Of a stretch of DNA of 64,000 nucleotides, positions 1 through 64,000 are shown in pieces. The stretch covers positions 1 through 64,000 of the forward strand of contig JAFPBO010000033.1 in assembly GCA_017390475.1 (NCBI GenBank). The letters run 5' to 3'. Each line of letters opens with the position of its first letter. Position 1 is the stretch's first letter. Source of the stretch: Loktanella sp. Its GTDB lineage: Bacteria; Pseudomonadota; Alphaproteobacteria; Rhodobacterales; Rhodobacteraceae. The notes under the pieces are model-generated. The model had not been told where the DNA came from. It did no database searches and worked only from the letters and a program-made list of their open reading frames with translations. The position numbers were made by a program, and so were the translations under genes.

Positions 1-58
1 ACTGGTGCTGTGGAGATAGAGTGTTTCATGGTGAGGGTGCCGGGCTTTGGAATTTGCA

Positions 59-81
59 TTTTTGGTCGAGACAACCAAAAA
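59..81. promoter_or_regulatory. Inverted repeat upstream of the tyrosine-autokinase gene
   Basis: Perfect 8-bp arms TTTTTGGT and ACCAAAAA flank a 7-nt spacer, about 110 bp before the start at 193. No coding frame is evident in positions 1-192, so this is the leader of the exopolysaccharide gene. The symmetry and A/T-rich arms suit a regulator operator or a leader hairpin; nothing in the window says which protein would bind. Confidence 0.35.
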
Positions 82-192
82 ATACATCCTTTCAAACGCT
101 TAAGCTACCCTCGCCAACCCCTCATGAATAATTCGGGTTAACTCCTATGTGGTTTGTGGGACCGGCAGCTTTGCAGCAAAGGACACAGGCCG

Positions 193-2118
193 ATGGCTCT
201 GATCACACCACCGATGACCACCACCGCTTTTGCGGAACCGGACCAGACCGCGCCGGTCGATCTGGCGCAGATGATCCGCGTCGTCTGGGTCGGCAAATGG
301 ATCATTGCCATGACGACTTTGCTGGCGGTGCTGGCGGCGGGCTATTACGGCTTTGCCATGGCCAGCCCGCGCTATGCCGCCAGCAGCGTGATTGATATCG
401 CGCCGGCGCTGCCCGACAGCGCCGATGACACCGCCAACCCCGGCACTGCAATCGAGGTGCTGTTGGCAACGGCGACCTTGCAGCAGGTGATCGACCGGCT
501 GGATTTGCAGGATGATCCGGCTTTCAACCGCTATCTGACCCCGATGCCCCGGCTGTCGTTGACCGGGCTGCGGACCCGGGCGCGCAACCTGCTGCAAGGG
601 CAGCCCGAACCGGTCCCCGATACGGCGGCGATTGCGGCCAAGCTGGTGCAGAACCTGCGCGCCAGCCTGAATGTCACGCATCCGCGCGACAGCAGCCTGT
701 TGCGGATCACCGCGACATCGGGTGATCCGCAACAAGCGATCAGCATCGCCAATACGCTGGCTGCGGTCTATCTGGCCGATCAACAGGCGCGCAAAGACAG
801 CGCCAAAGCCAGGGCAGAAACCTGGCTGACGGAACGGTCGGAGGATCTGCGCCAGGAACATGGCGCGATCACGGCGGCGATGGCAGCGCTGACCTCCAGC
901 GCCGGGTTGCAGGACCCCGCCAGCCATGACCAGCTGGCGCGCCAGTTGCGCGAGACCGAGGCGCTGCTGGCCACCACAGAGGCCGCCCTTGCCCGCAGCA
1001 GTGACCCCGCCAACCGCAACCGGCTGACCGGCCAGAGCACGGCGCTGGCCGCCAGCCGCAGCAATCTGGATGCGCAATTGCAGGCGCTTGGCGCTGCGCG
1101 CGACAGATTGGACGATCTGCAATTTGCGCTTGATACCAACCGTGCCGAACAGGCGGCGCATCAGGCCCAGTTGCAGGGCCTGGCGGCACATGCCGGGCAA
1201 TCCGGGGCGCGGGCGCGGGTACTGAATGCCGCGACACAGGCGCAATATCTGGGGCCACAGAAAATCCTGCTGTTGCAGATCGCGGCGCTGGTGGGGGCGC
1301 TGGCCGGGTTGATGCTGGTCGCGCTGCGCCACAGCCTGCGGCACGGCCTGACCGATGCGCAGGCATTGCAGCAACTGACCGGCCTGCCGGTGCTGGCGCA
1401 ACTGCCCTTGTTGCCGTCGCGCAGGCCAGGGCGGTTGCTGGCAACGCTGGATCGCAGCGCCGCCCATGTCGTCAGCGAAAGCTACCGGCATCTGCGCACC
1501 GCGCTGTTGCTGCAAGGGGTCGCAGCACCGCAGGTGATCCTGTCCACCTCTGCCATCCCCGGTGAAGGCAAGACCACGCAGGCGATCGGGCTGGCGCATA
1601 GTCTGGCCGCCATCGGCAAACGCGTCCTGCTGGTCGATGCCGATCTGCGGCGGGGATCGTTCGGGCGCTATTTCCACCTGACCGGCACCGATGGTCTGGC
1701 CGCTGTGCTGCTTGGCCATATCGCCTTGCCCGCCGCGACAGAGCCCAGCCCCATTCCCGGCGTCGATCTGCTGGCAGGCAGCGCCAGGGACAGCAATGCG
1801 GCCGAACTGATGTTCCTGCCAGCGCTGCATGACGTGCTGGTGCAGGCCCGCGGCCTTTATGATTGCATCGTCATCGACACACCGCCCGTGCTGCCGGTGC
1901 CCGATACGCTGGCCCTGGCCGGACATGCCGATGCGGTGGTTTTCGCCGTGCACTGGGACAGGACCCCCGCTGCGGTGGTGCTGGCCGCCACGCAAAGGCT
2001 GGCGGCAGCGCAGGTGCAGATCAACGGGCTGACGCTGACGCAGGTCCATGGCCGCAAGCAGGCGCAGCGCGGCGGGATCAGTTTCATGCGATATGGGCGT
2101 GGTTATTTTCATAGCTGA
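193..2118 (+). CDS. Polysaccharide co-polymerase / tyrosine autokinase (Wzz-BY-kinase fusion)
   Basis: A 641-aa inner-membrane protein of exopolysaccharide or capsule assembly. An N-terminal Wzz-like chain-length domain lies between two membrane segments (about residues 36-56 and 358-378), with a long periplasmic coiled-coil-prone part between. The cytoplasmic C-terminus is a BY-kinase: Walker A IPGEGKTT (about 455-462), Walker A' LLVDADLRRG (about 478-487) and Walker B CIVIDTPP (about 557-564). The tail ends RYGRGYFHS, so the usual tyrosine cluster is reduced to two tyrosines. The ATG at 193 is preferred over the upstream GTG at 154 because AAGGA lies 9 nt before it. The gene is convergent with the spike-like pair, with a 5-nt gap. 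In this family, autophosphorylation controls polymer length and export. Confidence 0.85.
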   Translation: MALITPPMTTTAFAEPDQTAPVDLAQMIRVVWVGKWIIAMTTLLAVLAAGYYGFAMASPRYAASSVIDIAPALPDSADDTANPGTAIEVLLATATLQQVIDRLDLQDDPAFNRYLTPMPRLSLTGLRTRARNLLQGQPEPVPDTAAIAAKLVQNLRASLNVTHPRDSSLLRITATSGDPQQAISIANTLAAVYLADQQARKDSAKARAETWLTERSEDLRQEHGAITAAMAALTSSAGLQDPASHDQLARQLRETEALLATTEAALARSSDPANRNRLTGQSTALAASRSNLDAQLQALGAARDRLDDLQFALDTNRAEQAAHQAQLQGLAAHAGQSGARARVLNAATQAQYLGPQKILLLQIAALVGALAGLMLVALRHSLRHGLTDAQALQQLTGLPVLAQLPLLPSRRPGRLLATLDRSAAHVVSESYRHLRTALLLQGVAAPQVILSTSAIPGEGKTTQAIGLAHSLAAIGKRVLLVDADLRRGSFGRYFHLTGTDGLAAVLLGHIALPAATEPSPIPGVDLLAGSARDSNAAELMFLPALHDVLVQARGLYDCIVIDTPPVLPVPDTLALAGHADAVVFAVHWDRTPAAVVLAATQRLAAAQVQINGLTLTQVHGRKQAQRGGISFMRYGRGYFHS

Positions 2119-2123
2119 TCCGC

Positions 2124-3725
2124 CTACGTCACGGCCAGCAGATGCGTGCTGGCAAAGCCGATCACATCGCCCGGTTGCAGCGCGCCCGCCGCAGGCAATT
2201 GCGCCGCGACATAGGCTTTGGCGGTCCAGTCCGCCGTACCTGCGGCATCGCGCGCCGCGATATTGGGGCGCAGAAAGCTGCTGGTCCCGGCAATCACATT
2301 GCCTGCCAGCGGCGCGACCGTCACCGCGCAACCATAGCGCAGATCGCCGGTCAGCCCGGACCCGGACAGGCCCAGCCGTGTTGCGCTGCCAAGGCTGATA
2401 TCGGGCGGCAGCTGCCCGGCATGATCGGCCAGCCTGACCCGCCCCCCCCTCGGCGCGATCAGATCGTCAAAGGCCAGCGCCGCGGTTTCCCCATCCCAAT
2501 GCACCAGCGGCAGCATGCCGATATAGAGCCAGTCGCAGCCTGAAACGGCTGCGGTCACCCGCAGATCGACGTCGTGCTGCACCCGGCCCGGCGTGATCCG
2601 GCGCTGCAACCGGCAATCGGCGATATCGCCGCCGCCGGGGGGCTGCCAGACCGTATTTTCCACCATCGCAATCGTCGCACCCACGCGCAGGCCGGTGCCG
2701 CCGGTCGCGGGCAGAAAAGGCGCGTCATCCAGCGTGATCTCGCGCGATAGCAACGTTTCATTGCCATGGGTCTGGCCGCCGATTTCGGTCACCGCCCCAT
2801 CCACCACAAGCCGGGCGGCATATTCCCGTTCAGAGGGGTAATCCACCGCCTGAAACTGCGGATAGGTCGGGCGGTGATCGGCGCGCCAGTCCAGCGCGCC
2901 ATCGCCTGCGACACCGGTCAGATGCGTCGGGGCCTGACTGCCGCTGACACCGCTGGCCCGCGCGGCATAGAATGTGCCCTGCCATTGCACCTCGTCGCCC
3001 ATCACATAGGCGGTGGCCGGTTGCCAGACCGGCGGCAGGATCGCGTCATCGCGCAGATCGGCGCTGAGCCCCACCGCCTCGATCATCAGGGTGCTGCCGC
3101 CGGGCGTCGCGGCCCCGCCATGCGACAGGGTAACGACATGCGCACCGGTCAGACCTGTCGCGACCCTGATGCTGCGGCGGCGTTGCATATCGGTGGCGCT
3201 GTAGGTGGCAAAGGCCTTGAACCCCAGTTCCCCAGGATCATCGATGGCATTGACCAATGTCTGGCTGCCGTCGATATCGACACGGCAATAGGCACCGCTG
3301 CTGCGCGCGGTGAAATAGACCCAGAGGTCATAGGGTCTGCTGCGATCCACCCTGACGCGGGCCACCGCCCCGGCAGAGGATGAACTGACCGCGCGGTTGC
3401 CGGTATAGCTGGCCGCCAGCCCCGACCCCGAGGTCTGCAATTGCGCCCAGCCGGATGACAGGGCGAAATCTGCCACCGGATAGATCTTGCGCAGCACACA
3501 GGTCAGCGTTTCGCGCCAGGACAGGCGGGTTGCGGCATTGCCGCCGTCAAAGCGCAGACAGGCGGCGGTGGACGGCCCGGTTTCGGTCCAGATGTTCAGG
3601 CCATTCTGCGGGTCGGTCGCAAGGGCAACATGCGCCCCCGTTCCCGGCGCAAAGAAAGCGGCCAGCGGGTCGCGGGCGACGACGGGGTGGGCCAGATGGG
3701 CGGGTGAAAGCTCTAATCCGATCAT
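2124..3725 (-). CDS. Large spike/fibre-like protein paired with an RcGTA-type spike base (ghsB-like candidate)
   Basis: A 533-aa protein with no signal peptide or membrane segment, rich in beta-strand-like, Gly/Ser/Thr-rich sequence. Around residues 231-255 it carries a motif, WQPATAY..GD.V...G..Y.A, like the aromatic chitin/cellulose-binding module (CBM5/12 type). It starts 3 nt after the stop of the small spike-base-like gene and has no clear ribosome-binding site, so translational coupling is likely. In Rhodobacter capsulatus the gene-transfer-agent head spikes are encoded by two adjacent genes away from the main GTA cluster: a small base (ghsA, rcc01079) and a larger fibre (ghsB, rcc01080) that act in binding capsule. 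The order and sizes here match that pair. The assignment of this larger protein rests mainly on its partner and context. Confidence 0.55.
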   Translation of the reverse strand: MIGLELSPAHLAHPVVARDPLAAFFAPGTGAHVALATDPQNGLNIWTETGPSTAACLRFDGGNAATRLSWRETLTCVLRKIYPVADFALSSGWAQLQTSGSGLAASYTGNRAVSSSSAGAVARVRVDRSRPYDLWVYFTARSSGAYCRVDIDGSQTLVNAIDDPGELGFKAFATYSATDMQRRRSIRVATGLTGAHVVTLSHGGAATPGGSTLMIEAVGLSADLRDDAILPPVWQPATAYVMGDEVQWQGTFYAARASGVSGSQAPTHLTGVAGDGALDWRADHRPTYPQFQAVDYPSEREYAARLVVDGAVTEIGGQTHGNETLLSREITLDDAPFLPATGGTGLRVGATIAMVENTVWQPPGGGDIADCRLQRRITPGRVQHDVDLRVTAAVSGCDWLYIGMLPLVHWDGETAALAFDDLIAPRGGRVRLADHAGQLPPDISLGSATRLGLSGSGLTGDLRYGCAVTVAPLAGNVIAGTSSFLRPNIAARDAAGTADWTAKAYVAAQLPAAGALQPGDVIGFASTHLLAVT

Positions 3726-3728
3726 GGC

Positions 3729-3986
3729 TTAATACCACGCGACAAGCTGGGCGGTGGTACCGCTGGCCAGTACCCGGACCGGCCGGATCGACAGGATCGC
3801 ACCAGCGGTCAGATCATAGCTGACCACCTGCCCGCCTTTATCCTGCAACACCGCCACACCGGCGGTCTGCACAAAGACCGCACGCGGCCTGACCGGCAGA
3901 TCGGCGCTGTCGGATGGGGTGATGACATAATGCGCCACGGCGGGCGATGTCAGATTGACGTAATCGGAACTGAATGGATCAGGCAT
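3729..3986 (-). CDS. Spike base protein, RCAP_rcc01079 (GhsA) family
   Basis: An 85-aa protein with the family pattern as I remember it: MPDPF at the N-terminus, ITPSDSADLPV..RA.FV in the middle, and a C-terminal IRPVRVLASGTTAQ followed by a short aromatic end. In R. capsulatus this family forms the base of the head spike of the gene transfer agent RcGTA. The start at 3986 is chosen because AAAGGAG sits 8 nt upstream; an upstream in-frame start at 4031 would overlap the divergent region. The gene is the first of a two-gene unit with the fibre-like gene. No capsid, portal or tail genes are in the window, which fits the separate location of the spike genes in R. capsulatus. A phage-derived remnant is the alternative. 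Confidence 0.72.
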   Translation of the reverse strand: MPDPFSSDYVNLTSPAVAHYVITPSDSADLPVRPRAVFVQTAGVAVLQDKGGQVVSYDLTAGAILSIRPVRVLASGTTAQLVAWY

Positions 3987-4112
3987 CGGAAACTCCTTTT
4001 GTTTGCGCGGACCAATGTGCCAGCCAGACATGAGGATATGGTTGCGCGACCGTGCGGTGCCCCACGCAACACCGCTCTGGCCAAGACCGGGCGGGCTGCG
4101 CTAGACAGCGCC

Positions 4113-4847
4113 ATGCCTGATCCTGCCCTGCCATCCGCCGCCCCGACTGACCATTTTGCCGGTGCCGTGCCTGCGCCTGATACCGCTTTTGTTGCCATCG
4201 GCGATGTGCATGGCAGGCTGGATCTGCTGATGCCGCTGCTGGACCGGGTGCAGCAAATGGGCCTGCCTGCGGTGCTGCTGGGCGATTACATCGACCATGG
4301 CCCCGACAGCGCGGGCGTGCTGCGCCTGCTGCAGGAAAGCGCGGCACGGATGACGCTGATCTGCCTGCGCGGCAATCACGAAGACCTGCTGATCCGGTTC
4401 CTGCATCGGCCCCGGCGGACCGGCAAGACCTGGCTGCGCTTTGGCGGGCGGGCCACGCTGGACAGTTTCGGGCTGGAGCCGCTGCCCGACACCCCCGGCC
4501 CGGATGATTATATCCGCGCCCGTGACGGTTTGCTGGCCGCCATGGGCGACAGTGTGACATGGATGAATACCCTGCCCTATTGGTGGCAAAGCGGCAATGT
4601 CGCCGCCATGCATGCCGGGGCGGACCCGCATCTGCCGTTGCCCGACCAATTGGCCAAGGCGATGGTCTGGGGCCATCCCGATTTTGGTCAGGTGCCACGC
4701 GCCGACGGGATCTGGTGCGTCCATGGGCACCGGATCGTGCGCCGCCTGACGTTGCGCGCTGGGGTGATCTCGGTCGATACCGGGGCCTGGAAAACCAGCC
4801 AGCTTTGCGGCGCGCTGATCGGTGACGGCGCGGTGCGTGCGGTTTGA
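4113..4847 (+). CDS. Serine/threonine-type metallophosphoesterase
   Basis: A 244-aa cytoplasmic phosphatase with the three PPP/lambda-phosphatase motifs: GDVHGR (residues 30-35), GDYIDHGPDS (about 57-66) and RGNHE (about 86-90). A later VHGHRIV supplies the usual metal-binding histidines. The motif set predicts a di-metal phosphomonoesterase; the substrate is unknown. The start at 4113 leaves a short variable N-terminus before the first motif. An alternative ATG at 4038 is in frame but would run into the promoter region of the divergent spike-base gene. The gene lies between the spike pair and a periplasmic protein, and no functional link is evident. Confidence 0.8.
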   Translation: MPDPALPSAAPTDHFAGAVPAPDTAFVAIGDVHGRLDLLMPLLDRVQQMGLPAVLLGDYIDHGPDSAGVLRLLQESAARMTLICLRGNHEDLLIRFLHRPRRTGKTWLRFGGRATLDSFGLEPLPDTPGPDDYIRARDGLLAAMGDSVTWMNTLPYWWQSGNVAAMHAGADPHLPLPDQLAKAMVWGHPDFGQVPRADGIWCVHGHRIVRRLTLRAGVISVDTGAWKTSQLCGALIGDGAVRAV

Positions 4848-4894
4848 CCGATCAGCAAACCTTGTTTTCCGGCCAGATCTGCTATGTCTGGGGG

Positions 4895-5323
4895 ATGCGC
4901 ATGATCCTTGCTCTTGTCCTGTCTGCCTCTTCCGCTGCGGCGTGGGAATTTTCGCCATCCCCGGTCTGTACCCTGACCGATACAAGCGCTTCGGGCAGTA
5001 TCACCGTGACCTATGACCCGGCCCTGCCGGAGTACCGCCTGACCGTCACCCTGCCAGAGGGCACCTGGCCCGATGATCCGGCCTTTGCCATGACCTTTGC
5101 CGGGGGCCGGCCCGTTGGCATCAGCACCGACCGCCATCAGATCAGCCCGGATGGACGCAGCCTGACGGTGACCGACAGCGGCTTTGGCAATGTGCTGGAT
5201 GGGTTGCAGTTCAACCAGCGCGCCTATGCCGGTTCCGGCGACACGATGATGGGTCTGTCGCTGGATGGGATCGGCCCCGCGATCACAGCCTTCCGCGCCT
5301 GCCCGGAGGCCAATCTGGCATGA
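4895..5323 (+). CDS. Small periplasmic protein of unknown function
   Basis: A 142-aa product with a short signal peptide (MRMILALVLSASSAAAW; cleavage near residue 15), so probably exported by Sec. The mature part is beta-rich, with one cysteine near the N-terminus (VCTLTDT) and another near the C-terminus (RACPE) that could pair. I recognise no domain. It starts 47 bp after the phosphatase stop and overlaps the next gene by 4 nt (ATGA), so the two are probably co-translated. The ATG at 4895 is chosen because it begins the signal peptide; the ATG at 4901 would also work. Confidence 0.65.
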   Translation: MRMILALVLSASSAAAWEFSPSPVCTLTDTSASGSITVTYDPALPEYRLTVTLPEGTWPDDPAFAMTFAGGRPVGISTDRHQISPDGRSLTVTDSGFGNVLDGLQFNQRAYAGSGDTMMGLSLDGIGPAITAFRACPEANLA

Positions 5324-5784
5324 CGCGGCGCGAACCGGTCAACCCCACGGATGACGCCGCCCGCGCGCTGGTGCGTGATCTGCTGGCAGAGGTCCGTTTT
5401 GCCGCGCTGGCCGTGACCCATCCGGACAGCGGCGCACCCCATGTCGCGCGCGTCGGGCTGATCTGGGACGGGCAAGCCGCGCTGACACTGGTATCGACGC
5501 TGGCGACCCATACGGCGGCCCTGCTGGCGCATCCCGCCTGCGCAGTGCTGGTGGGCGAGCCGGGCACCAAGGGCGATCCGCTGACCCATCCGCGCCTGAC
5601 GCTGAGCGCCCTTGCCGCGCAGGTGGACAAGACCGCGCAGAAGGACCGCTGGCTGGCGGCGGTGCCCAAGGCGAAACTTTACTATGATTTCGCCGATTTC
5701 GTGATGTTCCGCCTGCGCCCGACCGCGATCGACCTGAACGGCGGTTTCGGCAAGGCCTATCGGCTGTCCGCGGCTGATCTGTAA
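5320..5784 (+). CDS. Pyridoxamine 5'-phosphate oxidase-fold (HugZ-like) protein
   Basis: A 154-aa split-barrel flavin-binding protein. The sequence runs ALVRDLLAEVRFAALAV near the N-terminus, has a LVSTLATHTAAL segment followed by LVGEPGTKGDPL, and ends DLNGGFGKAYRLSA, which is the usual end of the HugZ/PNPOx-like family. Members bind FMN and often haem and act in haem utilisation or as general oxidoreductases. The C-terminal DUF2470 domain of full-length HugZ is absent, so this is the short form. The start overlaps the stop of the periplasmic gene by 4 nt. The exact substrate is not predictable. Confidence 0.75.
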   Translation: MTRREPVNPTDDAARALVRDLLAEVRFAALAVTHPDSGAPHVARVGLIWDGQAALTLVSTLATHTAALLAHPACAVLVGEPGTKGDPLTHPRLTLSALAAQVDKTAQKDRWLAAVPKAKLYYDFADFVMFRLRPTAIDLNGGFGKAYRLSAADL

Positions 5785-5948
5785 CGGGCGCTATGTGGAA
5801 CGTCAGATGAGGTTGTCATGCATGGCATAGACTGACGCAAGATGGAAAACCGGAGTTTCGCGCAGAGCGCGGCGAAGGGCGGGAGTGAGCCCACTTTGAC
5901 CGATGCTGCCACGCAGCGAGCCGCTGGCTACTTTTCGCTTTACAGTTT

Positions 5949-5966
5949 GCCAGCCCTATGGCTGGC
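5949..5966. repeat. Perfect hairpin upstream of the LysE exporter gene
   Basis: Arms GCCAGCC and GGCTGGC around a 4-nt loop (CTAT), 26 bp before the ATG at 5993. The 208-bp gap 5785-5992 has lower GC and a different feel from its neighbours. The hairpin could be an operator or the edge of an inserted segment. Confidence 0.4.
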
Positions 5967-5992
5967 TAGCTAAAAAGTAGAGAGGGATTTTC

Positions 5993-6622
5993 ATGGATTT
6001 TCAGGTTTGGTTGGCGTTTGTTGCAGCCTCAATAGCTCTTTTGCTCATTCCCGGACCGACGGTTTTGCTCGTCCTTAGTTATGCGATCAGCCAAGGCAAA
6101 AGGGTAGCCATTGCGACGGTCGGGGGCGTAGCTCTCGGCGACTTCATCGCAATGTCTGCTTCATTGGCGGGACTTGGGGCCTTAGTTCTGGCTTCGGCGA
6201 CGCTGTTCACTGTTCTGAAGTGGGTCGGAGCTGTCTATCTCGTCTATCTGGGGATCAAGCTTTTCCGCAGCGCTTCAACGGCTTCGCTCGATGAGCTGGA
6301 GAAGGTTACAGAGACCAGCGCGTCAAGTGTCTTTGGTCACGCTACGGCAGTGACCGCGCTGAATCCGAAATCCATCGTATTCTTTATTGCCTTCGTGCCG
6401 CAATTCATTGTGGTGGACAGCCCGCTTCTGCCTCAGTTCGCAATTCTGGTCGTTACCTTCGTAGGCCTGGCAGCAATCAATGCTCTCGCATATGCACTTT
6501 TGGCAGATAAGCTACGCGCAAAAATTGCTAAGCCTTCAGTTTTGGCTTGGTTCTCTCGTCTTGGCGGTAGTGCGCTGGTTGCGATGGGCGTTGCGACGGC
6601 CGCATTCAAGCGGTCGCAATGA
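5993..6622 (+). CDS. LysE/RhtB-family amino-acid exporter
   Basis: A 209-aa inner-membrane protein with about six hydrophobic segments. The N-terminal LLIPGPTVLLVLSYAISQGKR and the central TALNPKSIVFFIAFVPQFI are the LysE/RhtB signatures, so it should export an amino acid or a derivative such as a homoserine lactone. GAGAGGG lies 8 nt before the ATG. Codon use is less GC-biased than the flanking genes, with many A/T-ending codons, and the intergenic DNA on both sides is also AT-richer. This suggests that 5785-6795 arrived by transfer. No adjacent LysR/Lrp regulator is present, unlike many lysE loci. Confidence 0.85.
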   Translation: MDFQVWLAFVAASIALLLIPGPTVLLVLSYAISQGKRVAIATVGGVALGDFIAMSASLAGLGALVLASATLFTVLKWVGAVYLVYLGIKLFRSASTASLDELEKVTETSASSVFGHATAVTALNPKSIVFFIAFVPQFIVVDSPLLPQFAILVVTFVGLAAINALAYALLADKLRAKIAKPSVLAWFSRLGGSALVAMGVATAAFKRSQ

Positions 6623-6629
6623 AGATCAC

Positions 6630-6664
6630 CTAAGGTCCGGTTTGTCCCGCTCAACCGACCTTAG
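6630..6664 (+). terminator. Terminator-like hairpin after the LysE gene
   Basis: CTAAGGTC pairs with GACCTTAG and, past one bulged C, GGTT pairs with AACC, giving a 12-bp stem 8 nt after the exporter stop. No T-run follows, so termination may need Rho. It could instead mark the border of the acquired segment. The rest of the gap to 6795 shows nothing recognisable. Confidence 0.45.
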
Positions 6665-6795
6665 TACAGGTCGTGGTGAAGGTCCGGTCCAGGCCAGACT
6701 TACTTGACGTTTAGGCCAATATTGCATGATGTGGCCTCTCTCTGGAATTCTGAAAATCAGCTCTCTCGAGTCACAGATGCGCTAGGTTCCACAGG

Positions 6796-7296
6796 CTAGC
6801 GCCGCCAGACCACCGCACCGTCGCGGTAGCTGCCGCGCAGCACGGCACCTTTGCGGTTCAGATGCGGAAACTGCACCCGCCAGTCGCGGTATTGGTCATT
6901 GCTGACCACCCGCAGCCCATGACCGGCGGCAAAGGCCAGGATCGCCTGATCGGCGATGACGCCTTTGTCCACGACGCGGACATGGACCGGTGGTACGCCA
7001 ATCGCGGCGGACATGGTCTTTTCGTCCATATAGCGATCCGACAGGACATAGCCCGCATTAGCGTCGAAAAACACGATGGGGGTATAACCTTGCACCTCCA
7101 GCGCGCGCAGCACGCGGGTCAGCACCATGACCGACGGCGCGCCGCCCCAATGCATGACATTGGACCCGTCCACGACGATGGCCTTGCGCGGCAGTTTCGC
7201 CTGTGCGGCACCCGGCGCCGCGCGCCTGCGCCGCAGCACGACCAGCACAACAAGGCCGATGGCGGCAGGAAGCAGCAATAAAAGATCGGTGATCAT
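6796..7296 (-). CDS. Membrane-anchored NYN/Zc3h12a-like ribonuclease
   Basis: A 166-aa protein with an N-terminal membrane segment (LLLLLPAAIGLVVLVVL, residues 5-21) followed by a basic stretch, so the catalytic part faces the cytoplasm. The domain begins AIVVDGSNVMHWGG, the first acidic motif of PIN/NYN nucleases, continues with VFFDANAGYVLSD and VVDKGVIADQAILAFA, and ends with VVSNDQYRDW; these give the expected acidic metal site. This is the Zc3h12a-type RNase family, whose substrate in bacteria is unknown. It is transcribed divergently from tpa. Confidence 0.72.
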   Translation of the reverse strand: MITDLLLLLPAAIGLVVLVVLRRRRAAPGAAQAKLPRKAIVVDGSNVMHWGGAPSVMVLTRVLRALEVQGYTPIVFFDANAGYVLSDRYMDEKTMSAAIGVPPVHVRVVDKGVIADQAILAFAAGHGLRVVSNDQYRDWRVQFPHLNRKGAVLRGSYRDGAVVWRR

Positions 7297-7467
7297 CAGT
7301 ATGATTCTGTCGGGTTATTTTCCGAAATACAATCCGGCACGGCACGATATCTGCCTGCGTGCGATCTGGTCCTATTGAACCCGCCCCAAGACACGCCACA
7401 CTGCACCACAATCATGCGCAGCGGATCTGTGATTCGCGCGCCCATCCCAACAGACGGAGCCCCCGCC

Positions 7468-8850
7468 ATGGACACCCAAAGTTTTGCCAATGACCCCGGC
7501 CATGTGATCGAGGCTGACCGCGCCCATGTCTGGCACCACCTGAGCCAGCACAAACCCTATGAAACCATCGATCCGCGTATCATCGTCGAAGGGCGCGGTC
7601 TGCGGGTCTGGGATATCAAGGGCAAGGAACATATCGATTCAGTTTCGGGTGGCGTCTGGACCGTGAATATCGGCTATGGCCGCGAACGCATGGGCAAGGC
7701 GATTTCGGATGCCGTGACCAAGATGTGTTTCTTCGGCGGCTCACTGGGTACCATTCCCGGCGCGCAATTTGCTGAAATGCTGACTGAAAAGATGCCGGGT
7801 CTTGACCGGGTCTATTACGCCAATTCCGGGTCAGAAGCGAATGAGAAGGCGTTCAAGATGGTCCGCCAGATCAGCCACAAACATTACGGCGGCAAGAAAT
7901 ACAAAATCCTCTATCGCGACCGCGATTACCACGGCACCACCATTGGCGCGCTTTCTGCCGGTGGGCAGGACGAACGCAACGCGCAATACGGCCCCTTTGC
8001 GCCCGGTTTTGTGCGGGTGCCGCATTGTCTGGAATATCGGTCGCAGGACGGCAGCGTCGGCGAAGAATACGCAGCTAAGGCCGCGCAAGCGATCGAGGAT
8101 GTGATTTTGGCGGAAGGTGCCGACACCATCGGCGCGCTGTGTCTTGAACCGATCACCGCAGGCGGCGGTATCATCGTGCCGCCCAAGGGGTATTGGGAAC
8201 GCGTGCAAGAGCTGTGCCGCAAATACGACATCCTGCTGCATATTGATGAAGTCGTCTGCGGCCTTGGCCGCACCGGCGCATGGTTCGGCTATCAGCAATT
8301 CGGCGTCCAGCCCGATATCGTGACCATGGCGAAAGGTGTGGCCTCCGGCTATGCCGCGATTTCCTGCTGTGTCACGACCAATGCGGTGTTCGAGATGTTC
8401 AAGGACGACACCGACAAGCTGTCCTATTTCCGCGATATCTCGACCTTTGGCGGCTGCACCGCGGGGCCAGCGGCAGCCATCGAAAACATGAAAATCATCG
8501 AGGAAGAAGACCTGCTGGGCAATTCCACCGCCATGGGCGCGCATCTGAGCGGTAATCTGCACGCATTGATGGACAAGCATAAATGGATCGGCGACGTGCG
8601 CGGCATGGGGCTGTTTCAAGGGGCCGAACTGGTTGCGGATCGCGACAGCAAGGAACCGGTGGAGGAAAAGAAAGTGCAGGCGATTGTCGCCGATTGCATG
8701 GCACAGGGCATCATCATAGGCGCGACAAACCGGTCCTTGCCCGGCCTGAACAACACCCTTCTGTTCGCACCCGCGCTGATTGCGACAAAGGATGATCTGA
8801 ACCAGATCACCGATGCCGTGGATCAGGCGATCACCCGCGTGCTGGGGTAG
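7468..8850 (+). CDS. tpa: Taurine-pyruvate aminotransferase
   Basis: A 460-aa class-III PLP aminotransferase that moves the amino group of taurine to pyruvate, giving sulfoacetaldehyde and alanine. The PLP lysine is in TMAKGVASG (about Lys289). DEVVCGLGRTGAWFG and YANSGSEANEKAFK are the usual cofactor-pocket motifs. ACGGAG lies 9 nt before the ATG at 7468; the longer reading from 7375 adds a non-conserved leader. Its place directly before tauR and xsc makes taurine the likely substrate rather than another omega-amino acid. It is the first gene of the taurine unit. Confidence 0.9.
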   Translation: MDTQSFANDPGHVIEADRAHVWHHLSQHKPYETIDPRIIVEGRGLRVWDIKGKEHIDSVSGGVWTVNIGYGRERMGKAISDAVTKMCFFGGSLGTIPGAQFAEMLTEKMPGLDRVYYANSGSEANEKAFKMVRQISHKHYGGKKYKILYRDRDYHGTTIGALSAGGQDERNAQYGPFAPGFVRVPHCLEYRSQDGSVGEEYAAKAAQAIEDVILAEGADTIGALCLEPITAGGGIIVPPKGYWERVQELCRKYDILLHIDEVVCGLGRTGAWFGYQQFGVQPDIVTMAKGVASGYAAISCCVTTNAVFEMFKDDTDKLSYFRDISTFGGCTAGPAAAIENMKIIEEEDLLGNSTAMGAHLSGNLHALMDKHKWIGDVRGMGLFQGAELVADRDSKEPVEEKKVQAIVADCMAQGIIIGATNRSLPGLNNTLLFAPALIATKDDLNQITDAVDQAITRVLG

Positions 8851-8866
8851 CCACTGCCCTTGCCTT

Positions 8867-8905
8867 GGCCCTGAGATAAGTCCAGTCTGGACCGATCTTA
8901 GGGCC
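8867..8905. promoter_or_regulatory. 39-bp imperfect palindrome with TauR-box-like half-sites
   Basis: The left arm (8867-8885) and right arm (8887-8905) match at 16 of 19 positions around a central T. Each arm reads outward as CTGGAC followed by TTAT (minus strand) or CGAT (plus strand). In R. capsulatus the TauR sites in the tpa promoter are, as I recall, CTGGAC(T/C)TAA repeats, so these look like related half-sites in an inverted layout. The palindrome ends at the AGGG that serves as the tauR ribosome-binding site, which would suit autoregulation. Confidence 0.5.
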
Positions 8906-8910
8906 AGTGT

Positions 8911-10381
8911 ATGTCGATATCCGTCGAAACCTTATTCCTTGACCCCGGTGCTGAAGGGACCTTGCAGGCGCGGATCCAGCAGATGGTCGCCCAAGGCATT
9001 CTGTCAGGCCGGGTCCGCCCCGGTGAACGTCTGCCGTCATCGCGGATGATGGCGCGGCATCTGGGTGTCAGCCGGATCACCGTGACGCTGGCCTATACCG
9101 AACTGGTCGCCGATGATTACCTGACCGCACGCGGCCGGTCTGGGTACTACGTGTCTGGCAATGCCCCGGAACCACCCGCCTTTGCCGCCGCGCGGTCGCA
9201 GACAGGCACAGTCGACTGGTCCCGCGTGATCGGGCAAAGGTTCACACCTGGGCTAAGTATCGACAAACCCGCCGATTGGGCCAGCTATCGCTATCCGTTC
9301 ATCTATGGGCAGTCGGACCGGAGCCTGTTCGATGCCGCCAACTGGCGGCTTTGTGCCCTGCGCGCCCTGGGGATGCGGGATTTCAACGCGCTGACGGCGG
9401 ATTATTTTGACGGTGACGACCCGCAACTGGTGGAATTCATCGCCCGCCAGATATTGCCCCGGCGCGGCATCCTTGCCAATTCCGATGAAATCCTGATCAC
9501 CATGGGCGCGCAGAATGCGTTATGGCTGTCGGCGCAGGTCCTGCTGAACAGCCGCCGCCGTGCCGCGATCGAGGACCCTTGCTATCCTGCGCTGCGCAAT
9601 ATTCTGACGCAAGCCCGCTGCCATCTGACGACCGTGCCGGTCGATGCCGACGGCCTGCCGCCCGATGCGCTGCCCGATGACGTCGATGTGGTCTTTACCA
9701 CCCCCAGCCATCAATGCCCGACGACCGCGACCATGCCGCTGGCCCGGCGCAAGGCCCTGATCGCAAGGGCCGAGGCGCAGGATTTCATCATCGTCGAAGA
9801 TGATTACGAATTCGAGATGTCGTTTCTCAAATCCCCGTCCCCTTCGCTGAAATCACTCGACCGGCATGGGCGGGTGATCTATGTCGGGTCTTTCTCCAAA
9901 TCTTTGTTCCCCGGCCTGCGGCTTGGCTATCTGGTCGGCCCTGCGCAGTTTATCCGCGAGGCGCGCCACCGTGCTGCGCCATCCGCCCGGCCATATCCAG
10001 CGGACCACCAGCTATTATCTGTCGCTGGGCCATTATGACGCGCTGATCCGCCGGATGGTGCGCGCCTATCACGCAAGGCATGATATGCTGCAAAGCGCCC
10101 TGCGCGACAACGGCCTGAACGTCGCGGGGCAAGGATCGTCGGGGGGATCATCGCTTTGGCTGCGGATGCCGGACGGCACCGATACCAGTGCATTGGCGCT
10201 GAAACTGCGCGCCCAGGGTGTGCTGATCGAACCCGGCGCGCCGTTTTTCGCGAGCGAGGCACCACCGACAGAATTCATGCGGCTGGCCTATTCCTCGATC
10301 CTCGCCAGCAGGATCAGCGAAGGTGTGCGGCTGATTGCCGAGGCTGCGCTGGACTTACCCCCGCAAGCCAACTGGCCCTAA
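8911..10381 (+). pseudogene. tauR: Taurine regulator TauR (MocR type), disrupted by a frameshift
   Basis: The first part (8911 to about 9966) encodes an N-terminal GntR winged helix (QGILSGRVRPGERLPSSRMM..HLGVSRITVTLAY) and most of a class-I aminotransferase-like domain, including the PLP lysine in GSFSKSLFPGLRLGY. After FIREA the frame is lost; the rest of the domain (ATVLRHPPGHIQRT to PPQANWP) continues in the next frame to 10381. Together they make about 490 aa, the normal TauR length. The break sits in GGCGCGCC, so loss of one GC from a short GC run is the simplest cause, though a larger deletion or a sequencing error is possible. TauR normally activates tpa with taurine. As read, the product would be truncated at 10038. 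Confidence 0.8.
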
Positions 10382-10444
10382 CCCCGGTTGCGGCCCAGAC
10401 CTAGACTGCGCGACGATAAACACCTGTTTTCAAGGACCCAAGCA

Positions 10445-12217
10445 ATGCAGATGACCACCGAAGAAGCCTTTGTCAAAACGCTGCAGGCGCATGGCATCCG
10501 CCATGCTTTCGGGATCATCGGGTCCGCCATGATGCCGATATCGGACATTTTCCCTGCCGCTGGCATCACCTTTTGGGATTGCGCGCATGAAGGATCGGCA
10601 GGGATGATGGCTGACGGCTATACCCGTGCCACCGGCGAAATGTCGATGATGATCGCGCAGAACGGCCCCGGGATCACCAATTTCGTCACCGCCGTGAAAA
10701 CCGCCTATTGGAACCACACGCCTTGTTTGCTGGTCACCCCGCAGGCCGCGAACAAGACCATCGGTCAGGGCGGGTTTCAAGAGATGGAACAGATGAACCT
10801 GTTCCGCGATTGCGTCGCCTATCAGGAAGAGGTCCGCGATCCGACCCGCATCTGCGAAGTGCTGGCCCGCGTCATCGCCAAGGCCAAACGGCTGTCCGGC
10901 CCGGCGCAGATCAACATCCCCCGTGATTTCTGGACCCAGGTCGTGGATATCGACATCCCGCAGCCGGTCGCATTTGAAACCAGCCCCGGCGGGACGGAGT
11001 CCATCGGGCAAGCCGCCGCGATGCTGTCAAAGGCGAAATTCCCCGTGATCCTGAACGGTGCCGGTGTCGTGCTGGCACCGGGCGGCATCGCGGCATCACT
11101 TATATTGGCCGAAAGGCTCGATGCGCCGGTCTGCGTGGGGTATCAGCATAACGACGCCTTCCCCGGCAGCCATCCGTTGTTTGCCGGGCCTTTGGGATAC
11201 AACGGGTCGAAGGCCGCGATGGAACTGATCGCGCGGGCCGATGTCGTGCTGGCGCTGGGCACACGGCTGAACCCGTTTTCCACCCTGCCCGGCTACGGGA
11301 TCGATTATTGGCCGACAGATGCGCAGATCATTCAGGTCGATATCAACCCTGACAGGATCGGACTGACCAAGAAAATCACCGTCGGTATCGTGGGTGACGC
11401 GGCCAAGGTCGCGCAGGGGATCACCGCGCAACTGGTTGACACCGCCGGTGATGCGGGTCGCGCTGACCGCCGCGCGCTGATCGCGCAGACCAAATCAGTC
11501 TGGGCGCAGGAACTGACATCATTGGATCACGAAGAGGATGATCCGGGCACCACCTGGAACGAACGCGCCCGCGCAGCAAAGCCTGACTGGATGTCACCGC
11601 GTCAGGCCTGGCGCGCCATTCAGGCGGCGATGCCGGAGGATGCAATCATCAGTTCCGACATCGGCAATAATTGCGCCATCGGCAATGCCTATCCGACCTT
11701 CCCGGCGGGGCGCAAATACCTGGCCCCCGGTCTGTTCGGCCCCTGCGGTTACGGCCTGCCCGCGATCATCGGTGCGAAAATCGGCCAGCCGCAGGTGCCG
11801 GTGATCGGCTTTGCCGGTGACGGGGCGTTCGGGATTTCGGTGAACGAACTTACTGCAATCGGCCGCGATGAATGGCCCGCAATCACGCAGATCGTGTTCC
11901 GCAATTATCAATGGGGTGCGGAAAAGCGGAATTCGACTCTGTGGTTCGATGACAATTTTGTCGGGACGGAACTGGATATGAAAGTCTCCTACGCCGGGAT
12001 CGCGCAGGCCTGTGGGCTGAAAGGTGTGCAGGTCAGGACGATGGCTGAACTGACCGCCGCTCTCAACACCGCGATCAATGATCAGATGGAGAAGAATGAG
12101 ACCACCTTGATCGAAGTCATCCTCAATCAGGAACTGGGCGAGCCGTTCCGCCGTGATGCGATGAAAAAGCCGGTCCGGGTGGCAGGCATTTCCGCCGCTG
12201 ACATGGCGGCAGGGTAA
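10445..12217 (+). CDS. xsc: Sulfoacetaldehyde acetyltransferase
   Basis: A 590-aa thiamine-diphosphate enzyme that converts sulfoacetaldehyde and phosphate to acetyl phosphate and sulfite. The conserved glutamate is in CAHEGSAGMMADGYTRATGE and the TPP-binding GDG motif is GFAGDGAFGISVNE, followed by FRNYQWGAEKRN. Length and domain order (PYR, central, PP) are those of Xsc. AAGGA lies 8 nt before the ATG at 10445. It comes 63 bp after the broken tauR and directly precedes the exporter gene. Together with tpa it defines dissimilation of taurine carbon. Confidence 0.93.
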   Translation: MQMTTEEAFVKTLQAHGIRHAFGIIGSAMMPISDIFPAAGITFWDCAHEGSAGMMADGYTRATGEMSMMIAQNGPGITNFVTAVKTAYWNHTPCLLVTPQAANKTIGQGGFQEMEQMNLFRDCVAYQEEVRDPTRICEVLARVIAKAKRLSGPAQINIPRDFWTQVVDIDIPQPVAFETSPGGTESIGQAAAMLSKAKFPVILNGAGVVLAPGGIAASLILAERLDAPVCVGYQHNDAFPGSHPLFAGPLGYNGSKAAMELIARADVVLALGTRLNPFSTLPGYGIDYWPTDAQIIQVDINPDRIGLTKKITVGIVGDAAKVAQGITAQLVDTAGDAGRADRRALIAQTKSVWAQELTSLDHEEDDPGTTWNERARAAKPDWMSPRQAWRAIQAAMPEDAIISSDIGNNCAIGNAYPTFPAGRKYLAPGLFGPCGYGLPAIIGAKIGQPQVPVIGFAGDGAFGISVNELTAIGRDEWPAITQIVFRNYQWGAEKRNSTLWFDDNFVGTELDMKVSYAGIAQACGLKGVQVRTMAELTAALNTAINDQMEKNETTLIEVILNQELGEPFRRDAMKKPVRVAGISAADMAAG

Positions 12218-12219
12218 TC

Positions 12220-12963
12220 TTGCCGTTTGATCTTGGGCCCGGCACGGCGGCGGCGCTGGCCATTGCCTTGCTGGCGGCGGCTTTTGTCAGAGGCTATTCG
12301 GGCTTTGGCTTTTCAGCGATCTTTATCGCTTTTGCGGCCCTGTTCACCAACCCGCTGCCGCTGATCCCGGTGGTTTTCGCGTGCGAGATCATGATGACGG
12401 CGTTTCAGGCACGCGGCATTCGTGGCCATATCGACTGGCGGCGTATCGGATGGCTGATGCTGGGGGCCGCTGTCGCCTTGCCGTTTTCGGTCGCGGTGAT
12501 GCTGTCGATAGGTGAAGATACCGCGCGCATCACCATCTCTGGCCTTATTTTGTTGCTGGCTTTGATCCTGCTGTCAGGCTGGACCTTGCAGCGCCGGATC
12601 GGCGCGCTGGGGCACGGCAGCGTCGGGATCGTCTCTGGCATGTGCAACAGCGCAGGGATCGGCGGTTTGCCGGTCGCGGCCTTCATGTCGGCGCAACCGA
12701 TGCAGGCCGCGACTTTCCGGGCGACGATGATCGTCTATCTGACCGGGCTCGACCTGATCACCCTGCCATTGCTCTGGATCGGCGGGCTGGTCACATGGGA
12801 CACGATGATCGCCGCGCTACTGGCTTTTCCAATCCTTGGCCTTGGGGTCTGGCTGGGCGGGCGGCGGTTTCTGGCCGCATCACCATCGGCATTCCGCAGA
12901 TCGGCGGTTTTGCTGTTGCTCATGTTGTCCGCACTCGGTCTGATCCGCGCGATGGTTTCCTGA
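12220..12963 (+). CDS. TSUP-family exporter (TauE/SafE-like), probable sulfite or organosulfonate exporter
   Basis: A 247-aa polytopic membrane protein with about eight hydrophobic segments and the TSUP pattern FVRGYSGFGFSAIFIAF near the N-terminus, repeated as GIVSGMCNSAGIGGLPVAAFM in the second half. It starts with TTG two nt after the xsc stop, with AGGG overlapping the xsc end, so it is translationally coupled to xsc. TSUP proteins next to xsc (TauE, TauZ) are thought to export the sulfite or sulfate made from taurine. With soeABC downstream it may act as a relief valve for excess sulfite. The substrate is inferred from context only. Confidence 0.8.
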   Translation: MPFDLGPGTAAALAIALLAAAFVRGYSGFGFSAIFIAFAALFTNPLPLIPVVFACEIMMTAFQARGIRGHIDWRRIGWLMLGAAVALPFSVAVMLSIGEDTARITISGLILLLALILLSGWTLQRRIGALGHGSVGIVSGMCNSAGIGGLPVAAFMSAQPMQAATFRATMIVYLTGLDLITLPLLWIGGLVTWDTMIAALLAFPILGLGVWLGGRRFLAASPSAFRRSAVLLLLMLSALGLIRAMVS

Positions 12964-12974
12964 AAGGCACCGCG

Positions 12975-13913
12975 ATGCATGATGATTTTCCGTTCCTCTC
13001 ACCGATCACGCCGCATTGTCCGCAGGCGCTGCTGGACCGTGCCCGCAATCTGCCGGTGCCGCGTGTTGCCTTGGTCAATGCAGGTGGCGCAATCCCGTTG
13101 CAAGGGCTGCGCGAGGCGATGGACCTGGGCCTCGCCACCCCGGTGCTGATCGGCGATACCGCGAAAATTCAGGCCGCCGCCGAACAAATCGGCTGGGATA
13201 TCACCGGCCTGCCGCTGATCCACGCGCCGGGCGCGGCAGCCGCGCCCAAGGCAGCGGAACTCGCCCGCGATGGTGAAGTGGATATGATCATGAAAGGGCA
13301 GGTGCATTCGTCCACTTTCCTGCAAGGGCTGCTGCCCAGCGCCGCCGGTCTGCGCGCCAAAAACACACGCTGCGCGCATATCATGCATATCACGGCACCC
13401 CATTCGGACCGCCCCCTGCTCTTGACCGATGCCGCGCTGAACGTGAACCCCGATGTGGCCACCCGCCAGGCCGCGCTGCGCCTTGCCGTGCAACTGGCGC
13501 AGCGCCTTGGCGTCACGACGCCGCGCGCCGGTATCCTCGCCCCGACCGAGGATGTGGTGCCCACGATCCCCTTCACCGGTGAGGCCGCGATAATCGCCGC
13601 CTGGGCCAAAACCGCGCTGCCGCAGGCGGTGGTCGAAGGGCCGATGGCGCTCGACCTGATCTTTTCGCGCGCGGCGGCGGTGGCGAAAGGCTTTGCCTCG
13701 GACGTGGCAGGCAATGCCGATATCCTGCTGGTCCCGAACATCACATCGGGCAACGCGATCTTCAAACTGATGTCTTTGGGTATGGGCTGCTGTGCGGCAG
13801 GCATCGTGCTGGGCGCAAAGGTGCCGATCCTGCTGACCAGCCGGTCGCAAACCTCTGCCGACCGGATCGCCTCCGCCGCTTTGGGCATGATCGCGGTGGG
13901 GATGGCAGCGTGA
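12975..13913 (+). CDS. pta: Phosphate acetyltransferase (short form)
   Basis: A 312-aa member of the phosphate acetyl/butyryltransferase family, without the N-terminal DRTGG/BioD-like part of long Pta. It converts the acetyl phosphate from Xsc to acetyl-CoA. Recognisable stretches are MIMKGQVHSSTFLQGLL, GPMALDLIFSRAAA and the C-terminal LLVPNITSGNAIFK followed by ILLTSRSQTSADR. AAAGG lies 7 nt before the ATG at 12975. It lies 11 nt after the exporter and overlaps ackA by 4 nt. The xsc-pta neighbourhood is typical of taurine-degrading Rhodobacteraceae. Confidence 0.88.
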   Translation: MHDDFPFLSPITPHCPQALLDRARNLPVPRVALVNAGGAIPLQGLREAMDLGLATPVLIGDTAKIQAAAEQIGWDITGLPLIHAPGAAAAPKAAELARDGEVDMIMKGQVHSSTFLQGLLPSAAGLRAKNTRCAHIMHITAPHSDRPLLLTDAALNVNPDVATRQAALRLAVQLAQRLGVTTPRAGILAPTEDVVPTIPFTGEAAIIAAWAKTALPQAVVEGPMALDLIFSRAAAVAKGFASDVAGNADILLVPNITSGNAIFKLMSLGMGCCAAGIVLGAKVPILLTSRSQTSADRIASAALGMIAVGMAA

Positions 13914-14956
13914 TACTGGTCGTCAATGCGGGGTCATCCTCGGTCAAGGTGGCGCTCTACGACGCGGGCCTGACGCGGCTGGTGTCAGGGGCCGTGACCG
14001 AGATTGGCGGGACGGGGCAACTGACATTGGGCGATGACATATCGCAAATCTCGGCGCAGACCCACACCGCGGCCCTCAATGCCCTGCTGGCCGGTCTGGA
14101 CACGGGTGACCTGACCGCCGCCGCGCATCGCATCGTGCATGGCGGGGCCGATCTGACAGCCCCCGCCCGCGCGACCCCGGACATCATCGCCCAGATCACC
14201 GCCTGCAACCGCCTCGCGCCATTGCATAACCCGCATAATCTGGCCGGGATCGCCGCCATCGCCACGGCCCCGCCCGACCTGCCGCAATATGTCAGTTTCG
14301 ACACTGCCTTTCACGCGACCAACAGCGCGCTTGCCACCACCTATGCCCTGCCAGAAGCCGAGCGGGCCAAAGGCATCCGCCGCTACGGCTTTCACGGGCT
14401 GAGCTATCAGAGCCTTGTGCAAAGCTTCGGCAAAGCCCTGCCCGACCGGCTGCTGGCGCTGCATCTGGGCAATGGCGCATCGCTTTGCGCGATCAAAGGC
14501 GGCAAGTCGGTGGCCTCTTCCATGGGCTATTCGCCATTGGACGGGCTGGTTATGGGCACGCGGACCGGTGCCATCGACGGCATGGCCGTGCTGCGACTGG
14601 CCGAGGATCACGGCATCGCGCAGGCGGGCAAAATCCTCAACAGCCACAGCGGCCTGCTCGCCTTGGGCGGCACCAGCAACATGGCCGCCCTGCTGGCGAC
14701 CGACAGCGATGAAGCCCGTTTCGCCGTGGATCATTTCTGCTATTGGGCCGCACGGCAGGCGGGTTCTGCGATTGTCGCGATGGGCGGTCTGGATGCTGTG
14801 GCCTTTACCGGCGGGATCGGCGAAAATGCCGGGGAAATCCGCGCCCGGATCATGGACCATCTGGCGTTTCTTGGTAATGTGCCGGTGCATGTGATCGCCG
14901 CTGACGAAGAACAGCAGATCGCCCGCGATGCGCTGTCGCTGATGGCGCAAGACTAA
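13910..14956 (+). CDS. ackA: Acetate kinase
   Basis: A 348-aa ASKHA-fold kinase that interconverts acetyl phosphate plus ADP and acetate plus ATP. The N-terminal ILVVNAGSSSVKVAL phosphate loop, FHGLSYQSL, HLGNGASLCAIKGGKS and FTGGIGENAGEIR are the family signatures. It starts with GTG overlapping the pta stop (GTGA) and is somewhat shorter than the usual 390-400 aa. Placed after xsc and pta, it would allow substrate-level ATP formation from taurine-derived acetyl phosphate, giving the pathway two outlets. Confidence 0.9.
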   Translation: MILVVNAGSSSVKVALYDAGLTRLVSGAVTEIGGTGQLTLGDDISQISAQTHTAALNALLAGLDTGDLTAAAHRIVHGGADLTAPARATPDIIAQITACNRLAPLHNPHNLAGIAAIATAPPDLPQYVSFDTAFHATNSALATTYALPEAERAKGIRRYGFHGLSYQSLVQSFGKALPDRLLALHLGNGASLCAIKGGKSVASSMGYSPLDGLVMGTRTGAIDGMAVLRLAEDHGIAQAGKILNSHSGLLALGGTSNMAALLATDSDEARFAVDHFCYWAARQAGSAIVAMGGLDAVAFTGGIGENAGEIRARIMDHLAFLGNVPVHVIAADEEQQIARDALSLMAQD

Positions 14957-14977
14957 GCCCGAAAGGAAGCCCGCCCC

Positions 14978-17803
14978 ATGTCGCTTGACCAGCCCGCGCT
15001 CGACACCTCGCCTGCCGTCTCGGACGAAGTGCGCAAGACGACCTGCTATATGTGCGCCTGCCGTTGCGGGATCAATGTGCATATGAAGGCGGGCAAAGTC
15101 GCCTATATCGAAGGCAACCGCGACCATCCGGTGAACAAAGGCGTGCTCTGCGCCAAGGGTTCCGCTGGTATCATGCAGCACAACGCGCCCTCGCGCCTGC
15201 GCGCGCCCTTGCGCCGTGTGGGCGAGCGTGGGTCTGGTGAGTTCGAGGAAATCTCTTGGGAAGAGGCCCTGCAAACCGCCACCGACTGGCTGGCCCCGAT
15301 CCGCGAAAAGCACCCAGAAAAACTGGCGTTTTTCACCGGCCGCGACCAATCGCAATCCTTCACCAGCTTCTGGGCGCAGGGTTTCGGCACGCCCAATTAC
15401 GCGGCCCATGGCGGGTTCTGTTCCGTGAACATGGCCGCTGCGGGCATCTATACGATGGGCGGCGCGTTCTGGGAATTCGGCCAGCCCGATTGGGACCATA
15501 CCAAGCTGTTCATGCTGTTCGGTGTCGCCGAAGACCATGACAGCAACCCGATCAAGATGGGTATCGGCAAGATCAAGGCGCGCGGCGCGCGGATGATCGG
15601 CGTGAACCCGATCCGCACCGGCTATAACGCCGTCGCCGATGATTGGGTGGGCATCACCCCCGGCACCGATGGGCTGTTCATCCTCGCGCTGGTGCATTGC
15701 CTGATGCGCGCGGGCAAGGTTGATCTGGAATACCTTGCACGGTTCACCAATGCCTCCGTCCTGATCAACGAAGACCCCAAATCCGATCAGTTCGGCCTGT
15801 TCCTGCGTGATGCATCAGGCCAGCCACAGGTGATTGACCGGCGCACCGGCACGCTGGCACCGTGGAACGGGCAAGGCGTCGAACCCGACCTTGCCGCGAC
15901 CCACCGCGCCGCTGGCATCACGCATCGCCCGGTGTTCCACCTGATGGCCGACCGCTATCTGGATGCCTCCTATGCGCCCGAGGCTGTCACCGACCGCTGC
16001 GGCATCCCCGCTGAACGTATCCGCGCCATCGCCGCCGATCTGGCCCGCGTGGCCTTTGACGAACCCGTCATCCTCGACCGCGCATGGACCGATTTCCGTG
16101 GTAAAAAGCATGACAAAATGATCGGCCGCCCCGTCAGTTTCCACGCGATGCGCGGCATCTCGGCCCATTCCAACGGTTTCCAGACCTGCCGCGCGTTGCA
16201 TGTCTTGCAAATCATCCTCGGTGCCGTGGAAACCCCCGGTGGCATGCGGTTCAAACCGCCCTATCCGAAACCGGCCACCGCCCATCCCAAACCGCATGGC
16301 AAGGTCACGCCGGGTGCCGCACTCGACGGCCCCCACCTCGGCTATGTCCACGGGCCGGAAGACCTGCTGTTGCACGACGACGGCACCCCTAAACGGATCG
16401 ACAAGGCGTTTTCATGGGAAAACCCGATGTCCGCGCATGGGTTGATGCATATGGTGATCAGCAATGCCCATGCGGGCGATCCCTATAAGATCGACACGCT
16501 GTTCATGTATATGGCCAATATGTCGTGGAATTCCTCGATGAACGTGGGCGGCGTCCACAAGATGCTGACCGACAAGGACGCAAACGGCGATTACGTGATC
16601 CCCCGCATCATCTATTCCGATGCCTATTCATCTGAAATGGTGGCCTATGCCGACCTGATCCTGCCCGACACGACCTATCTGGAACGGCATGATTGCATCA
16701 GCCTGCTCGACCGCCCGATCTGCGAGGCTGACGGGGTCGCCGACGCGATCCGCTGGCCGGTTGTCGAACCCGACCGCGATGTGCGCGGGTTCCAGTCCGT
16801 GCTCTGTGATCTGGGCGCACGGCTGGGCCTGCCGGGGTTTGCGAATGACGATGGCAGCGCCAAATACAAAGACTACGCCGATTATATCACCAACCACATC
16901 CGCCGCCCCGGTATCGGGCCTTTGGCCGGGTTCCGCGATGCCGATGGCAGCAGCGAAGGGCGCGGCACCGCCAACCCTGACCAATTGCAAAACTACATCG
17001 AGAATGGCGGTTTCTGGATCGCCCATGTCCCGGAAAATTGCGCCTATTACAAACCGTTCAGCGCCGAATATCAGGATTGGGCGGTCAAGATGGGCTTCTA
17101 CGACGTCGTCCAGCCCTATATCTTCCAGCTTTACGTCGAACCTTTGCGCAAATTCCAAGCCGCCGCCGAAGGCATCGGATCGCGCCAGCCACCAGATCAT
17201 TTGCGCGGCCAGATCAAGGCGACAATGGACCCGCTGCCGATCTGGTATCCGCCCTTCGAGGATGGCCATAGCGACCCGGTGGAATACCCGATCCACGCCC
17301 TGACCCAACGCCCGATGGCGATGTATCATTCATGGGGCAGCCAGAACGCCTGGTTGCGGCAGATCCACGGCCATAACCCGCTCTATGTCCCGACCAAAAT
17401 CTGGCAGGCGAACGGTTTCAAAGACGGCGACTGGGCGTGCGTCACCTCGGCGCATGGGTCCATCACCGTGCCGGTCGCCCATCAAGCTGCCTTGAACGAA
17501 AACACCATCTGGACATGGAACGCCATCGGCAAACGCAAAGGCGCCTGGGCGCTGGACAAGGACGCTCCGGAAGCGACCAAAGGCTTCCTGCTCAACCACC
17601 TGATCCACGAACTCTTGCCACCACGCGGCGACGGTCTGCGCTGGGCGAATTCCGATCCGGTCACCGGGCAAGCCGCTTGGTTCGATCTGCGCGTGAAGAT
17701 CGAAAAATCCGGCGTGCCGAACGAGGCACAGCCCGTGATGCCCGCGATCAAATCCCCGGTGCCGCCCGGCCCGAAAAACCTCGCATGGAAGACCGGCCAA
17801 TGA
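14978..17803 (+). CDS. soeA: Sulfite dehydrogenase SoeA, molybdopterin subunit
   Basis: A 941-aa DMSO-reductase-family molybdoenzyme. The N-terminal cysteines Cys23, Cys26, Cys30 and Cys58 (CYMCACRC ... GVLCAKG) bind a [4Fe-4S] cluster, and the remainder spans the molybdopterin domains. No twin-arginine signal is present, so it works on the cytoplasmic side. SoeABC oxidises sulfite to sulfate and passes electrons to quinone, as known from Allochromatium and roseobacters. It starts 21 bp after ackA and ends in ATGA with a small membrane ORF. The sulfite made by Xsc is the evident substrate. A related thiosulfate/polysulfide-reductase role is unlikely in this setting. Confidence 0.88.
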   Translation: MSLDQPALDTSPAVSDEVRKTTCYMCACRCGINVHMKAGKVAYIEGNRDHPVNKGVLCAKGSAGIMQHNAPSRLRAPLRRVGERGSGEFEEISWEEALQTATDWLAPIREKHPEKLAFFTGRDQSQSFTSFWAQGFGTPNYAAHGGFCSVNMAAAGIYTMGGAFWEFGQPDWDHTKLFMLFGVAEDHDSNPIKMGIGKIKARGARMIGVNPIRTGYNAVADDWVGITPGTDGLFILALVHCLMRAGKVDLEYLARFTNASVLINEDPKSDQFGLFLRDASGQPQVIDRRTGTLAPWNGQGVEPDLAATHRAAGITHRPVFHLMADRYLDASYAPEAVTDRCGIPAERIRAIAADLARVAFDEPVILDRAWTDFRGKKHDKMIGRPVSFHAMRGISAHSNGFQTCRALHVLQIILGAVETPGGMRFKPPYPKPATAHPKPHGKVTPGAALDGPHLGYVHGPEDLLLHDDGTPKRIDKAFSWENPMSAHGLMHMVISNAHAGDPYKIDTLFMYMANMSWNSSMNVGGVHKMLTDKDANGDYVIPRIIYSDAYSSEMVAYADLILPDTTYLERHDCISLLDRPICEADGVADAIRWPVVEPDRDVRGFQSVLCDLGARLGLPGFANDDGSAKYKDYADYITNHIRRPGIGPLAGFRDADGSSEGRGTANPDQLQNYIENGGFWIAHVPENCAYYKPFSAEYQDWAVKMGFYDVVQPYIFQLYVEPLRKFQAAAEGIGSRQPPDHLRGQIKATMDPLPIWYPPFEDGHSDPVEYPIHALTQRPMAMYHSWGSQNAWLRQIHGHNPLYVPTKIWQANGFKDGDWACVTSAHGSITVPVAHQAALNENTIWTWNAIGKRKGAWALDKDAPEATKGFLLNHLIHELLPPRGDGLRWANSDPVTGQAAWFDLRVKIEKSGVPNEAQPVMPAIKSPVPPGPKNLAWKTGQ

Positions 17804-17916
17804 GCAAACGACAAATCATGGCTCTGATCGCCGCCTTCATCGTCGTCACCTTGGGCAGTTTCATCTGGTTCATCGCCACATGGGACCCCGCCGCCCGCGC
17901 CGCCATCGGACAATAA
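17800..17916 (+). CDS. 38-aa single-span membrane protein between soeA and soeB
   Basis: The reading frame starts at an ATG overlapping the soeA stop (ATGA) and encodes MSKRQIMALIAAFIVVTLGS followed by FIWFIATWDPAARAAIGQ: a basic N-terminus, one hydrophobic helix (residues 6-26) and a short polar tail. The 4-nt overlap, the positive-inside charge pattern and the position inside soeABC argue that it is translated. I know no named function. It may be an accessory subunit or assembly factor of the sulfite dehydrogenase, like the small membrane subunits of other respiratory complexes. Confidence 0.65.
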   Translation: MSKRQIMALIAAFIVVTLGSFIWFIATWDPAARAAIGQ

Positions 17917-17929
17917 CACCATGCCCCCG

Positions 17930-17962
17930 CATCTTCCGAGCCTAAATATCCCCGCCGGAGGC
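17930..17962 (-). repeat. 33-bp dispersed intergenic repeat, copy 1
   Basis: On the minus strand this is identical over all 33 positions to the copy at 44041-44073. The core reads CCTCCGGCGGGGATATTT and the end reads CTCGGAAGATG. It lies inside the soe operon, between the 38-aa ORF and soeB, and points against transcription. A perfect hairpin adjoins its upstream end. Confidence 0.8.
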
Positions 17963-17986
17963 CGCGTCTTTCGCCAGAAAGACGCG
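17963..17986. repeat. Perfect 10-bp hairpin adjoining repeat copy 1
   Basis: Arms CGCGTCTTTC and GAAAGACGCG flank the loop GCCA, 23 bp before the soeB start. It may set mRNA stability or limit read-through into soeB and soeC. Read on the minus strand, it sits directly 5' of the 33-bp repeat, as hairpins do at several other copies. Confidence 0.65.
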
Positions 17987-18009
17987 ATCCGCCAGTCAAG
18001 GCCAAACAC

Positions 18010-18771
18010 ATGACCCAATTGCCCAAAAGCACCGATAAAAAACTCGGCCTTGTCATCGATCTGGACACCTGCGTCGGCTGCCACGCCTGCGTGATCTCCT
18101 GCAAAGGCTGGAACACAGAAAACTACGGCGCGCCTTTGTCCGACCAGAACGCCTATGGCGCTGACCCGTCCGGCACCTTCCTCAACCGGGTGCATTCCTA
18201 TGAGGTGCAACCCGACCAAGGCACCGCGCAACTGATCCATTTCCCCAAATCCTGCCTGCATTGCGAAGACGCGCCCTGCGTCACCGTCTGCCCCACAGGT
18301 GCCAGCTATAAACGGGTCGAGGACGGGATCGTGCTGGTGAACGAGAGCGATTGTATCGGTTGCAGCCTCTGCGCCTGGGCCTGCCCTTACGGCGCGCGTG
18401 AATTGGACGCCAAGGAAGGTGTCATGAAAAAATGCACCCTCTGCGTCGACCGGATCTACAATGAAAACCTGCCGGTTGAGGACCGCGAACCCGCCTGCGT
18501 GCGCACCTGCCCTGCGGGCGCGCGGCATTTCGGCGATCTGGGCGATCCGGATTCGGAGGTGTCGCAACTGGTGGCCGACCGTGGCGGGTTCGATCTGATG
18601 CCGGAACAAGGCACCAAGCCGGTGAACAAATACCTGCCGCCACGGCCCAAGGATGTGATGCCAGAATATGACGTGCTGGCCCCGTTTCTGGAGCCTGTTG
18701 CCACCACTGGCACGGGTTTCGCGCATTGGCTGGACAAGACCCTTTCCGCCCTGCCCGGAGGGTCGAAATAA
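18010..18771 (+). CDS. soeB: Sulfite dehydrogenase SoeB, iron-sulfur subunit
   Basis: A 253-aa ferredoxin-type electron-transfer subunit with four cysteine motifs for [4Fe-4S] clusters: CVGCHACVISCK, CLHCEDAPCVTVCP, CIGCSLCAWACP and CTLCVDR with CVRTCP. It carries electrons from SoeA to the membrane anchor SoeC. It has no signal peptide, which agrees with a cytoplasmic complex. Its TAA overlaps the soeC ATG by one base (TAATG). A 93-bp gap containing a repeat and a hairpin separates it from the small ORF upstream. Confidence 0.9.
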   Translation: MTQLPKSTDKKLGLVIDLDTCVGCHACVISCKGWNTENYGAPLSDQNAYGADPSGTFLNRVHSYEVQPDQGTAQLIHFPKSCLHCEDAPCVTVCPTGASYKRVEDGIVLVNESDCIGCSLCAWACPYGARELDAKEGVMKKCTLCVDRIYNENLPVEDREPACVRTCPAGARHFGDLGDPDSEVSQLVADRGGFDLMPEQGTKPVNKYLPPRPKDVMPEYDVLAPFLEPVATTGTGFAHWLDKTLSALPGGSK

Positions 18772-19643
18772 TGCATCCCGCACCAAGCGTTATCATTTTC
18801 ACCACATTCTCTGGCCTTGGCTTTGGGCTGCTGTTCTGGCTCGGCATCGGCGCGATCACCCCCAATGGGCTGATGGCCTTCATCTGGTTCACCATCGCCT
18901 ATCTGGCGGCGGTCGGCGGCCTGCTCGCCTCGACCTTCCACCTTGGCCGGCCCGAACGCGCGATCAAGGCGTTCAGGCAATGGCAAACAAGCTGGCTCAG
19001 CCGTGAAGGGATCTGCGCCGTCGCCACCTTGCTGATCATGGCGATCTATGGCGCGGGATTGGTGTTTTTTGACACCCCCCTGCGGCCTTTAGGCTGGATC
19101 GGGGCTTTGGGCGCGCTGGGGACCGTTTTCACCACGTCCATGATCTATGCGCAGTTGAAAACCGTGCCGCGCTGGCGGCATTGGACGACGCCTGCCCTGT
19201 TTCTGGCCCTGTCCATCGGCGGCGGGGCCTTGCTGGCCGGTCAGGTGACCGAGGCGCTGGTCCTCTTGACCCTCGCCGGGGCCTTGCAAATCTACACATG
19301 GAACACCGGCGACACGCGGCTGGCGCAATCAGGCACCGATATGGCCAGCGCCACCGGGCTGGGCCATATCGGCAAAGTCCGCGCGTTCGAGCCGCCCCAT
19401 ACCGGCACCAATTACCTGATGCGCGAATTCATCCATGTCGTCGGGCGCAAACATGCGCGGGTTTTGCGGATCATCGCGCTTGGTTCGGGTTTTGTGTTGC
19501 CAATTGTGTTTTTGCTTTTGCCATTCAGCCATATCTGGGGCGGGCTGGCGCTGATCAGCCATATCGCCGGGGTGATCGTCCTGCGCTGGCTGTTTTTTGC
19601 ACAGGCAGAGCATGTCGTCGGGCTCTATTATGGCAAGCGCTGA
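18771..19643 (+). CDS. soeC: Sulfite dehydrogenase SoeC, membrane anchor
   Basis: A 290-aa DmsC-family integral membrane protein with about eight hydrophobic segments. GLLASTFHLGRPERAIKAF and the following RQWQTSWLSRE are conserved in DmsC/SoeC anchors. It passes electrons from SoeB to the quinone pool. GGAGGG lies 8 nt before the ATG at 18771, which overlaps the soeB stop; the longer in-frame reading from 18726 lies inside soeB. It is the last gene of the taurine/sulfite unit and is followed by hairpins. Confidence 0.88.
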   Translation: MHPAPSVIIFTTFSGLGFGLLFWLGIGAITPNGLMAFIWFTIAYLAAVGGLLASTFHLGRPERAIKAFRQWQTSWLSREGICAVATLLIMAIYGAGLVFFDTPLRPLGWIGALGALGTVFTTSMIYAQLKTVPRWRHWTTPALFLALSIGGGALLAGQVTEALVLLTLAGALQIYTWNTGDTRLAQSGTDMASATGLGHIGKVRAFEPPHTGTNYLMREFIHVVGRKHARVLRIIALGSGFVLPIVFLLLPFSHIWGGLALISHIAGVIVLRWLFFAQAEHVVGLYYGKR

Positions 19644-19707
19644 GGGGGCGCTGCCCCCGCCCCGGACATGGTCCGGGACCCCCCGGGATATTTTTACTCG
19701 GAAGATG
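19644..19707 (+). terminator. Double hairpin plus degenerate 33-bp repeat between soeC and ilvA
   Basis: GGGGGC pairs with GCCCCC around GCT (19644-19658), then CCCGGAC pairs with GTCCGGG around ATG (19661-19677). These are followed by a degenerate copy of the dispersed repeat (CCCGGGATATTTTTACTCGG, then AAGATG), whose T-rich tract follows the second stem. The genes on both sides are convergent, so it probably ends the soe transcript and may also stop ilvA transcription. Confidence 0.6.
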
Positions 19708-19711
19708 GGGG

Positions 19712-20923
19712 TCAGAGGTCTTGTGCCGTCCGCACCGACAGGCCTGCATCGCGCAAAAGGTCAGTGATCGTGTCGACATGGCGTTGGTCGCGGGCTTCGA
19801 TCACGATTTCGAGTTCGGCTTTTTTCAGTGACACGCTTTGCATCATCCGCTGGTGGATGACTTCGATCACATTCGCCCCCGCCTCGCCGATAATGCGCGA
19901 GATATTGGCGAGCTGGCCGGGCGTGTCGTCAATCTCGAACACCAGCCGGGTGATCCGCCCGTCCCGCATCAAGCCGCGCAGGATCAGTGTGGAGAGCAGG
20001 CGGGAATCAATATTGCCGCCGCAGATCACAAGGCCGACCTTTTGGCCTTTGAACTGCGCCAGATTGTTCTTGATCACGGCAAGGCCCGCGCCGGCTGCGC
20101 CTTCGGCGACCAGTTTTTCATGGCTGAGCAGGTCGAACACCGCGTCCTCAATCTCGCTTTCGCTGGCGCTGTCGATCCGGTCGACATGGCTTTTCATGAT
20201 CGCGATATTGGCAGGCGCAGGTTGGCGCACGGCGATGCCTTCGGCCAATGTGGCACCAGCGAAATGCGGCGCGAAACCTTCGATCTGGGCTTTGGCGGCG
20301 TCGAACAGATGCGCCTGCGCGCCGATGATCTGGATATCAGGGTTCACGGATTTCGCAGCGACCGCCATGCCTGCGATCAACCCGCCACCGCCGACGGGGA
20401 TGACGATGCAATCCAGATCAGGCACCTGTTCCAGCATTTCGAGCGCCACGGTGCCCTGCCCCGCCGCGACCACCGGGTCATCGAAAGGGTGGATGAAGGT
20501 CAGGCCCTTTTCCGCTGCCATATCAAAGGTGAATTGCACAGAATCATCAAACCCCTTGCCGTGGATGACAACCTCGGCCCCCAGATCGGCGGTGCGCTGG
20601 ACTTTGTTGAACGGCGTGCCTTCGGGCATCACGATGGTGGAGGGGATGCCAAGCCGGGTCGCGTGATAGGCCAGACCTTGGGCATGATTGCCAGCAGAAC
20701 AGGCGATCACCCCGGCCTTGCGCGCGTCGGCGTCCAGCGTCAGCAGTTTCGCCAGCGCGCCGCGCGCCTTGAAGGCGTTGGTATGCTGCAGGTTTTCGAG
20801 CTTGAGATAAAGATCAATGCCAAGGATATGCGACAGCCGATTGGCGCGGATCGTGGGCGTGCGGATCGTGGCGGGGCTGATCGCCGCATAGGTTTCGGCG
20901 ATCAGATCGGGGGTCAGCGTCAT
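19712..20923 (-). CDS. ilvA: Threonine ammonia-lyase with C-terminal ACT domain
   Basis: A 403-aa fold-type-II PLP enzyme that deaminates threonine to 2-oxobutanoate. The PLP lysine is Lys52 in HTNAFKARGA, the phosphate-binding glycine loop is VGGGGLIAG, and the Asn loop is ACSAGNHAQG. The last 75 residues (TRLVFEIDDTPGQLANI onward) form an ACT domain, suggesting allosteric control. Its length matches the 400-aa IlvA/TdcB form rather than the 510-aa form with two ACT-like domains. It lies 26 bp downstream of the sugar-transport ATPase on the same strand, so read-through is possible but no functional link is expected. Confidence 0.9.
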   Translation of the reverse strand: MTLTPDLIAETYAAISPATIRTPTIRANRLSHILGIDLYLKLENLQHTNAFKARGALAKLLTLDADARKAGVIACSAGNHAQGLAYHATRLGIPSTIVMPEGTPFNKVQRTADLGAEVVIHGKGFDDSVQFTFDMAAEKGLTFIHPFDDPVVAAGQGTVALEMLEQVPDLDCIVIPVGGGGLIAGMAVAAKSVNPDIQIIGAQAHLFDAAKAQIEGFAPHFAGATLAEGIAVRQPAPANIAIMKSHVDRIDSASESEIEDAVFDLLSHEKLVAEGAAGAGLAVIKNNLAQFKGQKVGLVICGGNIDSRLLSTLILRGLMRDGRITRLVFEIDDTPGQLANISRIIGEAGANVIEVIHQRMMQSVSLKKAELEIVIEARDQRHVDTITDLLRDAGLSVRTAQDL

Positions 20924-20949
20924 GGCAAATCTTTCCTGTCAAGGTCGCC

Positions 20950-22008
20950 TCAATGACGGATGCGCACCTCGGTCTTGGCATCAAACAGGTAAAGCCGGGA
21001 CTTGTCGATAGTCACGCCGACACGGCCACCAGCGACGGAACGATCATCGCCGCGTTCTTCGACCACGATCTTTTCGCCGTTGTCGGACACCAGATAGACG
21101 AAAGAGACACCGCCGAGGCTTTCCGTCATCTCGACACTATGCGTGTCGCCGTCAGGATCGACCGCCAGATGTTCGGCGCGCATGCCGACGGTCACGTCAC
21201 CGGCATAGGAGACGGGGATCACGCCATCAAAAGCCGCACCCATGCTGGGGACCTGCAAGCTGCCGTTCTGCGCCTGACCGCTGACGAAATTCATCGCGGG
21301 TGAGCCGATGAAACCGGCGACGAATTTATTGTCGGGGTCGCGGTAGAGTTCCATCGGTGCGCCAGCCTGTTCGATACGGCCATCGCGCAGGACCACGATC
21401 TTGTCGGCCAGGGTCATCGCCTCGACCTGATCATGGGTGACATAGATCATCGTCGCGCCGATTTCCTTGTGCAGGCGCGCGATCTCGACCCGCATTTCGA
21501 CGCGCAGTTCGGCATCGAGGTTGGACAGGGGTTCGTCGAACAGGAATACTTCCGGCCCGCGGACGATGGCGCGCCCGATGGACACGCGCTGGCGCTGGCC
21601 CCCGGACAGGGCGGCGGGTTTGCGGTCAAGATAGGGTTCGAGTTTCAGAATCCGTGTCGCCTCGGCTACTTTTTCGGTGATGACCTTTTTGGGATGGCCG
21701 TTCATTTTCAGCCCGAAACCCATATTGTCGCGCACGGTCATATGCGGATAAAGCGCATAGGTCTGGAACACCATCGCCACGCCGCGCAAGGACGGGTCGA
21801 GTTTCGTGACGTCGCGGGTGCCGATCACGACCGACCCGCCGGTGGTTTCCTCCAGCCCCGCGACCATGCGCAGCAAGGTGGATTTGCCGCAGCCCGAGGG
21901 GCCGACAAAGACACAGAATTCACCATCCGCGATGTCCAGGTCGATCCCATGGATCACCTGCACATCACCGTATTTCTTGACCACATTGTTCAGCGTTACA
22001 CCTGACAT
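20950..22008 (-). CDS. Sugar ABC transporter ATP-binding protein (MalK/UgpC/MsmK type)
   Basis: A 352-aa ATPase with Walker A GPSGCGKST (about 36-44), signature [15 protein letters not shown], Walker B VFLFDEPLSNLD and the H-loop THDQVEAM. The C-terminal TOBE-like regulatory part follows GFIGSPAMNFV, as in the CUT1 carbohydrate family. It starts 3 nt after the IclR gene stop and is transcribed with it, divergently from the binding protein and permeases. It should energise that transporter. The ribosome-binding site GGGAG overlaps the iclR stop. Confidence 0.88.
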   Translation of the reverse strand: MSGVTLNNVVKKYGDVQVIHGIDLDIADGEFCVFVGPSGCGKSTLLRMVAGLEETTGGSVVIGTRDVTKLDPSLRGVAMVFQTYALYPHMTVRDNMGFGLKMNGHPKKVITEKVAEATRILKLEPYLDRKPAALSGGQRQRVSIGRAIVRGPEVFLFDEPLSNLDAELRVEMRVEIARLHKEIGATMIYVTHDQVEAMTLADKIVVLRDGRIEQAGAPMELYRDPDNKFVAGFIGSPAMNFVSGQAQNGSLQVPSMGAAFDGVIPVSYAGDVTVGMRAEHLAVDPDGDTHSVEMTESLGGVSFVYLVSDNGEKIVVEERGDDRSVAGGRVGVTIDKSRLYLFDAKTEVRIRH

Positions 22009-22011
22009 GGC

Positions 22012-22806
22012 TTAGCTCCCGTTCATTTCTTTGGCGTCATGGTCGGGAAAGCTCCAGCTTTGGGCGTCCCTTGCGATTTTGGCGGCCGTGTCCTGCAGGA
22101 CAGGCACATAGGATTCGAGCCCGGCCAGGCTGGTGCGGCCGGTGGTGCTGGTCACCGACAAGGCCCCCAGCACGCGGCCTGCATCCGACAGGATCGGCAT
22201 GGCGATGCAGATGATGCCAGGTTCATGTTCGGCGCGGTCAAAGCCATAGCCATTGACCCTGATCGCGGCCAGTTCCTCGCGCAGGGCGCTGGCCGTGGTC
22301 AGCGTCATCGGCGTGAAACGGTGGAAACTTTGCTGGGCGATAACCGCGTCGATCCGGGCCGGGTCGGAAAAGGCCAGCATCACCTTGCCGACACCGGTGC
22401 AATAGGCCGGGCCAACCTTGCCGGCCTGCGAAAACATCTGCACCGGATTATTGGCATTGCGTTTGTCGATATACAGCACCTGCGCATGATCCAACTGCGC
22501 CAGATGCACGGTTTCGCCCACAGCGGCGGACAGCGCGTCTATATGGGGTCGGGCGATGGGGGCCAATGTGGATTGTTCCCAGGCCGCATGCGCCAGCCGG
22601 ACCAGCCTGACGCCGGGGGAATAGGTCTGCCGGTCGGGATCATAGGCCAGCATATCCTGATTCGTCAGGGTTTGCAGGAACCGGTACAACGTCGGTTTCG
22701 GAAAAGGCGATTGCGCCAGAACCTCGCTGAAGCGGACCGGGCGGCCGAAAGCCGCCACCTGATCCAGCACATCCAGTGCTTTGCCAACCGTGCCGTCGCC
22801 TGTCAT
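22012..22806 (-). CDS. IclR-family transcriptional regulator of the galactoside operon
   Basis: A 264-aa regulator with an N-terminal winged helix (KALDVLDQVAAFGRPVRFSE and PFPKPTLYRFLQTL) and the C-terminal IclR effector domain (YCTGVGKVMLAF, GYGFDRAEHEPGIICIAMPI). GGGGGAG lies just upstream of the ATG. It is divergent from the galactoside transport/catabolic operon and co-directional with the transporter ATPase, so it most likely represses or activates both in response to galactose or a breakdown product. A perfect inverted repeat in the shared promoter region is its probable site. Confidence 0.87.
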   Translation of the reverse strand: MTGDGTVGKALDVLDQVAAFGRPVRFSEVLAQSPFPKPTLYRFLQTLTNQDMLAYDPDRQTYSPGVRLVRLAHAAWEQSTLAPIARPHIDALSAAVGETVHLAQLDHAQVLYIDKRNANNPVQMFSQAGKVGPAYCTGVGKVMLAFSDPARIDAVIAQQSFHRFTPMTLTTASALREELAAIRVNGYGFDRAEHEPGIICIAMPILSDAGRVLGALSVTSTTGRTSLAGLESYVPVLQDTAAKIARDAQSWSFPDHDAKEMNGS

Positions 22807-22913
22807 CTGCTCCCCCTCAAACTGCTGCGGGCAGCGCGCATCCTGATGCGCGGCCCGTCAAGCCTGTTGACAAGGCTAGCGGCTTTGCGATTTAGTATCA
22901 ATATGCAAAACTT

Positions 22914-22932
22914 AGTTTCACATAATGAAACT
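22914..22932. promoter_or_regulatory. Probable IclR operator
   Basis: Perfect 7-bp arms AGTTTCA and TGAAACT around CATAA lie 34 bp before the binding-protein start, in the divergent promoter region. Outside the arms, CAAA and TTTG add further symmetry. A TTGACA at 22867-22872 may be part of the promoter for the rightward operon. The short-spaced AT-rich palindrome is typical of IclR-family sites; the pairing with this regulator is inferred from position. Confidence 0.6.
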
Positions 22933-22966
22933 GATTTGACCATAACATGACCTTAGGGAGGATAAT

Positions 22967-24226
22967 ATGCGTTCCATTTTCAAGACGTCGTTCGCGGCGC
23001 TCGTTGCAGCCGGTATTGCGGCATCTGCCACCACAGCCACTGCGCAATCGCTGACCGGCGATCTGATCATTTTCTCTGACATGCACGATCCGGCACCGCG
23101 TGCCGTGATGAATGATATGGCGGCCCGCTTTGGTGAGATGCACCCAGATCTGAATGTGCAGGTCACGATCATCGACCGCGAAGCCTATAAGACCCAGATC
23201 CGCAACTTTCTGACCGCCAATGCGCCGGATGTGGCAAACTGGTATGCCGCCAACCGTATGCTGCCCTATGTCGAGGCTGGCCTGTTCGAAGATGTATCCG
23301 ACATCTGGGACGAGCAGATGAGCGAAGAGCTGGCATCGACGAAAGGCGCTTTGTCCGTCGATGGCGCGCAATATGGTGTGCCTTACACATATTATCAGTG
23401 GGGCGTCTATTACCGCAAAGACATCTTTGAAGAGCTTGGCCTGTCCGAGCCCGAGACCTGGGAAGAAGAGCTGGCCAATTGCCAGACCCTGCTGGACAAT
23501 GGCATCAAATGCTACACTGTCGGTACCCGGTTTCTGTGGACCGCTGGCGGCTGGTTCGACTATATGAACATGCGCACCAATGGCTATGACTTCCACGCCC
23601 GTCTGACCAATGGCGAGGAAAGCTGGCTGAGTGATGAGGTCCGTGCGACTTTTGAAAACTGGCGCACGCTGATCGATATGGGGGCGTTTATCGACGACCA
23701 CCAGAATTACGACTGGCAGGAAGCCCTGCCCTTCATGGTGAACGGGCAGGCTGCCAGCTATCTGATGGGCAACTTTGCTGTCGCACCGATGCGCGAAGCG
23801 GGCATGGATGATGACATGCTGGATTTCTATCAGTTCGTGGAGATCACACCAGACCTTCCCCGCGGGGAAGATGCGCCGACCGATACATTCCACATCCCGA
23901 CAGGGGCGACCAATAAAGAGGCCGCACGCGAGTTTCTGAAATTTGTCGTCTCGGCAGAAAACCAGACGCTGATCAACAACGGTGAAAATCTGGGGCAATT
24001 GCCGGTCAATGCGATGTCGTCAGTCGATGATGATAAATTCCTGCAGCAAGGTTTCGATATGTTGTCAAACCGTGCGCCGGGTGGGATCGCGCAATTCTTT
24101 GATCGTGATGCACCAGCCGAGATGGCCGCTGCGGGGATGGAAGGGTTTCAGGAGTTCATGGTGTTCCCTGACAATCTGGACAACATTCTGGAGCGGTTGG
24201 AAAACACGCGTCTGGATAGTTATTGA
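22967..24226 (+). CDS. Sugar ABC transporter substrate-binding protein (galactoside)
   Basis: A 419-aa cluster-B binding protein with a Sec signal peptide (basic RSIFKT, hydrophobic core, cleavage after about residue 27 at TATAQS). The mature part has the CUT1 pattern, for example DLIIFSDMHDPAPRAVMNDM and FHIPTGATNKEAAREFLKF. It captures a sugar in the periplasm for the two permeases downstream. GGGAGG lies 6 nt before the ATG, a strong site that suits high expression. With alpha- and beta-galactosidases in the same operon, the ligand is probably a galactoside. It is followed by stable hairpins. Confidence 0.88.
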   Translation: MRSIFKTSFAALVAAGIAASATTATAQSLTGDLIIFSDMHDPAPRAVMNDMAARFGEMHPDLNVQVTIIDREAYKTQIRNFLTANAPDVANWYAANRMLPYVEAGLFEDVSDIWDEQMSEELASTKGALSVDGAQYGVPYTYYQWGVYYRKDIFEELGLSEPETWEEELANCQTLLDNGIKCYTVGTRFLWTAGGWFDYMNMRTNGYDFHARLTNGEESWLSDEVRATFENWRTLIDMGAFIDDHQNYDWQEALPFMVNGQAASYLMGNFAVAPMREAGMDDDMLDFYQFVEITPDLPRGEDAPTDTFHIPTGATNKEAAREFLKFVVSAENQTLINNGENLGQLPVNAMSSVDDDKFLQQGFDMLSNRAPGGIAQFFDRDAPAEMAAAGMEGFQEFMVFPDNLDNILERLENTRLDSY

Positions 24227-24236
24227 TCCGTCAAAG

Positions 24237-24315
24237 GGGGTGCGCGGGAAGCGCACCCCAATTATCGAGGTCGCCCGTAAGGTGCGCATGATGCGCACCT
24301 TACCTGCAAACAGGT
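24237..24315 (+). promoter_or_regulatory. Three hairpins between the binding-protein and permease genes
   Basis: Hairpin 1 pairs GGGGTGCGC with GCGCACCCC (24237-24259). Hairpin 2 pairs 13-nt arms GTAAGGTGCGCAT and ATGCGCACCTTAC around one base (24277-24303). A short third stem, ACCTG/CAGGT (24302-24315), covers the AGG that serves the permease start at 24322 and overlaps the end of hairpin 2. The first two share the core GGTGCGC. Such structures commonly protect the binding-protein mRNA and lower permease expression; control of permease translation by the third stem is an inference. Confidence 0.6.
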
Positions 24316-24321
24316 TTGAGC

Positions 24322-25278
24322 ATGACAATTTCATCCGACAGCTATACCCAACCCCAACGCGGCTGGTATCGGCGCAACGAAATCGCCATCACGCCCTGGT
24401 TGTTTCTGGCGCCCGGTGTGTTTTTCTTTTTTGTCTATGTGATCTCTCCGATCTGGCAGAGTTTCGGCATGTCGCTTTATGACTGGAACGGGTTGGGCAG
24501 TATCGAGACGAACGGCACCTATGTCGGGCTTGAGAATTATAACAAACTCTTTGGGCTGAATGGCGAAAGGGCCGACCGCAACTTTCAGATTTCGTTATGG
24601 AATAACCTGCGCTGGCTGGTGCTGTATCTGCTGGCGATTCCCGCGGGGCTGATGATCGCGCTGTTTCTGAACCAGAATGTGCGCGGGATCAGGCTGTATA
24701 AGTCCTTGTTTTTCTTTCCATTTGTGATTTCACAGGTTGTCGTCGGTCTGGTTTTCACATGGTTCTATTTGCCCAATAACGGGTTGTTCACCGTCATCAC
24801 CAATTGGTTCGGCTTTCAGATCCAAGGCGGCGTGTTGGGCAACCCTAATACCGCGACCTACGGGATCATCATCGCGGGCCTTTGGCCGCAGACCGCCTAT
24901 TGCATGATCCTTTATCTGACCGGGCTGAACGCCGTTGACCCCGAACAGGTCGAGGCGGCACGGCTGGACGGGGCGAAGGGCCACAAGATGCTGTGGCATG
25001 TGATCCTGCCGCAGTTGAAACCTGCGACATTCCTGGCCTTCGTGGTCACGATCATCGGGGCGCTGCGCAGTTTCGATCTGGTGTCGATCATGACCAATGG
25101 CGGCCCGTTCGGGTCAACCCGCGTGCTATCGTTCTATGTGTTTGAAAAATCCCTGTCCGAACGCGGGCTGCAATATGGCTATGCTGCGGCGGTCGCTGTC
25201 GTGCTGTTCGTCATCATGTTGATCTTCATCTCTTATTTCCTGTGGGTGATGTATAAAGAAGAAAAGGCGGCACGCTGA
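24322..25278 (+). CDS. Sugar ABC transporter permease 1 (MalF/UgpA type)
   Basis: A 318-aa inner-membrane permease with six to seven hydrophobic segments, from TPWLFLAPGVFFFFVYVISP to the C-terminal ISYFLWVMY. The coupling helix that contacts the ATPase is EAARLDGAKGHKMLWHVILP (EAA motif). The ATG at 24322 follows AGG by 7 nt; a TTG at 24316 is also in frame. Its stop overlaps the ATG of permease 2. It forms the heterodimeric membrane pore of the galactoside importer. Confidence 0.9.
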   Translation: MTISSDSYTQPQRGWYRRNEIAITPWLFLAPGVFFFFVYVISPIWQSFGMSLYDWNGLGSIETNGTYVGLENYNKLFGLNGERADRNFQISLWNNLRWLVLYLLAIPAGLMIALFLNQNVRGIRLYKSLFFFPFVISQVVVGLVFTWFYLPNNGLFTVITNWFGFQIQGGVLGNPNTATYGIIIAGLWPQTAYCMILYLTGLNAVDPEQVEAARLDGAKGHKMLWHVILPQLKPATFLAFVVTIIGALRSFDLVSIMTNGGPFGSTRVLSFYVFEKSLSERGLQYGYAAAVAVVLFVIMLIFISYFLWVMYKEEKAAR

Positions 25279-26126
25279 TGTTCCCGACCCCGATCCAGAA
25301 AACGTCGCCTGCCATGCGGTTCGGCTATCAGTCGTTCCTGCCTTTGGCGCTGGTGCTGTGGCTGTTGCCACTGATCGCGGTGATGATCTTTTCGATCAAA
25401 CCCGCGGTGGATTTCACCACCGGCAATTACTGGGGCTGGCCCACGTCATTTGAGGGGTTCAACAATTATTATCGCGTGTTTTTTGAAAGTGACATGCCGC
25501 GCTATCTGCTGAATTCCGTGCTGATCACGGTGCCCACTGTCATCGGCACGGTGGCTTTGGCCTGCATGACAGGATTTGCACTGGGGGTTTACAAGTTCAA
25601 GGGCAACCTGCTGATCTTCTTCATGTTCATCGCGGGCAATTTCGTGCCATTCCAGATCCTGATGGTGCCGGTGCGCGATCTGACCGTGGATATGGGCCTG
25701 TATAATACCAAGACCGGTCTGGTCCTGTTCCACATCGCGTTCCAGACAGGCTTTGCCACGCTGTTCATGCGCAATTTCATCCGCGCCCTGCCCTTTCCGC
25801 TGATCGAGGCGGCAAGGGTGGAGGGCGTCGCAGAATGGCGCATCTTCTGGTATGTCGTCCTGCCCTTGATGAAACCCGCGATTGCCGCGATGGCGGTGCT
25901 GGTCTTTACCTTCATCTGGAATGATTATTTCTGGGCGGTGGTGCTGACCCAAGGTGTCGAAAGCCAGCCGGTCACTGCCGGGATCACCAGTTTCAATTCG
26001 CAGTTCCGCGCCGCCTATCATCTGATGAGCGCCGGTTCTATCGTGGCCGCCCTGCCCCCTGTGGCGATGTTCTTTCTGATGCAAAAACATTTCATCGCCG
26101 GTCTGACCCTTGGGGCCGTAAAGTAA
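25278..26126 (+). CDS. Sugar ABC transporter permease 2 (MalG/UgpE type)
   Basis: A 282-aa inner-membrane permease with six hydrophobic segments and the EAA loop EAARVEGVAEWRIFWYVVLP. The C-terminus IAGLTLGAVK is usual for the MalG branch. It starts at an ATG sharing one base with the TGA of permease 1 (TGATG), implying translational coupling. It pairs with permease 1 and is probably energised by the ATPase at 20950-22008. The GH36 gene follows after 6 bp. Confidence 0.9.
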   Translation: MFPTPIQKTSPAMRFGYQSFLPLALVLWLLPLIAVMIFSIKPAVDFTTGNYWGWPTSFEGFNNYYRVFFESDMPRYLLNSVLITVPTVIGTVALACMTGFALGVYKFKGNLLIFFMFIAGNFVPFQILMVPVRDLTVDMGLYNTKTGLVLFHIAFQTGFATLFMRNFIRALPFPLIEAARVEGVAEWRIFWYVVLPLMKPAIAAMAVLVFTFIWNDYFWAVVLTQGVESQPVTAGITSFNSQFRAAYHLMSAGSIVAALPPVAMFFLMQKHFIAGLTLGAVK

Positions 26127-26132
26127 AAGATC

Positions 26133-28217
26133 ATGAACAAGACTTACCGCATTGACGACACCCGCCAGACGCTTGTGCTGGCGGCCCGGAATGACCGCCT
26201 GCCAGAGGTGGTTTATTGGGGCCCCGCGCTTGGCGCGGATGAAGACCTGAATACGCTGCATGCCGCCCATGCCATCGACGTGACTGGCGGGATGTTGGAC
26301 GAAAATCCTGACCTGTCGTTGTCGCCCGAGGCGAGCCGGAGTTTCCCCGGCCAGCCGGGGCTGGTCCTGCGGGATGGGGATGGCACGGCCCTGTTGCCGA
26401 AATTCTGTTTCGTGGATGCGGTGCAGGATACGGCTTCTCTGGTGCTGACATACCGCGATGCGGACAATCGTCTGGACCTGACGTGCAGTTTCCTGTCGGA
26501 TGCAGAGACCAATGTTATCACCTGCCAGACCAAGCTGGATGCTGACCGCCCGGTGCATCTGCATTGGCTGGCGGCACCTGTTTTGCCCGGTCCGCAGCAA
26601 AGCGATGAGATGATCGACGTGTCGGGCCGCTGGTGTGGCGAATTTCAACTGTCGCGCACGGCCTGGTCGCCGGGCATGCGCTATCGCGAGAACCGCACCG
26701 GGCGGACGGGGCATGAGCATTTCCCGGGGCTGATCGTGCCGTGCCGTGGGGCGACCAATACGATGGGCGAGGCTTATGCCTTTCACTATGGTTGGTCCGG
26801 CGGACACCGGATGATTGCCGAGGAATTGCCAGATGGCCGTCGCCAGATCCAATGGGGTCATGCCGCGCAGATGGAAACCGAAGCGGCGACGCATTTCAGC
26901 ACCGCGCCGCTTTATATCGCCTATTCCGACCGGGGGCTGAACGGCTGTGCTGTGGCCTTCCAACGCCATCTGCGCGACCGGATCGTCACATGGCCGAAAC
27001 CAAACGCGCCGCGCCCGGTGCATTACAATTGCTGGGAAGCGGTCTATTTCGACCATCAACTGCCGGTGCTGAAAGATATCGCCGCCCGTGCCGCAGCGCT
27101 TGGCGCAGAACGGTTTGTGCTGGATGACGGCTGGTTCGGGCAGCGCGATGACGACACCCGCAGCCTGTCGGACTGGACTGTGGATACCCGCAAATACCCC
27201 GACGGGCTGCATCCGCTGATCGATCATGTGCATGGGTTGGGGATGACATTCGGGATCTGGTTCGAGCCAGAGATGATCAATGAAGACAGCGATATCCACC
27301 GCGCCCATCCCGATTGGGTTCTGGGCAGCGAGGATCAGACGCTTGGTCGCCAGCAAAAGGCGCTGAACATGGCGCTGCCTGCGGTGCGGGATTATCTTTA
27401 TGACCGCATGGCGGCGATCCTGACCGATCATCCGATTGATTACATCAAATGGGACCATAACCGCGTGCTGCCGATGCCTGATGCGTCCCAGACGCGCGGG
27501 TCCTATGCGCTGATCGACCGGCTGCGCGCGGATTTCCCGGCAGTCGAGATTGAAAGCTGCGCCTCTGGCGGCGGGCGGATCGATTTCGGCATTCTGCAAC
27601 GCACGCAGCGTGTCTGGCTGTCCGACAGCAATGATGCGCTGGAACGGCTGCGCATTCAGCATGATGCGGCGCTGTTTTTGCCGATGGCGGTGACCGGCAG
27701 CCATGTCGGGCCACGGGTCTGCCATACATCGGGGCGGGTGCTGGATATTTCGTTCCGCGCATGGGTTGCAGCGCAACGGCATATGGGGTTCGAGATGGAC
27801 CCGCGCGAATTGACCGACCACGAAGCCAGCGTGCTGGCCGAGGTCACAAGCTGGTGGAAACATCACCGCCACTGGCTGCACACCGCCGATATCCTGCGGC
27901 TGGATAGCGCCGACCCGGCAGTGATTGCCGAACAGCAGATGGCGCAGGATCAGTCACGTTTCGTCGTTTTTGCCGGCAAGGCCGCGACCAGCGCGCAGAT
28001 CGTGCCACGCCCTTTGCGGTTGACCGCATTGGACCCGACAGCACGTTATCAGATCACCCTGGTCAACCGCGACAGCGCCACGCATCTGTCGCGCGGCACG
28101 CCTTTGCTGAAATCCGATGCGCTGGTTGTGACCGGGGCCTATCTGATGCATCACGGGGTCACGCTGCCATGGTCGTTCCCGGAACGGATGTGGGTGCTGG
28201 AGGGGGAGAAGCTATGA
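26133..28217 (+). CDS. Alpha-galactosidase, glycoside hydrolase family 36
   Basis: A 694-aa GH36 enzyme that releases galactose from alpha-galactosides such as melibiose, raffinose or galactosyl-glycerol. The nucleophile is Asp441 in YIKWDHNR and the acid/base Asp498 in VWLSDSNDALE. FVLDDGWFG, GIWFEPEMI and CASGGGRIDFG are the other GH36 motifs. An N-terminal beta-sandwich and a C-terminal beta domain flank the barrel. No signal peptide is present, so it acts in the cytoplasm after import. It lies 6 bp after permease 2 and overlaps the SDR gene by 4 nt. Confidence 0.92.
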   Translation: MNKTYRIDDTRQTLVLAARNDRLPEVVYWGPALGADEDLNTLHAAHAIDVTGGMLDENPDLSLSPEASRSFPGQPGLVLRDGDGTALLPKFCFVDAVQDTASLVLTYRDADNRLDLTCSFLSDAETNVITCQTKLDADRPVHLHWLAAPVLPGPQQSDEMIDVSGRWCGEFQLSRTAWSPGMRYRENRTGRTGHEHFPGLIVPCRGATNTMGEAYAFHYGWSGGHRMIAEELPDGRRQIQWGHAAQMETEAATHFSTAPLYIAYSDRGLNGCAVAFQRHLRDRIVTWPKPNAPRPVHYNCWEAVYFDHQLPVLKDIAARAAALGAERFVLDDGWFGQRDDDTRSLSDWTVDTRKYPDGLHPLIDHVHGLGMTFGIWFEPEMINEDSDIHRAHPDWVLGSEDQTLGRQQKALNMALPAVRDYLYDRMAAILTDHPIDYIKWDHNRVLPMPDASQTRGSYALIDRLRADFPAVEIESCASGGGRIDFGILQRTQRVWLSDSNDALERLRIQHDAALFLPMAVTGSHVGPRVCHTSGRVLDISFRAWVAAQRHMGFEMDPRELTDHEASVLAEVTSWWKHHRHWLHTADILRLDSADPAVIAEQQMAQDQSRFVVFAGKAATSAQIVPRPLRLTALDPTARYQITLVNRDSATHLSRGTPLLKSDALVVTGAYLMHHGVTLPWSFPERMWVLEGEKL

Positions 28218-28972
28218 TCGCCACGTTTCACGATCTGGCCGGTGCGTCGGTGTTCATCACCGGCGGCGGCAATGGGATTGGTGCGGCGCTGACCGATGGG
28301 TTTCTGGCGCAGGGGGCCAAGGTGGCGTTTGTCGGGCGATCCGATGCGACCGCTTTCGTGGATGAGATGGAGGCGAAACACGGCAACCGGCCCCTGTTCC
28401 TCCAATGCGACATTACCGATACAACGGCTTTGCAGGCTGCTATCGCCACGGCGGCAGATCAGCACGGTCCGCTGAAGGCGCTGGTCAACAATGCCGCCAA
28501 TGATGCACGGCATGATGCAAGCCAGATCACCCCGCAGCAATGGGATGATCTGCAGGCGGTCAATCTGAAAGCCTATTTCTTTGCCTGCCAGAAAGCGGCA
28601 GAGGTCATGAGGCCGCAGGGCGCGATCATCAATTTCACCTCGATCAGCTATATGTTCGGCGCGCCGGATATGATCGCCTATACCACCGCCAATGCCGGGA
28701 TCATGGGCATGACCCGGTCGCTGGCGCGCGAATGGGGCAAGCGCGGGATCAGGTTCAATGCGATCGCGCCGGGCTGGGTGTTCACCGAGAAACAGGAAAA
28801 TCTGTGGGCCACACCTGAAAGCAAGGCTGCATTTCTGGCCCGGCAATGCCTGCCGCAACCGATCATGCCGGACGATATGGTCGGGCCGGTGCTGTTTCTG
28901 GCGTCACAGGCTTCGGCGATGATGACCGGGCAGACGATGGTTGTGGATGCAGGCGTGGTAGGGACAGGATGA
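28214..28972 (+). CDS. SDR dehydrogenase, probable D-galactose 1-dehydrogenase, with Asn in place of the catalytic Lys
   Basis: A 252-aa short-chain dehydrogenase with the cofactor loop TGGGNGIG, LVNNAAND and the C-terminal VVDAG. The catalytic serine and tyrosine are present (FTSISYM; Tyr156 in AYTTANAGIMG), but the lysine expected four residues after the tyrosine is Asn160 (codon AAT). Between the alpha-galactosidase and dgoK, with a lactonase downstream, it is the only candidate here for oxidising galactose to galactonolactone. The missing lysine could mean altered chemistry or a compensating residue. It overlaps both neighbours by 4 nt (ATGA). Confidence 0.75.
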   Translation: MIATFHDLAGASVFITGGGNGIGAALTDGFLAQGAKVAFVGRSDATAFVDEMEAKHGNRPLFLQCDITDTTALQAAIATAADQHGPLKALVNNAANDARHDASQITPQQWDDLQAVNLKAYFFACQKAAEVMRPQGAIINFTSISYMFGAPDMIAYTTANAGIMGMTRSLAREWGKRGIRFNAIAPGWVFTEKQENLWATPESKAAFLARQCLPQPIMPDDMVGPVLFLASQASAMMTGQTMVVDAGVVGTG

Positions 28973-29871
28973 CACAGAATATCAAAGCTGCATGGATCGC
29001 TGTTGACTGGGGCACCTCGAATATGCGGGCCTGGGCGCTGTCGGCCAGCGGCAGCGTTCTGGCGCAGGCCCGGTCCGACAAGGGCATGGGCGGGCTGACG
29101 AAGGCAGAGTTTGAGCCGGCCCTGCTGGCGCTGGTCGATGATTGGCTGGACGGCCCGACGCCTGTCATCGCCTGCGGCATGGTCGGCGCGCGCCAGGGTT
29201 GGGTCGAGGCCCCCTATGCCGCCACCCCCTGCCCGCCACTCAGCAGCGGTTTTGCCCGTGTTGCCAGCAATGATCCGCGGCTTGACGTCTATGTCATCCC
29301 CGGCGTCAAACAGATGCAGCCCGCCGATGTCATGCGCGGCGAGGAAACCCAGATCGCAGGCTATCTGGCACAGAACCCCAATTGGGACGGCGTGATCTGT
29401 CTGCCGGGCACCCATACCAAATGGGCCCATATCAGCGCCGGGGAAATCGTCAGTTTCCAGACGTTCATGACCGGCGAATTTTTCGCGACATTGGCCAGCC
29501 ACACGGTGCTGCGTCATTCCGTTGCGCAAGACGGCTGGGATGATGCGGCGTTTGAGACTGGCCTGTCGGATGCCTATGCACGGCCGGAAAAGCTGGCCGG
29601 ACGATTGTTTTCGTTGCGGGCCGAAGGTCTGCTGCATGATCTGCCGGGGTCCAGCGCACGCGCGCGGCTGTCGGGGCTGCTGATCGGGGCAGAGCTCGCC
29701 TCGGCCAAGCCTTATTGGCTGGGTCAGCAGATTGCCGTGATCGGCGCGGGCGCTTTGGCCAGCCTTTATGTCAAGGCGCTGGCCATGCAAGCGGTCTTTG
29801 CCACCCAAGTCAATGCCGAGGCTGCCACCCTTGCGGGTCTGACAGCCGCCTATCGTCAGTTGAAAGGATAA
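28969..29871 (+). CDS. dgoK: 2-dehydro-3-deoxygalactonokinase
   Basis: A 300-aa ASKHA-fold kinase that phosphorylates 2-keto-3-deoxygalactonate at C6. Family features are the N-terminal WIAVDWGTSNMRAWAL, the central GMVGARQGW, the motif LPGTHTKWAHI and FQTFMTGEFFA, with GLLIGAEL near the C-terminus. Its ATG overlaps the stop of the SDR gene and it is followed after 3 nt by dgoA. In the De Ley-Doudoroff pathway it acts between galactonate dehydratase and the KDPGal aldolase. Confidence 0.92.
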   Translation: MTQNIKAAWIAVDWGTSNMRAWALSASGSVLAQARSDKGMGGLTKAEFEPALLALVDDWLDGPTPVIACGMVGARQGWVEAPYAATPCPPLSSGFARVASNDPRLDVYVIPGVKQMQPADVMRGEETQIAGYLAQNPNWDGVICLPGTHTKWAHISAGEIVSFQTFMTGEFFATLASHTVLRHSVAQDGWDDAAFETGLSDAYARPEKLAGRLFSLRAEGLLHDLPGSSARARLSGLLIGAELASAKPYWLGQQIAVIGAGALASLYVKALAMQAVFATQVNAEAATLAGLTAAYRQLKG

Positions 29872-29874
29872 TCC

Positions 29875-30480
29875 ATGCACCGCCCTCTGATCGCCATTCT
29901 GCGCGGCATCACCCCGGCCGAGGCCCTGCCGGTAACCGAAGCGCTGATCAAAGCCGGGATCACCCGGATCGAAGTGCCGCTGAATTCGCCGGAACCGTTC
30001 GACAGCATCGGCCAGATGGTGCAGGCCTTTGGTGCTGATGCGCTGATCGGCGCGGGCACTGTCCTGTCCACTGATGATGTCGGTCGCGTCGCACAGATCG
30101 GTGGCAAGCTGATCGTTTCGCCCAATTGCGACCCGCGCGTGATTGTCGCCACCAAGACAGCCGGTATGCAAAGCTGGCCCGGAGTGATGACCCCGACCGA
30201 ATGTTTCGCCGCGCTCAAGGCCGGTGCGGATGGGCTGAAGATCTTTCCCGCCAGCCTGATCGGCCCGGACGGGGTCAAGGCGATCCGCGCTGTGCTGCCC
30301 AAGGGCACGCAGGTCTATGCAGTGGGTGGCGCGGATGCCAGCAATTTCGCCACCTGGATGGCGGCCAGCGTGGATGGTTTCGGCATCGGGACCGCGATCT
30401 ATCAACCCGGGCTTTCTGTCGCCGATGTTGCAACCCGCGCACAGAAGATTGTCGCCGCTTTTGATGAGGCCAGCAAATGA
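29875..30480 (+). CDS. dgoA: 2-dehydro-3-deoxy-6-phosphogalactonate aldolase
   Basis: A 201-aa class-I aldolase of the KDPG/KHG family that splits KDPGal into pyruvate and glyceraldehyde 3-phosphate. The Schiff-base lysine is Lys122 in [10 protein letters not shown]; the catalytic glutamate region is [19 protein letters not shown] and the phosphate loop is [13 protein letters not shown]. Placement after dgoK selects the galactose-specific enzyme over Eda. Its stop overlaps the ATG of the lactonase gene. Confidence 0.92.
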
Positions 30481-31298
30481 TCTATGACGATACCCAATGC
30501 ACCCTTGGCGAAGGCCCGCTGTGGCATCCCTTGCGCGGCGACCTGTTCTGGTTCGATATTCTGGGCAAACGCCTGCATTGCAAGGCGCGGCACTGGCAGT
30601 TTGACGAATATGTCTCTGCCGCTGGCTGGGTCGATGCCGATACATTGCTGATTGCCAGCCAGACCGCGCTGTCCCGGTTCGATCTGCGCGATGGCAGTCA
30701 GACCAAGCTTTGTGATCTGGAGGCGGATAATCCGGTAACCCGTTCCAATGATGGCCGCGCCGACCCGAAAGGCGGTTTTTGGATCGGCACCATGGGGATT
30801 GAGGCCGAAAGTGGTGCAGGTGCGATCTATCGCTATTACAAAGGCGAATTGCGTCGGCTATTCGCCCCGATCTCGATCTCCAATGCGATCTGTTTCGCGC
30901 CGGACGGGCAGACCGCCTATTTCTGCGACACACCTCTGCAACAGATCATGCGCGTGGCGCTGGATGCAGAAGGTTGGCCCAAGGGCGACCCAGTCGTGCA
31001 TATCGACCTGACCGGCACCGATTTCCGCCCCGATGGCGCGGTCGTCGATGCGCAGGGAAATCTGTGGAATGCGCAATGGGGTGCCAGCCGCGTGGCGGGC
31101 TATGCGCCGGATGGGACATTCATCGAAAGTTTCAGTTTCCAGGCCAGGCAGACATCCTGCCCCGCTTTCGGGGGTGATGATCTGACGACGCTTTATTGTA
31201 CCACTGCCGCCACGGGCCTTGATGGCCCGGATGAGGGCAAGACCTACACCACCTCAACATCTTTCAAAGGACAGGCAGAGCATCAGGTGATCCTGTGA
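30477..31298 (+). CDS. SMP-30/gluconolactonase-family sugar lactonase (galactonolactonase)
   Basis: A 273-aa six-bladed propeller hydrolase. The metal-binding residues expected of the family are present in [10 protein letters not shown] (Glu), the [17 protein letters not shown] block (Asn/Asp) and [13 protein letters not shown] (Asp). It would hydrolyse the galactonolactone produced by the sugar dehydrogenase to galactonate. The ATG overlaps the dgoA stop by 4 nt. Activity on related lactones, such as arabinonolactone, cannot be ruled out. Confidence 0.87.
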
Positions 31299-31338
31299 TC
31301 CTGCCCTCGCTTTGTTCCAAATACTCAAAGGCTGACCT

Positions 31339-33240
31339 ATGAAACGCACACTCGGCGTCTGCTATTACCCCGAACATTGGCCCGAAGATCAATGGGCGGA
31401 AGATGCCGCGCGCATGGTCGATGCGGGCCTGGCATGGGTGCGGATCGGCGAATTCGCCTGGCAACGGATGGAGGCCGTGCCTGGCACCCTGACATGGGAC
31501 TGGCTCGACCGCGCGATTGATGTGCTGGGCAGCGCCGGGTTGCAGGTCATCCTTGGCACGCCCACCGCGACACCGCCGCGCTGGATGCTGGATAAATATC
31601 CCGACATGCTGGCCGCCGATGCCGAAGGCCGGGCGCGCAAATTCGGATCGCGCAGGCATTATGATTTCAGCCATCAGGGCTATCGCGATGAATGCCGCCG
31701 GATCGCGCGGCTGATGGGTGAACGCTATGGCAAGAACCCGCATGTCACCGCCTGGCAGATCGACAATGAATATGATTGCCATGATACCACCCTGTCATAT
31801 TCCGATACCGCCAAACGCGGGTTTCACGACTGGCTGGCGCAGAAATACCAATCCCCCGATGCGCTGAACCGGGCCTGGGGCAATGTGTTCTGGTCGATGG
31901 ATTATGATACGTTCGATCAGATCGATTTGCCCAATCTGACGGTGACGGAACCGAACCCGTCGCATGTGCTGGATTTCCGGCGCTATAGTTCGGATCAGGT
32001 TGTTGCCTTCAACAAAGTGCAGGCGGATGAATTGCGTCGCCATACATCTGCGCCGTTGATCCACAATTACATGGGCCGGATCACGACATTTGACCATTGG
32101 AAGGTCGGTGCCGATCTGGATGTCGCGTCATGGGACAGTTACCCGATCGGCTTTCTTTCAGACCGGCTGGAAGGATCAGCCAAGGAAAAGGCGACATTCC
32201 TGCGGCAGGGTCACCCTGATATGCAGGCTTTCCATCATGATCTGTATCGCGCGGTCGGTAAGGGGCGGCTTTGGGTGATGGAACAGCAACCCGGCCCGGT
32301 GAACTGGGCGCCCTATAACCCTGCCCCGCTGCCCGGCATGGCCCGGCTCTGGGCTTGGGAGGCGTTTGCCCATGGGGCTGAAACCGTCTGCTATTTCCGC
32401 TGGCGGCAGGCCCCTTTCGCGCAGGAACAGAACCACGCGGGATTGCTGCGGCCTGATTCTGCGCCTGCCCCTGCGTTGGGTGAATGCCGTCAGGTGGCCG
32501 ATGAGATCGCAACGCTGACCGATGTCGGCACGGCACAGGCGCAGGCCGCGCTTGTCTTCGATTACGAAAGCGCCTGGGCTTGGGAGACCCAGCCGCAGGG
32601 CGCGGATTTCGAGGCGTTTCGTCTGGCCTTTGCCGCCTATCGCGCGCTGCGCCGGGCCGGGCTGAATATTGACATCCTGCCGCCCGACTGTGCCGATCTG
32701 TCCGCCTACAAGCTGGTGCTGGCACCCGGCCTGATGACGATTTCCGACCCTTTGCGCGCCGCGCTGGCCAGTTTCAAAGGCATCGCCCTGATTGGCCCAC
32801 GTACCGGCACCAAGACTGCTGATCTGGCGATACCCAATCCGCTTGGCCCAGCCCTACCCGATACCGATCTGTCGGTGGTACTGACTGAAAGCATCCCACC
32901 CGATGCCAAGATCAAACTGCAAGGCGGCGGCACCTTCCGGCATTGGTTCGAACATCTGGAAGGTCATGCCCCTGTGCATCTGTCCACCAAGTCAGGCCAG
33001 CCCGCGATCATGGGCGGCGATCATCTGCGCTATCTGGCGGGCTGGCCGGATGACGCGACCTTTGACGCAATCATCGGCGGGCTGTGTGATGCGGTGGACC
33101 TGCCCAGCTATACTTTGCCCGAAGGATTGCGGATCAGGGATAGTGCAACGCATCGTTTCGTGTTCAATTACGCCCCAATTGCCCAGATCTGGAACGGCGC
33201 GATCGTGCCAGCGGCAGGGGTGCATTGGGAGGTATTGTGA
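31339..33240 (+). CDS. Beta-galactosidase, glycoside hydrolase family 42
   Basis: A 633-aa GH42 enzyme with the N-terminal CYYPEHWPEDQWAEDAARM signature. The acid/base is Glu144 in WQIDNEYDCH and the nucleophile Glu315 in VMEQQPGPVNWAPYN. A trimerisation domain and a C-terminal beta domain follow the barrel. No signal peptide is seen, so imported beta-galactosides are cleaved in the cytoplasm. It lies 40 bp after the lactonase gene and its TGA overlaps the mutarotase ATG (TGATG). Confidence 0.93.
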   Translation: MKRTLGVCYYPEHWPEDQWAEDAARMVDAGLAWVRIGEFAWQRMEAVPGTLTWDWLDRAIDVLGSAGLQVILGTPTATPPRWMLDKYPDMLAADAEGRARKFGSRRHYDFSHQGYRDECRRIARLMGERYGKNPHVTAWQIDNEYDCHDTTLSYSDTAKRGFHDWLAQKYQSPDALNRAWGNVFWSMDYDTFDQIDLPNLTVTEPNPSHVLDFRRYSSDQVVAFNKVQADELRRHTSAPLIHNYMGRITTFDHWKVGADLDVASWDSYPIGFLSDRLEGSAKEKATFLRQGHPDMQAFHHDLYRAVGKGRLWVMEQQPGPVNWAPYNPAPLPGMARLWAWEAFAHGAETVCYFRWRQAPFAQEQNHAGLLRPDSAPAPALGECRQVADEIATLTDVGTAQAQAALVFDYESAWAWETQPQGADFEAFRLAFAAYRALRRAGLNIDILPPDCADLSAYKLVLAPGLMTISDPLRAALASFKGIALIGPRTGTKTADLAIPNPLGPALPDTDLSVVLTESIPPDAKIKLQGGGTFRHWFEHLEGHAPVHLSTKSGQPAIMGGDHLRYLAGWPDDATFDAIIGGLCDAVDLPSYTLPEGLRIRDSATHRFVFNYAPIAQIWNGAIVPAAGVHWEVL

Positions 33241-34187
33241 TGCAGGTTTTCGGCACGACAAAAGACGGCAAAGAGGTGCAGGCTATCAAACTGCAAGCGG
33301 GCGATCTGACGGTCACTCTGCTGACCTATGGCGCGCGGTTGCAGGATGTCCGGCTGGCGGGTGTTGCTCATTCCCTGACCATCGGGTCAGATGATCTGGC
33401 CGATTACGAAGGCGCGATGCTGTATCATGGCGCGCTGGTCGGCCCGATTGCCAACCGGATCGGCAATGCCCGGATCCGGCTTGACGGGATGATGTATGAG
33501 CTGGAACGCAATGAAGACGGGCAGCGCCATCTGCATTCCGGCGCGGAAGGTCTGCATGCGCAGGTCTGGGATGTGATTGCGGTGACAGAAAACACCGCCA
33601 CTTTGACGCTTGATCTGCCCGACGGGATGGCCGGATTGCCCGGCAAGCGGCGGATCACGGCGAGGTTTGCACTTAGCGCACCTGACACGCTGACCATGAC
33701 AATCACTGGCACAAGCGACACAGCGACGGTGATGAATTTCGCCAATCATGCTTATTGGAACCTCGATGGCGCGGCGACGTGGCATGGCCACCGGATGAAG
33801 ATCGCGGCGGATCATTACCTGCCGATTGACGCCGCCACCTGCCCCACGGGGGATGTCACGGATGTCACCGGTACCGATATGGATTTCCGCGATGGCCCGG
33901 TCATGGGGCCGCAGACGCCCGCGCTAGACCACAACTTCTGCCTGTCAGAGGGAATTGAACCGCAGCGTGACGTGCTGTGGCTGACCGGCCAGAGCGGCGT
34001 GAACATGGTGATGGCCACGAATCTGCCCGGCATGCAGGTTTTTGACGGCCGCCCCGGCCATGGCGCGCTGGCGCTGGAAGCACAGCATTGGCCCGACGCA
34101 CCGAACCATGCGCATTTTCCGCAGATCAAGATCGCGGCGGGTGAGACTTATGAACAGGTCACATCATGGCGGTTTGTGCGATCCTGA
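33240..34187 (+). CDS. galM: Galactose mutarotase (aldose 1-epimerase)
   Basis: A 315-aa beta-sandwich epimerase that interconverts alpha- and beta-galactose released by the two glycosidases. Key residues are in GPIANRIGNARI, NFANHAYWNLDG (catalytic histidine), LDHNFCLSEG and the glutamate of LALEAQHWPDAPNH. It is the last gene of the operon and converges on the hydroxyisourate hydrolase gene with a 1-nt gap. Having it here is logical because the dehydrogenase normally prefers one anomer. Confidence 0.92.
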   Translation: MQVFGTTKDGKEVQAIKLQAGDLTVTLLTYGARLQDVRLAGVAHSLTIGSDDLADYEGAMLYHGALVGPIANRIGNARIRLDGMMYELERNEDGQRHLHSGAEGLHAQVWDVIAVTENTATLTLDLPDGMAGLPGKRRITARFALSAPDTLTMTITGTSDTATVMNFANHAYWNLDGAATWHGHRMKIAADHYLPIDAATCPTGDVTDVTGTDMDFRDGPVMGPQTPALDHNFCLSEGIEPQRDVLWLTGQSGVNMVMATNLPGMQVFDGRPGHGALALEAQHWPDAPNHAHFPQIKIAAGETYEQVTSWRFVRS

Positions 34188-34188
34188 T

Positions 34189-34533
34189 TCAACTGCCCCG
34201 ATAGGTCGAAAACCCGAAAGGCGAAACCAGCAGCGGCACATGGTAATGTGACGCCGGATCGCTGATGCCAAAGCGGATCGGGATATCGTCCAGAAATCGC
34301 GGGTCATCGCTGCGGCCAAAATAATCACCCGCCTCAAAAACCAGCTCATACCGGCCAACCGCAAAATCGGCAGCAGGCAGGATAGGGCTGTCCGTGCGGC
34401 CATCGGCATTGGTGGTCATGGTAACAAGATGCACCCTGTCGTCCGCATCGTACCGATACAGATTGACCCGCATGCCTGCCGCAGGCACACCATTGGCCGT
34501 GTCCAAGACATGAGTCGTCAGAAAGCCGGTCAT
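34189..34533 (-). CDS. uraH: 5-hydroxyisourate hydrolase (transthyretin-like)
   Basis: A 114-aa member of the transthyretin-related HIUase family, which opens 5-hydroxyisourate in uric acid breakdown. The diagnostic elements are present: LTTHVLDTANGVPA with the first histidine, the central TNADGRTDSPIL with its arginine, the HYHVPLL block and the C-terminal YRGS. The start at 34533 follows AAAGGG by 5 nt; a GTG at 34539 is an alternative. No urate oxidase or OHCU decarboxylase gene is nearby, so the gene is an orphan of the pathway in this window. Confidence 0.93.
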   Translation of the reverse strand: MTGFLTTHVLDTANGVPAAGMRVNLYRYDADDRVHLVTMTTNADGRTDSPILPAADFAVGRYELVFEAGDYFGRSDDPRFLDDIPIRFGISDPASHYHVPLLVSPFGFSTYRGS

Positions 34534-34618
34534 TTTCACCCTTTCGCCGTTCGGAAATTGCGCCCCAAAGCGGATAAATTGTCATTCATGTCGTGCCGCG
34601 ATCCGCTGTCGCACCCCA

Positions 34619-34646
34619 ATGACACAAGCATGAAAGTTGCTATATG
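34619..34646 (+). promoter_or_regulatory. Candidate promoter of cydAB
   Basis: ATGACA and TATATG, separated by 16 bp, lie about 30 bp before the cydA start. The 143-bp gap shared with the divergent uraH gene shows no perfect FNR-type TTGAT-N4-ATCAA site, so oxygen control is not evident from the sequence. Confidence 0.35.
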
Positions 34647-34676
34647 TAGAGCATCAAAGCGTAAAGGTGCAAAGCC

Positions 34677-36068
34677 ATGATGGAAACACTTCTCCTGTCC
34701 CGCATCCAGTTTGCGGCGAATATTTCGTTCCACATTCTGTTCCCGACGATCACCATCGCCCTGGGATGGGTGCTTCTGTTCTTCAAGATCCGCTATAACA
34801 TGACCGGCCAGGATCGCTGGATGGAGGCGTATCGTTTCTGGGTCAAGATCTTTGCTTTGTCCTTTGCCCTGGGCGTCGTGTCCGGCATCACCATGTCATT
34901 CCAGTTCGGTACCAACTGGCCGGGCTTCATGGAAATCGTCGGCAATATCGCCGGTCCGCTGCTGGCCTATGAAATCATGACCGCCTTTTTCCTGGAGGCA
35001 GTGTTTCTGGGCATCATGCTGTTCGGGTTCAGCCGGGTGCCGAACTGGCTGCATACGCTGGCGACCTTTCTGGTGGCTTTCGGGACGCTGATGTCGGCGT
35101 TCTGGATCATTGTGCTGAATTCATGGATGCATACGCCCCAGGGGTTCGAGATGCGCGACGGCGTGGCACATGCCACAGATTGGTTCGCCATCGTCTTTAA
35201 CCCGTCGATGCCATACCGCTTTACCCATATGGTGCTGGCAAGTTTCCTGACGGTCAGCTTCCTGATCGCCGGTGTCAGTGCCTTCCGCTGGCTGATCGGC
35301 GGGCGCACGGCTGGTGTGCGGGTGGCGCTGAAAACCGCTGTCGTCACGGCGGCGCTGTTGATGCCGGTGCAGATCCTTGTCGGCGATATGCATGGTCTGA
35401 ACACGAAAGAATACCAGCCTGCCAAAGTCGCCGCGATGGAAGGGCATTGGGAAACCGGTGGCAATGTGCCGCTGATCCTGTTCGCCCTGCCCGATCAAGA
35501 GGCGCGCGAAAACCGGTTCGAGATCGGAATACCTAATCTCGCCTCGTACATCCTGACCCATACCTGGGATGGTGAGGTGCAGGGGCTGAACGATTTCGTT
35601 GCCGAAGATGGCACGGTCCTGCACCCGCGCGTGGCCCCCGTGTTCTGGTCGTTCCGGGTGATGATCGGCACCGGCGTGGCGATGCTGCTGCTGAGTTGGA
35701 CCGCCTGTGCCATGATGCTGCGTCGCAGGCGCGGAGTTGAAGGCCTGCCCAAGCCGATGCTTTACGCCTTTGTCGCGATGTCCTTCAGCGGCTGGATCGC
35801 CACCCTCGCGGGCTGGTACACGACCGAGATCGGGCGACAACCATGGCTGGTTCAGGGTGTGATGACCACGGCAGAGGCTGTCGCCGATGTCCCCGCGCCG
35901 ATGGTTCTGGGCACGCTGATCGCCTATCTGGTGGTTTATGCGCTGCTGCTGTCGGCCTATATCTACGTGATTTTCTATCTGGCGCGGAAAATGTCGCGCG
36001 GTGAAGATATCGGCACCCGCGTGGCACCTGCCCCCGCAGCTGCCCCCAAAGCCATCCCGGCGGAGTGA
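34677..36068 (+). CDS. cydA: Cytochrome bd-type quinol oxidase subunit I (CIO type)
   Basis: A 463-aa integral membrane oxidase subunit that oxidises quinol and reduces oxygen at haems b558, b595 and d. The N-terminal SRIQFAANISFHILFPTITI carries His19, a haem ligand, and the second histidine is in RFTHM. The conserved GRQPW near the C-terminal third (TEIGRQPWLVQGV) is present. The Q-loop is short, as in cyanide-insensitive oxidases of proteobacteria. AAAGG lies 8 nt upstream of the start. cydB follows after 5 bp; cydDC are not in the window. Confidence 0.94.
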   Translation: MMETLLLSRIQFAANISFHILFPTITIALGWVLLFFKIRYNMTGQDRWMEAYRFWVKIFALSFALGVVSGITMSFQFGTNWPGFMEIVGNIAGPLLAYEIMTAFFLEAVFLGIMLFGFSRVPNWLHTLATFLVAFGTLMSAFWIIVLNSWMHTPQGFEMRDGVAHATDWFAIVFNPSMPYRFTHMVLASFLTVSFLIAGVSAFRWLIGGRTAGVRVALKTAVVTAALLMPVQILVGDMHGLNTKEYQPAKVAAMEGHWETGGNVPLILFALPDQEARENRFEIGIPNLASYILTHTWDGEVQGLNDFVAEDGTVLHPRVAPVFWSFRVMIGTGVAMLLLSWTACAMMLRRRRGVEGLPKPMLYAFVAMSFSGWIATLAGWYTTEIGRQPWLVQGVMTTAEAVADVPAPMVLGTLIAYLVVYALLLSAYIYVIFYLARKMSRGEDIGTRVAPAPAAAPKAIPAE

Positions 36069-36073
36069 ATGAC

Positions 36074-37084
36074 ATGAATACTTTTGGTGATCCGGCGATC
36101 TGGCTACCCTTTGTCTTTGCCGGTCTGATGGGGGTATCCATCCTGATCTATGTGGTTCTGGACGGGTTCGATCTGGGCGTGGGGGTCTTGTTCCCCTTCG
36201 CCGATGACGATGAAAAGGACCGCATGATCGCATCGATCGGGCCGTTCTGGGATGCGAACGAAACTTGGCTGGTGCTGGCGGTTGGGCTGTTGCTGGTGGC
36301 ATTCCCTGTCGCGCATGGTGCGATTCTGACAGCGCTTTACCTGCCGGTAGCGATCATGCTGATCGGGCTGATCCTGCGCGGTGTGGCATTTGAATTCCGC
36401 GCCAAGGCCCCGGCCCCGCACAAGCACCTTTGGAACAATGCGTTTTTTGCCGGGTCGCTGATGACATCGCTGTCGCAGGGTTTCATGCTGGGCATGTATA
36501 TCATGGGTCTGCAATGGACCTGGGCCAATGCCGGTTTTGCGCTGCTGACAGCGGTGTTCCTGACCGTTGGCTATAGTTTCATCGGCGCGACCTGGGTGAT
36601 CCACAAGACCGATGAATATCTGCAACGCAAAGCGGTGGATTGGGCGAAAGGCGGGATCTGGGGGCTGGTTCTTGGCATCGGGCTGATCTCGATGGCGACA
36701 CCGCTGGTCTCTGCGCGGATTTTCGACAAATGGTTCAGCTGGCCAGAGGCGCTGTATCTGTCGCCCTTGCCAATCATCTCTGCCTTGCTGGTCATCTGGC
36801 TGTGGTGGATGCTGCGACGCATGCCGTATATGAACGACCGCTGGTCATGGTTACCCTTTGCAGCCGCGACATCGTTGTGGGTCATGGCTTTCGGCGGGAT
36901 GGCTTATAGTTTCTATCCCTATGTTGTGCCGGAACAGCTGACGATCTACGAATCCGCCAGTGCGCCGGAAAGCCTGTTCATCATTCTGATCGGCACGATG
37001 TTCGTGTTGCCCACGATCATGGGCTATACGATCCTTGCTTACACCGTGTTTCGCGGCAAGGCGACAGAGCTTCGCTACGACTAG
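36074..37084 (+). CDS. cydB: Cytochrome bd-type quinol oxidase subunit II
   Basis: A 336-aa membrane subunit with about eight to nine hydrophobic segments that forms the heterodimer with CydA. Signature stretches are LDGFDLGVGVLFPF, GPFWDANETWLVLAVGLL and FRAKAPAPHKHLWN. CGGAG, which overlaps the cydA stop, sits 8 nt before the ATG at 36074, chosen over the GTG at 36065. An inverted repeat follows the stop. Confidence 0.94.
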   Translation: MNTFGDPAIWLPFVFAGLMGVSILIYVVLDGFDLGVGVLFPFADDDEKDRMIASIGPFWDANETWLVLAVGLLLVAFPVAHGAILTALYLPVAIMLIGLILRGVAFEFRAKAPAPHKHLWNNAFFAGSLMTSLSQGFMLGMYIMGLQWTWANAGFALLTAVFLTVGYSFIGATWVIHKTDEYLQRKAVDWAKGGIWGLVLGIGLISMATPLVSARIFDKWFSWPEALYLSPLPIISALLVIWLWWMLRRMPYMNDRWSWLPFAAATSLWVMAFGGMAYSFYPYVVPEQLTIYESASAPESLFIILIGTMFVLPTIMGYTILAYTVFRGKATELRYD

Positions 37085-37096
37085 CCGCAGGGTGAT

Positions 37097-37147
37097 GTGT
37101 CAAATCGGCAGAATCGGTTTGACACCCCCCCGCCACTTGCGTAATCG
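37097..37147 (+). promoter_or_regulatory. Inverted repeat after cydB containing a candidate tRNA promoter
   Basis: GTGTCAAA (37097-37104) and TTTGACAC (37118-37125) are perfect complements 13 nt apart and may end the cydAB transcript. The right arm contains TTGACA (37119-37124), followed 17 bp later by a poor TAATCG, 15 bp before the tRNA. The same sequence may thus serve as terminator stem and -35 element. Confidence 0.35.
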
Positions 37148-37161
37148 GACGCTCATGGTTT

Positions 37162-37238
37162 GGCGCGGTAGCTCAGTTGGTTAGAGCGATCGACTCATAA
37201 TCGATAGGTCGGGAGTTCAAGTCTCCCCCACGCCACCA
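37162..37238 (+). tRNA. tRNA with CAU anticodon (elongator tRNA-Met or tRNA-Ile2)
   Basis: A 77-nt cloverleaf: acceptor GGCGCGG/CCACGCC, D-arm GCTC...GAGC, anticodon stem ATCGA/TCGAT with loop CTCATAA, T-arm GGGAG/CTCCC with loop TTCAAGT, and encoded ACCA. The acceptor stem has one C-A mismatch at position 5-68. It is not an initiator, because the initiator's G-C run in the anticodon stem is absent. A CAU anticodon alone cannot separate elongator methionine from the lysidine-modified isoleucine tRNA; the ATCGA/TCGAT stem resembles Ile2 of E. coli. Confidence 0.93.
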
Positions 37239-37296
37239 CCCTTCCCCTTGCCAACAAACCGCCGTAGCGTGCCGCAAACCGCACGAAAGGCATGCC

Positions 37297-38709
37297 ATGT
37301 CCGTCCTCGACAAGATTACAGCCGCTATCGGCGCTGACCGTATCCTGACAGGCAAGGATGCTGCCCCTTATGGCACCGACTGGACCGGTGCCTATACCTC
37401 TGCCCCGCTGGCCGTTTTGCGCCCCACGACAACGGCAGAGGTGTCGGCGATCATGCAGATCGCCCATGCCACCCGCACCCCTGTCGTGCCTGCCGCCGGG
37501 CGCACCGGGCTGACCGGGGCGACGACAGCCGATGGCGCGCTGGTGCTGTCGGTCGAACGGCTCAACCAGATCACAGAGATCAATGTTGCGGGCCGCACCG
37601 CCACGGTGGGCGCGGGTGTGATCTTGTCCAATCTGCATGATGCAGCGGCCAGACATGACCTGATCTTTGCGCTGACCTTGGGCGCACGGGGGTCGGCGAT
37701 GATCGGCGGGCTGCTGTCCACCAATGCAGGCGGGTCCAATGTGGTGCGCTATGGCAGCACGCGCGGCCTATGTCTGGGGCTGGAGGTCGTGTTGGCCGAT
37801 GGCCGCGTGATGAATCTGATGTCTGCGCTGCACAAAGATAATTCCGGGCTTGATCTGCGCAATCTGATCATCGGCGCGGAAGGCACATTGGGCATCATCA
37901 CCGCTGCCGTGCTGAAACTGCACCCCAAACCGCTGGCCTATGCCACCGCCATGGTCGCGGTGCCGTCGCTGGACGATGCTTTGGCCTTGCTGCATCGGTT
38001 GCAAGCCGAAACCGGCAACGGGGTCGAAGCGTTTGAATATATGCCGCGCAGCTATATCGCCAAGCACCGCCAGATGTTCCCTGAGATGCCGCCGCCTTTT
38101 GACCAAGCCTATGACGTCAACATCATGATCGAAGTCGCCGCCACCATGGCGCGCGATGCCACCCCCGGCCCCGATGGGCAAGTGCCGGTGGTGACGCTGT
38201 TGGAGGATATCCTGGGCCAGATGCTGGAAGACGGCACCTTGCTGGACGCGGTAGTCGCGCAGAATGACAGCCAGCGCCAGCAAATCTGGAAACGGCGCGA
38301 GGATGCGGGCCATGTGGCGTTTTTCGGCGGGCATTTCGTGAATACCGATGTGGCGCTGCCCTTGGACAAGGTCGCAGCCTTCGAGGTCGCCCTGACCCCA
38401 AAACTGAAGGCCATCGACCCGGATGTCGACGAAGTGCTGGTCGCGCATCTGGGCGACGGCAATATCCACCACACCAGCTATATCAGCTGCAATGACCCGG
38501 CAGTGATGCAATTGCTGGTCGCAGCGGTCGAGGATGTGGTGCAGGACCTTGGCGGGTCCTTCAGCGCCGAACATGGCGTCGGGATTTCCAAGATCGAGAC
38601 GATGCGGCGGCGCAAGGACCCGGTGGCACTGGACGTCATGCGCGCGGTCAAGGCGGCGCTTGATCCCCATAACATCCTGAACCCCGGCAAGGTTATTCCG
38701 CCTGTCTGA
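37297..38709 (+). CDS. FAD-binding oxidoreductase (GlcD / D-2-hydroxyacid dehydrogenase family)
   Basis: A 470-aa VAO-type flavoprotein. The FAD domain shows VPAAGRTGLTGATT, GLLSTNAGGSNVVRYG and IIGAEGTLGIITAAVLKLHP; the C-terminal cap has VAHLGDGNIHHTSYI and SAEHGVGISK, ending LDPHNILNPGKVIPP. These features fit D-lactate, glycolate or D-2-hydroxyglutarate dehydrogenases that feed electrons to quinone or an electron-transfer flavoprotein. No partner gene (glcE/F, etfAB) is adjacent, so the substrate is open. It is the first protein gene after the tRNA. Confidence 0.87.
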   Translation: MSVLDKITAAIGADRILTGKDAAPYGTDWTGAYTSAPLAVLRPTTTAEVSAIMQIAHATRTPVVPAAGRTGLTGATTADGALVLSVERLNQITEINVAGRTATVGAGVILSNLHDAAARHDLIFALTLGARGSAMIGGLLSTNAGGSNVVRYGSTRGLCLGLEVVLADGRVMNLMSALHKDNSGLDLRNLIIGAEGTLGIITAAVLKLHPKPLAYATAMVAVPSLDDALALLHRLQAETGNGVEAFEYMPRSYIAKHRQMFPEMPPPFDQAYDVNIMIEVAATMARDATPGPDGQVPVVTLLEDILGQMLEDGTLLDAVVAQNDSQRQQIWKRREDAGHVAFFGGHFVNTDVALPLDKVAAFEVALTPKLKAIDPDVDEVLVAHLGDGNIHHTSYISCNDPAVMQLLVAAVEDVVQDLGGSFSAEHGVGISKIETMRRRKDPVALDVMRAVKAALDPHNILNPGKVIPPV

Positions 38710-38712
38710 CTG

Positions 38713-39849
38713 TCACCGCGCCTTGTCAGCGCCACCTGCCAGAAAGAACCGCACCATCTGGGTCGAGGCGTCGGGGCCATTGGCATCGGTATATGACCCC
38801 GCCACACGACCACCCGACCAGGCGTGACCGGCCCCTTGCAGCAGCCAGAGTTCCAGCGCGCCGGGCGCGCCATCCCCGGAAAATTCGCTGCGGGTATAGC
38901 CGACCTTGCGCACCGCATTGCGCGTGATACGGGTGGCTGTCGGGGCGTCGCCCAATGCCGCTGTGACCAGATGGGATGCGTTCGACAGGTGCACCGTACC
39001 ATCGGCGTCGCCCTGAAAGATGATCCGGCGCACCGGGCTGTGTTTTGCCCGGATCACCGCCGGGGCGGACCCGCCGGGCGCGCCGCTGCGCATCGCCCCC
39101 ACTGCGGATGACACATCCCGCGCCGCGCCGCGTGCCAGCCCGGAATGAATCCCCGCCGCCGCAAAGACATCGGGATAGACATCGACCAGAATCGCCGCCA
39201 TCGCCCCGCCCGCCGACAGGCCCGCGACGAAAACCTGGTCGCGTGGAACGTCCAGTTCGCGCATCAGCTTGCGGGTCAGGGATGCCAGAATCGCAGGTTC
39301 CCCCATGCCCCGCATCTGATGCCGGGCGACGAACCAGTTCCAGCAACCGCGCGCATTATGGCGTTGCGTCTGCGCCGGATAAGCCACCGCCAGCCCATGC
39401 TTTTCAGCCACCGCATTCATATGGGTACCGATCGCGAAATCATCGGGGTTCTGGCCACAGCCATGCAGCATCAAGATCAACCCTCTGGGGGCCTTAGGCG
39501 CGCTGGCAGGCAGATAGAGCTGATAGCCGCGCGTGCCCTGCGCGCAACGATGCTGACGCGCCAGATACTGCGCGCCCTGCGGCACACGCGGGGCGACCGG
39601 ACGCGTGATAGGCGCCTGACGGTTGCCGGGAATCATACCCTGCGCGACACGCATATTCTTGACCATGGTCCCGAAGGCATGGCCGGCAGCGGTTGCCTGA
39701 CTATTGCCGGCTTTGCCCCGTTTTGGCGTTGCCGCCGTAAACGGCGCAAAGGCAGAGGCGATCAGGATAGATTGGCTTTTCTTGGTCAGTTTGGCCGGGC
39801 GCATCATACGCTGCATCCGGCGCATATTGGCGGCAAGTGACTTGGGCAT
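38713..39849 (-). CDS. PHB depolymerase-family esterase
   Basis: A 378-aa alpha/beta hydrolase of the Esterase_phb family. The oxyanion-hole region is ILMLHGCGQNPDDFA, the nucleophile lies in VAGLSAGGAMA and the C-terminal histidine in QGAGHAWSGG. Unlike secreted depolymerases, its first 80 residues are basic and contain no clear signal peptide, so it may act inside the cell on PHB oligomers or other esters. AAGGAA lies 7 nt before the ATG. It converges on the FAD oxidoreductase gene. Confidence 0.82.
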   Translation of the reverse strand: MPKSLAANMRRMQRMMRPAKLTKKSQSILIASAFAPFTAATPKRGKAGNSQATAAGHAFGTMVKNMRVAQGMIPGNRQAPITRPVAPRVPQGAQYLARQHRCAQGTRGYQLYLPASAPKAPRGLILMLHGCGQNPDDFAIGTHMNAVAEKHGLAVAYPAQTQRHNARGCWNWFVARHQMRGMGEPAILASLTRKLMRELDVPRDQVFVAGLSAGGAMAAILVDVYPDVFAAAGIHSGLARGAARDVSSAVGAMRSGAPGGSAPAVIRAKHSPVRRIIFQGDADGTVHLSNASHLVTAALGDAPTATRITRNAVRKVGYTRSEFSGDGAPGALELWLLQGAGHAWSGGRVAGSYTDANGPDASTQMVRFFLAGGADKAR

Positions 39850-39889
39850 CAGGATTTCCTTAAAAGGGTTTATCCTCCCCTTGTCCTTA

Positions 39890-39903
39890 TAACACGGGTG
39901 TTA
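39890..39903. promoter_or_regulatory. 14-bp palindrome in the esterase promoter
   Basis: TAACAC and GTGTTA around GG form a near-ideal dyad about 40 bp before the esterase start. On the minus strand it overlaps a TATAAG that could be the -10 element, so it would suit a repressor operator. No regulator gene lies nearby. Confidence 0.4.
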
Positions 39904-39983
39904 CGAAAACGTTCCTATCAATCGATGCAAGACCCGCAACCTGTGCCCCAATGGCGACAGCTGCGATGAGCAGTCATCCCCGC

Positions 39984-40943
39984 TTAATCTGTGCTGGTCT
40001 CTTGTTCTTCCATCACGGTGACATCCACATGCATCGCGACCAGATCCCCGCCATCATCCGCGAATGATCCGCTGACCGGCATCGCCTGCGACGGACGGCG
40101 GGTGGTGGCGACCCGCACCAGATTGCGGCTAGCAATGATCCGGTTGGTCGGGTCAAATTCAATCCATCCGGCCCCGGGCACAAACACATCAGCCCAGGCA
40201 TGGGTGGCACCGCCGCCGGTCATGTCCTGATCGGGGTTGGCGGCGGCTTCGTCATGCAGATAGCCGGTGACAAAACGCGACGCAAACCCAAGGCTGCGCA
40301 CCGCATCCATGAAGAAAAGCGCGAAATCACGGCAGGTACCGCTGCCCAGCGCGATGGTTTCAGCGGGGCTTTGCACGCCTTCGGCATCGCGGCTGTTGTA
40401 GTGAAAGGCTTTGTGTATCGTTGACGCCAGCCGGGCAAGAACCTCCATGCTGGTAGTGGGCATCTCTTGCATCATCTCGGCGATCCATGCTGCCAGCGCC
40501 GCCTGTTCCTGCGCATGTTCCGGCACCATATAGGGGGCAAGATCGATCTGTTCATCCGGGTCATAGACCACGGGATAATCCCCCGCAAATCGCGAAAACC
40601 GCGACACAGGTTCGTCCAGTCCATAACGGCGCAGCAAAAGTTCGGATTTGATCAACAACTCTTCAGCGGGCGCGAGGAACGAAAGGAACGCAACGGAGTT
40701 ACCAAAGGTATCAAAGGCCCAATGTATATCCGCCTGCGGAGACACTGTCAGGCTCGAATCAAGGATACGCATGTCATGCCCGTCGCGGGGCCGGATCATC
40801 AGGCGATGTTCGCCGAACGTGACGGGACGGTCATAGACATACCGTGTCTCATGGATGATGCGAAGGGTACGGATGGCGTGATCCTGTCTTGGTTCTGGAC
40901 TTCGGGGCGGGCGCAGACGGCACGAAACAACAATCGGCTTCAT
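39984..40943 (-). CDS. Transglutaminase-like protein (cysteine-protease fold)
   Basis: A 319-aa protein with the N-terminal TRYVYDRPVTFGEHRLMIRP sandwich found in bacterial transglutaminase-like proteins. The catalytic core has the cysteine in GSGTCRDFALFF, the histidine in GATHAWADVFVPG and the aspartate in WIEFDPTNR. Bacterial members probably act as proteases or amidases; the substrate is unknown. It is transcribed divergently from a second transglutaminase-like gene 44 bp away. The first 20 residues are poorly conserved, so the true start may be slightly downstream. Confidence 0.82.
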   Translation of the reverse strand: MKPIVVSCRLRPPRSPEPRQDHAIRTLRIIHETRYVYDRPVTFGEHRLMIRPRDGHDMRILDSSLTVSPQADIHWAFDTFGNSVAFLSFLAPAEELLIKSELLLRRYGLDEPVSRFSRFAGDYPVVYDPDEQIDLAPYMVPEHAQEQAALAAWIAEMMQEMPTTSMEVLARLASTIHKAFHYNSRDAEGVQSPAETIALGSGTCRDFALFFMDAVRSLGFASRFVTGYLHDEAAANPDQDMTGGGATHAWADVFVPGAGWIEFDPTNRIIASRNLVRVATTRRPSQAMPVSGSFADDGGDLVAMHVDVTVMEEQETSTD

Positions 40944-40987
40944 GGCGCAGCGTGCCTGAACCCTAGGTCACGCAAAGGACAGCAGCA

Positions 40988-41866
40988 ATGCGCATTCGCA
41001 TCGGATACGAAATCGTCATCAACAGCAAAGCCGACACGGTGCTGATACTGGCGCTGTCGCCGCATACCAGCGTCACCGGCAAGATGATCGGCAAGCCACA
41101 GGTCCAGACATCGCCCGATCACGCGATGGAGACGTTTATTGATGGTTTCGGCAATGAACTGACTCGGCTGCGCGCCGGAAACGAGGTGGTCGCGCTCTGG
41201 TCCGATTGCATTGTCGAGGTGGACGGCACCCCCGATCCCTATGACTGGAACGCGCAGCAGCACAATATCGCCGATCTGCCGTTCGAGACGCTGCAATTCC
41301 TGACCCCCAGCCGCTATTGCGATTCCGATCTGATCGCAGAAGAAGCGCGCGATCTGTTCGGCAAGGTCCCGCCCGGCTGGGAATTGGTGCAGACGATCTG
41401 CAACCACGTGCATAATCACCTGACCTTTGGCTATGGCTTTGGACGCAGCACCAAGACAGCCACCGATGCACAGCGCGAAAAGACCGGGGTTTGCCGGGAT
41501 TTCGCCCATCTGGCCGTGGCGTTCTGCCGGGCGATGAATGTGCCCGCCCGCTATGCCAGCGGCTATCTGGGCGATGTCGGCGTGCCGTACAGCGGGCCGG
41601 GCGATTTCTGCGCCTGGTTCGAGGCCTATCTGGGCGGGCGCTGGTATACATTCGACGCGCGCTACAACACACCCCGGATCGGGCGGGTGCTGATGGTGCG
41701 CGGGCGCGATGCTGCTGACGGCGCGATGATCACATCCTTCGGGGCCTATGACCTGAAATCCTTTCAGGTCTGGACCGATGAGGTGGACAGCAATACGCCA
41801 GAGGCGGAGCTGGAAGAGATGCTGATGGAGCGCCCCAAGACACCCGCTCTGACGCTTGCGGGCTAG
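40988..41866 (+). CDS. Second transglutaminase-like protein
   Basis: A 292-aa protein with the same catalytic triad layout as its divergent neighbour: cysteine in TGVCRDFAHLAVAF, a conserved block ARYASGYLGDVGVP and the aspartate region YTFDARYNTPRIGR. In place of GxTHAW it has FCAWFEAYLG, so the usual histidine position differs and activity may be altered. AAAGGA lies about 8 nt before the ATG. It ends one nt before the convergent hemC stop. Such pairs often sit with alpha-E and circularly permuted ATP-grasp genes, which are not here. Confidence 0.8.
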   Translation: MRIRIGYEIVINSKADTVLILALSPHTSVTGKMIGKPQVQTSPDHAMETFIDGFGNELTRLRAGNEVVALWSDCIVEVDGTPDPYDWNAQQHNIADLPFETLQFLTPSRYCDSDLIAEEARDLFGKVPPGWELVQTICNHVHNHLTFGYGFGRSTKTATDAQREKTGVCRDFAHLAVAFCRAMNVPARYASGYLGDVGVPYSGPGDFCAWFEAYLGGRWYTFDARYNTPRIGRVLMVRGRDAADGAMITSFGAYDLKSFQVWTDEVDSNTPEAELEEMLMERPKTPALTLAG

Positions 41867-41867
41867 G

Positions 41868-42812
41868 TCACTTGTGGTCGAAAAAGCCCGGGCCGGCCTG
41901 TTCCAGCAGCTTAATCGCCATGGCCCGGCCCATTTCGGCACCATCCTCGATCACCCCGGTCATATCATCGGTCAGGACCTGACTGCCATCGGTGCGCAAA
42001 ATCTCACCACGCAGGCGTAGGCTGCCGCCATCAAGCTCCGCCAACCCACCAATCGGCGTTTCGCAGGACCCGTCGAGATGCGCGAGGAAGGCGCGTTCGG
42101 CGGCAAGGCGCTGGCCGGTCGGGCCGTCATGCAAAGCCTCCAGCATCGTGGCCGCACGGCTGTCATCACCGCGCCGTTCGATCCCGATGGCCCCTTGGGC
42201 GATGGCGGGCAGCATGTCTTCGACCGCAATCGGCGTGCGCGGCACATCATCCATGTTCAGCCGGTTCAGGCCTGCCATGGCCAGAAACGTCGCCTCTGCC
42301 ACCCCATTGCCCAGCTTCATCAGCCTTGTCTGCACATTGCCGCGGAATTCGACGATCTGCAGATCGGGCCGTTTCGCCAGCAATTGCGACCGGCGGCGCA
42401 GCGACGATGTGCCGACGATGGCCCCCTGTTCAAGATCGTCGAACCCTTTGGCGGTCAGTGATACAAAGGCATCGCGGACATCCTCGCGCGGCAGATAGGT
42501 GTCGAGCACCAGACCGCCGGGTTGTTCCACCGGCATGTCTTTCATCGAATGAACGGCGATATCGATGGAACCATCCAGCAGCGCCTCTTCGATCTCGCGG
42601 GTAAACAGGCCCTTGCCGCCGATATCCTTCAGCGCGCGGTCCTGAATGACGTCACCGGTGACCTTGATGACGCAGATGGCAAAGGCATCTTCGGGCAGAT
42701 CAAAGGCCGCCATCAGCCTTGCGCGGGTCTCATGCGCTTGGGCGAGAGCGAGGGGCGAACCACGGGTTCCGATATTGAAGGGCGAGACGGGTGTGGGCAG
42801 ATTTATGTTCAT
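41868..42812 (-). CDS. hemC: Hydroxymethylbilane synthase (porphobilinogen deaminase)
   Basis: A 314-aa cytoplasmic enzyme that joins four porphobilinogens into hydroxymethylbilane for haem, bacteriochlorophyll or cobalamin synthesis. The dipyrromethane-anchoring cysteine is Cys250 in DGSCETPIGG. IGTRGSPLALAQA, HSMKDMPVEQPGG and GTSSLRRRSQLL are the substrate-binding motifs. It is divergent from hemE with a 94-bp shared promoter region. The ribosome-binding site before the ATG at 42812 is weak. Confidence 0.95.
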   Translation of the reverse strand: MNINLPTPVSPFNIGTRGSPLALAQAHETRARLMAAFDLPEDAFAICVIKVTGDVIQDRALKDIGGKGLFTREIEEALLDGSIDIAVHSMKDMPVEQPGGLVLDTYLPREDVRDAFVSLTAKGFDDLEQGAIVGTSSLRRRSQLLAKRPDLQIVEFRGNVQTRLMKLGNGVAEATFLAMAGLNRLNMDDVPRTPIAVEDMLPAIAQGAIGIERRGDDSRAATMLEALHDGPTGQRLAAERAFLAHLDGSCETPIGGLAELDGGSLRLRGEILRTDGSQVLTDDMTGVIEDGAEMGRAMAIKLLEQAGPGFFDHK

Positions 42813-42906
42813 GCGGCGATTGTTAGACGTGTCAACCTAGCCTGACAACTCCCTTGACAAGATGTTCTGCAATTGGGACCACAGGCGGGATCAAAAAGGA
42901 CAGAAT

Positions 42907-43941
42907 ATGGCGCAGCAAAAGACGATCCTTCGGGCCCTTGCGGGCGAAACACTCCCTACTCCACCGATCTGGATGATGCGGCAGGCCGGGCGCTATCTGC
43001 CCGAATATCGCGCAACACGGGCGCAGGCGGGGGATTTTCTGAAGCTGTGCTACAATCCCGAACTGGCCGCCGAGGTCACGTTGCAACCCCTGCGGCGCTA
43101 TGATTTCGATGCGGCGATTCTTTTTGCCGATATCCTGCTGCTACCGCAGGCGCTTGGCGCTGACCTGTGGTTCGTCACCGGCGAAGGACCGCGCCTGTCC
43201 ACGATCACCACGGCAGAGGAACTGGGGCGGCTGAAACCGGTTGAAGAGATCCATGAGACGCTGAACCCGATCTATGAGACGGTAAAAATCCTGTCCGAGG
43301 AATTGCCCAAGGAAACAACGCTGATCGGATTCGCCGGCGCGCCCTGGACGGTGGCGACCTATATGATCGCGGGCCAAGGGACGCCGGACCAAGGTCCAGC
43401 GCACGCGCTGAAATCGGCCAATCGCCCTGTGTTTGAAGGGATCATGCACCGGATCACCGAAGGCACCATCGCCTATCTGTCAAAACAGATCGAGGCCGGG
43501 GCGGAATGTGTCAAATTGTTCGACAGCTGGGCCGGATCGCTGCAAGGCGACGATTTCACAGAATTTTCAATCAAACCGATGCAGCGGATCACAGCGGCGC
43601 TGAAAGAAAAGCACCCCGGTATCCCGGTCATCGCCTTTCCGCGCGGCGCAGGCACAAAATATATCGGCACCCATGCTGCGACTGGCGCTGATTGCATCGC
43701 TGTCGATGACGGGGTCGATGCGGCTTGGGTCGCCGAACATGTGCAGCCTGATGGTTGCGTGCAGGGCAATATGAAATCATCGCATATGGTGACCGGCGGT
43801 CAGGGCCTGATCGACGAGACCCGCCGCATCCGCGATGCTTTGTCCGGTGGGGCGCATATCTTCAACCTTGGCCATGGGATCACACCCGATGCGGACCCGG
43901 CCAATGTGCAATTGATGATCGATACATTGCGCGGCGCCTGA
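42907..43941 (+). CDS. hemE: Uroporphyrinogen decarboxylase
   Basis: A 344-aa TIM-barrel enzyme that decarboxylates uroporphyrinogen III to coproporphyrinogen III. The [17 protein letters not shown] signature supplies the arginines that bind the substrate carboxylates, and [14 protein letters not shown] carries the catalytic aspartate. [14 protein letters not shown] and FPRGAGTKY are also conserved. AAAGGA lies 5 nt before the ATG at 42907. It converges on hemF, the next enzyme of the pathway. Confidence 0.95.
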
Positions 43942-43987
43942 TCCCGGCGCCCCCCTCTTCTTTTTTCTAAAAATACTCCGGGGTGAG

Positions 43988-44037
43988 CCCCGGATTTAAT
44001 CCGGGGTGAGGGGCGGAGCCCCTTGTTCGGCTCCGCC
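43988..44037 (+). terminator. Two hairpins between hemE and hemF
   Basis: CCCCGGAT/ATCCGGGG around TTA (43988-44006), then GGCGGAGCC/GGCTCCGCC around 8 nt (44012-44037). They follow the hemE stop by about 45 bp and lead directly into a full copy of the 33-bp repeat. Confidence 0.5.
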
Positions 44038-44040
44038 GAA

Positions 44041-44073
44041 GCCTCCGGCGGGGATATTTAGGCTCGGAAGATG
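44041..44073 (+). repeat. 33-bp dispersed intergenic repeat, copy 3 (reference copy)
   Basis: A full-length copy with core CCTCCGGCGGGGATATTT and end CTCGGAAGATG, identical to the reverse complement of 17930-17962. It sits 3 nt after a hairpin in the convergent hemE/hemF gap. The imperfectly self-complementary CCTCCGGCGG followed by ATATTT could act as a weak terminator. Confidence 0.8.
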
Positions 44074-44079
44074 ATGAAG

Positions 44080-44107
44080 GGCGGTGCATAATTAGCACCG
44101 CCGCTTT
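44080..44107. terminator. Hairpin terminator between hemE and hemF
   Basis: GGCGGTGC pairs with GCACCGCC around ATAATTA (44080-44102) and is followed on the plus strand by GCTTTT, next to the hemF stop. It can serve hemE read-through and, on the other strand, the hemF transcript. Confidence 0.6.
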
Positions 44108-44986
44108 TCAGACCCATTTGGCCAAAGGTGGCAGGCTCATCAGCACCGCATTGGCGTCATGGCCAGTGGTGAGGCCGAATTTGGTGCCCCGGTCATAGAC
44201 GAGGTTATATTCGGCATAAAGCCCGCGGTGGATCAGCTGGATATCCTTGTCGGCCTCGTTCCACGGGGTGTTGCAGCGTTTTTCGACAAGCGGCACATAG
44301 GCGGGCAGGAAGGCTTTGCCGATATCCTGTGTCAGGGTGAAATCGGCCTGCCAGTCGCCGGTGCAATAATCATCCATGAAAATCCCGCCGACGCCACGCG
44401 CGCGGTTGCGGTGCGGGATGTAGAAATACTCATCGGCCCAGGCCTTTAGCTTGGGATAATGATCGGTGCCATGCGGGTCGAGATGCGCCTTTTGCGTTGC
44501 GTGGAAATGCGCGGTATCTTCGGCATATTCGATACAGGGGTTCAGGTCGGACCCGCCGCCGAACCACCAGGCATGCGGGGTCCAGAACATGCGCGTGTTC
44601 ATATGCACCGCAGGCGCGTGCGGGTTCTGCATATGCGCAACCAGCGAAATACCCGCCGCCCAGAACCGCGGATCATCGGCCATCCCCGGCACACCGCGCG
44701 CAGCCATGGCGCGTTGCGCGGCATCGCCCAATTGGCCGTAAACGGTAGAGATATTCACGCCGACCTTTTCAAACACGCGGCCCCCGCGCATCACCGACAT
44801 CAGCCCGCCGCCGGCATCAGACCCATCATCGGCATGGCGCGTGGTCTCTGTCACCTCGAATCGCCCGGCGGGGGCGGTGCTGGCATGGCTGTCTTCGAGC
44901 GTTTCAAAGGCTGTCACGATCTCGTCGCGCAATGTGCGGAACCACGCCGATGCCTTTGCTTTCTCTGCCACGAATTCTTCTGCCAT
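44108..44986 (-). CDS. hemF: Oxygen-dependent coproporphyrinogen III oxidase
   Basis: A 292-aa aerobic enzyme that converts coproporphyrinogen III to protoporphyrinogen IX with oxygen. Diagnostic blocks are GGGLMSVMRGGRVFEKVGVN, HMNTRMFW, WWFGGGSDLNPCIEY, FYIPHRNRARGVGGIFMDD and the C-terminal YNLVYDRGTKFGL. The start at 44986 is supported by AAGGTG 6 nt upstream and by the usual N-terminus; an in-frame extension to 45085 would run through the divergent promoter. It converges on hemE. Confidence 0.95.
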   Translation of the reverse strand: MAEEFVAEKAKASAWFRTLRDEIVTAFETLEDSHASTAPAGRFEVTETTRHADDGSDAGGGLMSVMRGGRVFEKVGVNISTVYGQLGDAAQRAMAARGVPGMADDPRFWAAGISLVAHMQNPHAPAVHMNTRMFWTPHAWWFGGGSDLNPCIEYAEDTAHFHATQKAHLDPHGTDHYPKLKAWADEYFYIPHRNRARGVGGIFMDDYCTGDWQADFTLTQDIGKAFLPAYVPLVEKRCNTPWNEADKDIQLIHRGLYAEYNLVYDRGTKFGLTTGHDANAVLMSLPPLAKWV

Positions 44987-45084
44987 AACTACACCTTGCC
45001 TCTGATATTGCATAACTGTCCATGTTAGTGTCCCGTAACATAAAGCACATACCCCGATGTGCCAGATCAAAACCGGAGAAGCCA

Positions 45085-45471
45085 ATGCGCCCTGCCCTGA
45101 TCATTCTGCCCCTGCTGGCGCTTGCCGCCTGTGCGACGCCGCGCGAACAATGTATCAATCAGGCGACCCGCGATCTGCGCGTCCTGAACAATCTGGTGAC
45201 AGAAACGCAGGGCAATCTGGCACGCGGTTATGCGCTGGCGGAAGAACAGCAGGTCCGCACCGTCAGAAAGACCTGCCGTGGCCAGAACAGCGACGGATCG
45301 ACGTTCCGCTACCGCTGTGACGAGACTGAAACCTACACCACGACCCGCCCGGTCGCGATTGATCTGAATGTCGAACAGGCGAAGATGAATTCACTGATCC
45401 AGCGCCAGCAGCAACAGCGCGCGGCATCTGATCAGGTTGTGCTGCAATGCATTGCCATTCACCCGGAATGA
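45085..45471 (+). CDS. Small lipoprotein of unknown function
   Basis: A 128-aa product with a lipoprotein signal, MRPALIILPLLALAAC, whose lipobox LAAC makes Cys16 the lipidated residue. The mature part is helix-rich (REQCINQATRDLRVLNNLV) with three further cysteines, one pair in TCRGQNSDGSTFRYRCDE. It is probably attached to a membrane facing the periplasm. I recognise no family name. GGAGAA lies 6 nt before the ATG. It is divergent from hemF and converges directly on the following SDR gene. Confidence 0.72.
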   Translation: MRPALIILPLLALAACATPREQCINQATRDLRVLNNLVTETQGNLARGYALAEEQQVRTVRKTCRGQNSDGSTFRYRCDETETYTTTRPVAIDLNVEQAKMNSLIQRQQQQRAASDQVVLQCIAIHPE

Positions 45472-46272
45472 TCAATGCGCCGACACGGCCGCCGGATCAA
45501 TCAGGGTCCGGCCACCATCGACAGTGATGATCTGCCCGGTCACAAAGCCTGCCGCGTCAGAGGCGAGATATTGCACCGCGTCGGACACTTCGCCGGGGCT
45601 GGCGATCCGGTGCAGCGGCGTGTTTTCAACAATCGCATCGCGCATCTGGTCATGATCTTTCAGTAGCCCCTTCAGGCTCGCGCTCATGACGCTGCCAAAG
45701 GCCACGGCATTCACCCGGATGCCATGCGGGGCCAAAGCCACCGCCATCGACCGCGTCATCTGATCCAATGCAGCACAGCTGACCGAATAGGCCATCAGGT
45801 CGGGATGGGTGCGCCGCGCCGCGATCGAGCTGATATTCACGATTGCCCCGGCTGGCCCTTTGGTCTTGTCGGCCTGTTTGATCATGCGCCGCGCCACCGC
45901 CTGACTGACCCGCATCGCGGTCAGGGTGTTTTGCTGCAGCAATTCGTCCATAGATGTGTCGTCCGGGTCCAGCGCATCTGTTGTCAGAACCTGGCGCGAG
46001 GCGTTGACCAGAATATCCACCCGTTCAAAGGCATCAATCGTCGCTGCGATCAGATTGGTGATCGTCAGTTTCTGGCGCAGATCGCCGGCAAACAGCCGGA
46101 TATTGGCGGCTTTCTCGGCATCTTCGCTCATCTGCAGGCGCAGGGTTTTTTCATCCATATCGGCGAAAACGACATTGGCTCCCATTTCGACAAAATGCCG
46201 GGCAATCGCCAGACCAACGCCATTGGCGGCACCGGTCACAATCGCGGTCTTGCCGCTGATGGAAAAGGACAT
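45472..46272 (-). CDS. SDR-family protein with Cys in place of the catalytic Lys
   Basis: A 266-aa short-chain dehydrogenase-like protein with the cofactor motif TGAANGVG, an NISSIAARR serine and a tyrosine in AYSVSCAALDQM. The lysine expected four residues after that tyrosine is a cysteine (TGT), so classical proton-relay chemistry would be impaired. AAGGAG lies 7 nt before the ATG at 46272, whose MSFSISGKTAIVTG beginning is normal for the family. It is 19 nt downstream of the RsmC-like gene. A 7-alpha-hydroxysteroid or 3-oxoacyl-ACP type substrate is possible but not shown. Confidence 0.78.
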   Translation of the reverse strand: MSFSISGKTAIVTGAANGVGLAIARHFVEMGANVVFADMDEKTLRLQMSEDAEKAANIRLFAGDLRQKLTITNLIAATIDAFERVDILVNASRQVLTTDALDPDDTSMDELLQQNTLTAMRVSQAVARRMIKQADKTKGPAGAIVNISSIAARRTHPDLMAYSVSCAALDQMTRSMAVALAPHGIRVNAVAFGSVMSASLKGLLKDHDQMRDAIVENTPLHRIASPGEVSDAVQYLASDAAGFVTGQIITVDGGRTLIDPAAVSAH

Positions 46273-46291
46273 GTTGCGCTCCTTGTCGTGG

Positions 46292-47263
46292 TCAGCGTTT
46301 GGGTTTGCTGGCATGAAACAGCTTGAATGCGCCGTTACCGCCAATGATCTCGCTGTTGCGGAAATGCTCTGCGATAGTGGTTTCATAAGGCAGATGCCGG
46401 TTTGCTACCATCCAGAGCTTGCCATGCGGTGCCAGCAGGCGGGCCGCCGCTGCAATGAAAGCGCGCCCCAGTCCGGCATCCGCTGCACGACCGGTGTGAA
46501 ACGGAGGGTTCATGACGATCCCGTCATAGCCGGTTTTGGGTGCAAAGCGCAGCGCATCGGCCCAGTGAAACGCGGCACGCGGATCCGTCACGTTCAGGCG
46601 CGCGCAGGCCAGCGACTGCGCCTCTGCCTCGATCAGATCAAGCGTGGCGACACCATTGCGGGTCAGCACCGCTTGGGAAAGATACCCCCAGCCAGCGCCC
46701 AGATCAGCCATCCGCGCGGGCAATTTGGGCGGCAATGCCGCCGCCAGCAAGGCTGAGCCTGCATCGACCGCCCCGTCAGAGAACACGCCAGCAGCGGTGT
46801 AATAGCCATGCGGCCCCTGCGTGGGCGGACCTGCGGCCCAATCGGCAAAGGCATCCGTCGCGGCAAACCAGAACATGCGGCCATGTGCCTTGGTCACAGA
46901 TGGCAGATCACCCAGGCGTTTGCGGCAGGTCTTGAACAAGCTGTCGACGCCATCGGTGCGCTGGCCATCGACGATGACCAGATCGGCCTTGGCACAGGCT
47001 TCGGCAATCATCGCCTGCGCCAAGGCCTTGGCGCGCGGCAGCACGACGATGGCTGCCGGGGAAGAGGTCATGGTCTGGCTGACCTCATGCCCCGCAGCCT
47101 GCCAATCGGCGACATCGGGATAAAACCCATGCATGATGCGCAGGTCAGGGCGGGAAAGTGCCGCCACATCATAGGTCGCCGGCGGGCGCATCAATGTGAC
47201 AACGCCTGCGGGCAAGGCCAAAAGACCGTCTTGAATGGCCGTGCTGAGGCGGGACTGGGACAT
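46292..47263 (-). CDS. RsmC-like class-I methyltransferase (16S rRNA guanine N2)
   Basis: A 323-aa protein with two methyltransferase-like halves, as in RsmC/RlmG. The N-terminal half is degenerate; the C-terminal half has the SAM-binding ADLGAGWGYLS and the catalytic MNPPFHTG (NPPF motif for exocyclic amino groups). It probably methylates a guanine of 16S rRNA, by analogy G1207. The gene precedes the SDR gene by 19 nt on the minus strand. The exact rRNA position is not deducible. Confidence 0.8.
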   Translation of the reverse strand: MSQSRLSTAIQDGLLALPAGVVTLMRPPATYDVAALSRPDLRIMHGFYPDVADWQAAGHEVSQTMTSSPAAIVVLPRAKALAQAMIAEACAKADLVIVDGQRTDGVDSLFKTCRKRLGDLPSVTKAHGRMFWFAATDAFADWAAGPPTQGPHGYYTAAGVFSDGAVDAGSALLAAALPPKLPARMADLGAGWGYLSQAVLTRNGVATLDLIEAEAQSLACARLNVTDPRAAFHWADALRFAPKTGYDGIVMNPPFHTGRAADAGLGRAFIAAAARLLAPHGKLWMVANRHLPYETTIAEHFRNSEIIGGNGAFKLFHASKPKR

Positions 47264-47287
47264 GAAACTGTGAACAGGGCCGGGGCG

Positions 47288-47629
47288 CTATTCTTTCTCC
47301 ATCGTGCATTGCAGCGGGTGCTGGTGGCGTTGGGCAAAATCCATCACCTGCGCCACCTTGGTTTCGGCAATTTCGTGGCTGAAGACACCGACAACGGCGA
47401 GGCCTTTTTTGTGAACAGTCAACATCAGTTCAAACGCCTGGGCGTGGGACAGGCCAAAGAACCGTTCCAACACATGCACGACAAATTCCATCGGGGTGAA
47501 ATCGTCATTCAGGATCAGCACCTTGTACATCGGCGGACGTTTGGTCTTTGGCTTTGTCTCAAGCGTAACACCAAGGTCACCGTCGTCACGGTCCTTTTTG
47601 TCAGCCATCATGTGAAACGTTCTGTGCAT
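47288..47629 (-). CDS. clpS: ATP-dependent Clp protease adaptor ClpS
   Basis: A 113-aa adaptor that delivers N-degron substrates to ClpA. The conserved core runs [20 protein letters not shown], then HVLERFF and [23 protein letters not shown], including the NDD/TPMEF substrate pocket and the ClpA-contacting histidines. The start at 47629 has an ACAGG-type site; internal ATGs at 47611/47608 are alternatives that would shorten the flexible N-terminus. clpA is not adjacent. Confidence 0.93.
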
Positions 47630-47893
47630 CAAAAGCCTGTCCTCTTCGGTGATACATATAACCTAAGACCCACAAGAGAAAAGGCCATCCTCGCACAAAG
47701 AGGAAACCCGCCTGTCGCCAATCTTGCGGGTTGACTGTGCCGGACCACTAGATGTTCCCTTACCACCTTAGAGCTTGACCAAAAGTCTTTGAATTTAAGG
47801 TATTTTCGGGAAACGAAAGTTGTGCTAGCGTTTCGGAATAATAAAAAGACCACCGGAAAAATCCGGGGTCAGAGGCAGCATAAGGCATACGAC

Positions 47894-49462
47894 ATGGCAA
47901 GTCGTCGGGGACAGTTGGCCCAATTCGGGCTATATATTTGCGTATTGGTTTTCATTCTGGTGTCGGCGCCGGTCCGTGGGGTCGCAGCGCCCTATGCCGC
48001 GCTGGTGATGGATGCTCGCACCGGCGAGGTGTTGCATGCGCAAAATGCCGATACCCGGCTGCATCCGGCATCGCTGACCAAGATGATGACGCTTTATGTG
48101 GCCTTTCAGGCAATTGAACGCGGCGAGATTTCGCTGGATACTGAAGTCACTGTCACAGCTCAGGCCGCGAATGAACCGCCTTCGAAACTCGGGCTGCGCG
48201 CGGGTCAGAAGATCCGGCTGCGTTATCTGATCCGCGCATCTGCCGTACGGTCAACCAATGATGCGGCGACCGCGATTGGCATCGCGATTTCAGGATCGGA
48301 AGAAGCCTTTGCCGAACGGATGAACCGCACGGCCGCCGCGATGGGCATGACCAATACAACATTCCGCAATGCCCATGGGCTGACCCAATCGGGCCATCTG
48401 TCGACAGCGCGCGATATGTCGATCCTCGGACGGCACGTGATTTATGACTTCCCACAATATTATAACCTGTTTTCACGCCGCACCGCCGATGCCGGCGTGG
48501 CCACGGTGCAGCATACCAACCGCCGCTGGCTGGATTCCTATCCCGGCGGGGACGGGATCAAGACCGGCTTTACCAATGCGGCAGGCTTTACATTGGTCGC
48601 ATCTGCGCAGCGCGGCGATCAGCGGATCATCGCCACCGTCTTTGGCGGTACTTCGCAGGCGGCACGCAACGCCCGGGTCACCGAGTTGATGGATATGGGG
48701 TTCAGCACGGCGCCGTCGCGTGCCAATGTGAATCGTCCGACCCCGCCCGGTGCCATGGCCGAGGCCCCTGCCACCAATCAGACGGTTGCCGCTGCCGATA
48801 ATGTGCGCGGCACTGCTGGCAAAACCATCCGGGTCAACGGTTTGGTCACCCGCAGCTATCGCCCCGTTCTGCGTCCCGGTGAAGAAGAGCCAGCGCTCTT
48901 GCTGTCAGCAGCCGAAGCGCGAGCAGCAGAGGTTGATGTCGCCGCGATTGCCGTGGATCAGGACATCATCAACGCTATTCTGGCGGAAACCGTCAACGCG
49001 ACCCTCGCCGAAGTGCTAGAGCCCGAAACCCCGCCCGCGGCCCCGGAACCCGCAGCAGTGCAGGTCGCAGAAGCCCCGCCCGTGATCACGCCGCAACCCC
49101 GGCCCGAACCGCCTGCGGAACTTCAGGTCGCCGCCGCTGCTGTTCCCGCCGCCACCGCCCCGCCAGTCGAAAGTTTTGCACCCGAAGAACCAGAAGTCGT
49201 GACCCGGATCTCGACTTCGGGTGGACGGCATTGGGGCGTGAATGTTGGCCGCTACCCCAGCAGGTTTGACGCAGAACGCGTGTTGCTGCAGGTCGCCCTG
49301 AACGAGATGACGGCGCTGGACGGGTCCCTGCGCCGGGTTGTGCAACGCTCTGGTGGGTTTGATGCTAATTTCATGGGGCTGACCCGGGAAGGCGCCGATC
49401 TGGCTTGCCGCCGGTTGCAGGCGCGCGGCACCACCTGTTTCATGATCGGCGCTGACGGGTAG
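47894..49462 (+). CDS. D-alanyl-D-alanine carboxypeptidase (DacF-like) with C-terminal SPOR domain
   Basis: A 522-aa penicillin-binding protein of class C type 5. After an N-terminal membrane/signal segment (LYICVLVFILVSAPV), the peptidase has SxxK at Ser60-Lys63 (ASLTK), SxN in RSTNDAATA and KTG in GIKTGFTN. A Pro/Ala-rich linker leads to a SPOR domain over the last 85 residues (GRHWGVNVGRYPSRFDAERV), which binds denuded peptidoglycan at the septum. It trims the terminal D-Ala of pentapeptides in the periplasm. AAGG lies 8 nt before the ATG at 47894; an upstream in-frame ATG at 47789 gives a non-conserved leader. Confidence 0.9.
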   Translation: MASRRGQLAQFGLYICVLVFILVSAPVRGVAAPYAALVMDARTGEVLHAQNADTRLHPASLTKMMTLYVAFQAIERGEISLDTEVTVTAQAANEPPSKLGLRAGQKIRLRYLIRASAVRSTNDAATAIGIAISGSEEAFAERMNRTAAAMGMTNTTFRNAHGLTQSGHLSTARDMSILGRHVIYDFPQYYNLFSRRTADAGVATVQHTNRRWLDSYPGGDGIKTGFTNAAGFTLVASAQRGDQRIIATVFGGTSQAARNARVTELMDMGFSTAPSRANVNRPTPPGAMAEAPATNQTVAAADNVRGTAGKTIRVNGLVTRSYRPVLRPGEEEPALLLSAAEARAAEVDVAAIAVDQDIINAILAETVNATLAEVLEPETPPAAPEPAAVQVAEAPPVITPQPRPEPPAELQVAAAAVPAATAPPVESFAPEEPEVVTRISTSGGRHWGVNVGRYPSRFDAERVLLQVALNEMTALDGSLRRVVQRSGGFDANFMGLTREGADLACRRLQARGTTCFMIGADG

Positions 49463-49480
49463 CCCGGGTCAAGACCCGGG
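49463..49480 (+). terminator. Terminator-like hairpin after the carboxypeptidase gene
   Basis: CCCGGGTC and GACCCGGG pair around AA directly after the stop at 49462. No T-run follows. About 46 bp later, a degenerate start of the dispersed repeat (GCCTCCGGCGGGAGCAG, from 49527) is present. Confidence 0.55.
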
Positions 49481-49565
49481 TCACTTCCTCATTGCGGCCA
49501 TCGGTGTCTGAGGCAAAGACTTTCAGGCCTCCGGCGGGAGCAGTTGCAGAAATAAGAAGCTGGGA

Positions 49566-51170
49566 TCAGGCCGAAATGGCGCGGCCTTCAAAGGCGGCGG
49601 CCATCAATTGGCGGGTATAGGGGTCTTTGGGCGCGTCAAAGATCGTATCGGCCGTGCCAGCCTCAACGACGTCGCCTTGTTTCATCACCATCACCTTATG
49701 TGACAAGGCGCGCACGACCTTCAGATCATGGCTGATGAAGAGATAGGCCAGCCCGTGTTTTTGCTGCAGGTCCCGCAGCAATTGCACGATCTGCACCTGC
49801 ACCGTCATATCCAGCGCCGAGGTCGGCTCATCCAGCACCAAGAGTTTCGGACGCAGGATCATCGCGCGCGCGATGGCGATCCGTTGCCGTTGACCACCAG
49901 AGAATTCATGCGGATAGCGGTCCATCATCGCCGCATCGAGCCCGACCTCACCCATGATTTCCGCCACCATATCGCGCCGGTTGCGACCGGGGTCGACGCC
50001 ATGCACGCCCAGACCTTCGGCGATGATCTGTTCCACCGTCATCCGGGGGCTGAGCGAGCCGTAGGGGTCCTGAAACACGATCTGCATCTCGCTGCGCAAA
50101 GGGCGCATCTGGCGCTGGCTGAACTGGTGGATGTCCTGACCGTTAAAGGCGATGCGCCCTTCAGAGCGAATGAGCCGCATGACGGCGAGTGCCAGCGTGG
50201 TTTTGCCTGAGCCGCTTTCGCCGACAACGCCCAATGTTTCGCCCGCGCGCAGGGTGAGGCTGGCGCTGTTCACGGCCTTGATATGGCCGACAGTGCGTTT
50301 CAGCAGACCCGCATCGATCGGGAACCAGATCTTGGCACCTTCCGTTTCCAGCACCACCGGCGCATCCGCTGGTACCGGCACCGGCACCCCGGTCGATTCG
50401 GCGGCAAGCAGGGTCTGGGTGTAGGGATGTTGTGGATTGGCGAAAAGGTCGGCTGTTGGCCCCTCTTCCACAATCTCGCCGTTCTTCATCACGCAGACGC
50501 GGTCGGCGATCTTGCGCACGATGGTCAGGTCATGGGTGATGAACAGCATCGACATCTGGTCGCGGGTTTTCAGATCAGACAGCAGGTCGAGGATCTGCGC
50601 CTGAATGGTCACATCCAGCGCCGTTGTCGGTTCATCGGCGATCAGAAGTTCCGGGCCATTGGCCAGCGCCATCGCGATCATCACCCGCTGGCGTTGCCCA
50701 CCGGACAATTGATGCGGATAGGCACCAAGGCGGCTTTCGGGGTCGCGGATGCCGACGCGGTTCAAAAGTTCGATGATCCGCGTCCGCACGGCTGGCCCGC
50801 GCAGGCCTTGATGCAGTTCGATGCTTTCGGCCAGTTGTTTTTCCAGCGTGTGCAGCGGGTTCAGCGATGTCATCGGTTCCTGAAAGATGAAGCTGATGTC
50901 ATTGCCGCGTACCTTGCGCAAGGCGGGTTCTTTTGCGCCAACCATCTCTACGCCGTTGTAGGTGATTGACCCCGACATCACCGCGCTGTCGCCCAGCAAT
51001 TGCACCGTGGACAAAGCCGTCACCGATTTGCCGGACCCGCTTTCGCCGACAATCGCTACGGTTTCGCCGCGCCCGACATGGAAGGACACACCGCGCACGG
51101 CATGGGTGGTGGCCCCATCCTGTCGGAAGGCGACCCGCAGGTCGCGCACATCAAGGATTGGTTGGGTCAT
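49566..51170 (-). CDS. yejF: Peptide ABC transporter ATPase YejF (two fused nucleotide-binding domains)
   Basis: A 534-aa protein with two complete ABC domains: two Walker A loops of the form GESGSGK, two signatures ([15 protein letters not shown] and [15 protein letters not shown]) and two Walker B blocks ([12 protein letters not shown] and [12 protein letters not shown]). The fusion is characteristic of YejF and related oligopeptide ATPases. It energises the YejBE permease. Its ATG overlaps the yejE stop by 4 nt. Confidence 0.9.
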
Positions 51171-52339
51171 TTCAGGGCGGCCTTTTGGGCGGTGATCATG
51201 TCTTGCGGTGCGACGACCGCCACCGACCCGTCGGCGACAAAAGTCTTGCGTGGGTCAAAGGCATCGCGAATGCCTTCAAAGATGAAGACCAGCAGTGACA
51301 ACATAATCGCGAAGGTAAAGAAGGCGGTAAAGCCAAGCCACGGTGCTTGCAGGTTCTGTTTCGCTTGCAGCGTCAGTTCCCCCAAGGACGGGGCCGAGGA
51401 CGGCAAGCCGAAGCCGAGGAAGTCGAGCGATGCCAATGTGCCGATGGCCCCGGTCACCAGAAACGGTAGCATCGTTACCGTCGCGACCATCGCATTGGGC
51501 AACATGTGGCGGAACATGATTGTGCGGTCGGGGACCCCCAGCGCCTTGGCAGCGCGGACATATTCCAGATTGCGCGCGCGCAAGAATTCGGCGCGCACCA
51601 CGCCCACCAAGGCAGGCCAGCCAAACAGCACGGTGAGGAACACCAGTAGCCAGAAACTTCGCCCCAGGATCGCGAAGACGATGATGATCACGTAAAGCGA
51701 CGGTGTCCCGGTCCAGATTTCGATGAAACGCTGGAATGCCAGGTCGGTCCAACCACCGAAATAGCCCTGCACCGCGCCTGCCGTGATCCCGATGACAGAA
51801 GCAGACACCGTGACCAACAGCGCGAAAACAATCGACAGCCGGAAGCCATAGATCACCCGCGCGGTGACATCACGTTTGGTGTCATCGGTGCCCAGCCAGT
51901 TGGTGGCAGATGGTGCCGCAGGCGCCACGCCCGGCACATCGACGATGGTGTTGTAGGAATAGGGGATCGGGGGCCAGATCATCCAGCCGCGCTGGAACCC
52001 TTCACCCAGATCCTCGCCCGCATCAACGGCGGCGATCAGTTGCTCGGGTTCATAGAAACAATCTTCCATCCCGCCGGTACGGATCAGGCATTGCACCTCG
52101 ACATCCTGATAGCGGGCTTCGGTCGGGAAATCGCCGCCATAGTCACGCTCGGAATAAAACTGCACGATGGGCATCCGCAATTCACCCTGATAGCTGACCA
52201 TGATCGGTTTATCATTGGCGATCAGTTCAGCCATCAGCGACAGCCCGAACAGCACACCAAAGATGATCAAGGACCAGACAGCGCGCCGGTTGCGTTTGAA
52301 ATTACGCCAGCGGCGCTGGTTCAGGGGGGACAGGCGCAT
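51167..52339 (-). CDS. yejE: Peptide ABC transporter permease YejE
   Basis: A 390-aa DppC-type permease. The N-terminal NFKRNRRAVWSLIIFGVLF enters the first membrane segment, a large periplasmic insert follows (residues 30-140, typical of YejE), and the permease core contains the EAA-like AKALGVPDRTIMFRHMLPNA. It pairs with YejB. Its ATG shares one base with the yejB stop and its stop overlaps yejF. Confidence 0.9.
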   Translation of the reverse strand: MRLSPLNQRRWRNFKRNRRAVWSLIIFGVLFGLSLMAELIANDKPIMVSYQGELRMPIVQFYSERDYGGDFPTEARYQDVEVQCLIRTGGMEDCFYEPEQLIAAVDAGEDLGEGFQRGWMIWPPIPYSYNTIVDVPGVAPAAPSATNWLGTDDTKRDVTARVIYGFRLSIVFALLVTVSASVIGITAGAVQGYFGGWTDLAFQRFIEIWTGTPSLYVIIIVFAILGRSFWLLVFLTVLFGWPALVGVVRAEFLRARNLEYVRAAKALGVPDRTIMFRHMLPNAMVATVTMLPFLVTGAIGTLASLDFLGFGLPSSAPSLGELTLQAKQNLQAPWLGFTAFFTFAIMLSLLVFIFEGIRDAFDPRKTFVADGSVAVVAPQDMITAQKAALK

Positions 52340-53418
52340 CAGTTTCTGGCCTCAAAATCAATGCGCGGGTCGATCAGCACATAGGTGATATCGGTCAGGA
52401 TGCCGACCACCAGCCCGATCAGCGAAAAGGCGAAAAGCGTGCCGAAGACGACAGGATAGTCGCGGGCCACCGCCGCCTCGAACCCCAGCCGCCCGAGCCC
52501 GTCGAGCGAAAACAGCGTTTCGATGATCAGCGATCCGCCGAAGAAGACGCCGATGAACAGAGCCGGAAAGCCCGAAATCACGATCAGCATCGCGTTGCGG
52601 AAGACGTGGCCATAAAGCACGCGGGATTCTGACAGGCCCTTGGCCTTGGCGGTGATGACATATTGTTTCTTGATTTCATCCAAAAAGCTGTTCTTGGTCA
52701 GCAAGGTTAGAGTGGCAAAGGCCGAAATCGTCGAGGCCAGCACCGGCAGGGTGATGTGCCAGAGGTAATCGAGCACTTTGCCGATCAGCGACAGATCCGC
52801 GAAATTGGATGATGTCAGGCCGCGCAGCGGGAAGATGCGGAAATAGGACCCGCCCGCGAACAGCACGATCAGCAGGATCGCGAACAGGAAACCGGGGATC
52901 GCATAGCCGATGATGATCGCACCGGACGTCCATGTGTCAAACGGGGTGCCGTCGCGCACGGCCTTTTTGATGCCCAAGGGGATCGAGATCAGATAGGCGA
53001 TCAGCGTGGACCACAGGCCAAGGGTGATCGACACCGGCATCTTTTCCAGCACCAGATCGAACACGCTGATCGACCGGAAATAGCTGTTGCCAAAATCGAA
53101 CCGGATATAGTTCCACATCATGTTGAAGAACCGTTCAACCGGTGGTTTGTCAAAACCGAATTCGCGTTCCAGCTGCGCGATGAATTCCGGGGGCAGACCG
53201 CGCGCGCCGACATATTCGCTGCTGCCGCCACCGCCGAAATTGGCATCGCCGCCGCCACCGGCAAAGCTCTGGAACACATCGCCGCGCCCTTCGAGATTGG
53301 CGAGGATCTGTTCAATCGGGCCGCCGGGCACGAATTGCACCAGCGCAAAGTTGATGATCATGATCCCCAGCAATGTGGGAATGACCAGCAACAGCCGTCG
53401 AAAAATATAGGCACCCAT
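52339..53418 (-). CDS. yejB: Peptide ABC transporter permease YejB
   Basis: A 359-aa DppB-type permease. The first segment [20 protein letters not shown] and the following [10 protein letters not shown] are standard; a Gly-rich periplasmic insert (residues 50-70) fits YejB. The coupling region is [20 protein letters not shown]. It starts one nt after the yejA stop and forms the pore with YejE. YejABEF transports oligopeptides and, in enterobacteria, microcin C. Confidence 0.9.
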
Positions 53419-53419
53419 A

Positions 53420-55339
53420 TCAGCGTCGCAGCGCGCCGGCGGCGATCAGGGCATCGTGTTTTTCCTGATTGAACCACCAGTAATCCAGATGGCCCAGACC
53501 GAATTCCGGCAGATTTTCGGGATATTCAAACATGTCGAAATAGGCGACCCAGTTCTGGCCCAGATACCATGTGGGGACCATGAAATACTCATAGCGCATC
53601 ACGCGGTCAATGGCCTGCACTGCAGCGGCCATTTCATCGTAATCGCCAGCACCGGTCACGAATTCGGCCAAGGTATCCACAGCGGCAGAACAAAATCCGG
53701 CGGGGTTGAATACATCGTCGCGGTCTTCACAGCCATATCTTTGCGTCAGCCCGGTGCCTTCCTGCAATCCTGCGCCATAGACGCCGTAGATCATGTCGAA
53801 ATCATTCGATTGCGTCCGCGCCTGATATTGCGACGGGTCAACGCGGGTATAGGTGACATTTACCCCCAACCGCTGCAGGTTTTCGATATAGGGCGTGATA
53901 ATCCGGTCAAACGCTTGGCGGGTTTCCAGAAATTCAACATCCAGCGTGCGGCCGTTTTCATCGCGCAGCAGCCCATCCGCGCCGGGGGTAAAGCCCGCCT
54001 GTTCTATCAAGTCCAAGGCACGGCGCAGGTTGGCGCGGTCCAACGGGCGGTCGCCACTGGTATGAGGCATGAATGCGTCTTCGGTAAAAATCTCTTCTGG
54101 GAGTTGGTCGCGGACAGTTTCCAGCATTTCCAGCTCGCGCCCTTCGGGCAGGCCGGTGGCGCGCAAGCGGTCATTTTCCCAGAAACTGGTGCGCTGCTGA
54201 AACAGACCATATTGCAGATTTTCGTTGGTCCATTCACCGTTATACATCAGGCCCAGCGCCAGCCGGACATTGCGGTCCTGAAATTTCTCACGGCGCAGAT
54301 TGAACACGAACCCGGACGCGCCGGGTGGCGTGCCATCGTCAAGCGTGTCCTGCACGACCCAGCCATTGCGAATGGCAGGGAAATCGTAAGACGTCGCCCA
54401 GTTGATCGATGAGGATTCCCGGCGGAAGGTAAATTCACCGGCCTTGAACGCCTCGAACCCGGCAGAACTGTCGGCGAAATATTCCACCCTGATCCGGTCG
54501 AAATTCGCCCGGCCAAGGTTGAGCGGCAGATCGCGCCCCCAGTAATCGGGATTACGCTGATAGATGATCTGACGTCCCGGATCGACATTACCGACCATAT
54601 AAGGCCCGGTGCCGGGCGATGTCTGCAGGCTGCTTGCATCCATCCGCGCGCCGGTTTCTTCAAACCAGGCCTTCGACATCACGATGGCATTGGCCATCTG
54701 GCTGACGCGGCCACGGCGGGGCGACTCCGGGTTGAAGGTAAATTTGACGGTATAATCGTCCAAAGCTTCCCAACCGGTGACCAGTTGGCTGATGCCCGCG
54801 CGAAATGACGGAGTCGCCTGTTCGCGGAAAATCTCGTGGGTAAAGACAACGTCTTCGGCGGTCATCGGGGTGCCATCGGAAAAGGTCACGTCATCGCGCA
54901 GGTTGAAGATGACCCAGGACTGATCGACAGGGTATTCCAGCGTGGTGCACAGCAGACAATAATAGGAACCAACTTCATCATCGGTTGTATCCATCATCCG
55001 TTCATACATGATCGAGGAAAGCGCCCCCGGTGTGCCGGACAGGGTCGCAAACGGGTTCATGCTGTCGAATGACCCATCCGCCGACACGCTGATCTCGCCA
55101 CCCTTTGGCGCATCAGGGTTCACGTAATCCAGATGCGCGAAATCGGGACCATATTTCAGATCACCATATTCGTTGAAACCATGCGAGATGATCACCTCTG
55201 CCGTGTCCTGCGCGCTTGCACCGGCAGCGGCGAAGACAACAGCACATCCGACCAAGGAGCCCGCAAACCAACAGGTCAACCGTGGCGCGGCGCGATCAGG
55301 CGTCTGGGCTTTGGCAGGGACCTTGGGGGTCTGGATCAT
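53420..55339 (-). CDS. yejA: Peptide ABC transporter substrate-binding protein YejA
   Basis: A 639-aa cluster-C binding protein, the usual length for YejA. A signal peptide with a long N-region covers about residues 1-43 ([16 protein letters not shown]). The mature start has [20 protein letters not shown] followed by [10 protein letters not shown], the YejA hallmark. It captures peptides in the periplasm. It is the first gene of the minus-strand unit yejA-B-E-F; CGGAG lies about 7 nt before the ATG. The promoter region 55340-55440 is AT-rich, but I see no clear operator. Confidence 0.9.
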
Positions 55340-55457
55340 GGCAAACTCCGATCAGAACAAATGTAACGTTTCAATGTAAATTGAGGCTACGGCGCGCAAA
55401 GGCAAACATTCAAGTTGAGAATGCGTGATCAGCGGGTGATCACTGCGATTTGCTCAT

Positions 55458-55486
55458 AAAAAAGGCCGCCTGTCACAGGCGGCCCT
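55458..55486 (-). terminator. Rho-independent terminator of the cytochrome c gene
   Basis: On the minus strand GGCCGCCTG pairs with CAGGCGGCC around TGA and is followed by TTTTTT (plus-strand A-run 55458-55463), 20 bp after the cytochrome stop. It is the clearest intrinsic terminator in the window. Confidence 0.85.
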
Positions 55487-55506
55487 TGATCAGGCACCGG
55501 GTCAGA

Positions 55507-56022
55507 TCAGTCCCCGATGGTTTCCAGATAGGCGATCAGATTGGCGCGGTCCGTCACGCTGCGCATACCGTTATAACCCATCGAGGTGCCGGGCGCGTAG
55601 CCGCGGGGATTTTCCAGAAAGGCGTTCAGCGCGTCATGATCCCAGACATCTGTCGCAGCGATCAAAGCACCGGAATAGTTGAAGTCGTCATAAAACTGCA
55701 CAGGGCGGTCGACGACATCGTAAAGCGCGGGACCGGTACCATGCACGCCCGATTCCAGCGCGTGACAGGCGCGACAGTTGCGCCACAATGTTTCACCATC
55801 GGCGGCAGAGGCAGAGGCCATGATCTCGGCAAAGTCGATTTCTTCCGCCACGCCTGTATCATCGTCTTCAGCGCCCTGCACTTCGATCGCATAGGCTTGT
55901 TCGGTATGGCCATGTCCGGTACCAAAATAGATTGACGATGCAATCGTCGCCCCCAGCAGGTAAACGAGCAAAGTCGCGCAGAGCGCACCAACGGCTTTTG
56001 TAACGGTCATTGTGTCGAACAT
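55507..56022 (-). CDS. Membrane-anchored c-type cytochrome (cytochrome cy / c552 family)
   Basis: A 171-aa protein with an uncleaved N-terminal anchor (TKAVGALCATLLVYLLGATI), an acidic linker (QGAEDDDTGVAEEIDF) and a class-I cytochrome domain with haem motif CRACH and methionine ligand region PGTSMGYNGM. It carries electrons from the bc1 complex to cytochrome oxidase while tethered in the periplasm, as CycY/CycM do in Rhodobacter and Paracoccus. The start MFDTMTVTKAVGAL at 56022 is the usual N-terminus; a TTG at 56043 would add seven residues. It is divergent from pheA. Confidence 0.88.
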   Translation of the reverse strand: MFDTMTVTKAVGALCATLLVYLLGATIASSIYFGTGHGHTEQAYAIEVQGAEDDDTGVAEEIDFAEIMASASAADGETLWRNCRACHALESGVHGTGPALYDVVDRPVQFYDDFNYSGALIAATDVWDHDALNAFLENPRGYAPGTSMGYNGMRSVTDRANLIAYLETIGD

Positions 56023-56141
56023 GTCGCGGTCCATCCAGTTCAAGGTTTGGGGTTATCTATCTGGTTCCCCCCCGCCGTTGCAAGGTATAGTGGCGCGACC
56101 AAGTGCCCATTTTTTGCCGTTGCCGTCCGGAGAACACAAAC

Positions 56142-57005
56142 TTGTCACCAAAAATCGCTTTTCAGGGAGAATTGGGCGCCTACGGGCATGAAGCCTGCGC
56201 CAGCGCCCGCCCCGACCATAGCCCCCTGCCCTGCGCCACATTTGAAGATGCGATTGACGCCGTGCGTAGCGGTGCCGCCGAACTGGGCATGATCGCAGTG
56301 GAAAATTCCACCTATGGCCGTGTCGCCGATGTGCATTCGCTGCTGCCGGAAAGCGGATTGCATATCGTCGATGAAACTTTTGTGCGGGTGCATATCAACC
56401 TGTTGGGCAAAAAGGCTGCGCAACTGACAGATATCAAGATCGCCACCGGCCACCCGGTCATTCTGCCGCAATGTGCAGGATTTCTGCGCGCCCATGGTAT
56501 TGTCGGGCGCACCAGCAGCGACAATGCCCGCGCGGCACGTGAAGTCGCAGAAGGCGATGACCTGCATGTCGCGGCACTGGCGTCGGAACTGGCGGCGGAA
56601 ATCTATGGCCTGCAGGTTCTGGCCCGCCATATCGAAGACCACGACCGCAACACCACACGTTTTCTGATCATGGCGCGTGATCCTGACCATTCCCGGCGGG
56701 GCGATCATGGCATGGTCACCAGTTTCGTGTTCCGGGTGCGCAACATTCCGGCCGCGCTTTATAAGGCGATGGGTGGTTTTGCGACCAATGGCGTGAACAT
56801 GACCAAGCTGGAAAGCTATATGGTCGGCGGGGCCTTCACCGCCACACAATTCTATGCCGAAATCGAAGGGCATCCGGATGACGCCAATGTCCGGCTTGCG
56901 CTAGAGGAATTGGGCTATTTCACCGATCATCTGCTGATCATGGGTGTGTTTCCCGCCGCCGCGCGCCGCCACGAACCGGCAGCAGATCAACCTGCGGTGC
57001 GATAG
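56142..57005 (+). CDS. pheA: Prephenate dehydratase
   Basis: A 287-aa enzyme that converts prephenate to phenylpyruvate in phenylalanine synthesis, without the chorismate mutase domain of the enterobacterial fusion. The catalytic part begins IAFQGELGAYGHEAC and has AVENSTYGRVADVHSLL and RNTTRFLIM (Thr-Arg-Phe motif). An ACT domain follows (TSFVFRVRNIPAALYKAM to KLESYMVGG) and should bind phenylalanine for feedback control. The start is a TTG at 56142 with CGGAGA 8 nt upstream; the ATG at 56103 has no site. The last 19 nt overlap the convergent SRPBCC gene. Confidence 0.92.
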   Translation: MSPKIAFQGELGAYGHEACASARPDHSPLPCATFEDAIDAVRSGAAELGMIAVENSTYGRVADVHSLLPESGLHIVDETFVRVHINLLGKKAAQLTDIKIATGHPVILPQCAGFLRAHGIVGRTSSDNARAAREVAEGDDLHVAALASELAAEIYGLQVLARHIEDHDRNTTRFLIMARDPDHSRRGDHGMVTSFVFRVRNIPAALYKAMGGFATNGVNMTKLESYMVGGAFTATQFYAEIEGHPDDANVRLALEELGYFTDHLLIMGVFPAAARRHEPAADQPAVR

Positions 57006-57451
57006 CTGTCCGCGATCACGCTGGCATAATTATGCATCCGGGATTTTAACCTGTCCGACAGGCGGGTCTTGACCAGTTTGAGCGATTGCAACAGCAGCCG
57101 CGCGGTCAGGTTGCGCGCTGTGATATCGATTTTCATGATCGCACGGGTCTGGCGCGGCGACAGGGCGACCAGATCCAGTTGTGCGATGCAGACCAGACCA
57201 TCGCCCATTGCGGTGATCGTATAGCTGTCAGGCGCATGATAGGCGGTCAGCGTACTGGTGAACTGCCGGATGCGCCCGCGCACCGGCACCGCGATATCCC
57301 AGGCGGTGCCGATCATGACCGGCCCGTCATGATGCCGGGTCACCTGAGCACCTTCGCGGATGGCGCGGCGTTCGAAAGTGTCAAAATCGCTGGCCTGCGC
57401 AAAGACATGGCCAATCGGCGCTGCAATATCTTCGCGGGTGCTAAGTTTCAT
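56987..57451 (-). CDS. SRPBCC-family protein
   Basis: A 154-aa single-domain protein that begins MKLSTREDIAAPIGHVFAQA, the first strand and helix of the START-like helix-grip fold used for binding hydrophobic ligands. It has no signal peptide. The C-terminal helix (RLLLQSLKLVKTRLSDRLKS) is basic and amphipathic. Function unknown. Its 3' end overlaps pheA by 19 nt on the opposite strand, and its start overlaps nudC by 11 nt, so it is likely translated with nudC. Confidence 0.75.
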   Translation of the reverse strand: MKLSTREDIAAPIGHVFAQASDFDTFERRAIREGAQVTRHHDGPVMIGTAWDIAVPVRGRIRQFTSTLTAYHAPDSYTITAMGDGLVCIAQLDLVALSPRQTRAIMKIDITARNLTARLLLQSLKLVKTRLSDRLKSRMHNYASVIADSYRTAG

Positions 57452-58409
57452 GCAAGACGTCCTCGTAACTGCGGTCAGCCAACCAATTGTCGATCAGGAA
57501 ATGCGCAATCGCGCCCTTGCGGGCCGGGCGGATTGTCGGGTGCAGACCAGCAAAGGACAGTGCCATGTCTTCGCGGCTGACCCAGCGCGCATCTTCGATC
57601 TCGGTCGTGTCAATGGTCAGATCCATCGTCAGCGCGTCGCCGGCACAGCCGAACATCAAGGATGCGGGAAAAGGCCAGGGCTGGCTGGCAAGATAACGCA
57701 CGGCACCGACGCGAATACCCGCCTCTTCCCAGACCTCGCGGCGCACCGCCGCCTCGATCGTTTCGCCGGGTTCGACAAAACCTGCCAGCAGCGAATACAT
57801 CCCCTCTGGCCAGCCCGGAGACCGCCCGACCAGCACGTTATTGCCATGGGTGATCAGCATGATGACAACCGGATCGGTGCGCGGAAAGTGATGCGCACCG
57901 CAAGACGGGCAATCGCGCTGCCAGCCTGCCATCGTCATCCTGCTTTGCGTGCCGCAGCGGGCGCAGAACTGATGTGACTGATGCCATCCCAGCACCGCCC
58001 TGGCAGTCGCGGCCAGTTCCGCATCGCGCGGAGTCAGCCGGGTCATGATCGCGCGCAATTCGGCGAAACTGGCAGCGGCGGGCATTGCGGGGTGCTTTTG
58101 TTCGGACGGGTCAAGGAATGTGTCCAGATGTGTGATGTCCAGATCTGGCGGCGTCCAGCCGGACAGATCAGCCGCAAACACCGGGCCATCGGCATCGCGG
58201 CCTAGCAGGATCATATCAGGCGCGGTATCGGCCATCACCGGATGATCCAGCGCCACCCGCAGTAACGCGTCGTCCAGCACGAGGGGTTTGCCACGCCACA
58301 GCAAAATCGCACGCGCAGCAGGCATCGCGGCCACCGCAGCGGGGTCGCGCCGCAGCTCTGCGGCCCGGTCCAGGCCCGACCCGCCAAAGGTGACTATTTC
58401 TGAGAGCAT
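57441..58409 (-). CDS. nudC: NAD(+) diphosphatase / NAD-capped RNA hydrolase
   Basis: A 322-aa Nudix enzyme with the NudC layout: an N-terminal domain, a zinc ribbon (CARCG and CPSCG, about residues 164-182) and the Nudix box GFVEPGETIEAAVRREVWEE followed by AGI. SQPWPFPASLM is the NADH pyrophosphatase motif. It hydrolyses NAD(H) and can remove NAD caps from RNA. The start at 58409 gives the normal N-terminus MLSEIVTFGGSGLDRAAELR. The gene overlaps the SRPBCC gene. Confidence 0.92.
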   Translation of the reverse strand: MLSEIVTFGGSGLDRAAELRRDPAAVAAMPAARAILLWRGKPLVLDDALLRVALDHPVMADTAPDMILLGRDADGPVFAADLSGWTPPDLDITHLDTFLDPSEQKHPAMPAAASFAELRAIMTRLTPRDAELAATARAVLGWHQSHQFCARCGTQSRMTMAGWQRDCPSCGAHHFPRTDPVVIMLITHGNNVLVGRSPGWPEGMYSLLAGFVEPGETIEAAVRREVWEEAGIRVGAVRYLASQPWPFPASLMFGCAGDALTMDLTIDTTEIEDARWVSREDMALSFAGLHPTIRPARKGAIAHFLIDNWLADRSYEDVLHET

Positions 58410-58916
58410 CATCCTGCCGAAATGACACGCCAAGGCGGAAAATTCAAACATTTCCGGTATGTTGAACTGGCTGGCATCACTTTTCCATCTATGGTTGCAA
58501 CACGACTTGCGCTGTCGCAGTCAAGGCGCAGTTTACACATCCTGGCCGCCAAGGATCTTCGCTTATAAATCTTGCCATATGATTACCGCCGACCGGTGCG
58601 ATCTGCGTGCCGGTCTGGCGCAACTGACCGATCGGATCGAGGCGCTGCATTATGTTGCGGTTGCTTTGGGCAATCACGCATTCAACGATGGCCTGCCCCG
58701 ACCGCCGATTTGCCGTCCAACCGTCCGGCAACCAAGTCGATGCCGTCGGCGGGATAACGGGTGGGATCGGAAAACACATCTTGCAGATGTCCGGTCAGCA
58801 CCTTGCGACGATTGACCTGTGGTCGCAAAATGTCTGGCGTATCGCCCCAACGGGTTTGACCACCATAAACTGAACCTGTGATATCTTGCACTTGCCCGCC
58901 AGCTATCCTATGTTGC
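58410..58916. other. 507-bp gap between nudC and the SRP RNA with no recognised gene
   Basis: Short open frames exist on both strands, but none has a convincing start site or a recognisable protein. A minus-strand reading around 58682-58880 (GGQTRWGDTPDILRPQVNRR) looks protein-like and may be a gene remnant. Near the right end, TTGACC (58856-58861) and TGATAT, 17 bp apart, are a candidate promoter for the SRP RNA. Confidence 0.4.
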
Positions 58917-59018
58917 GGGTGAGAGGTTGGCGCGGGCGAGTGCCTCGCCAACCTGGTCAGGTCCGGAAGGAAGCAGCCATAACGAGCCCCACTTGGGTCG
59001 TTGTCCAACCTCTCACCC
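58917..59018 (+). ncRNA. ffs: Signal recognition particle RNA (4.5S type)
   Basis: The ends GGGTGAGAGGTTGG and CCAACCTCTCACCC are perfect complements that close a long hairpin. The apical domain contains the universal SRP motif GGTCAGGTCCGGAAGGAAGC followed by AGCC (58955-58978), with the symmetric and asymmetric loops that bind Ffh. About 102 nt is the usual size for alphaproteobacteria. It targets ribosomes making membrane proteins. In related genomes ffs lies close to dnaX; here rsgA and two other genes separate them. Confidence 0.95.
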
Positions 59019-59102
59019 AACGTCCAGCCATGAAAGGAAGGACAGAATGACTGCCCTTCCGGTAAGGTTCAGCTGATCGCCGCTGTCGGCAAAGACCCCG
59101 CC

Positions 59103-60134
59103 ATGGGTCCGGCTCTGCTGAGCGATCTTGGCTGGCAGGATTGCCACCAGCTACAGATTTCGCCCGACGATGCCACCTTGCTTCCTGCGCGTATCGCCAA
59201 TGTGCATCGCGACCGCGTGGTCGGGCTGACCGGTCTTGGCCCGCTGGAACTGACATTGGACCCCGGCATCACCACCGGCGCAGTGGCAGTCGGCGATTGG
59301 GTGCTCTGCGCACCCGACCAGCACCGGTTGATCCGGGTTCTGGACCGGCAGACCGAACTGTCCCGCGGCACCGAATATCACACCGGCGACAAACAATTGA
59401 TCGCAGCCAATCTGGACACATTGTTCATCACCACCTCATGCAACGATGATTTCAACCCGGCGCGGCTTGAACGTTATCTGGCACTGGCGCATGACGCCGG
59501 AATCACCCCGGTGATCGTGCTCACCAAGGCCGATCAGACCACTGATCCCGACAGCTACAGCGTGCAGGCGCGCGCGCTTGGTCGCGAATTGCCGGTGTTG
59601 GCGGTCAATGCCAAAGGGCCGGATGTGGCCCTGCATTTCGCACCATGGTGCGGGCCGGGGCAGACCGTGGCGCTGGCGGGCACCTCTGGCGTGGGCAAGA
59701 CCACGATTGCCAATGCGCTGACCGGCGGCAATGCGGCCACCCGCGATATCCGCGAAGATGACGCGCGCGGCAGGCATACGACGACGGGCCGGTCGCTGCA
59801 CAGGATGCTGGCCGGTGGCTGGCTGATCGACACGCCCGGCATGCGCGGTCTGGGTCTAGCCGAGGTCGGGTTCGGCATCGACGCGACCTTCCCCGAAATC
59901 TCGGAATTGGCGACGCAATGCAAATTCCGCGATTGCGCACATGAGGGGGAACCCGGATGCGCCGTGCAAAAGGCCGTCAAGGCCGGGCTGATCGACCCTG
60001 ACCGGCTGGCGCGGTTCAAGAAACTGACATCCGAGAACACTCAGGCGACCCAAGCCATCGCATTGGCACGCGACAAGGTGCGCAAACAGGGGCGGACCGG
60101 AAAAGGCAGCAAGAAGCCACGCCAGAAGTCCTGA
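59103..60134 (+). CDS. rsgA: Ribosome small-subunit-dependent GTPase A
   Basis: A 343-aa circularly permuted GTPase for late 30S maturation. An OB-fold covers about residues 30-100, then the motifs appear in permuted order: G4 (VLTKAD), G1 (GTSGVGKTT) and G3 (IDTPGMRG). The C-terminal zinc site is CKFRDCAHEGEPGC, followed by a basic tail (KQGRTGKGSKKPRQKS) suited to rRNA contact. The start ATG at 59103 has a weak site. It lies 84 bp downstream of ffs. Confidence 0.93.
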   Translation: MGPALLSDLGWQDCHQLQISPDDATLLPARIANVHRDRVVGLTGLGPLELTLDPGITTGAVAVGDWVLCAPDQHRLIRVLDRQTELSRGTEYHTGDKQLIAANLDTLFITTSCNDDFNPARLERYLALAHDAGITPVIVLTKADQTTDPDSYSVQARALGRELPVLAVNAKGPDVALHFAPWCGPGQTVALAGTSGVGKTTIANALTGGNAATRDIREDDARGRHTTTGRSLHRMLAGGWLIDTPGMRGLGLAEVGFGIDATFPEISELATQCKFRDCAHEGEPGCAVQKAVKAGLIDPDRLARFKKLTSENTQATQAIALARDKVRKQGRTGKGSKKPRQKS

Positions 60135-60147
60135 GAGCGACCGGTTG

Positions 60148-60167
60148 CATGGGTCAGGACCCATGCG
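60148..60167 (+). terminator. Terminator-like hairpin after rsgA
   Basis: GCATGGGTC and GACCCATGC form a perfect 9-bp stem around AG, 13 bp after the rsgA stop. No T-run follows directly. A partial dispersed repeat begins 45 bp later. Confidence 0.55.
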
Positions 60168-60212
60168 ACGCAGTGCAATGCTGCGACGCAATGATGCGCC
60201 GCAATGGCAGGA

Positions 60213-60236
60213 GCCTCCGGCGGGGATATTTGCGGC
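60213..60236 (+). repeat. Partial copy of the 33-bp dispersed repeat
   Basis: The first 19 bases (GCCTCCGGCGGGGATATTT) are identical to the reference copy at 44041; the rest diverges. It lies between rsgA and the AT-richer membrane-protein gene, downstream of a hairpin. Confidence 0.7.
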
Positions 60237-60311
60237 CTTATGTATCAAGCGAACCAGAGAGGCGCGTGAAATGACTCCACAAGTTCAAATCTTTGCGGCA
60301 GTGTGCGCTTC

Positions 60312-60836
60312 ATGCGCTTTGCCTTCCTTCTCATTACTATCGTCATAGGGATTCCTGTCGGAACGATTTACCGGCAGAACATTGAGGACTGGGCCGCAGG
60401 GCAAGGTCTCGATAAGCTCATTTCCAATGGTTCAGCCATGATAGTGGCAAATCCGTCGGGGGTGCCGTTGCTCGCCTTGTTCATTTTTGCGCTAGGCGGG
60501 ACGTGTGCACTCTGGCTTCAACACTTCTTCCGTCAGCGCTTCCCTGCACAATTCAATATCGCAACGAAGACAATTAAAAATCAAACCTTTAGACATCAAG
60601 AGATAGTCGTTGATGGGAAAAGATTTTTGGGATGCACTTTCGATGGTGTTACTCTTGTCTACCAAGGCACGGGTTGGTTCCATTTTGAGCAGAACAAATT
60701 TATGGGGTCATTTAGCTTAAAGGTAGACAGCAAAGCCGCTGAAGCCGGACTAGCGTTTGGATTATTGAGCCAACAGCTAGGTGCCCCGCTCATATCCGGA
60801 TCTGATGGACCTCAATCGCAGAAAATGCGTGACTAA
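60312..60836 (+). CDS. Membrane protein of unknown function, AT-richer than its neighbours
   Basis: A 174-aa product with two membrane segments (FAFLLITIVIGIPVGTIY near the N-terminus and VPLLALFIFALGGTCALWL about residues 50-70). A C-terminal soluble part contains VDGKRFLGCTFDGVTLVYQG, reminiscent of a pentapeptide-repeat-like or beta-helical turn family. I know no function. Codon use is clearly less GC-rich than in rsgA or dnaX, and the flanks contain repeat copies, so it was probably acquired. The start is uncertain: GTG at 60303 or ATG at 60312, neither with a good ribosome-binding site. Confidence 0.6.
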   Translation: MRFAFLLITIVIGIPVGTIYRQNIEDWAAGQGLDKLISNGSAMIVANPSGVPLLALFIFALGGTCALWLQHFFRQRFPAQFNIATKTIKNQTFRHQEIVVDGKRFLGCTFDGVTLVYQGTGWFHFEQNKFMGSFSLKVDSKAAEAGLAFGLLSQQLGAPLISGSDGPQSQKMRD

Positions 60837-60995
60837 AAACGCTGTGCTAAACTTTCCGCACGACAGCTTGCCTTAGTGTCTGCCTTGCCTGCGTAGCGCC
60901 TGAAGCGCGTTATCGATGGTCTTGTCCTACATGGAGGCAAAGTAGCAAATCAGTGCCTCTAGGGATTCCCCTTTCTTGGTGCGTTTGATGAATAT

Positions 60996-61021
60996 GGCCG
61001 GATATTTGGGCTCGGAAGATG
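60996..61021 (+). repeat. Truncated copy of the 33-bp dispersed repeat
   Basis: GGCCGGATATTTGGGCTCGG followed by AAGATG matches the second two-thirds of the reference copy with few differences. It lies just beyond the stop of the phosphatase-like gene, in a 199-bp gap (60837-61035) that otherwise holds nothing recognisable. Confidence 0.65.
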
Positions 61022-61035
61022 CTGTCTTGTCGTGC

Positions 61036-61491
61036 CTAACCTTTGGCCCAGGCCAATTGGGCATCGGTTTCCACGGCGCAGGACCGCACGGCGCGCAGGC
61101 GGGTCAGGGCGGGGTCGGCCTCTTCGCCTGCGGCGATCATCAGGCGCAGCGCCATCATGCCCGCACGGCCACAGCCACCGCGGCAATGGGTCAGCACCTT
61201 GCCGCCCGCGCGCAACACCGCGACCGCCGCATCCTCGATCGCGCGGATGTCTTCCGATCCGGGCGTGCTGTAATCGACCACCGGCAGATGGTGCCACGCC
61301 ACGCCTGCCGCCTGCAGCACCTGGCCCAGATCACCGCTGCCCAGCTTGTCCATTTCATCCTGCGATGTCATCGACACGACAAGGTCGGGCTGCCAGTCCA
61401 GCAGGCTTTGCACCGCTTCCCCCTGTGGCAAGGGTGCCAGCGCCAAGGTACCACCGGCGGCAGGCAGCGCAAAAATTTCAAAATCGGACAT
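61036..61491 (-). CDS. Protein-tyrosine/dual-specificity phosphatase-like protein
   Basis: A 151-aa cytoplasmic protein with the Cys-phosphatase loop HCRGGCGRAGMMA (HCx5R) and an upstream acid-loop candidate, HLPVVDYSTPG. This is the compact fold of dual-specificity phosphatases found in many bacteria. The substrate is unknown; a tyrosine autokinase is encoded at the far left of the window, but no link can be claimed. It is divergent from dnaX with a 123-bp shared promoter region. Confidence 0.8.
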   Translation of the reverse strand: MSDFEIFALPAAGGTLALAPLPQGEAVQSLLDWQPDLVVSMTSQDEMDKLGSGDLGQVLQAAGVAWHHLPVVDYSTPGSEDIRAIEDAAVAVLRAGGKVLTHCRGGCGRAGMMALRLMIAAGEEADPALTRLRAVRSCAVETDAQLAWAKG

Positions 61492-61614
61492 GCTGATACT
61501 CCTTGATCTGGCGACAGACTGCCCCGGTGCGCGGATGGAGGCAATACCTGTGGTAGACCTCTGGCGCTGGCGGGCCTAGGCTGCACCATCATCCGAATCC
61601 CGCCAAAGGCTGCC

Positions 61615-63330
61615 ATGACCGACCAACCCCGCTATCAAGTGCTCGCCCGGAAGTACCGGCCCGAAACCTTTGCCGATCTGGTCGGGCAGGATGCGATGGT
61701 GCGCACACTGCGCAATGCCTTTGCCGCCGACCGGATCGCCCAGGCCTTTATGATGACCGGGATCAGGGGCACCGGCAAAACCACCACCGCGCGGATCATC
61801 GCCAAGGGGATGAATTGCATTGGTCCCGATGGCACAGGCGGGCCGACAACCGACCCTTGCGGCGTCTGCGAACATTGCCGCGCAATTATGGAAGGCCGCC
61901 ATGTCGATGTGATGGAAATGGATGCCGCATCCCGCACCGGCGTCGGCGACATCCGGGAGATTATCGATAGCGTACATTACCGCGCGGCCTCTGCCCGCTA
62001 TAAGATCTATATCATCGACGAAGTACACATGCTGTCGAAGAACGCGTTCAACGCGCTGCTCAAGACATTGGAAGAGCCACCCGCGCATGTGAAATTCATC
62101 TTTGCCACCACGGAAATCCGGCAGGTGCCGGTCACGGTGTTGTCACGTTGCCAGCGGTTTGACCTGCGTCGGATCGAACCTGAAACCCAGATCGCCCTAC
62201 TGCGCAAGATCGCCACCGCCGAAGGCGCAGAAATCAGTGATGACGCGCTGGCGCTGATCACCCGTGCGGCCGAAGGATCGGCGCGTGATGCGCAATCGCT
62301 GCTGGATCAGGCGATCAGCCATGGCGCGGGCGAGACCAGCGCCGAACAGGTCCGCGCCATGCTGGGGCTGGCCGACCGTGGCCGTGTGCTGGACCTGTTC
62401 GACATGATCCTGCATGGCCGCGCCGCCGATGCGCTGACCGAACTGTCAGGCCAATATGCAGATGGGGCCGACCCGATGGCGGTTTTGCGCGATCTGGCAG
62501 AGGTTTGCCATTGGGTCAGCGTCGTGAAAATCACGCCCGATGCCGCCAATGACCCAACGATCAGCCCCGATGAACGCGCCCGCGGGCAGGCCATGGCCGA
62601 CGGTCTGCCGATGCGGGTGCTGTCACGGATGTGGCAGATGCTGCTGAAAGCATTGGAAGAGGTCGCAATGGCCCCCAACGCCATGATGGCCGCCGAAATG
62701 GCGGTGATCCGGCTGACCCATGTCGCCGATCTCCCCAGCCCCGATGATCTGGTGCGCAAGCTGAAGGACGCGACGCCGCCGCAACCGGGCCCGGCACGCA
62801 CCGCCCCCACGCCGCCCGGCAACGGCCCCATGGCACGCAGCGTCGTGTCCTCTGGTGGTGCGCAGGCAGCGACCGCGCTCGCCCCCGATGGGTTGCAGCA
62901 TTACGCGCGGTTCGAGGATGTCGTCGAACTGATCCGCCGCAACCGCGACGTCAAACTGCTGGTCGAGGTGGAAACCGGGTTGCAACTGGTATCCTACCAA
63001 CCCGGCCGGATCGAGGTGACGCTGGCCCCCAACACCGCCACCGACCTGATCGGCAGGCTGGGTGCGCGGCTGCAGCTGTGGACGGGCAACCGCTGGACGA
63101 TTTCTGTAGTGAACGAAGGCGGCGCGCCGACCATCGCCCAAACCCGCGACGCCGCCGAAACGGCGCTGCGTGATCAGGCGAATGCGCATCCTTTGGTGCA
63201 GGCGGTGATCAAAGCGTTTCCAAAGGCCAAAATCACCGATATCCGCACCGCCGAAAGCAAGGCGCTGGAGGCTGGCGAAGACGCCCTGCCCGAGGTCGAA
63301 GACGAATGGGACCCGTTTGAAGAAGATTGA
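61615..63330 (+). CDS. dnaX: DNA polymerase III subunit gamma/tau
   Basis: A 571-aa clamp-loader ATPase. Walker A is TGIRGTGKTTTAR, a zinc module is formed by cysteines including CGVCEHC, Walker B/DExx is IIDEVHMLS and the SRC motif is LSRCQRFDLRR. Domains I-III (about residues 1-370) are followed by a Pro-rich linker and a C-terminal tau-like part that should bind the polymerase alpha subunit. I saw no obvious slippery site for a separate gamma form. It is followed by ybaB and recR, the conserved order. Confidence 0.95.
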   Translation: MTDQPRYQVLARKYRPETFADLVGQDAMVRTLRNAFAADRIAQAFMMTGIRGTGKTTTARIIAKGMNCIGPDGTGGPTTDPCGVCEHCRAIMEGRHVDVMEMDAASRTGVGDIREIIDSVHYRAASARYKIYIIDEVHMLSKNAFNALLKTLEEPPAHVKFIFATTEIRQVPVTVLSRCQRFDLRRIEPETQIALLRKIATAEGAEISDDALALITRAAEGSARDAQSLLDQAISHGAGETSAEQVRAMLGLADRGRVLDLFDMILHGRAADALTELSGQYADGADPMAVLRDLAEVCHWVSVVKITPDAANDPTISPDERARGQAMADGLPMRVLSRMWQMLLKALEEVAMAPNAMMAAEMAVIRLTHVADLPSPDDLVRKLKDATPPQPGPARTAPTPPGNGPMARSVVSSGGAQAATALAPDGLQHYARFEDVVELIRRNRDVKLLVEVETGLQLVSYQPGRIEVTLAPNTATDLIGRLGARLQLWTGNRWTISVVNEGGAPTIAQTRDAAETALRDQANAHPLVQAVIKAFPKAKITDIRTAESKALEAGEDALPEVEDEWDPFEED

Positions 63331-63334
63331 CCCG

Positions 63335-63354
63335 GTTGCGGGACGGCCCGCAAC
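63335..63354 (+). terminator. Hairpin after dnaX
   Basis: GTTGCGGG pairs with CCCGCAAC around ACGG, 4 bp after the dnaX stop. No T-run follows, so it may only attenuate read-through into ybaB. Confidence 0.5.
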
Positions 63355-63390
63355 GCCCTATTTCAGATAAAATCAGATCAGGAGACAGCA

Positions 63391-63735
63391 ATGCTCAAAG
63401 GCTTAGGCGGACTTGGCGATATGGCCAAGATGATGAAACAGGCGCAGGACATGCAGGGCAAAATGGCCCAGATGCAGGAAGAGCTTGAAAATATGCTGGT
63501 CGAAGGCGTCAGCGGCGCCGGTCTGGTCAAGGCGACAGCGACAGCCAAGGGCGAATTGAAAAGTCTCGACATCGACCCATCCATCTTCAACGGCGAAGAC
63601 AAGGAAGTGGTCGAAGACCTGATCCTCGCCGCGATCAAGGATGCGCAATCCAAAGCGACCGAGCGCGCGCAGGAAGAAATGAGCAAGATGGCCGAAGGTC
63701 TGGGCCTGCCACCGGGCATGAAACTCCCCTTCTGA
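63391..63735 (+). CDS. ybaB: YbaB/EbfC-family nucleoid-associated protein
   Basis: A 114-aa DNA-binding protein with the family layout: a Gly-rich start ([20 protein letters not shown]), a helix rich in Met and Gln, a small beta-sheet core ([20 protein letters not shown]) and a C-terminal helix ending [18 protein letters not shown]. It forms dimers that bind DNA as tweezers. The 60-bp distance from dnaX and the downstream recR match the conserved operon. Confidence 0.94.
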
Positions 63736-63736
63736 T

Positions 63737-63769
63737 CATCTTCAGAGCCTAAATATCCCCGCCGGAGGC
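63737..63769 (-). repeat. 33-bp dispersed intergenic repeat, copy in the ybaB-recR gap
   Basis: On the minus strand it matches the reference copy at 32 of 33 positions. It starts one nt after the ybaB stop. At its upstream side lies the short dyad AAAAGTTCTTTT (63772-63783), again a hairpin next to the repeat. Confidence 0.78.
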
Positions 63770-63805
63770 ATAAAAGTTCTTTTGGCCCCAAACACAAAGG
63801 CCCGC

Positions 63806-64000
63806 ATGTCCAACGGCACCGAAGACCTCGACCACCTGATCGCGATGATGGCGAAACTGCCGGGGCTGGGGCCACGCTCTGCCCGGCGGGCGGTGCTGCA
63901 TATGATCAAGAAACGCAGCCTCGTGCTGCTGCCCTTGGCGGATGTGCTGCACCGGGTCGGGGCCAATGTGCGCGAATGTCTGAATTGTGGCAATATCTGC
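63806..64000 (+). CDS. recR: Recombination protein RecR (5' part; runs off the window)
   Basis: The first 65 codons of RecR. The helix-hairpin-helix DNA-binding part is [20 protein letters not shown], and the zinc-finger starts CLNCGNIC at the window edge. RecR with RecO loads RecA at gaps. AAAGG lies 5 nt before the ATG. The gene is cut by the end of the window, not broken. Confidence 0.93.

Follow-up and report, generated by a model that had tools for sequence, protein, structure and literature searches.

The 64,000-nt stretch of DNA analysed here (hereinafter designated the window) comes from a marine bacterium that carries a two-gene spike for a virus-like DNA-transfer particle beside a gene for exporting its own sugar coat. 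We read the pair as a head-spike operon of the type found in the R. capsulatus gene transfer agent (GTA; RcGTA), co-regulated with the particle and encoding a fibre that binds the host's own polysaccharide, a reading to which we assign a probability of roughly 85% and in which polysaccharide binding and control by GafA are both putative. GTA head spikes and their link to the capsule are already known in R. capsulatus, and the locus described here bears on the question of how gene transfer agents find related cells and not unrelated ones. Its features, in window coordinates, are the following.

154..2118, plus strand: Wzc-like polysaccharide co-polymerase / tyrosine autokinase, 654 aa (PF02706, PF13614; Wzc 7nhr, 1e-30)
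2124..3725, minus strand: head-spike fibre, GhsB-like by position and architecture, 533 aa
2955..3026, minus strand: CBM5/12-like stretch, fibre residues 234-257 (PF02839, E 9.3e-4, under the curated cut-off)
3702..3725, minus strand: fibre codons 1-8, MIGLELSP, putative anchor plugging into the base pentamer
3729..3986, minus strand: head-spike base, GhsA/Rcc01079 family, 85 aa (NF048002, PHROG and PDB matches)
4018..4073, minus strand: full extent of the match to promoter profile R1 (31.5 bits, E 5.3e-7; among the 27 training sequences)
4051..4070, minus strand: promoter box GTTGCG-N8-CGYACG (exact match; ends 64 nt upstream of the base ATG)

Both reading frames that the initial annotation had proposed as a spike pair are present on the minus strand, the fibre lying directly downstream of the base and starting 3 nt past its stop. 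An alternative 100-aa base frame from 4031 is also listed; the NF048002 model begins at the ATG at 3986, which is preceded by AAAGGAG. The stops of the fibre (2124) and of the Wzc-like gene (2118) converge across the 5-nt gap originally described, and the identification of this neighbour as a Wzz/BY-kinase gene holds, with Wzz (PF02706) and AAA_31 (PF13614) matches both above their cut-offs and a match to the solved Wzc 7nhr at 1e-30. On the immediate flanks, the genes with a Pfam match are the Wzc-like gene and a phosphoesterase. Because the contig starts at window position 1, the region past the Wzc-like gene is out of view. Elsewhere the window contains a tRNA gene (37162-37235) and a bacterial small signal recognition particle RNA (58920-59018).

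Membership of the 85-aa protein in the rcc01079 family, suggested earlier from its sequence, is borne out by a family profile and by similarity to a solved chain. It scores 91.8 bits against NF048002 ('spike base protein, RCAP_Rcc01079 family'; cut-off 28) over profile positions 1-85 of 85, matches the solved Rcc01079 chain (PDB 6tb9) through residues 3-84 at E 8.5e-25, and matches PHROG 12296 at 7.6e-20. It is the sole match to its family in its own genome. The RcGTA cation ligand Glu12 is replaced here by Thr13, at a column that is E in nine of 37 aligned family members. True phages encode members of the family as well (13 records, of which some are duplicates, and 179 IMG/VR loci), so that the base alone is no proof of a GTA; its best phage relative, with 50% identity, belongs to Rhodobacter phage RcapNL. 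Among 56 genomes of the genus, 45 have a base match and 11 have none. The spike seems to be decaying in some relatives: a stop lies inside the base in one genome (L290), and the fibre is fragmented or shortened in three others (L258, L274 and L284).

The genome contains a main GTA cluster, located on another contig (C42) and running from the megatron through the large terminase. The gene order is megatron, hub, distal tail, tape measure, tail tube, connector, capsid and protease, interspersed with some small genes that have no family assignment; past the protease come a gene in the portal position, called portal by position only, and then the large terminase. The cluster matches NF048004 (1818 bits), TIGR02218, TIGR02217 and NF058675. 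Across 295 family genomes, 102 have the base and 268 a megatron match (E <= 0.001), the latter being found in 99 of the 102 base carriers compared with 169 of the 193 non-carriers (Fisher p 0.006, relatedness ignored). Thus, most GTA carriers lack this spike, and spike carriers rarely lack a megatron match. Within the genus, 54 of the 56 genomes have a megatron match, above the cut-off in 45. Base matches in the family lie at 114 places including the window's own, from which 97 loci were fetched and 16 left out, three of those above 90 bits; a few genomes contributed two loci.

In R. capsulatus the capsule genes rcc01081-01086 adjoin the spike genes, and a tagged spike fibre binds capsulated cells (PMC10218006). 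A conserved coupling of spike and polysaccharide genes had been guessed from two loci, the R. capsulatus one and the window's, and a controlled survey of the family now supports it. Ten polysaccharide-type clusters contain 111 of the 627 genes neighbouring the spikes and none of the 315 control genes, and are represented in 55 of 95 loci versus 0 of 20 control regions; 42 of the 97 family loci have no gene in these clusters. The ten, among them hexapeptide-transferase and exosortase clusters, were picked after inspection of population and representative labels, and the largest cluster (14 neighbour and 10 control genes) was left uncounted together with smaller ones, so that the linkage p of 9e-22 is optimistic. 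The first of the clusters, whose representative (L107) has weak ParA/CbiA matches only, contains the window's Wzc-like protein. From 318 control genes, 110 were drawn and 109 scanned, one being dropped; ABC transporters lead among them, and since 25 of the 163 control families are listed, a single-member polysaccharide family might be hidden among the controls. Neighbour loci span about 10 kb and control regions 20 kb. Gene calls based on long ORFs placed spurious genes over the fibre and were replaced by calls based on codon usage.

The identity of the closest neighbours points the same way. In the family survey, which has mostly one genome per genus, Pfam matches to sugar epimerases, glycosyltransferases, cupin/mannose-phosphate isomerase types and sugar transferases lead for the gene immediately past the fibre (90 loci) and for the one immediately upstream of the pair (94 loci), and these first neighbours also include Wzz and flippases. 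In the relatives the pair lies at the edge of a polysaccharide locus and converges with a Wzc-like gene: of 44 genus relatives, 40 encode a Wzc-like homologue (coverage at least 60%) downstream, on the other strand. Some relatives have an extra gene between the fibre and the Wzc-like gene, which in one of them (L085) is a YjbH exopolysaccharide gene. Past the Wzc-like gene, ten proteins of three relatives comprise three glycosyltransferases, two hexapeptide transferases and five without a match.

Spike and polysaccharide genes might instead be adjacent simply as common residents of variable genomic islands, with no functional coupling between them. The flanks indeed vary greatly among genomes, conservation in the genus relatives is lower for the Wzc-like proteins (median identity of 37% to the window) than for the base (75%) and the fibre (54%), and the control regions, which were set by coordinate on the same contigs and not chosen from islands, are no test of this explanation. 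It does not, however, account readily for the enrichment of the neighbours in polysaccharide functions in particular, for the retention of the Wzc-like gene in 40 of the 44 relatives versus 12 of 44 for the phosphoesterase on the other flank, or for the carbohydrate-binding-like folds predicted in the fibre. We consider island residence without coupling rather unlikely, at about the same odds as the alternative concerning the promoter, discussed below.

A promoter element had been anticipated before 3986, and one is present in the form of the box GTTGCG-N8-CGYACG, which the spike has in common with the presumed GTA portal operon; its recognition by GafA or CtrA is putative. All 12 fixed letters are found upstream of the base in 12 of 45 genus loci, and at least 10 in 29 of 45. 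The exact box occurs three times in the window's own genome: at the base gene and at the presumed portal, where it stands 64 nt and 83 nt, respectively, upstream of the ATG, and inside a 357-aa ORF. Of 108 exact boxes listed for the 56 genus genomes, 12 lie 71-75 nt before a base match (0.002 expected), 20 lie 8.21-8.33 kb before the megatron (0.007 expected) and 76 lie elsewhere. A reversed control pattern has 188 matches in the same genomes, and a looser form of the box has 11 matches in the own genome versus 10 for its reversed control; the reversed pattern being commoner overall, it is the placement of the box, not its number, that counts. In the GTA cluster the box lies between the large terminase and the presumed portal and not before the terminase (L035:557-807; C42 about 400556-400806), so the genus may have a separate terminase promoter.

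The training set of a 66-position profile (R1) consisted of 27 spike promoters whose box is good, so that its spike hits arise partly by construction; the portal and tailspike sites lie outside the training set. With 150 of 1751 first-look candidates scored, R1 finds three good sites in the own genome, at the spike (E 5.3e-7), the portal (E 2.7e-6) and the tailspike (E 2.6e-5), and the next best has E 0.116. The third site (C21:132793-132847; L438:7795-7848, minus strand) has a box that ends 90 nt before a 762-aa pectate-lyase-like gene; a class I lysine-tRNA ligase gene lies nearby, separated from it by one 134-aa ORF. A tspA-lysS neighbourhood of this kind is described for Rhodobacterales GTAs in a preprint (PMC13420450), and the 762-aa gene is the probable tspA of the bacterium's own GTA. 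In the genus, R1 has 62 hits, 40 at the spike, 13 at the portal and nine elsewhere, one of the nine being the tspA-like site. Outside the genus (41 of 70 named loci) there are six hits with E up to 1, most of them weak and three at or below 0.01; five of the six fall within 120 bp upstream of the base. R1 finds nothing in the R. capsulatus locus (L181). A generic sigma-70 scan of 1900-4300 returned two sites, both on the plus strand, and none on the minus strand.

In R. capsulatus, GafA binds the GTA promoter (PMC6363796) and a region 50-100 bp upstream of tspA (PMC13420450, preprint). Putative CtrA half-sites were reported there for the head spike, tail fibre and lysis gene promoters, two of which also have putative GafA sites (PMC9638019). 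Since the same box stands at the spike, the presumed portal operon and the tailspike gene, we propose that the three are made together; judged from the DNA, a control sequence common to spike and particle seems to turn on both. The box could also be a generic promoter or stress-sigma element and not an operator of the GTA activator. Such an element would fit a box that is known from alignment alone, the lack of an R1 hit in the R. capsulatus spike locus, and the 76 of 108 exact genus matches that lie at neither spike nor portal within a total below that of the reversed control. It fits less well with the three good R1 sites of the genome, all of which precede GTA or GTA-like genes, and with the position of the tspA-like box, whose end 90 nt before the start overlaps the far edge of the 50-100 bp GafA interval (PMC13420450). 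A generic element is thus a doubtful explanation, and we favour an operator shared by spike and particle.

The 533-aa protein is most likely the fibre of this base, given its adjacency, an N-terminus with alternating hydrophobic residues and a CBM35-like predicted fold. In the RcGTA fibre, residues 2-10 form a star whose leucines and isoleucines fill pockets of five base subunits (PMC7296036). The window fibre begins with MIGLELSP, in which I2, L4 and L6 correspond to three of the five alternating hydrophobic positions of RcGTA and are followed by S-P; positions 8 and 10 are non-hydrophobic in register. Residues 1-3, 6 and 7 are identical in those rows of alignment A6 that have them.

To count this feature, the anchor motif was defined as at least three alternating I/L/V/M/F within the first 12 residues and a coupled downstream gene as one starting -20 to +12 nt from the base stop. 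The motif is found in 32 of 60 coupled downstream genes, compared with a mean of 3.8 and a maximum of 10 in 2000 shuffles, and in 32 of 788 raw control ORFs. These 60 derive from 98 loci (96 fetched, the window and L181), of which 38 were excluded for lack of a coupled downstream ORF; searching those 38 for the N-terminal motif produced hits in 14 loci, mostly without clear meaning. Two further sets overlapped the earlier ones in part and had repeats taken out before counting: with already-seen N-termini removed, the motif is found in 21 of 47 from named genomes outside the genus (shuffle mean 2.8) and in 15 of 41 from viral contigs (2.4 expected). Within the genus it is found in 43 of 44, which are closely related genes. 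By this rule nearly half of the coupled downstream genes have no anchor motif. The coupled downstream genes as a whole range from below 200 to above 1300 residues, the simplest reading of which is a short common plug joined to unrelated bodies. Long related genes also adjoin the base on the opposite strand in four of the loci that have no coupled downstream gene (L082:5453-7654, minus; L098:2440-4926, plus, Laminin_G-like; L102:5317-7569, minus; L123:5473-6603, minus) and may represent the fibre in swapped orientation.

Beyond its first residues, the resemblance of the fibre to GhsB put forward in the initial annotation stands by position beside the base and not by sequence, as no RcGTA chain is matched in the PDB. 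By sequence the fibre has no strong match there (best single-sequence E 0.16); no RcGTA chain is among its phmmer and profile matches in a PDB file that may or may not include the full Rcc01080 chain, and the best profile match is a putative tail fibre, 9rkv (E 0.0039, residues 225-295). Because fibres vary across the family, homology to Rcc01080, a feature of R. capsulatus, was not used as a defining criterion. The carbohydrate-binding-like motif claimed for the protein is likewise weak as sequence. The CBM_5_12 match (PF02839, residues 234-257, E 9.3e-4) scores under its curated cut-off and was dropped as the chief evidence of sugar binding; for this reason a fold comparison was added, which yields a further candidate, a CBM35-like sandwich.

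The fibre model, built from 12 sequences, has a mean pLDDT of 75.4 and a pTM of 0.78, with residues 1-17 below 50 pLDDT and the five models spanning 51.9 to 75.4. It superimposes on CBM35 domains at approximately 4-5 A, with target TM-scores of 0.66-0.72 and E of 7e-4 to 4e-3; the lowest-E rows of the search are large glycosidases that superimpose poorly. A protein of the Pseudoalteromonas phage J2-1 aligns to fibre residues 133-441 with 26.6% identity, and the J2-1 tail fibre matches the model with a Foldseek E of 2.7e-26 (TM-score 0.64 over the query, rmsd 8.7). Conservation among 12 aligned sequences is 0.72 for residues 1-80, 0.78-0.84 for residues 81-320 and 0.59-0.71 for residues 321-533, and the variable C-terminal part would fit a receptor-facing end. 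The fibre may define which polymer this lineage recognises.

Of 44 genus relatives, 41 have a fibre homologue next to the base, which is broken or shortened in three; the fibre of Yoonia vestfoldensis SKA53 is 69% identical to that of the window. Near full-length relatives are found in three of 394 family genomes, including the own, together with two further weak matches. The fibre weakly matches a PHROG of unassigned function, as do 12 of 12 aligned relatives; it has no match in plasmids, exact peptide patterns drawn from it find nothing in viral contigs, and none of its phage matches extends over 80% of its length. An origin in an ordinary prophage, of which the pair would be a remnant or cargo made up of tail or head fibre genes such as those of RcapNL and standing outside the GTA, is very improbable: the base does have relatives in RcapNL and the 179 viral-contig loci, and another phage-tail gene lies near 160 kb on the same contig, but the Pfam-matched immediate flanks are the Wzc-like gene and the phosphoesterase, the fibre homologue adjoins the base in most of the genus, the promoter box is common to the GTA cluster, and the fibre itself is unmatched among viral contigs by the peptide patterns used and by any phage protein over 80% of its length. 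The phage-tail gene in question (L439:1856-5110, minus strand; C21 about 159.9-163.1 kb) encodes a 1084-aa protein with a Phage-tail_3 domain and a weak megatron-model match, and perhaps belongs to a prophage.

Read as a GTA head spike, the pair suggests the following sequence of events. The GTA activator would switch on the spike, the particle and the tailspike together; a base pentamer would cap the capsid vertices, and the fibre would dock into this pentamer via its first residues (I2, L4 and L6). The putatively carbohydrate-binding body of the fibre could then tether the particle to sister cells through their surface polysaccharide, the product of the neighbouring locus.

A wider proposal, to which we give somewhat less than even odds, is that Rhodobacterales head spikes are an exchangeable receptor module for self-targeting, in which a constant base and short hydrophobic plug carry unrelated fibre bodies, the module moves together with and is matched to the polysaccharide locus whose product it binds, and one operator box serves the spike, the capsid-tail genes and the tailspike. 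If this is true, placing the spike gene within the locus of its polymer would make self-recognition heritable as one DNA block, and strain differences in the block would go with differences in coat and aim. The base-plus-anchor rule would allow fibres to be recognised without sequence likeness to a known fibre, and the box provides a sequence handle on the GTA regulon in the genus. In a literature search that covered few subscription papers, and so leaves absence unproven, no mention was found of the box, of linkage throughout the family or of an anchor rule that applies generally.

Compared with known systems, the pair is closest in organisation to GhsA/GhsB (Rcc01079/Rcc01080) of RcGTA, with which it shares base family and size, the base-fibre gene order, a partly alternating-hydrophobic fibre start and a location next to polysaccharide genes, apart from the core GTA cluster. 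The two systems differ in the length of the fibre (533 aa in the window versus 325 aa in RcGTA), in the number of anchor hydrophobics (three versus five), in the residue at the cation ligand (Thr versus Glu12) and in the neighbour of the spike, a convergent Wzc-like gene in the window and rcc01081-01086 in R. capsulatus. The 50%-identical base homologue of RcapNL, annotated as a tail fiber protein, belongs to a phage genome, and earlier work had already matched rcc01079 to RcapNL and rcc01080 to RcapMu (PMC8601537); unlike the RcapNL homologue, the window base has the promoter box common to the GTA cluster. The J2-1 tail fibre, 759 aa in the structure library, resembles the window fibre in both sequence and fold. 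Finally, the 762-aa pectate-lyase-like protein of the window's genome, likened by description to the RcGTA tailspike TspA (Rcc02623), resembles it in its lysine-tRNA ligase neighbourhood; TspA is a GTA part separate from the head spike.
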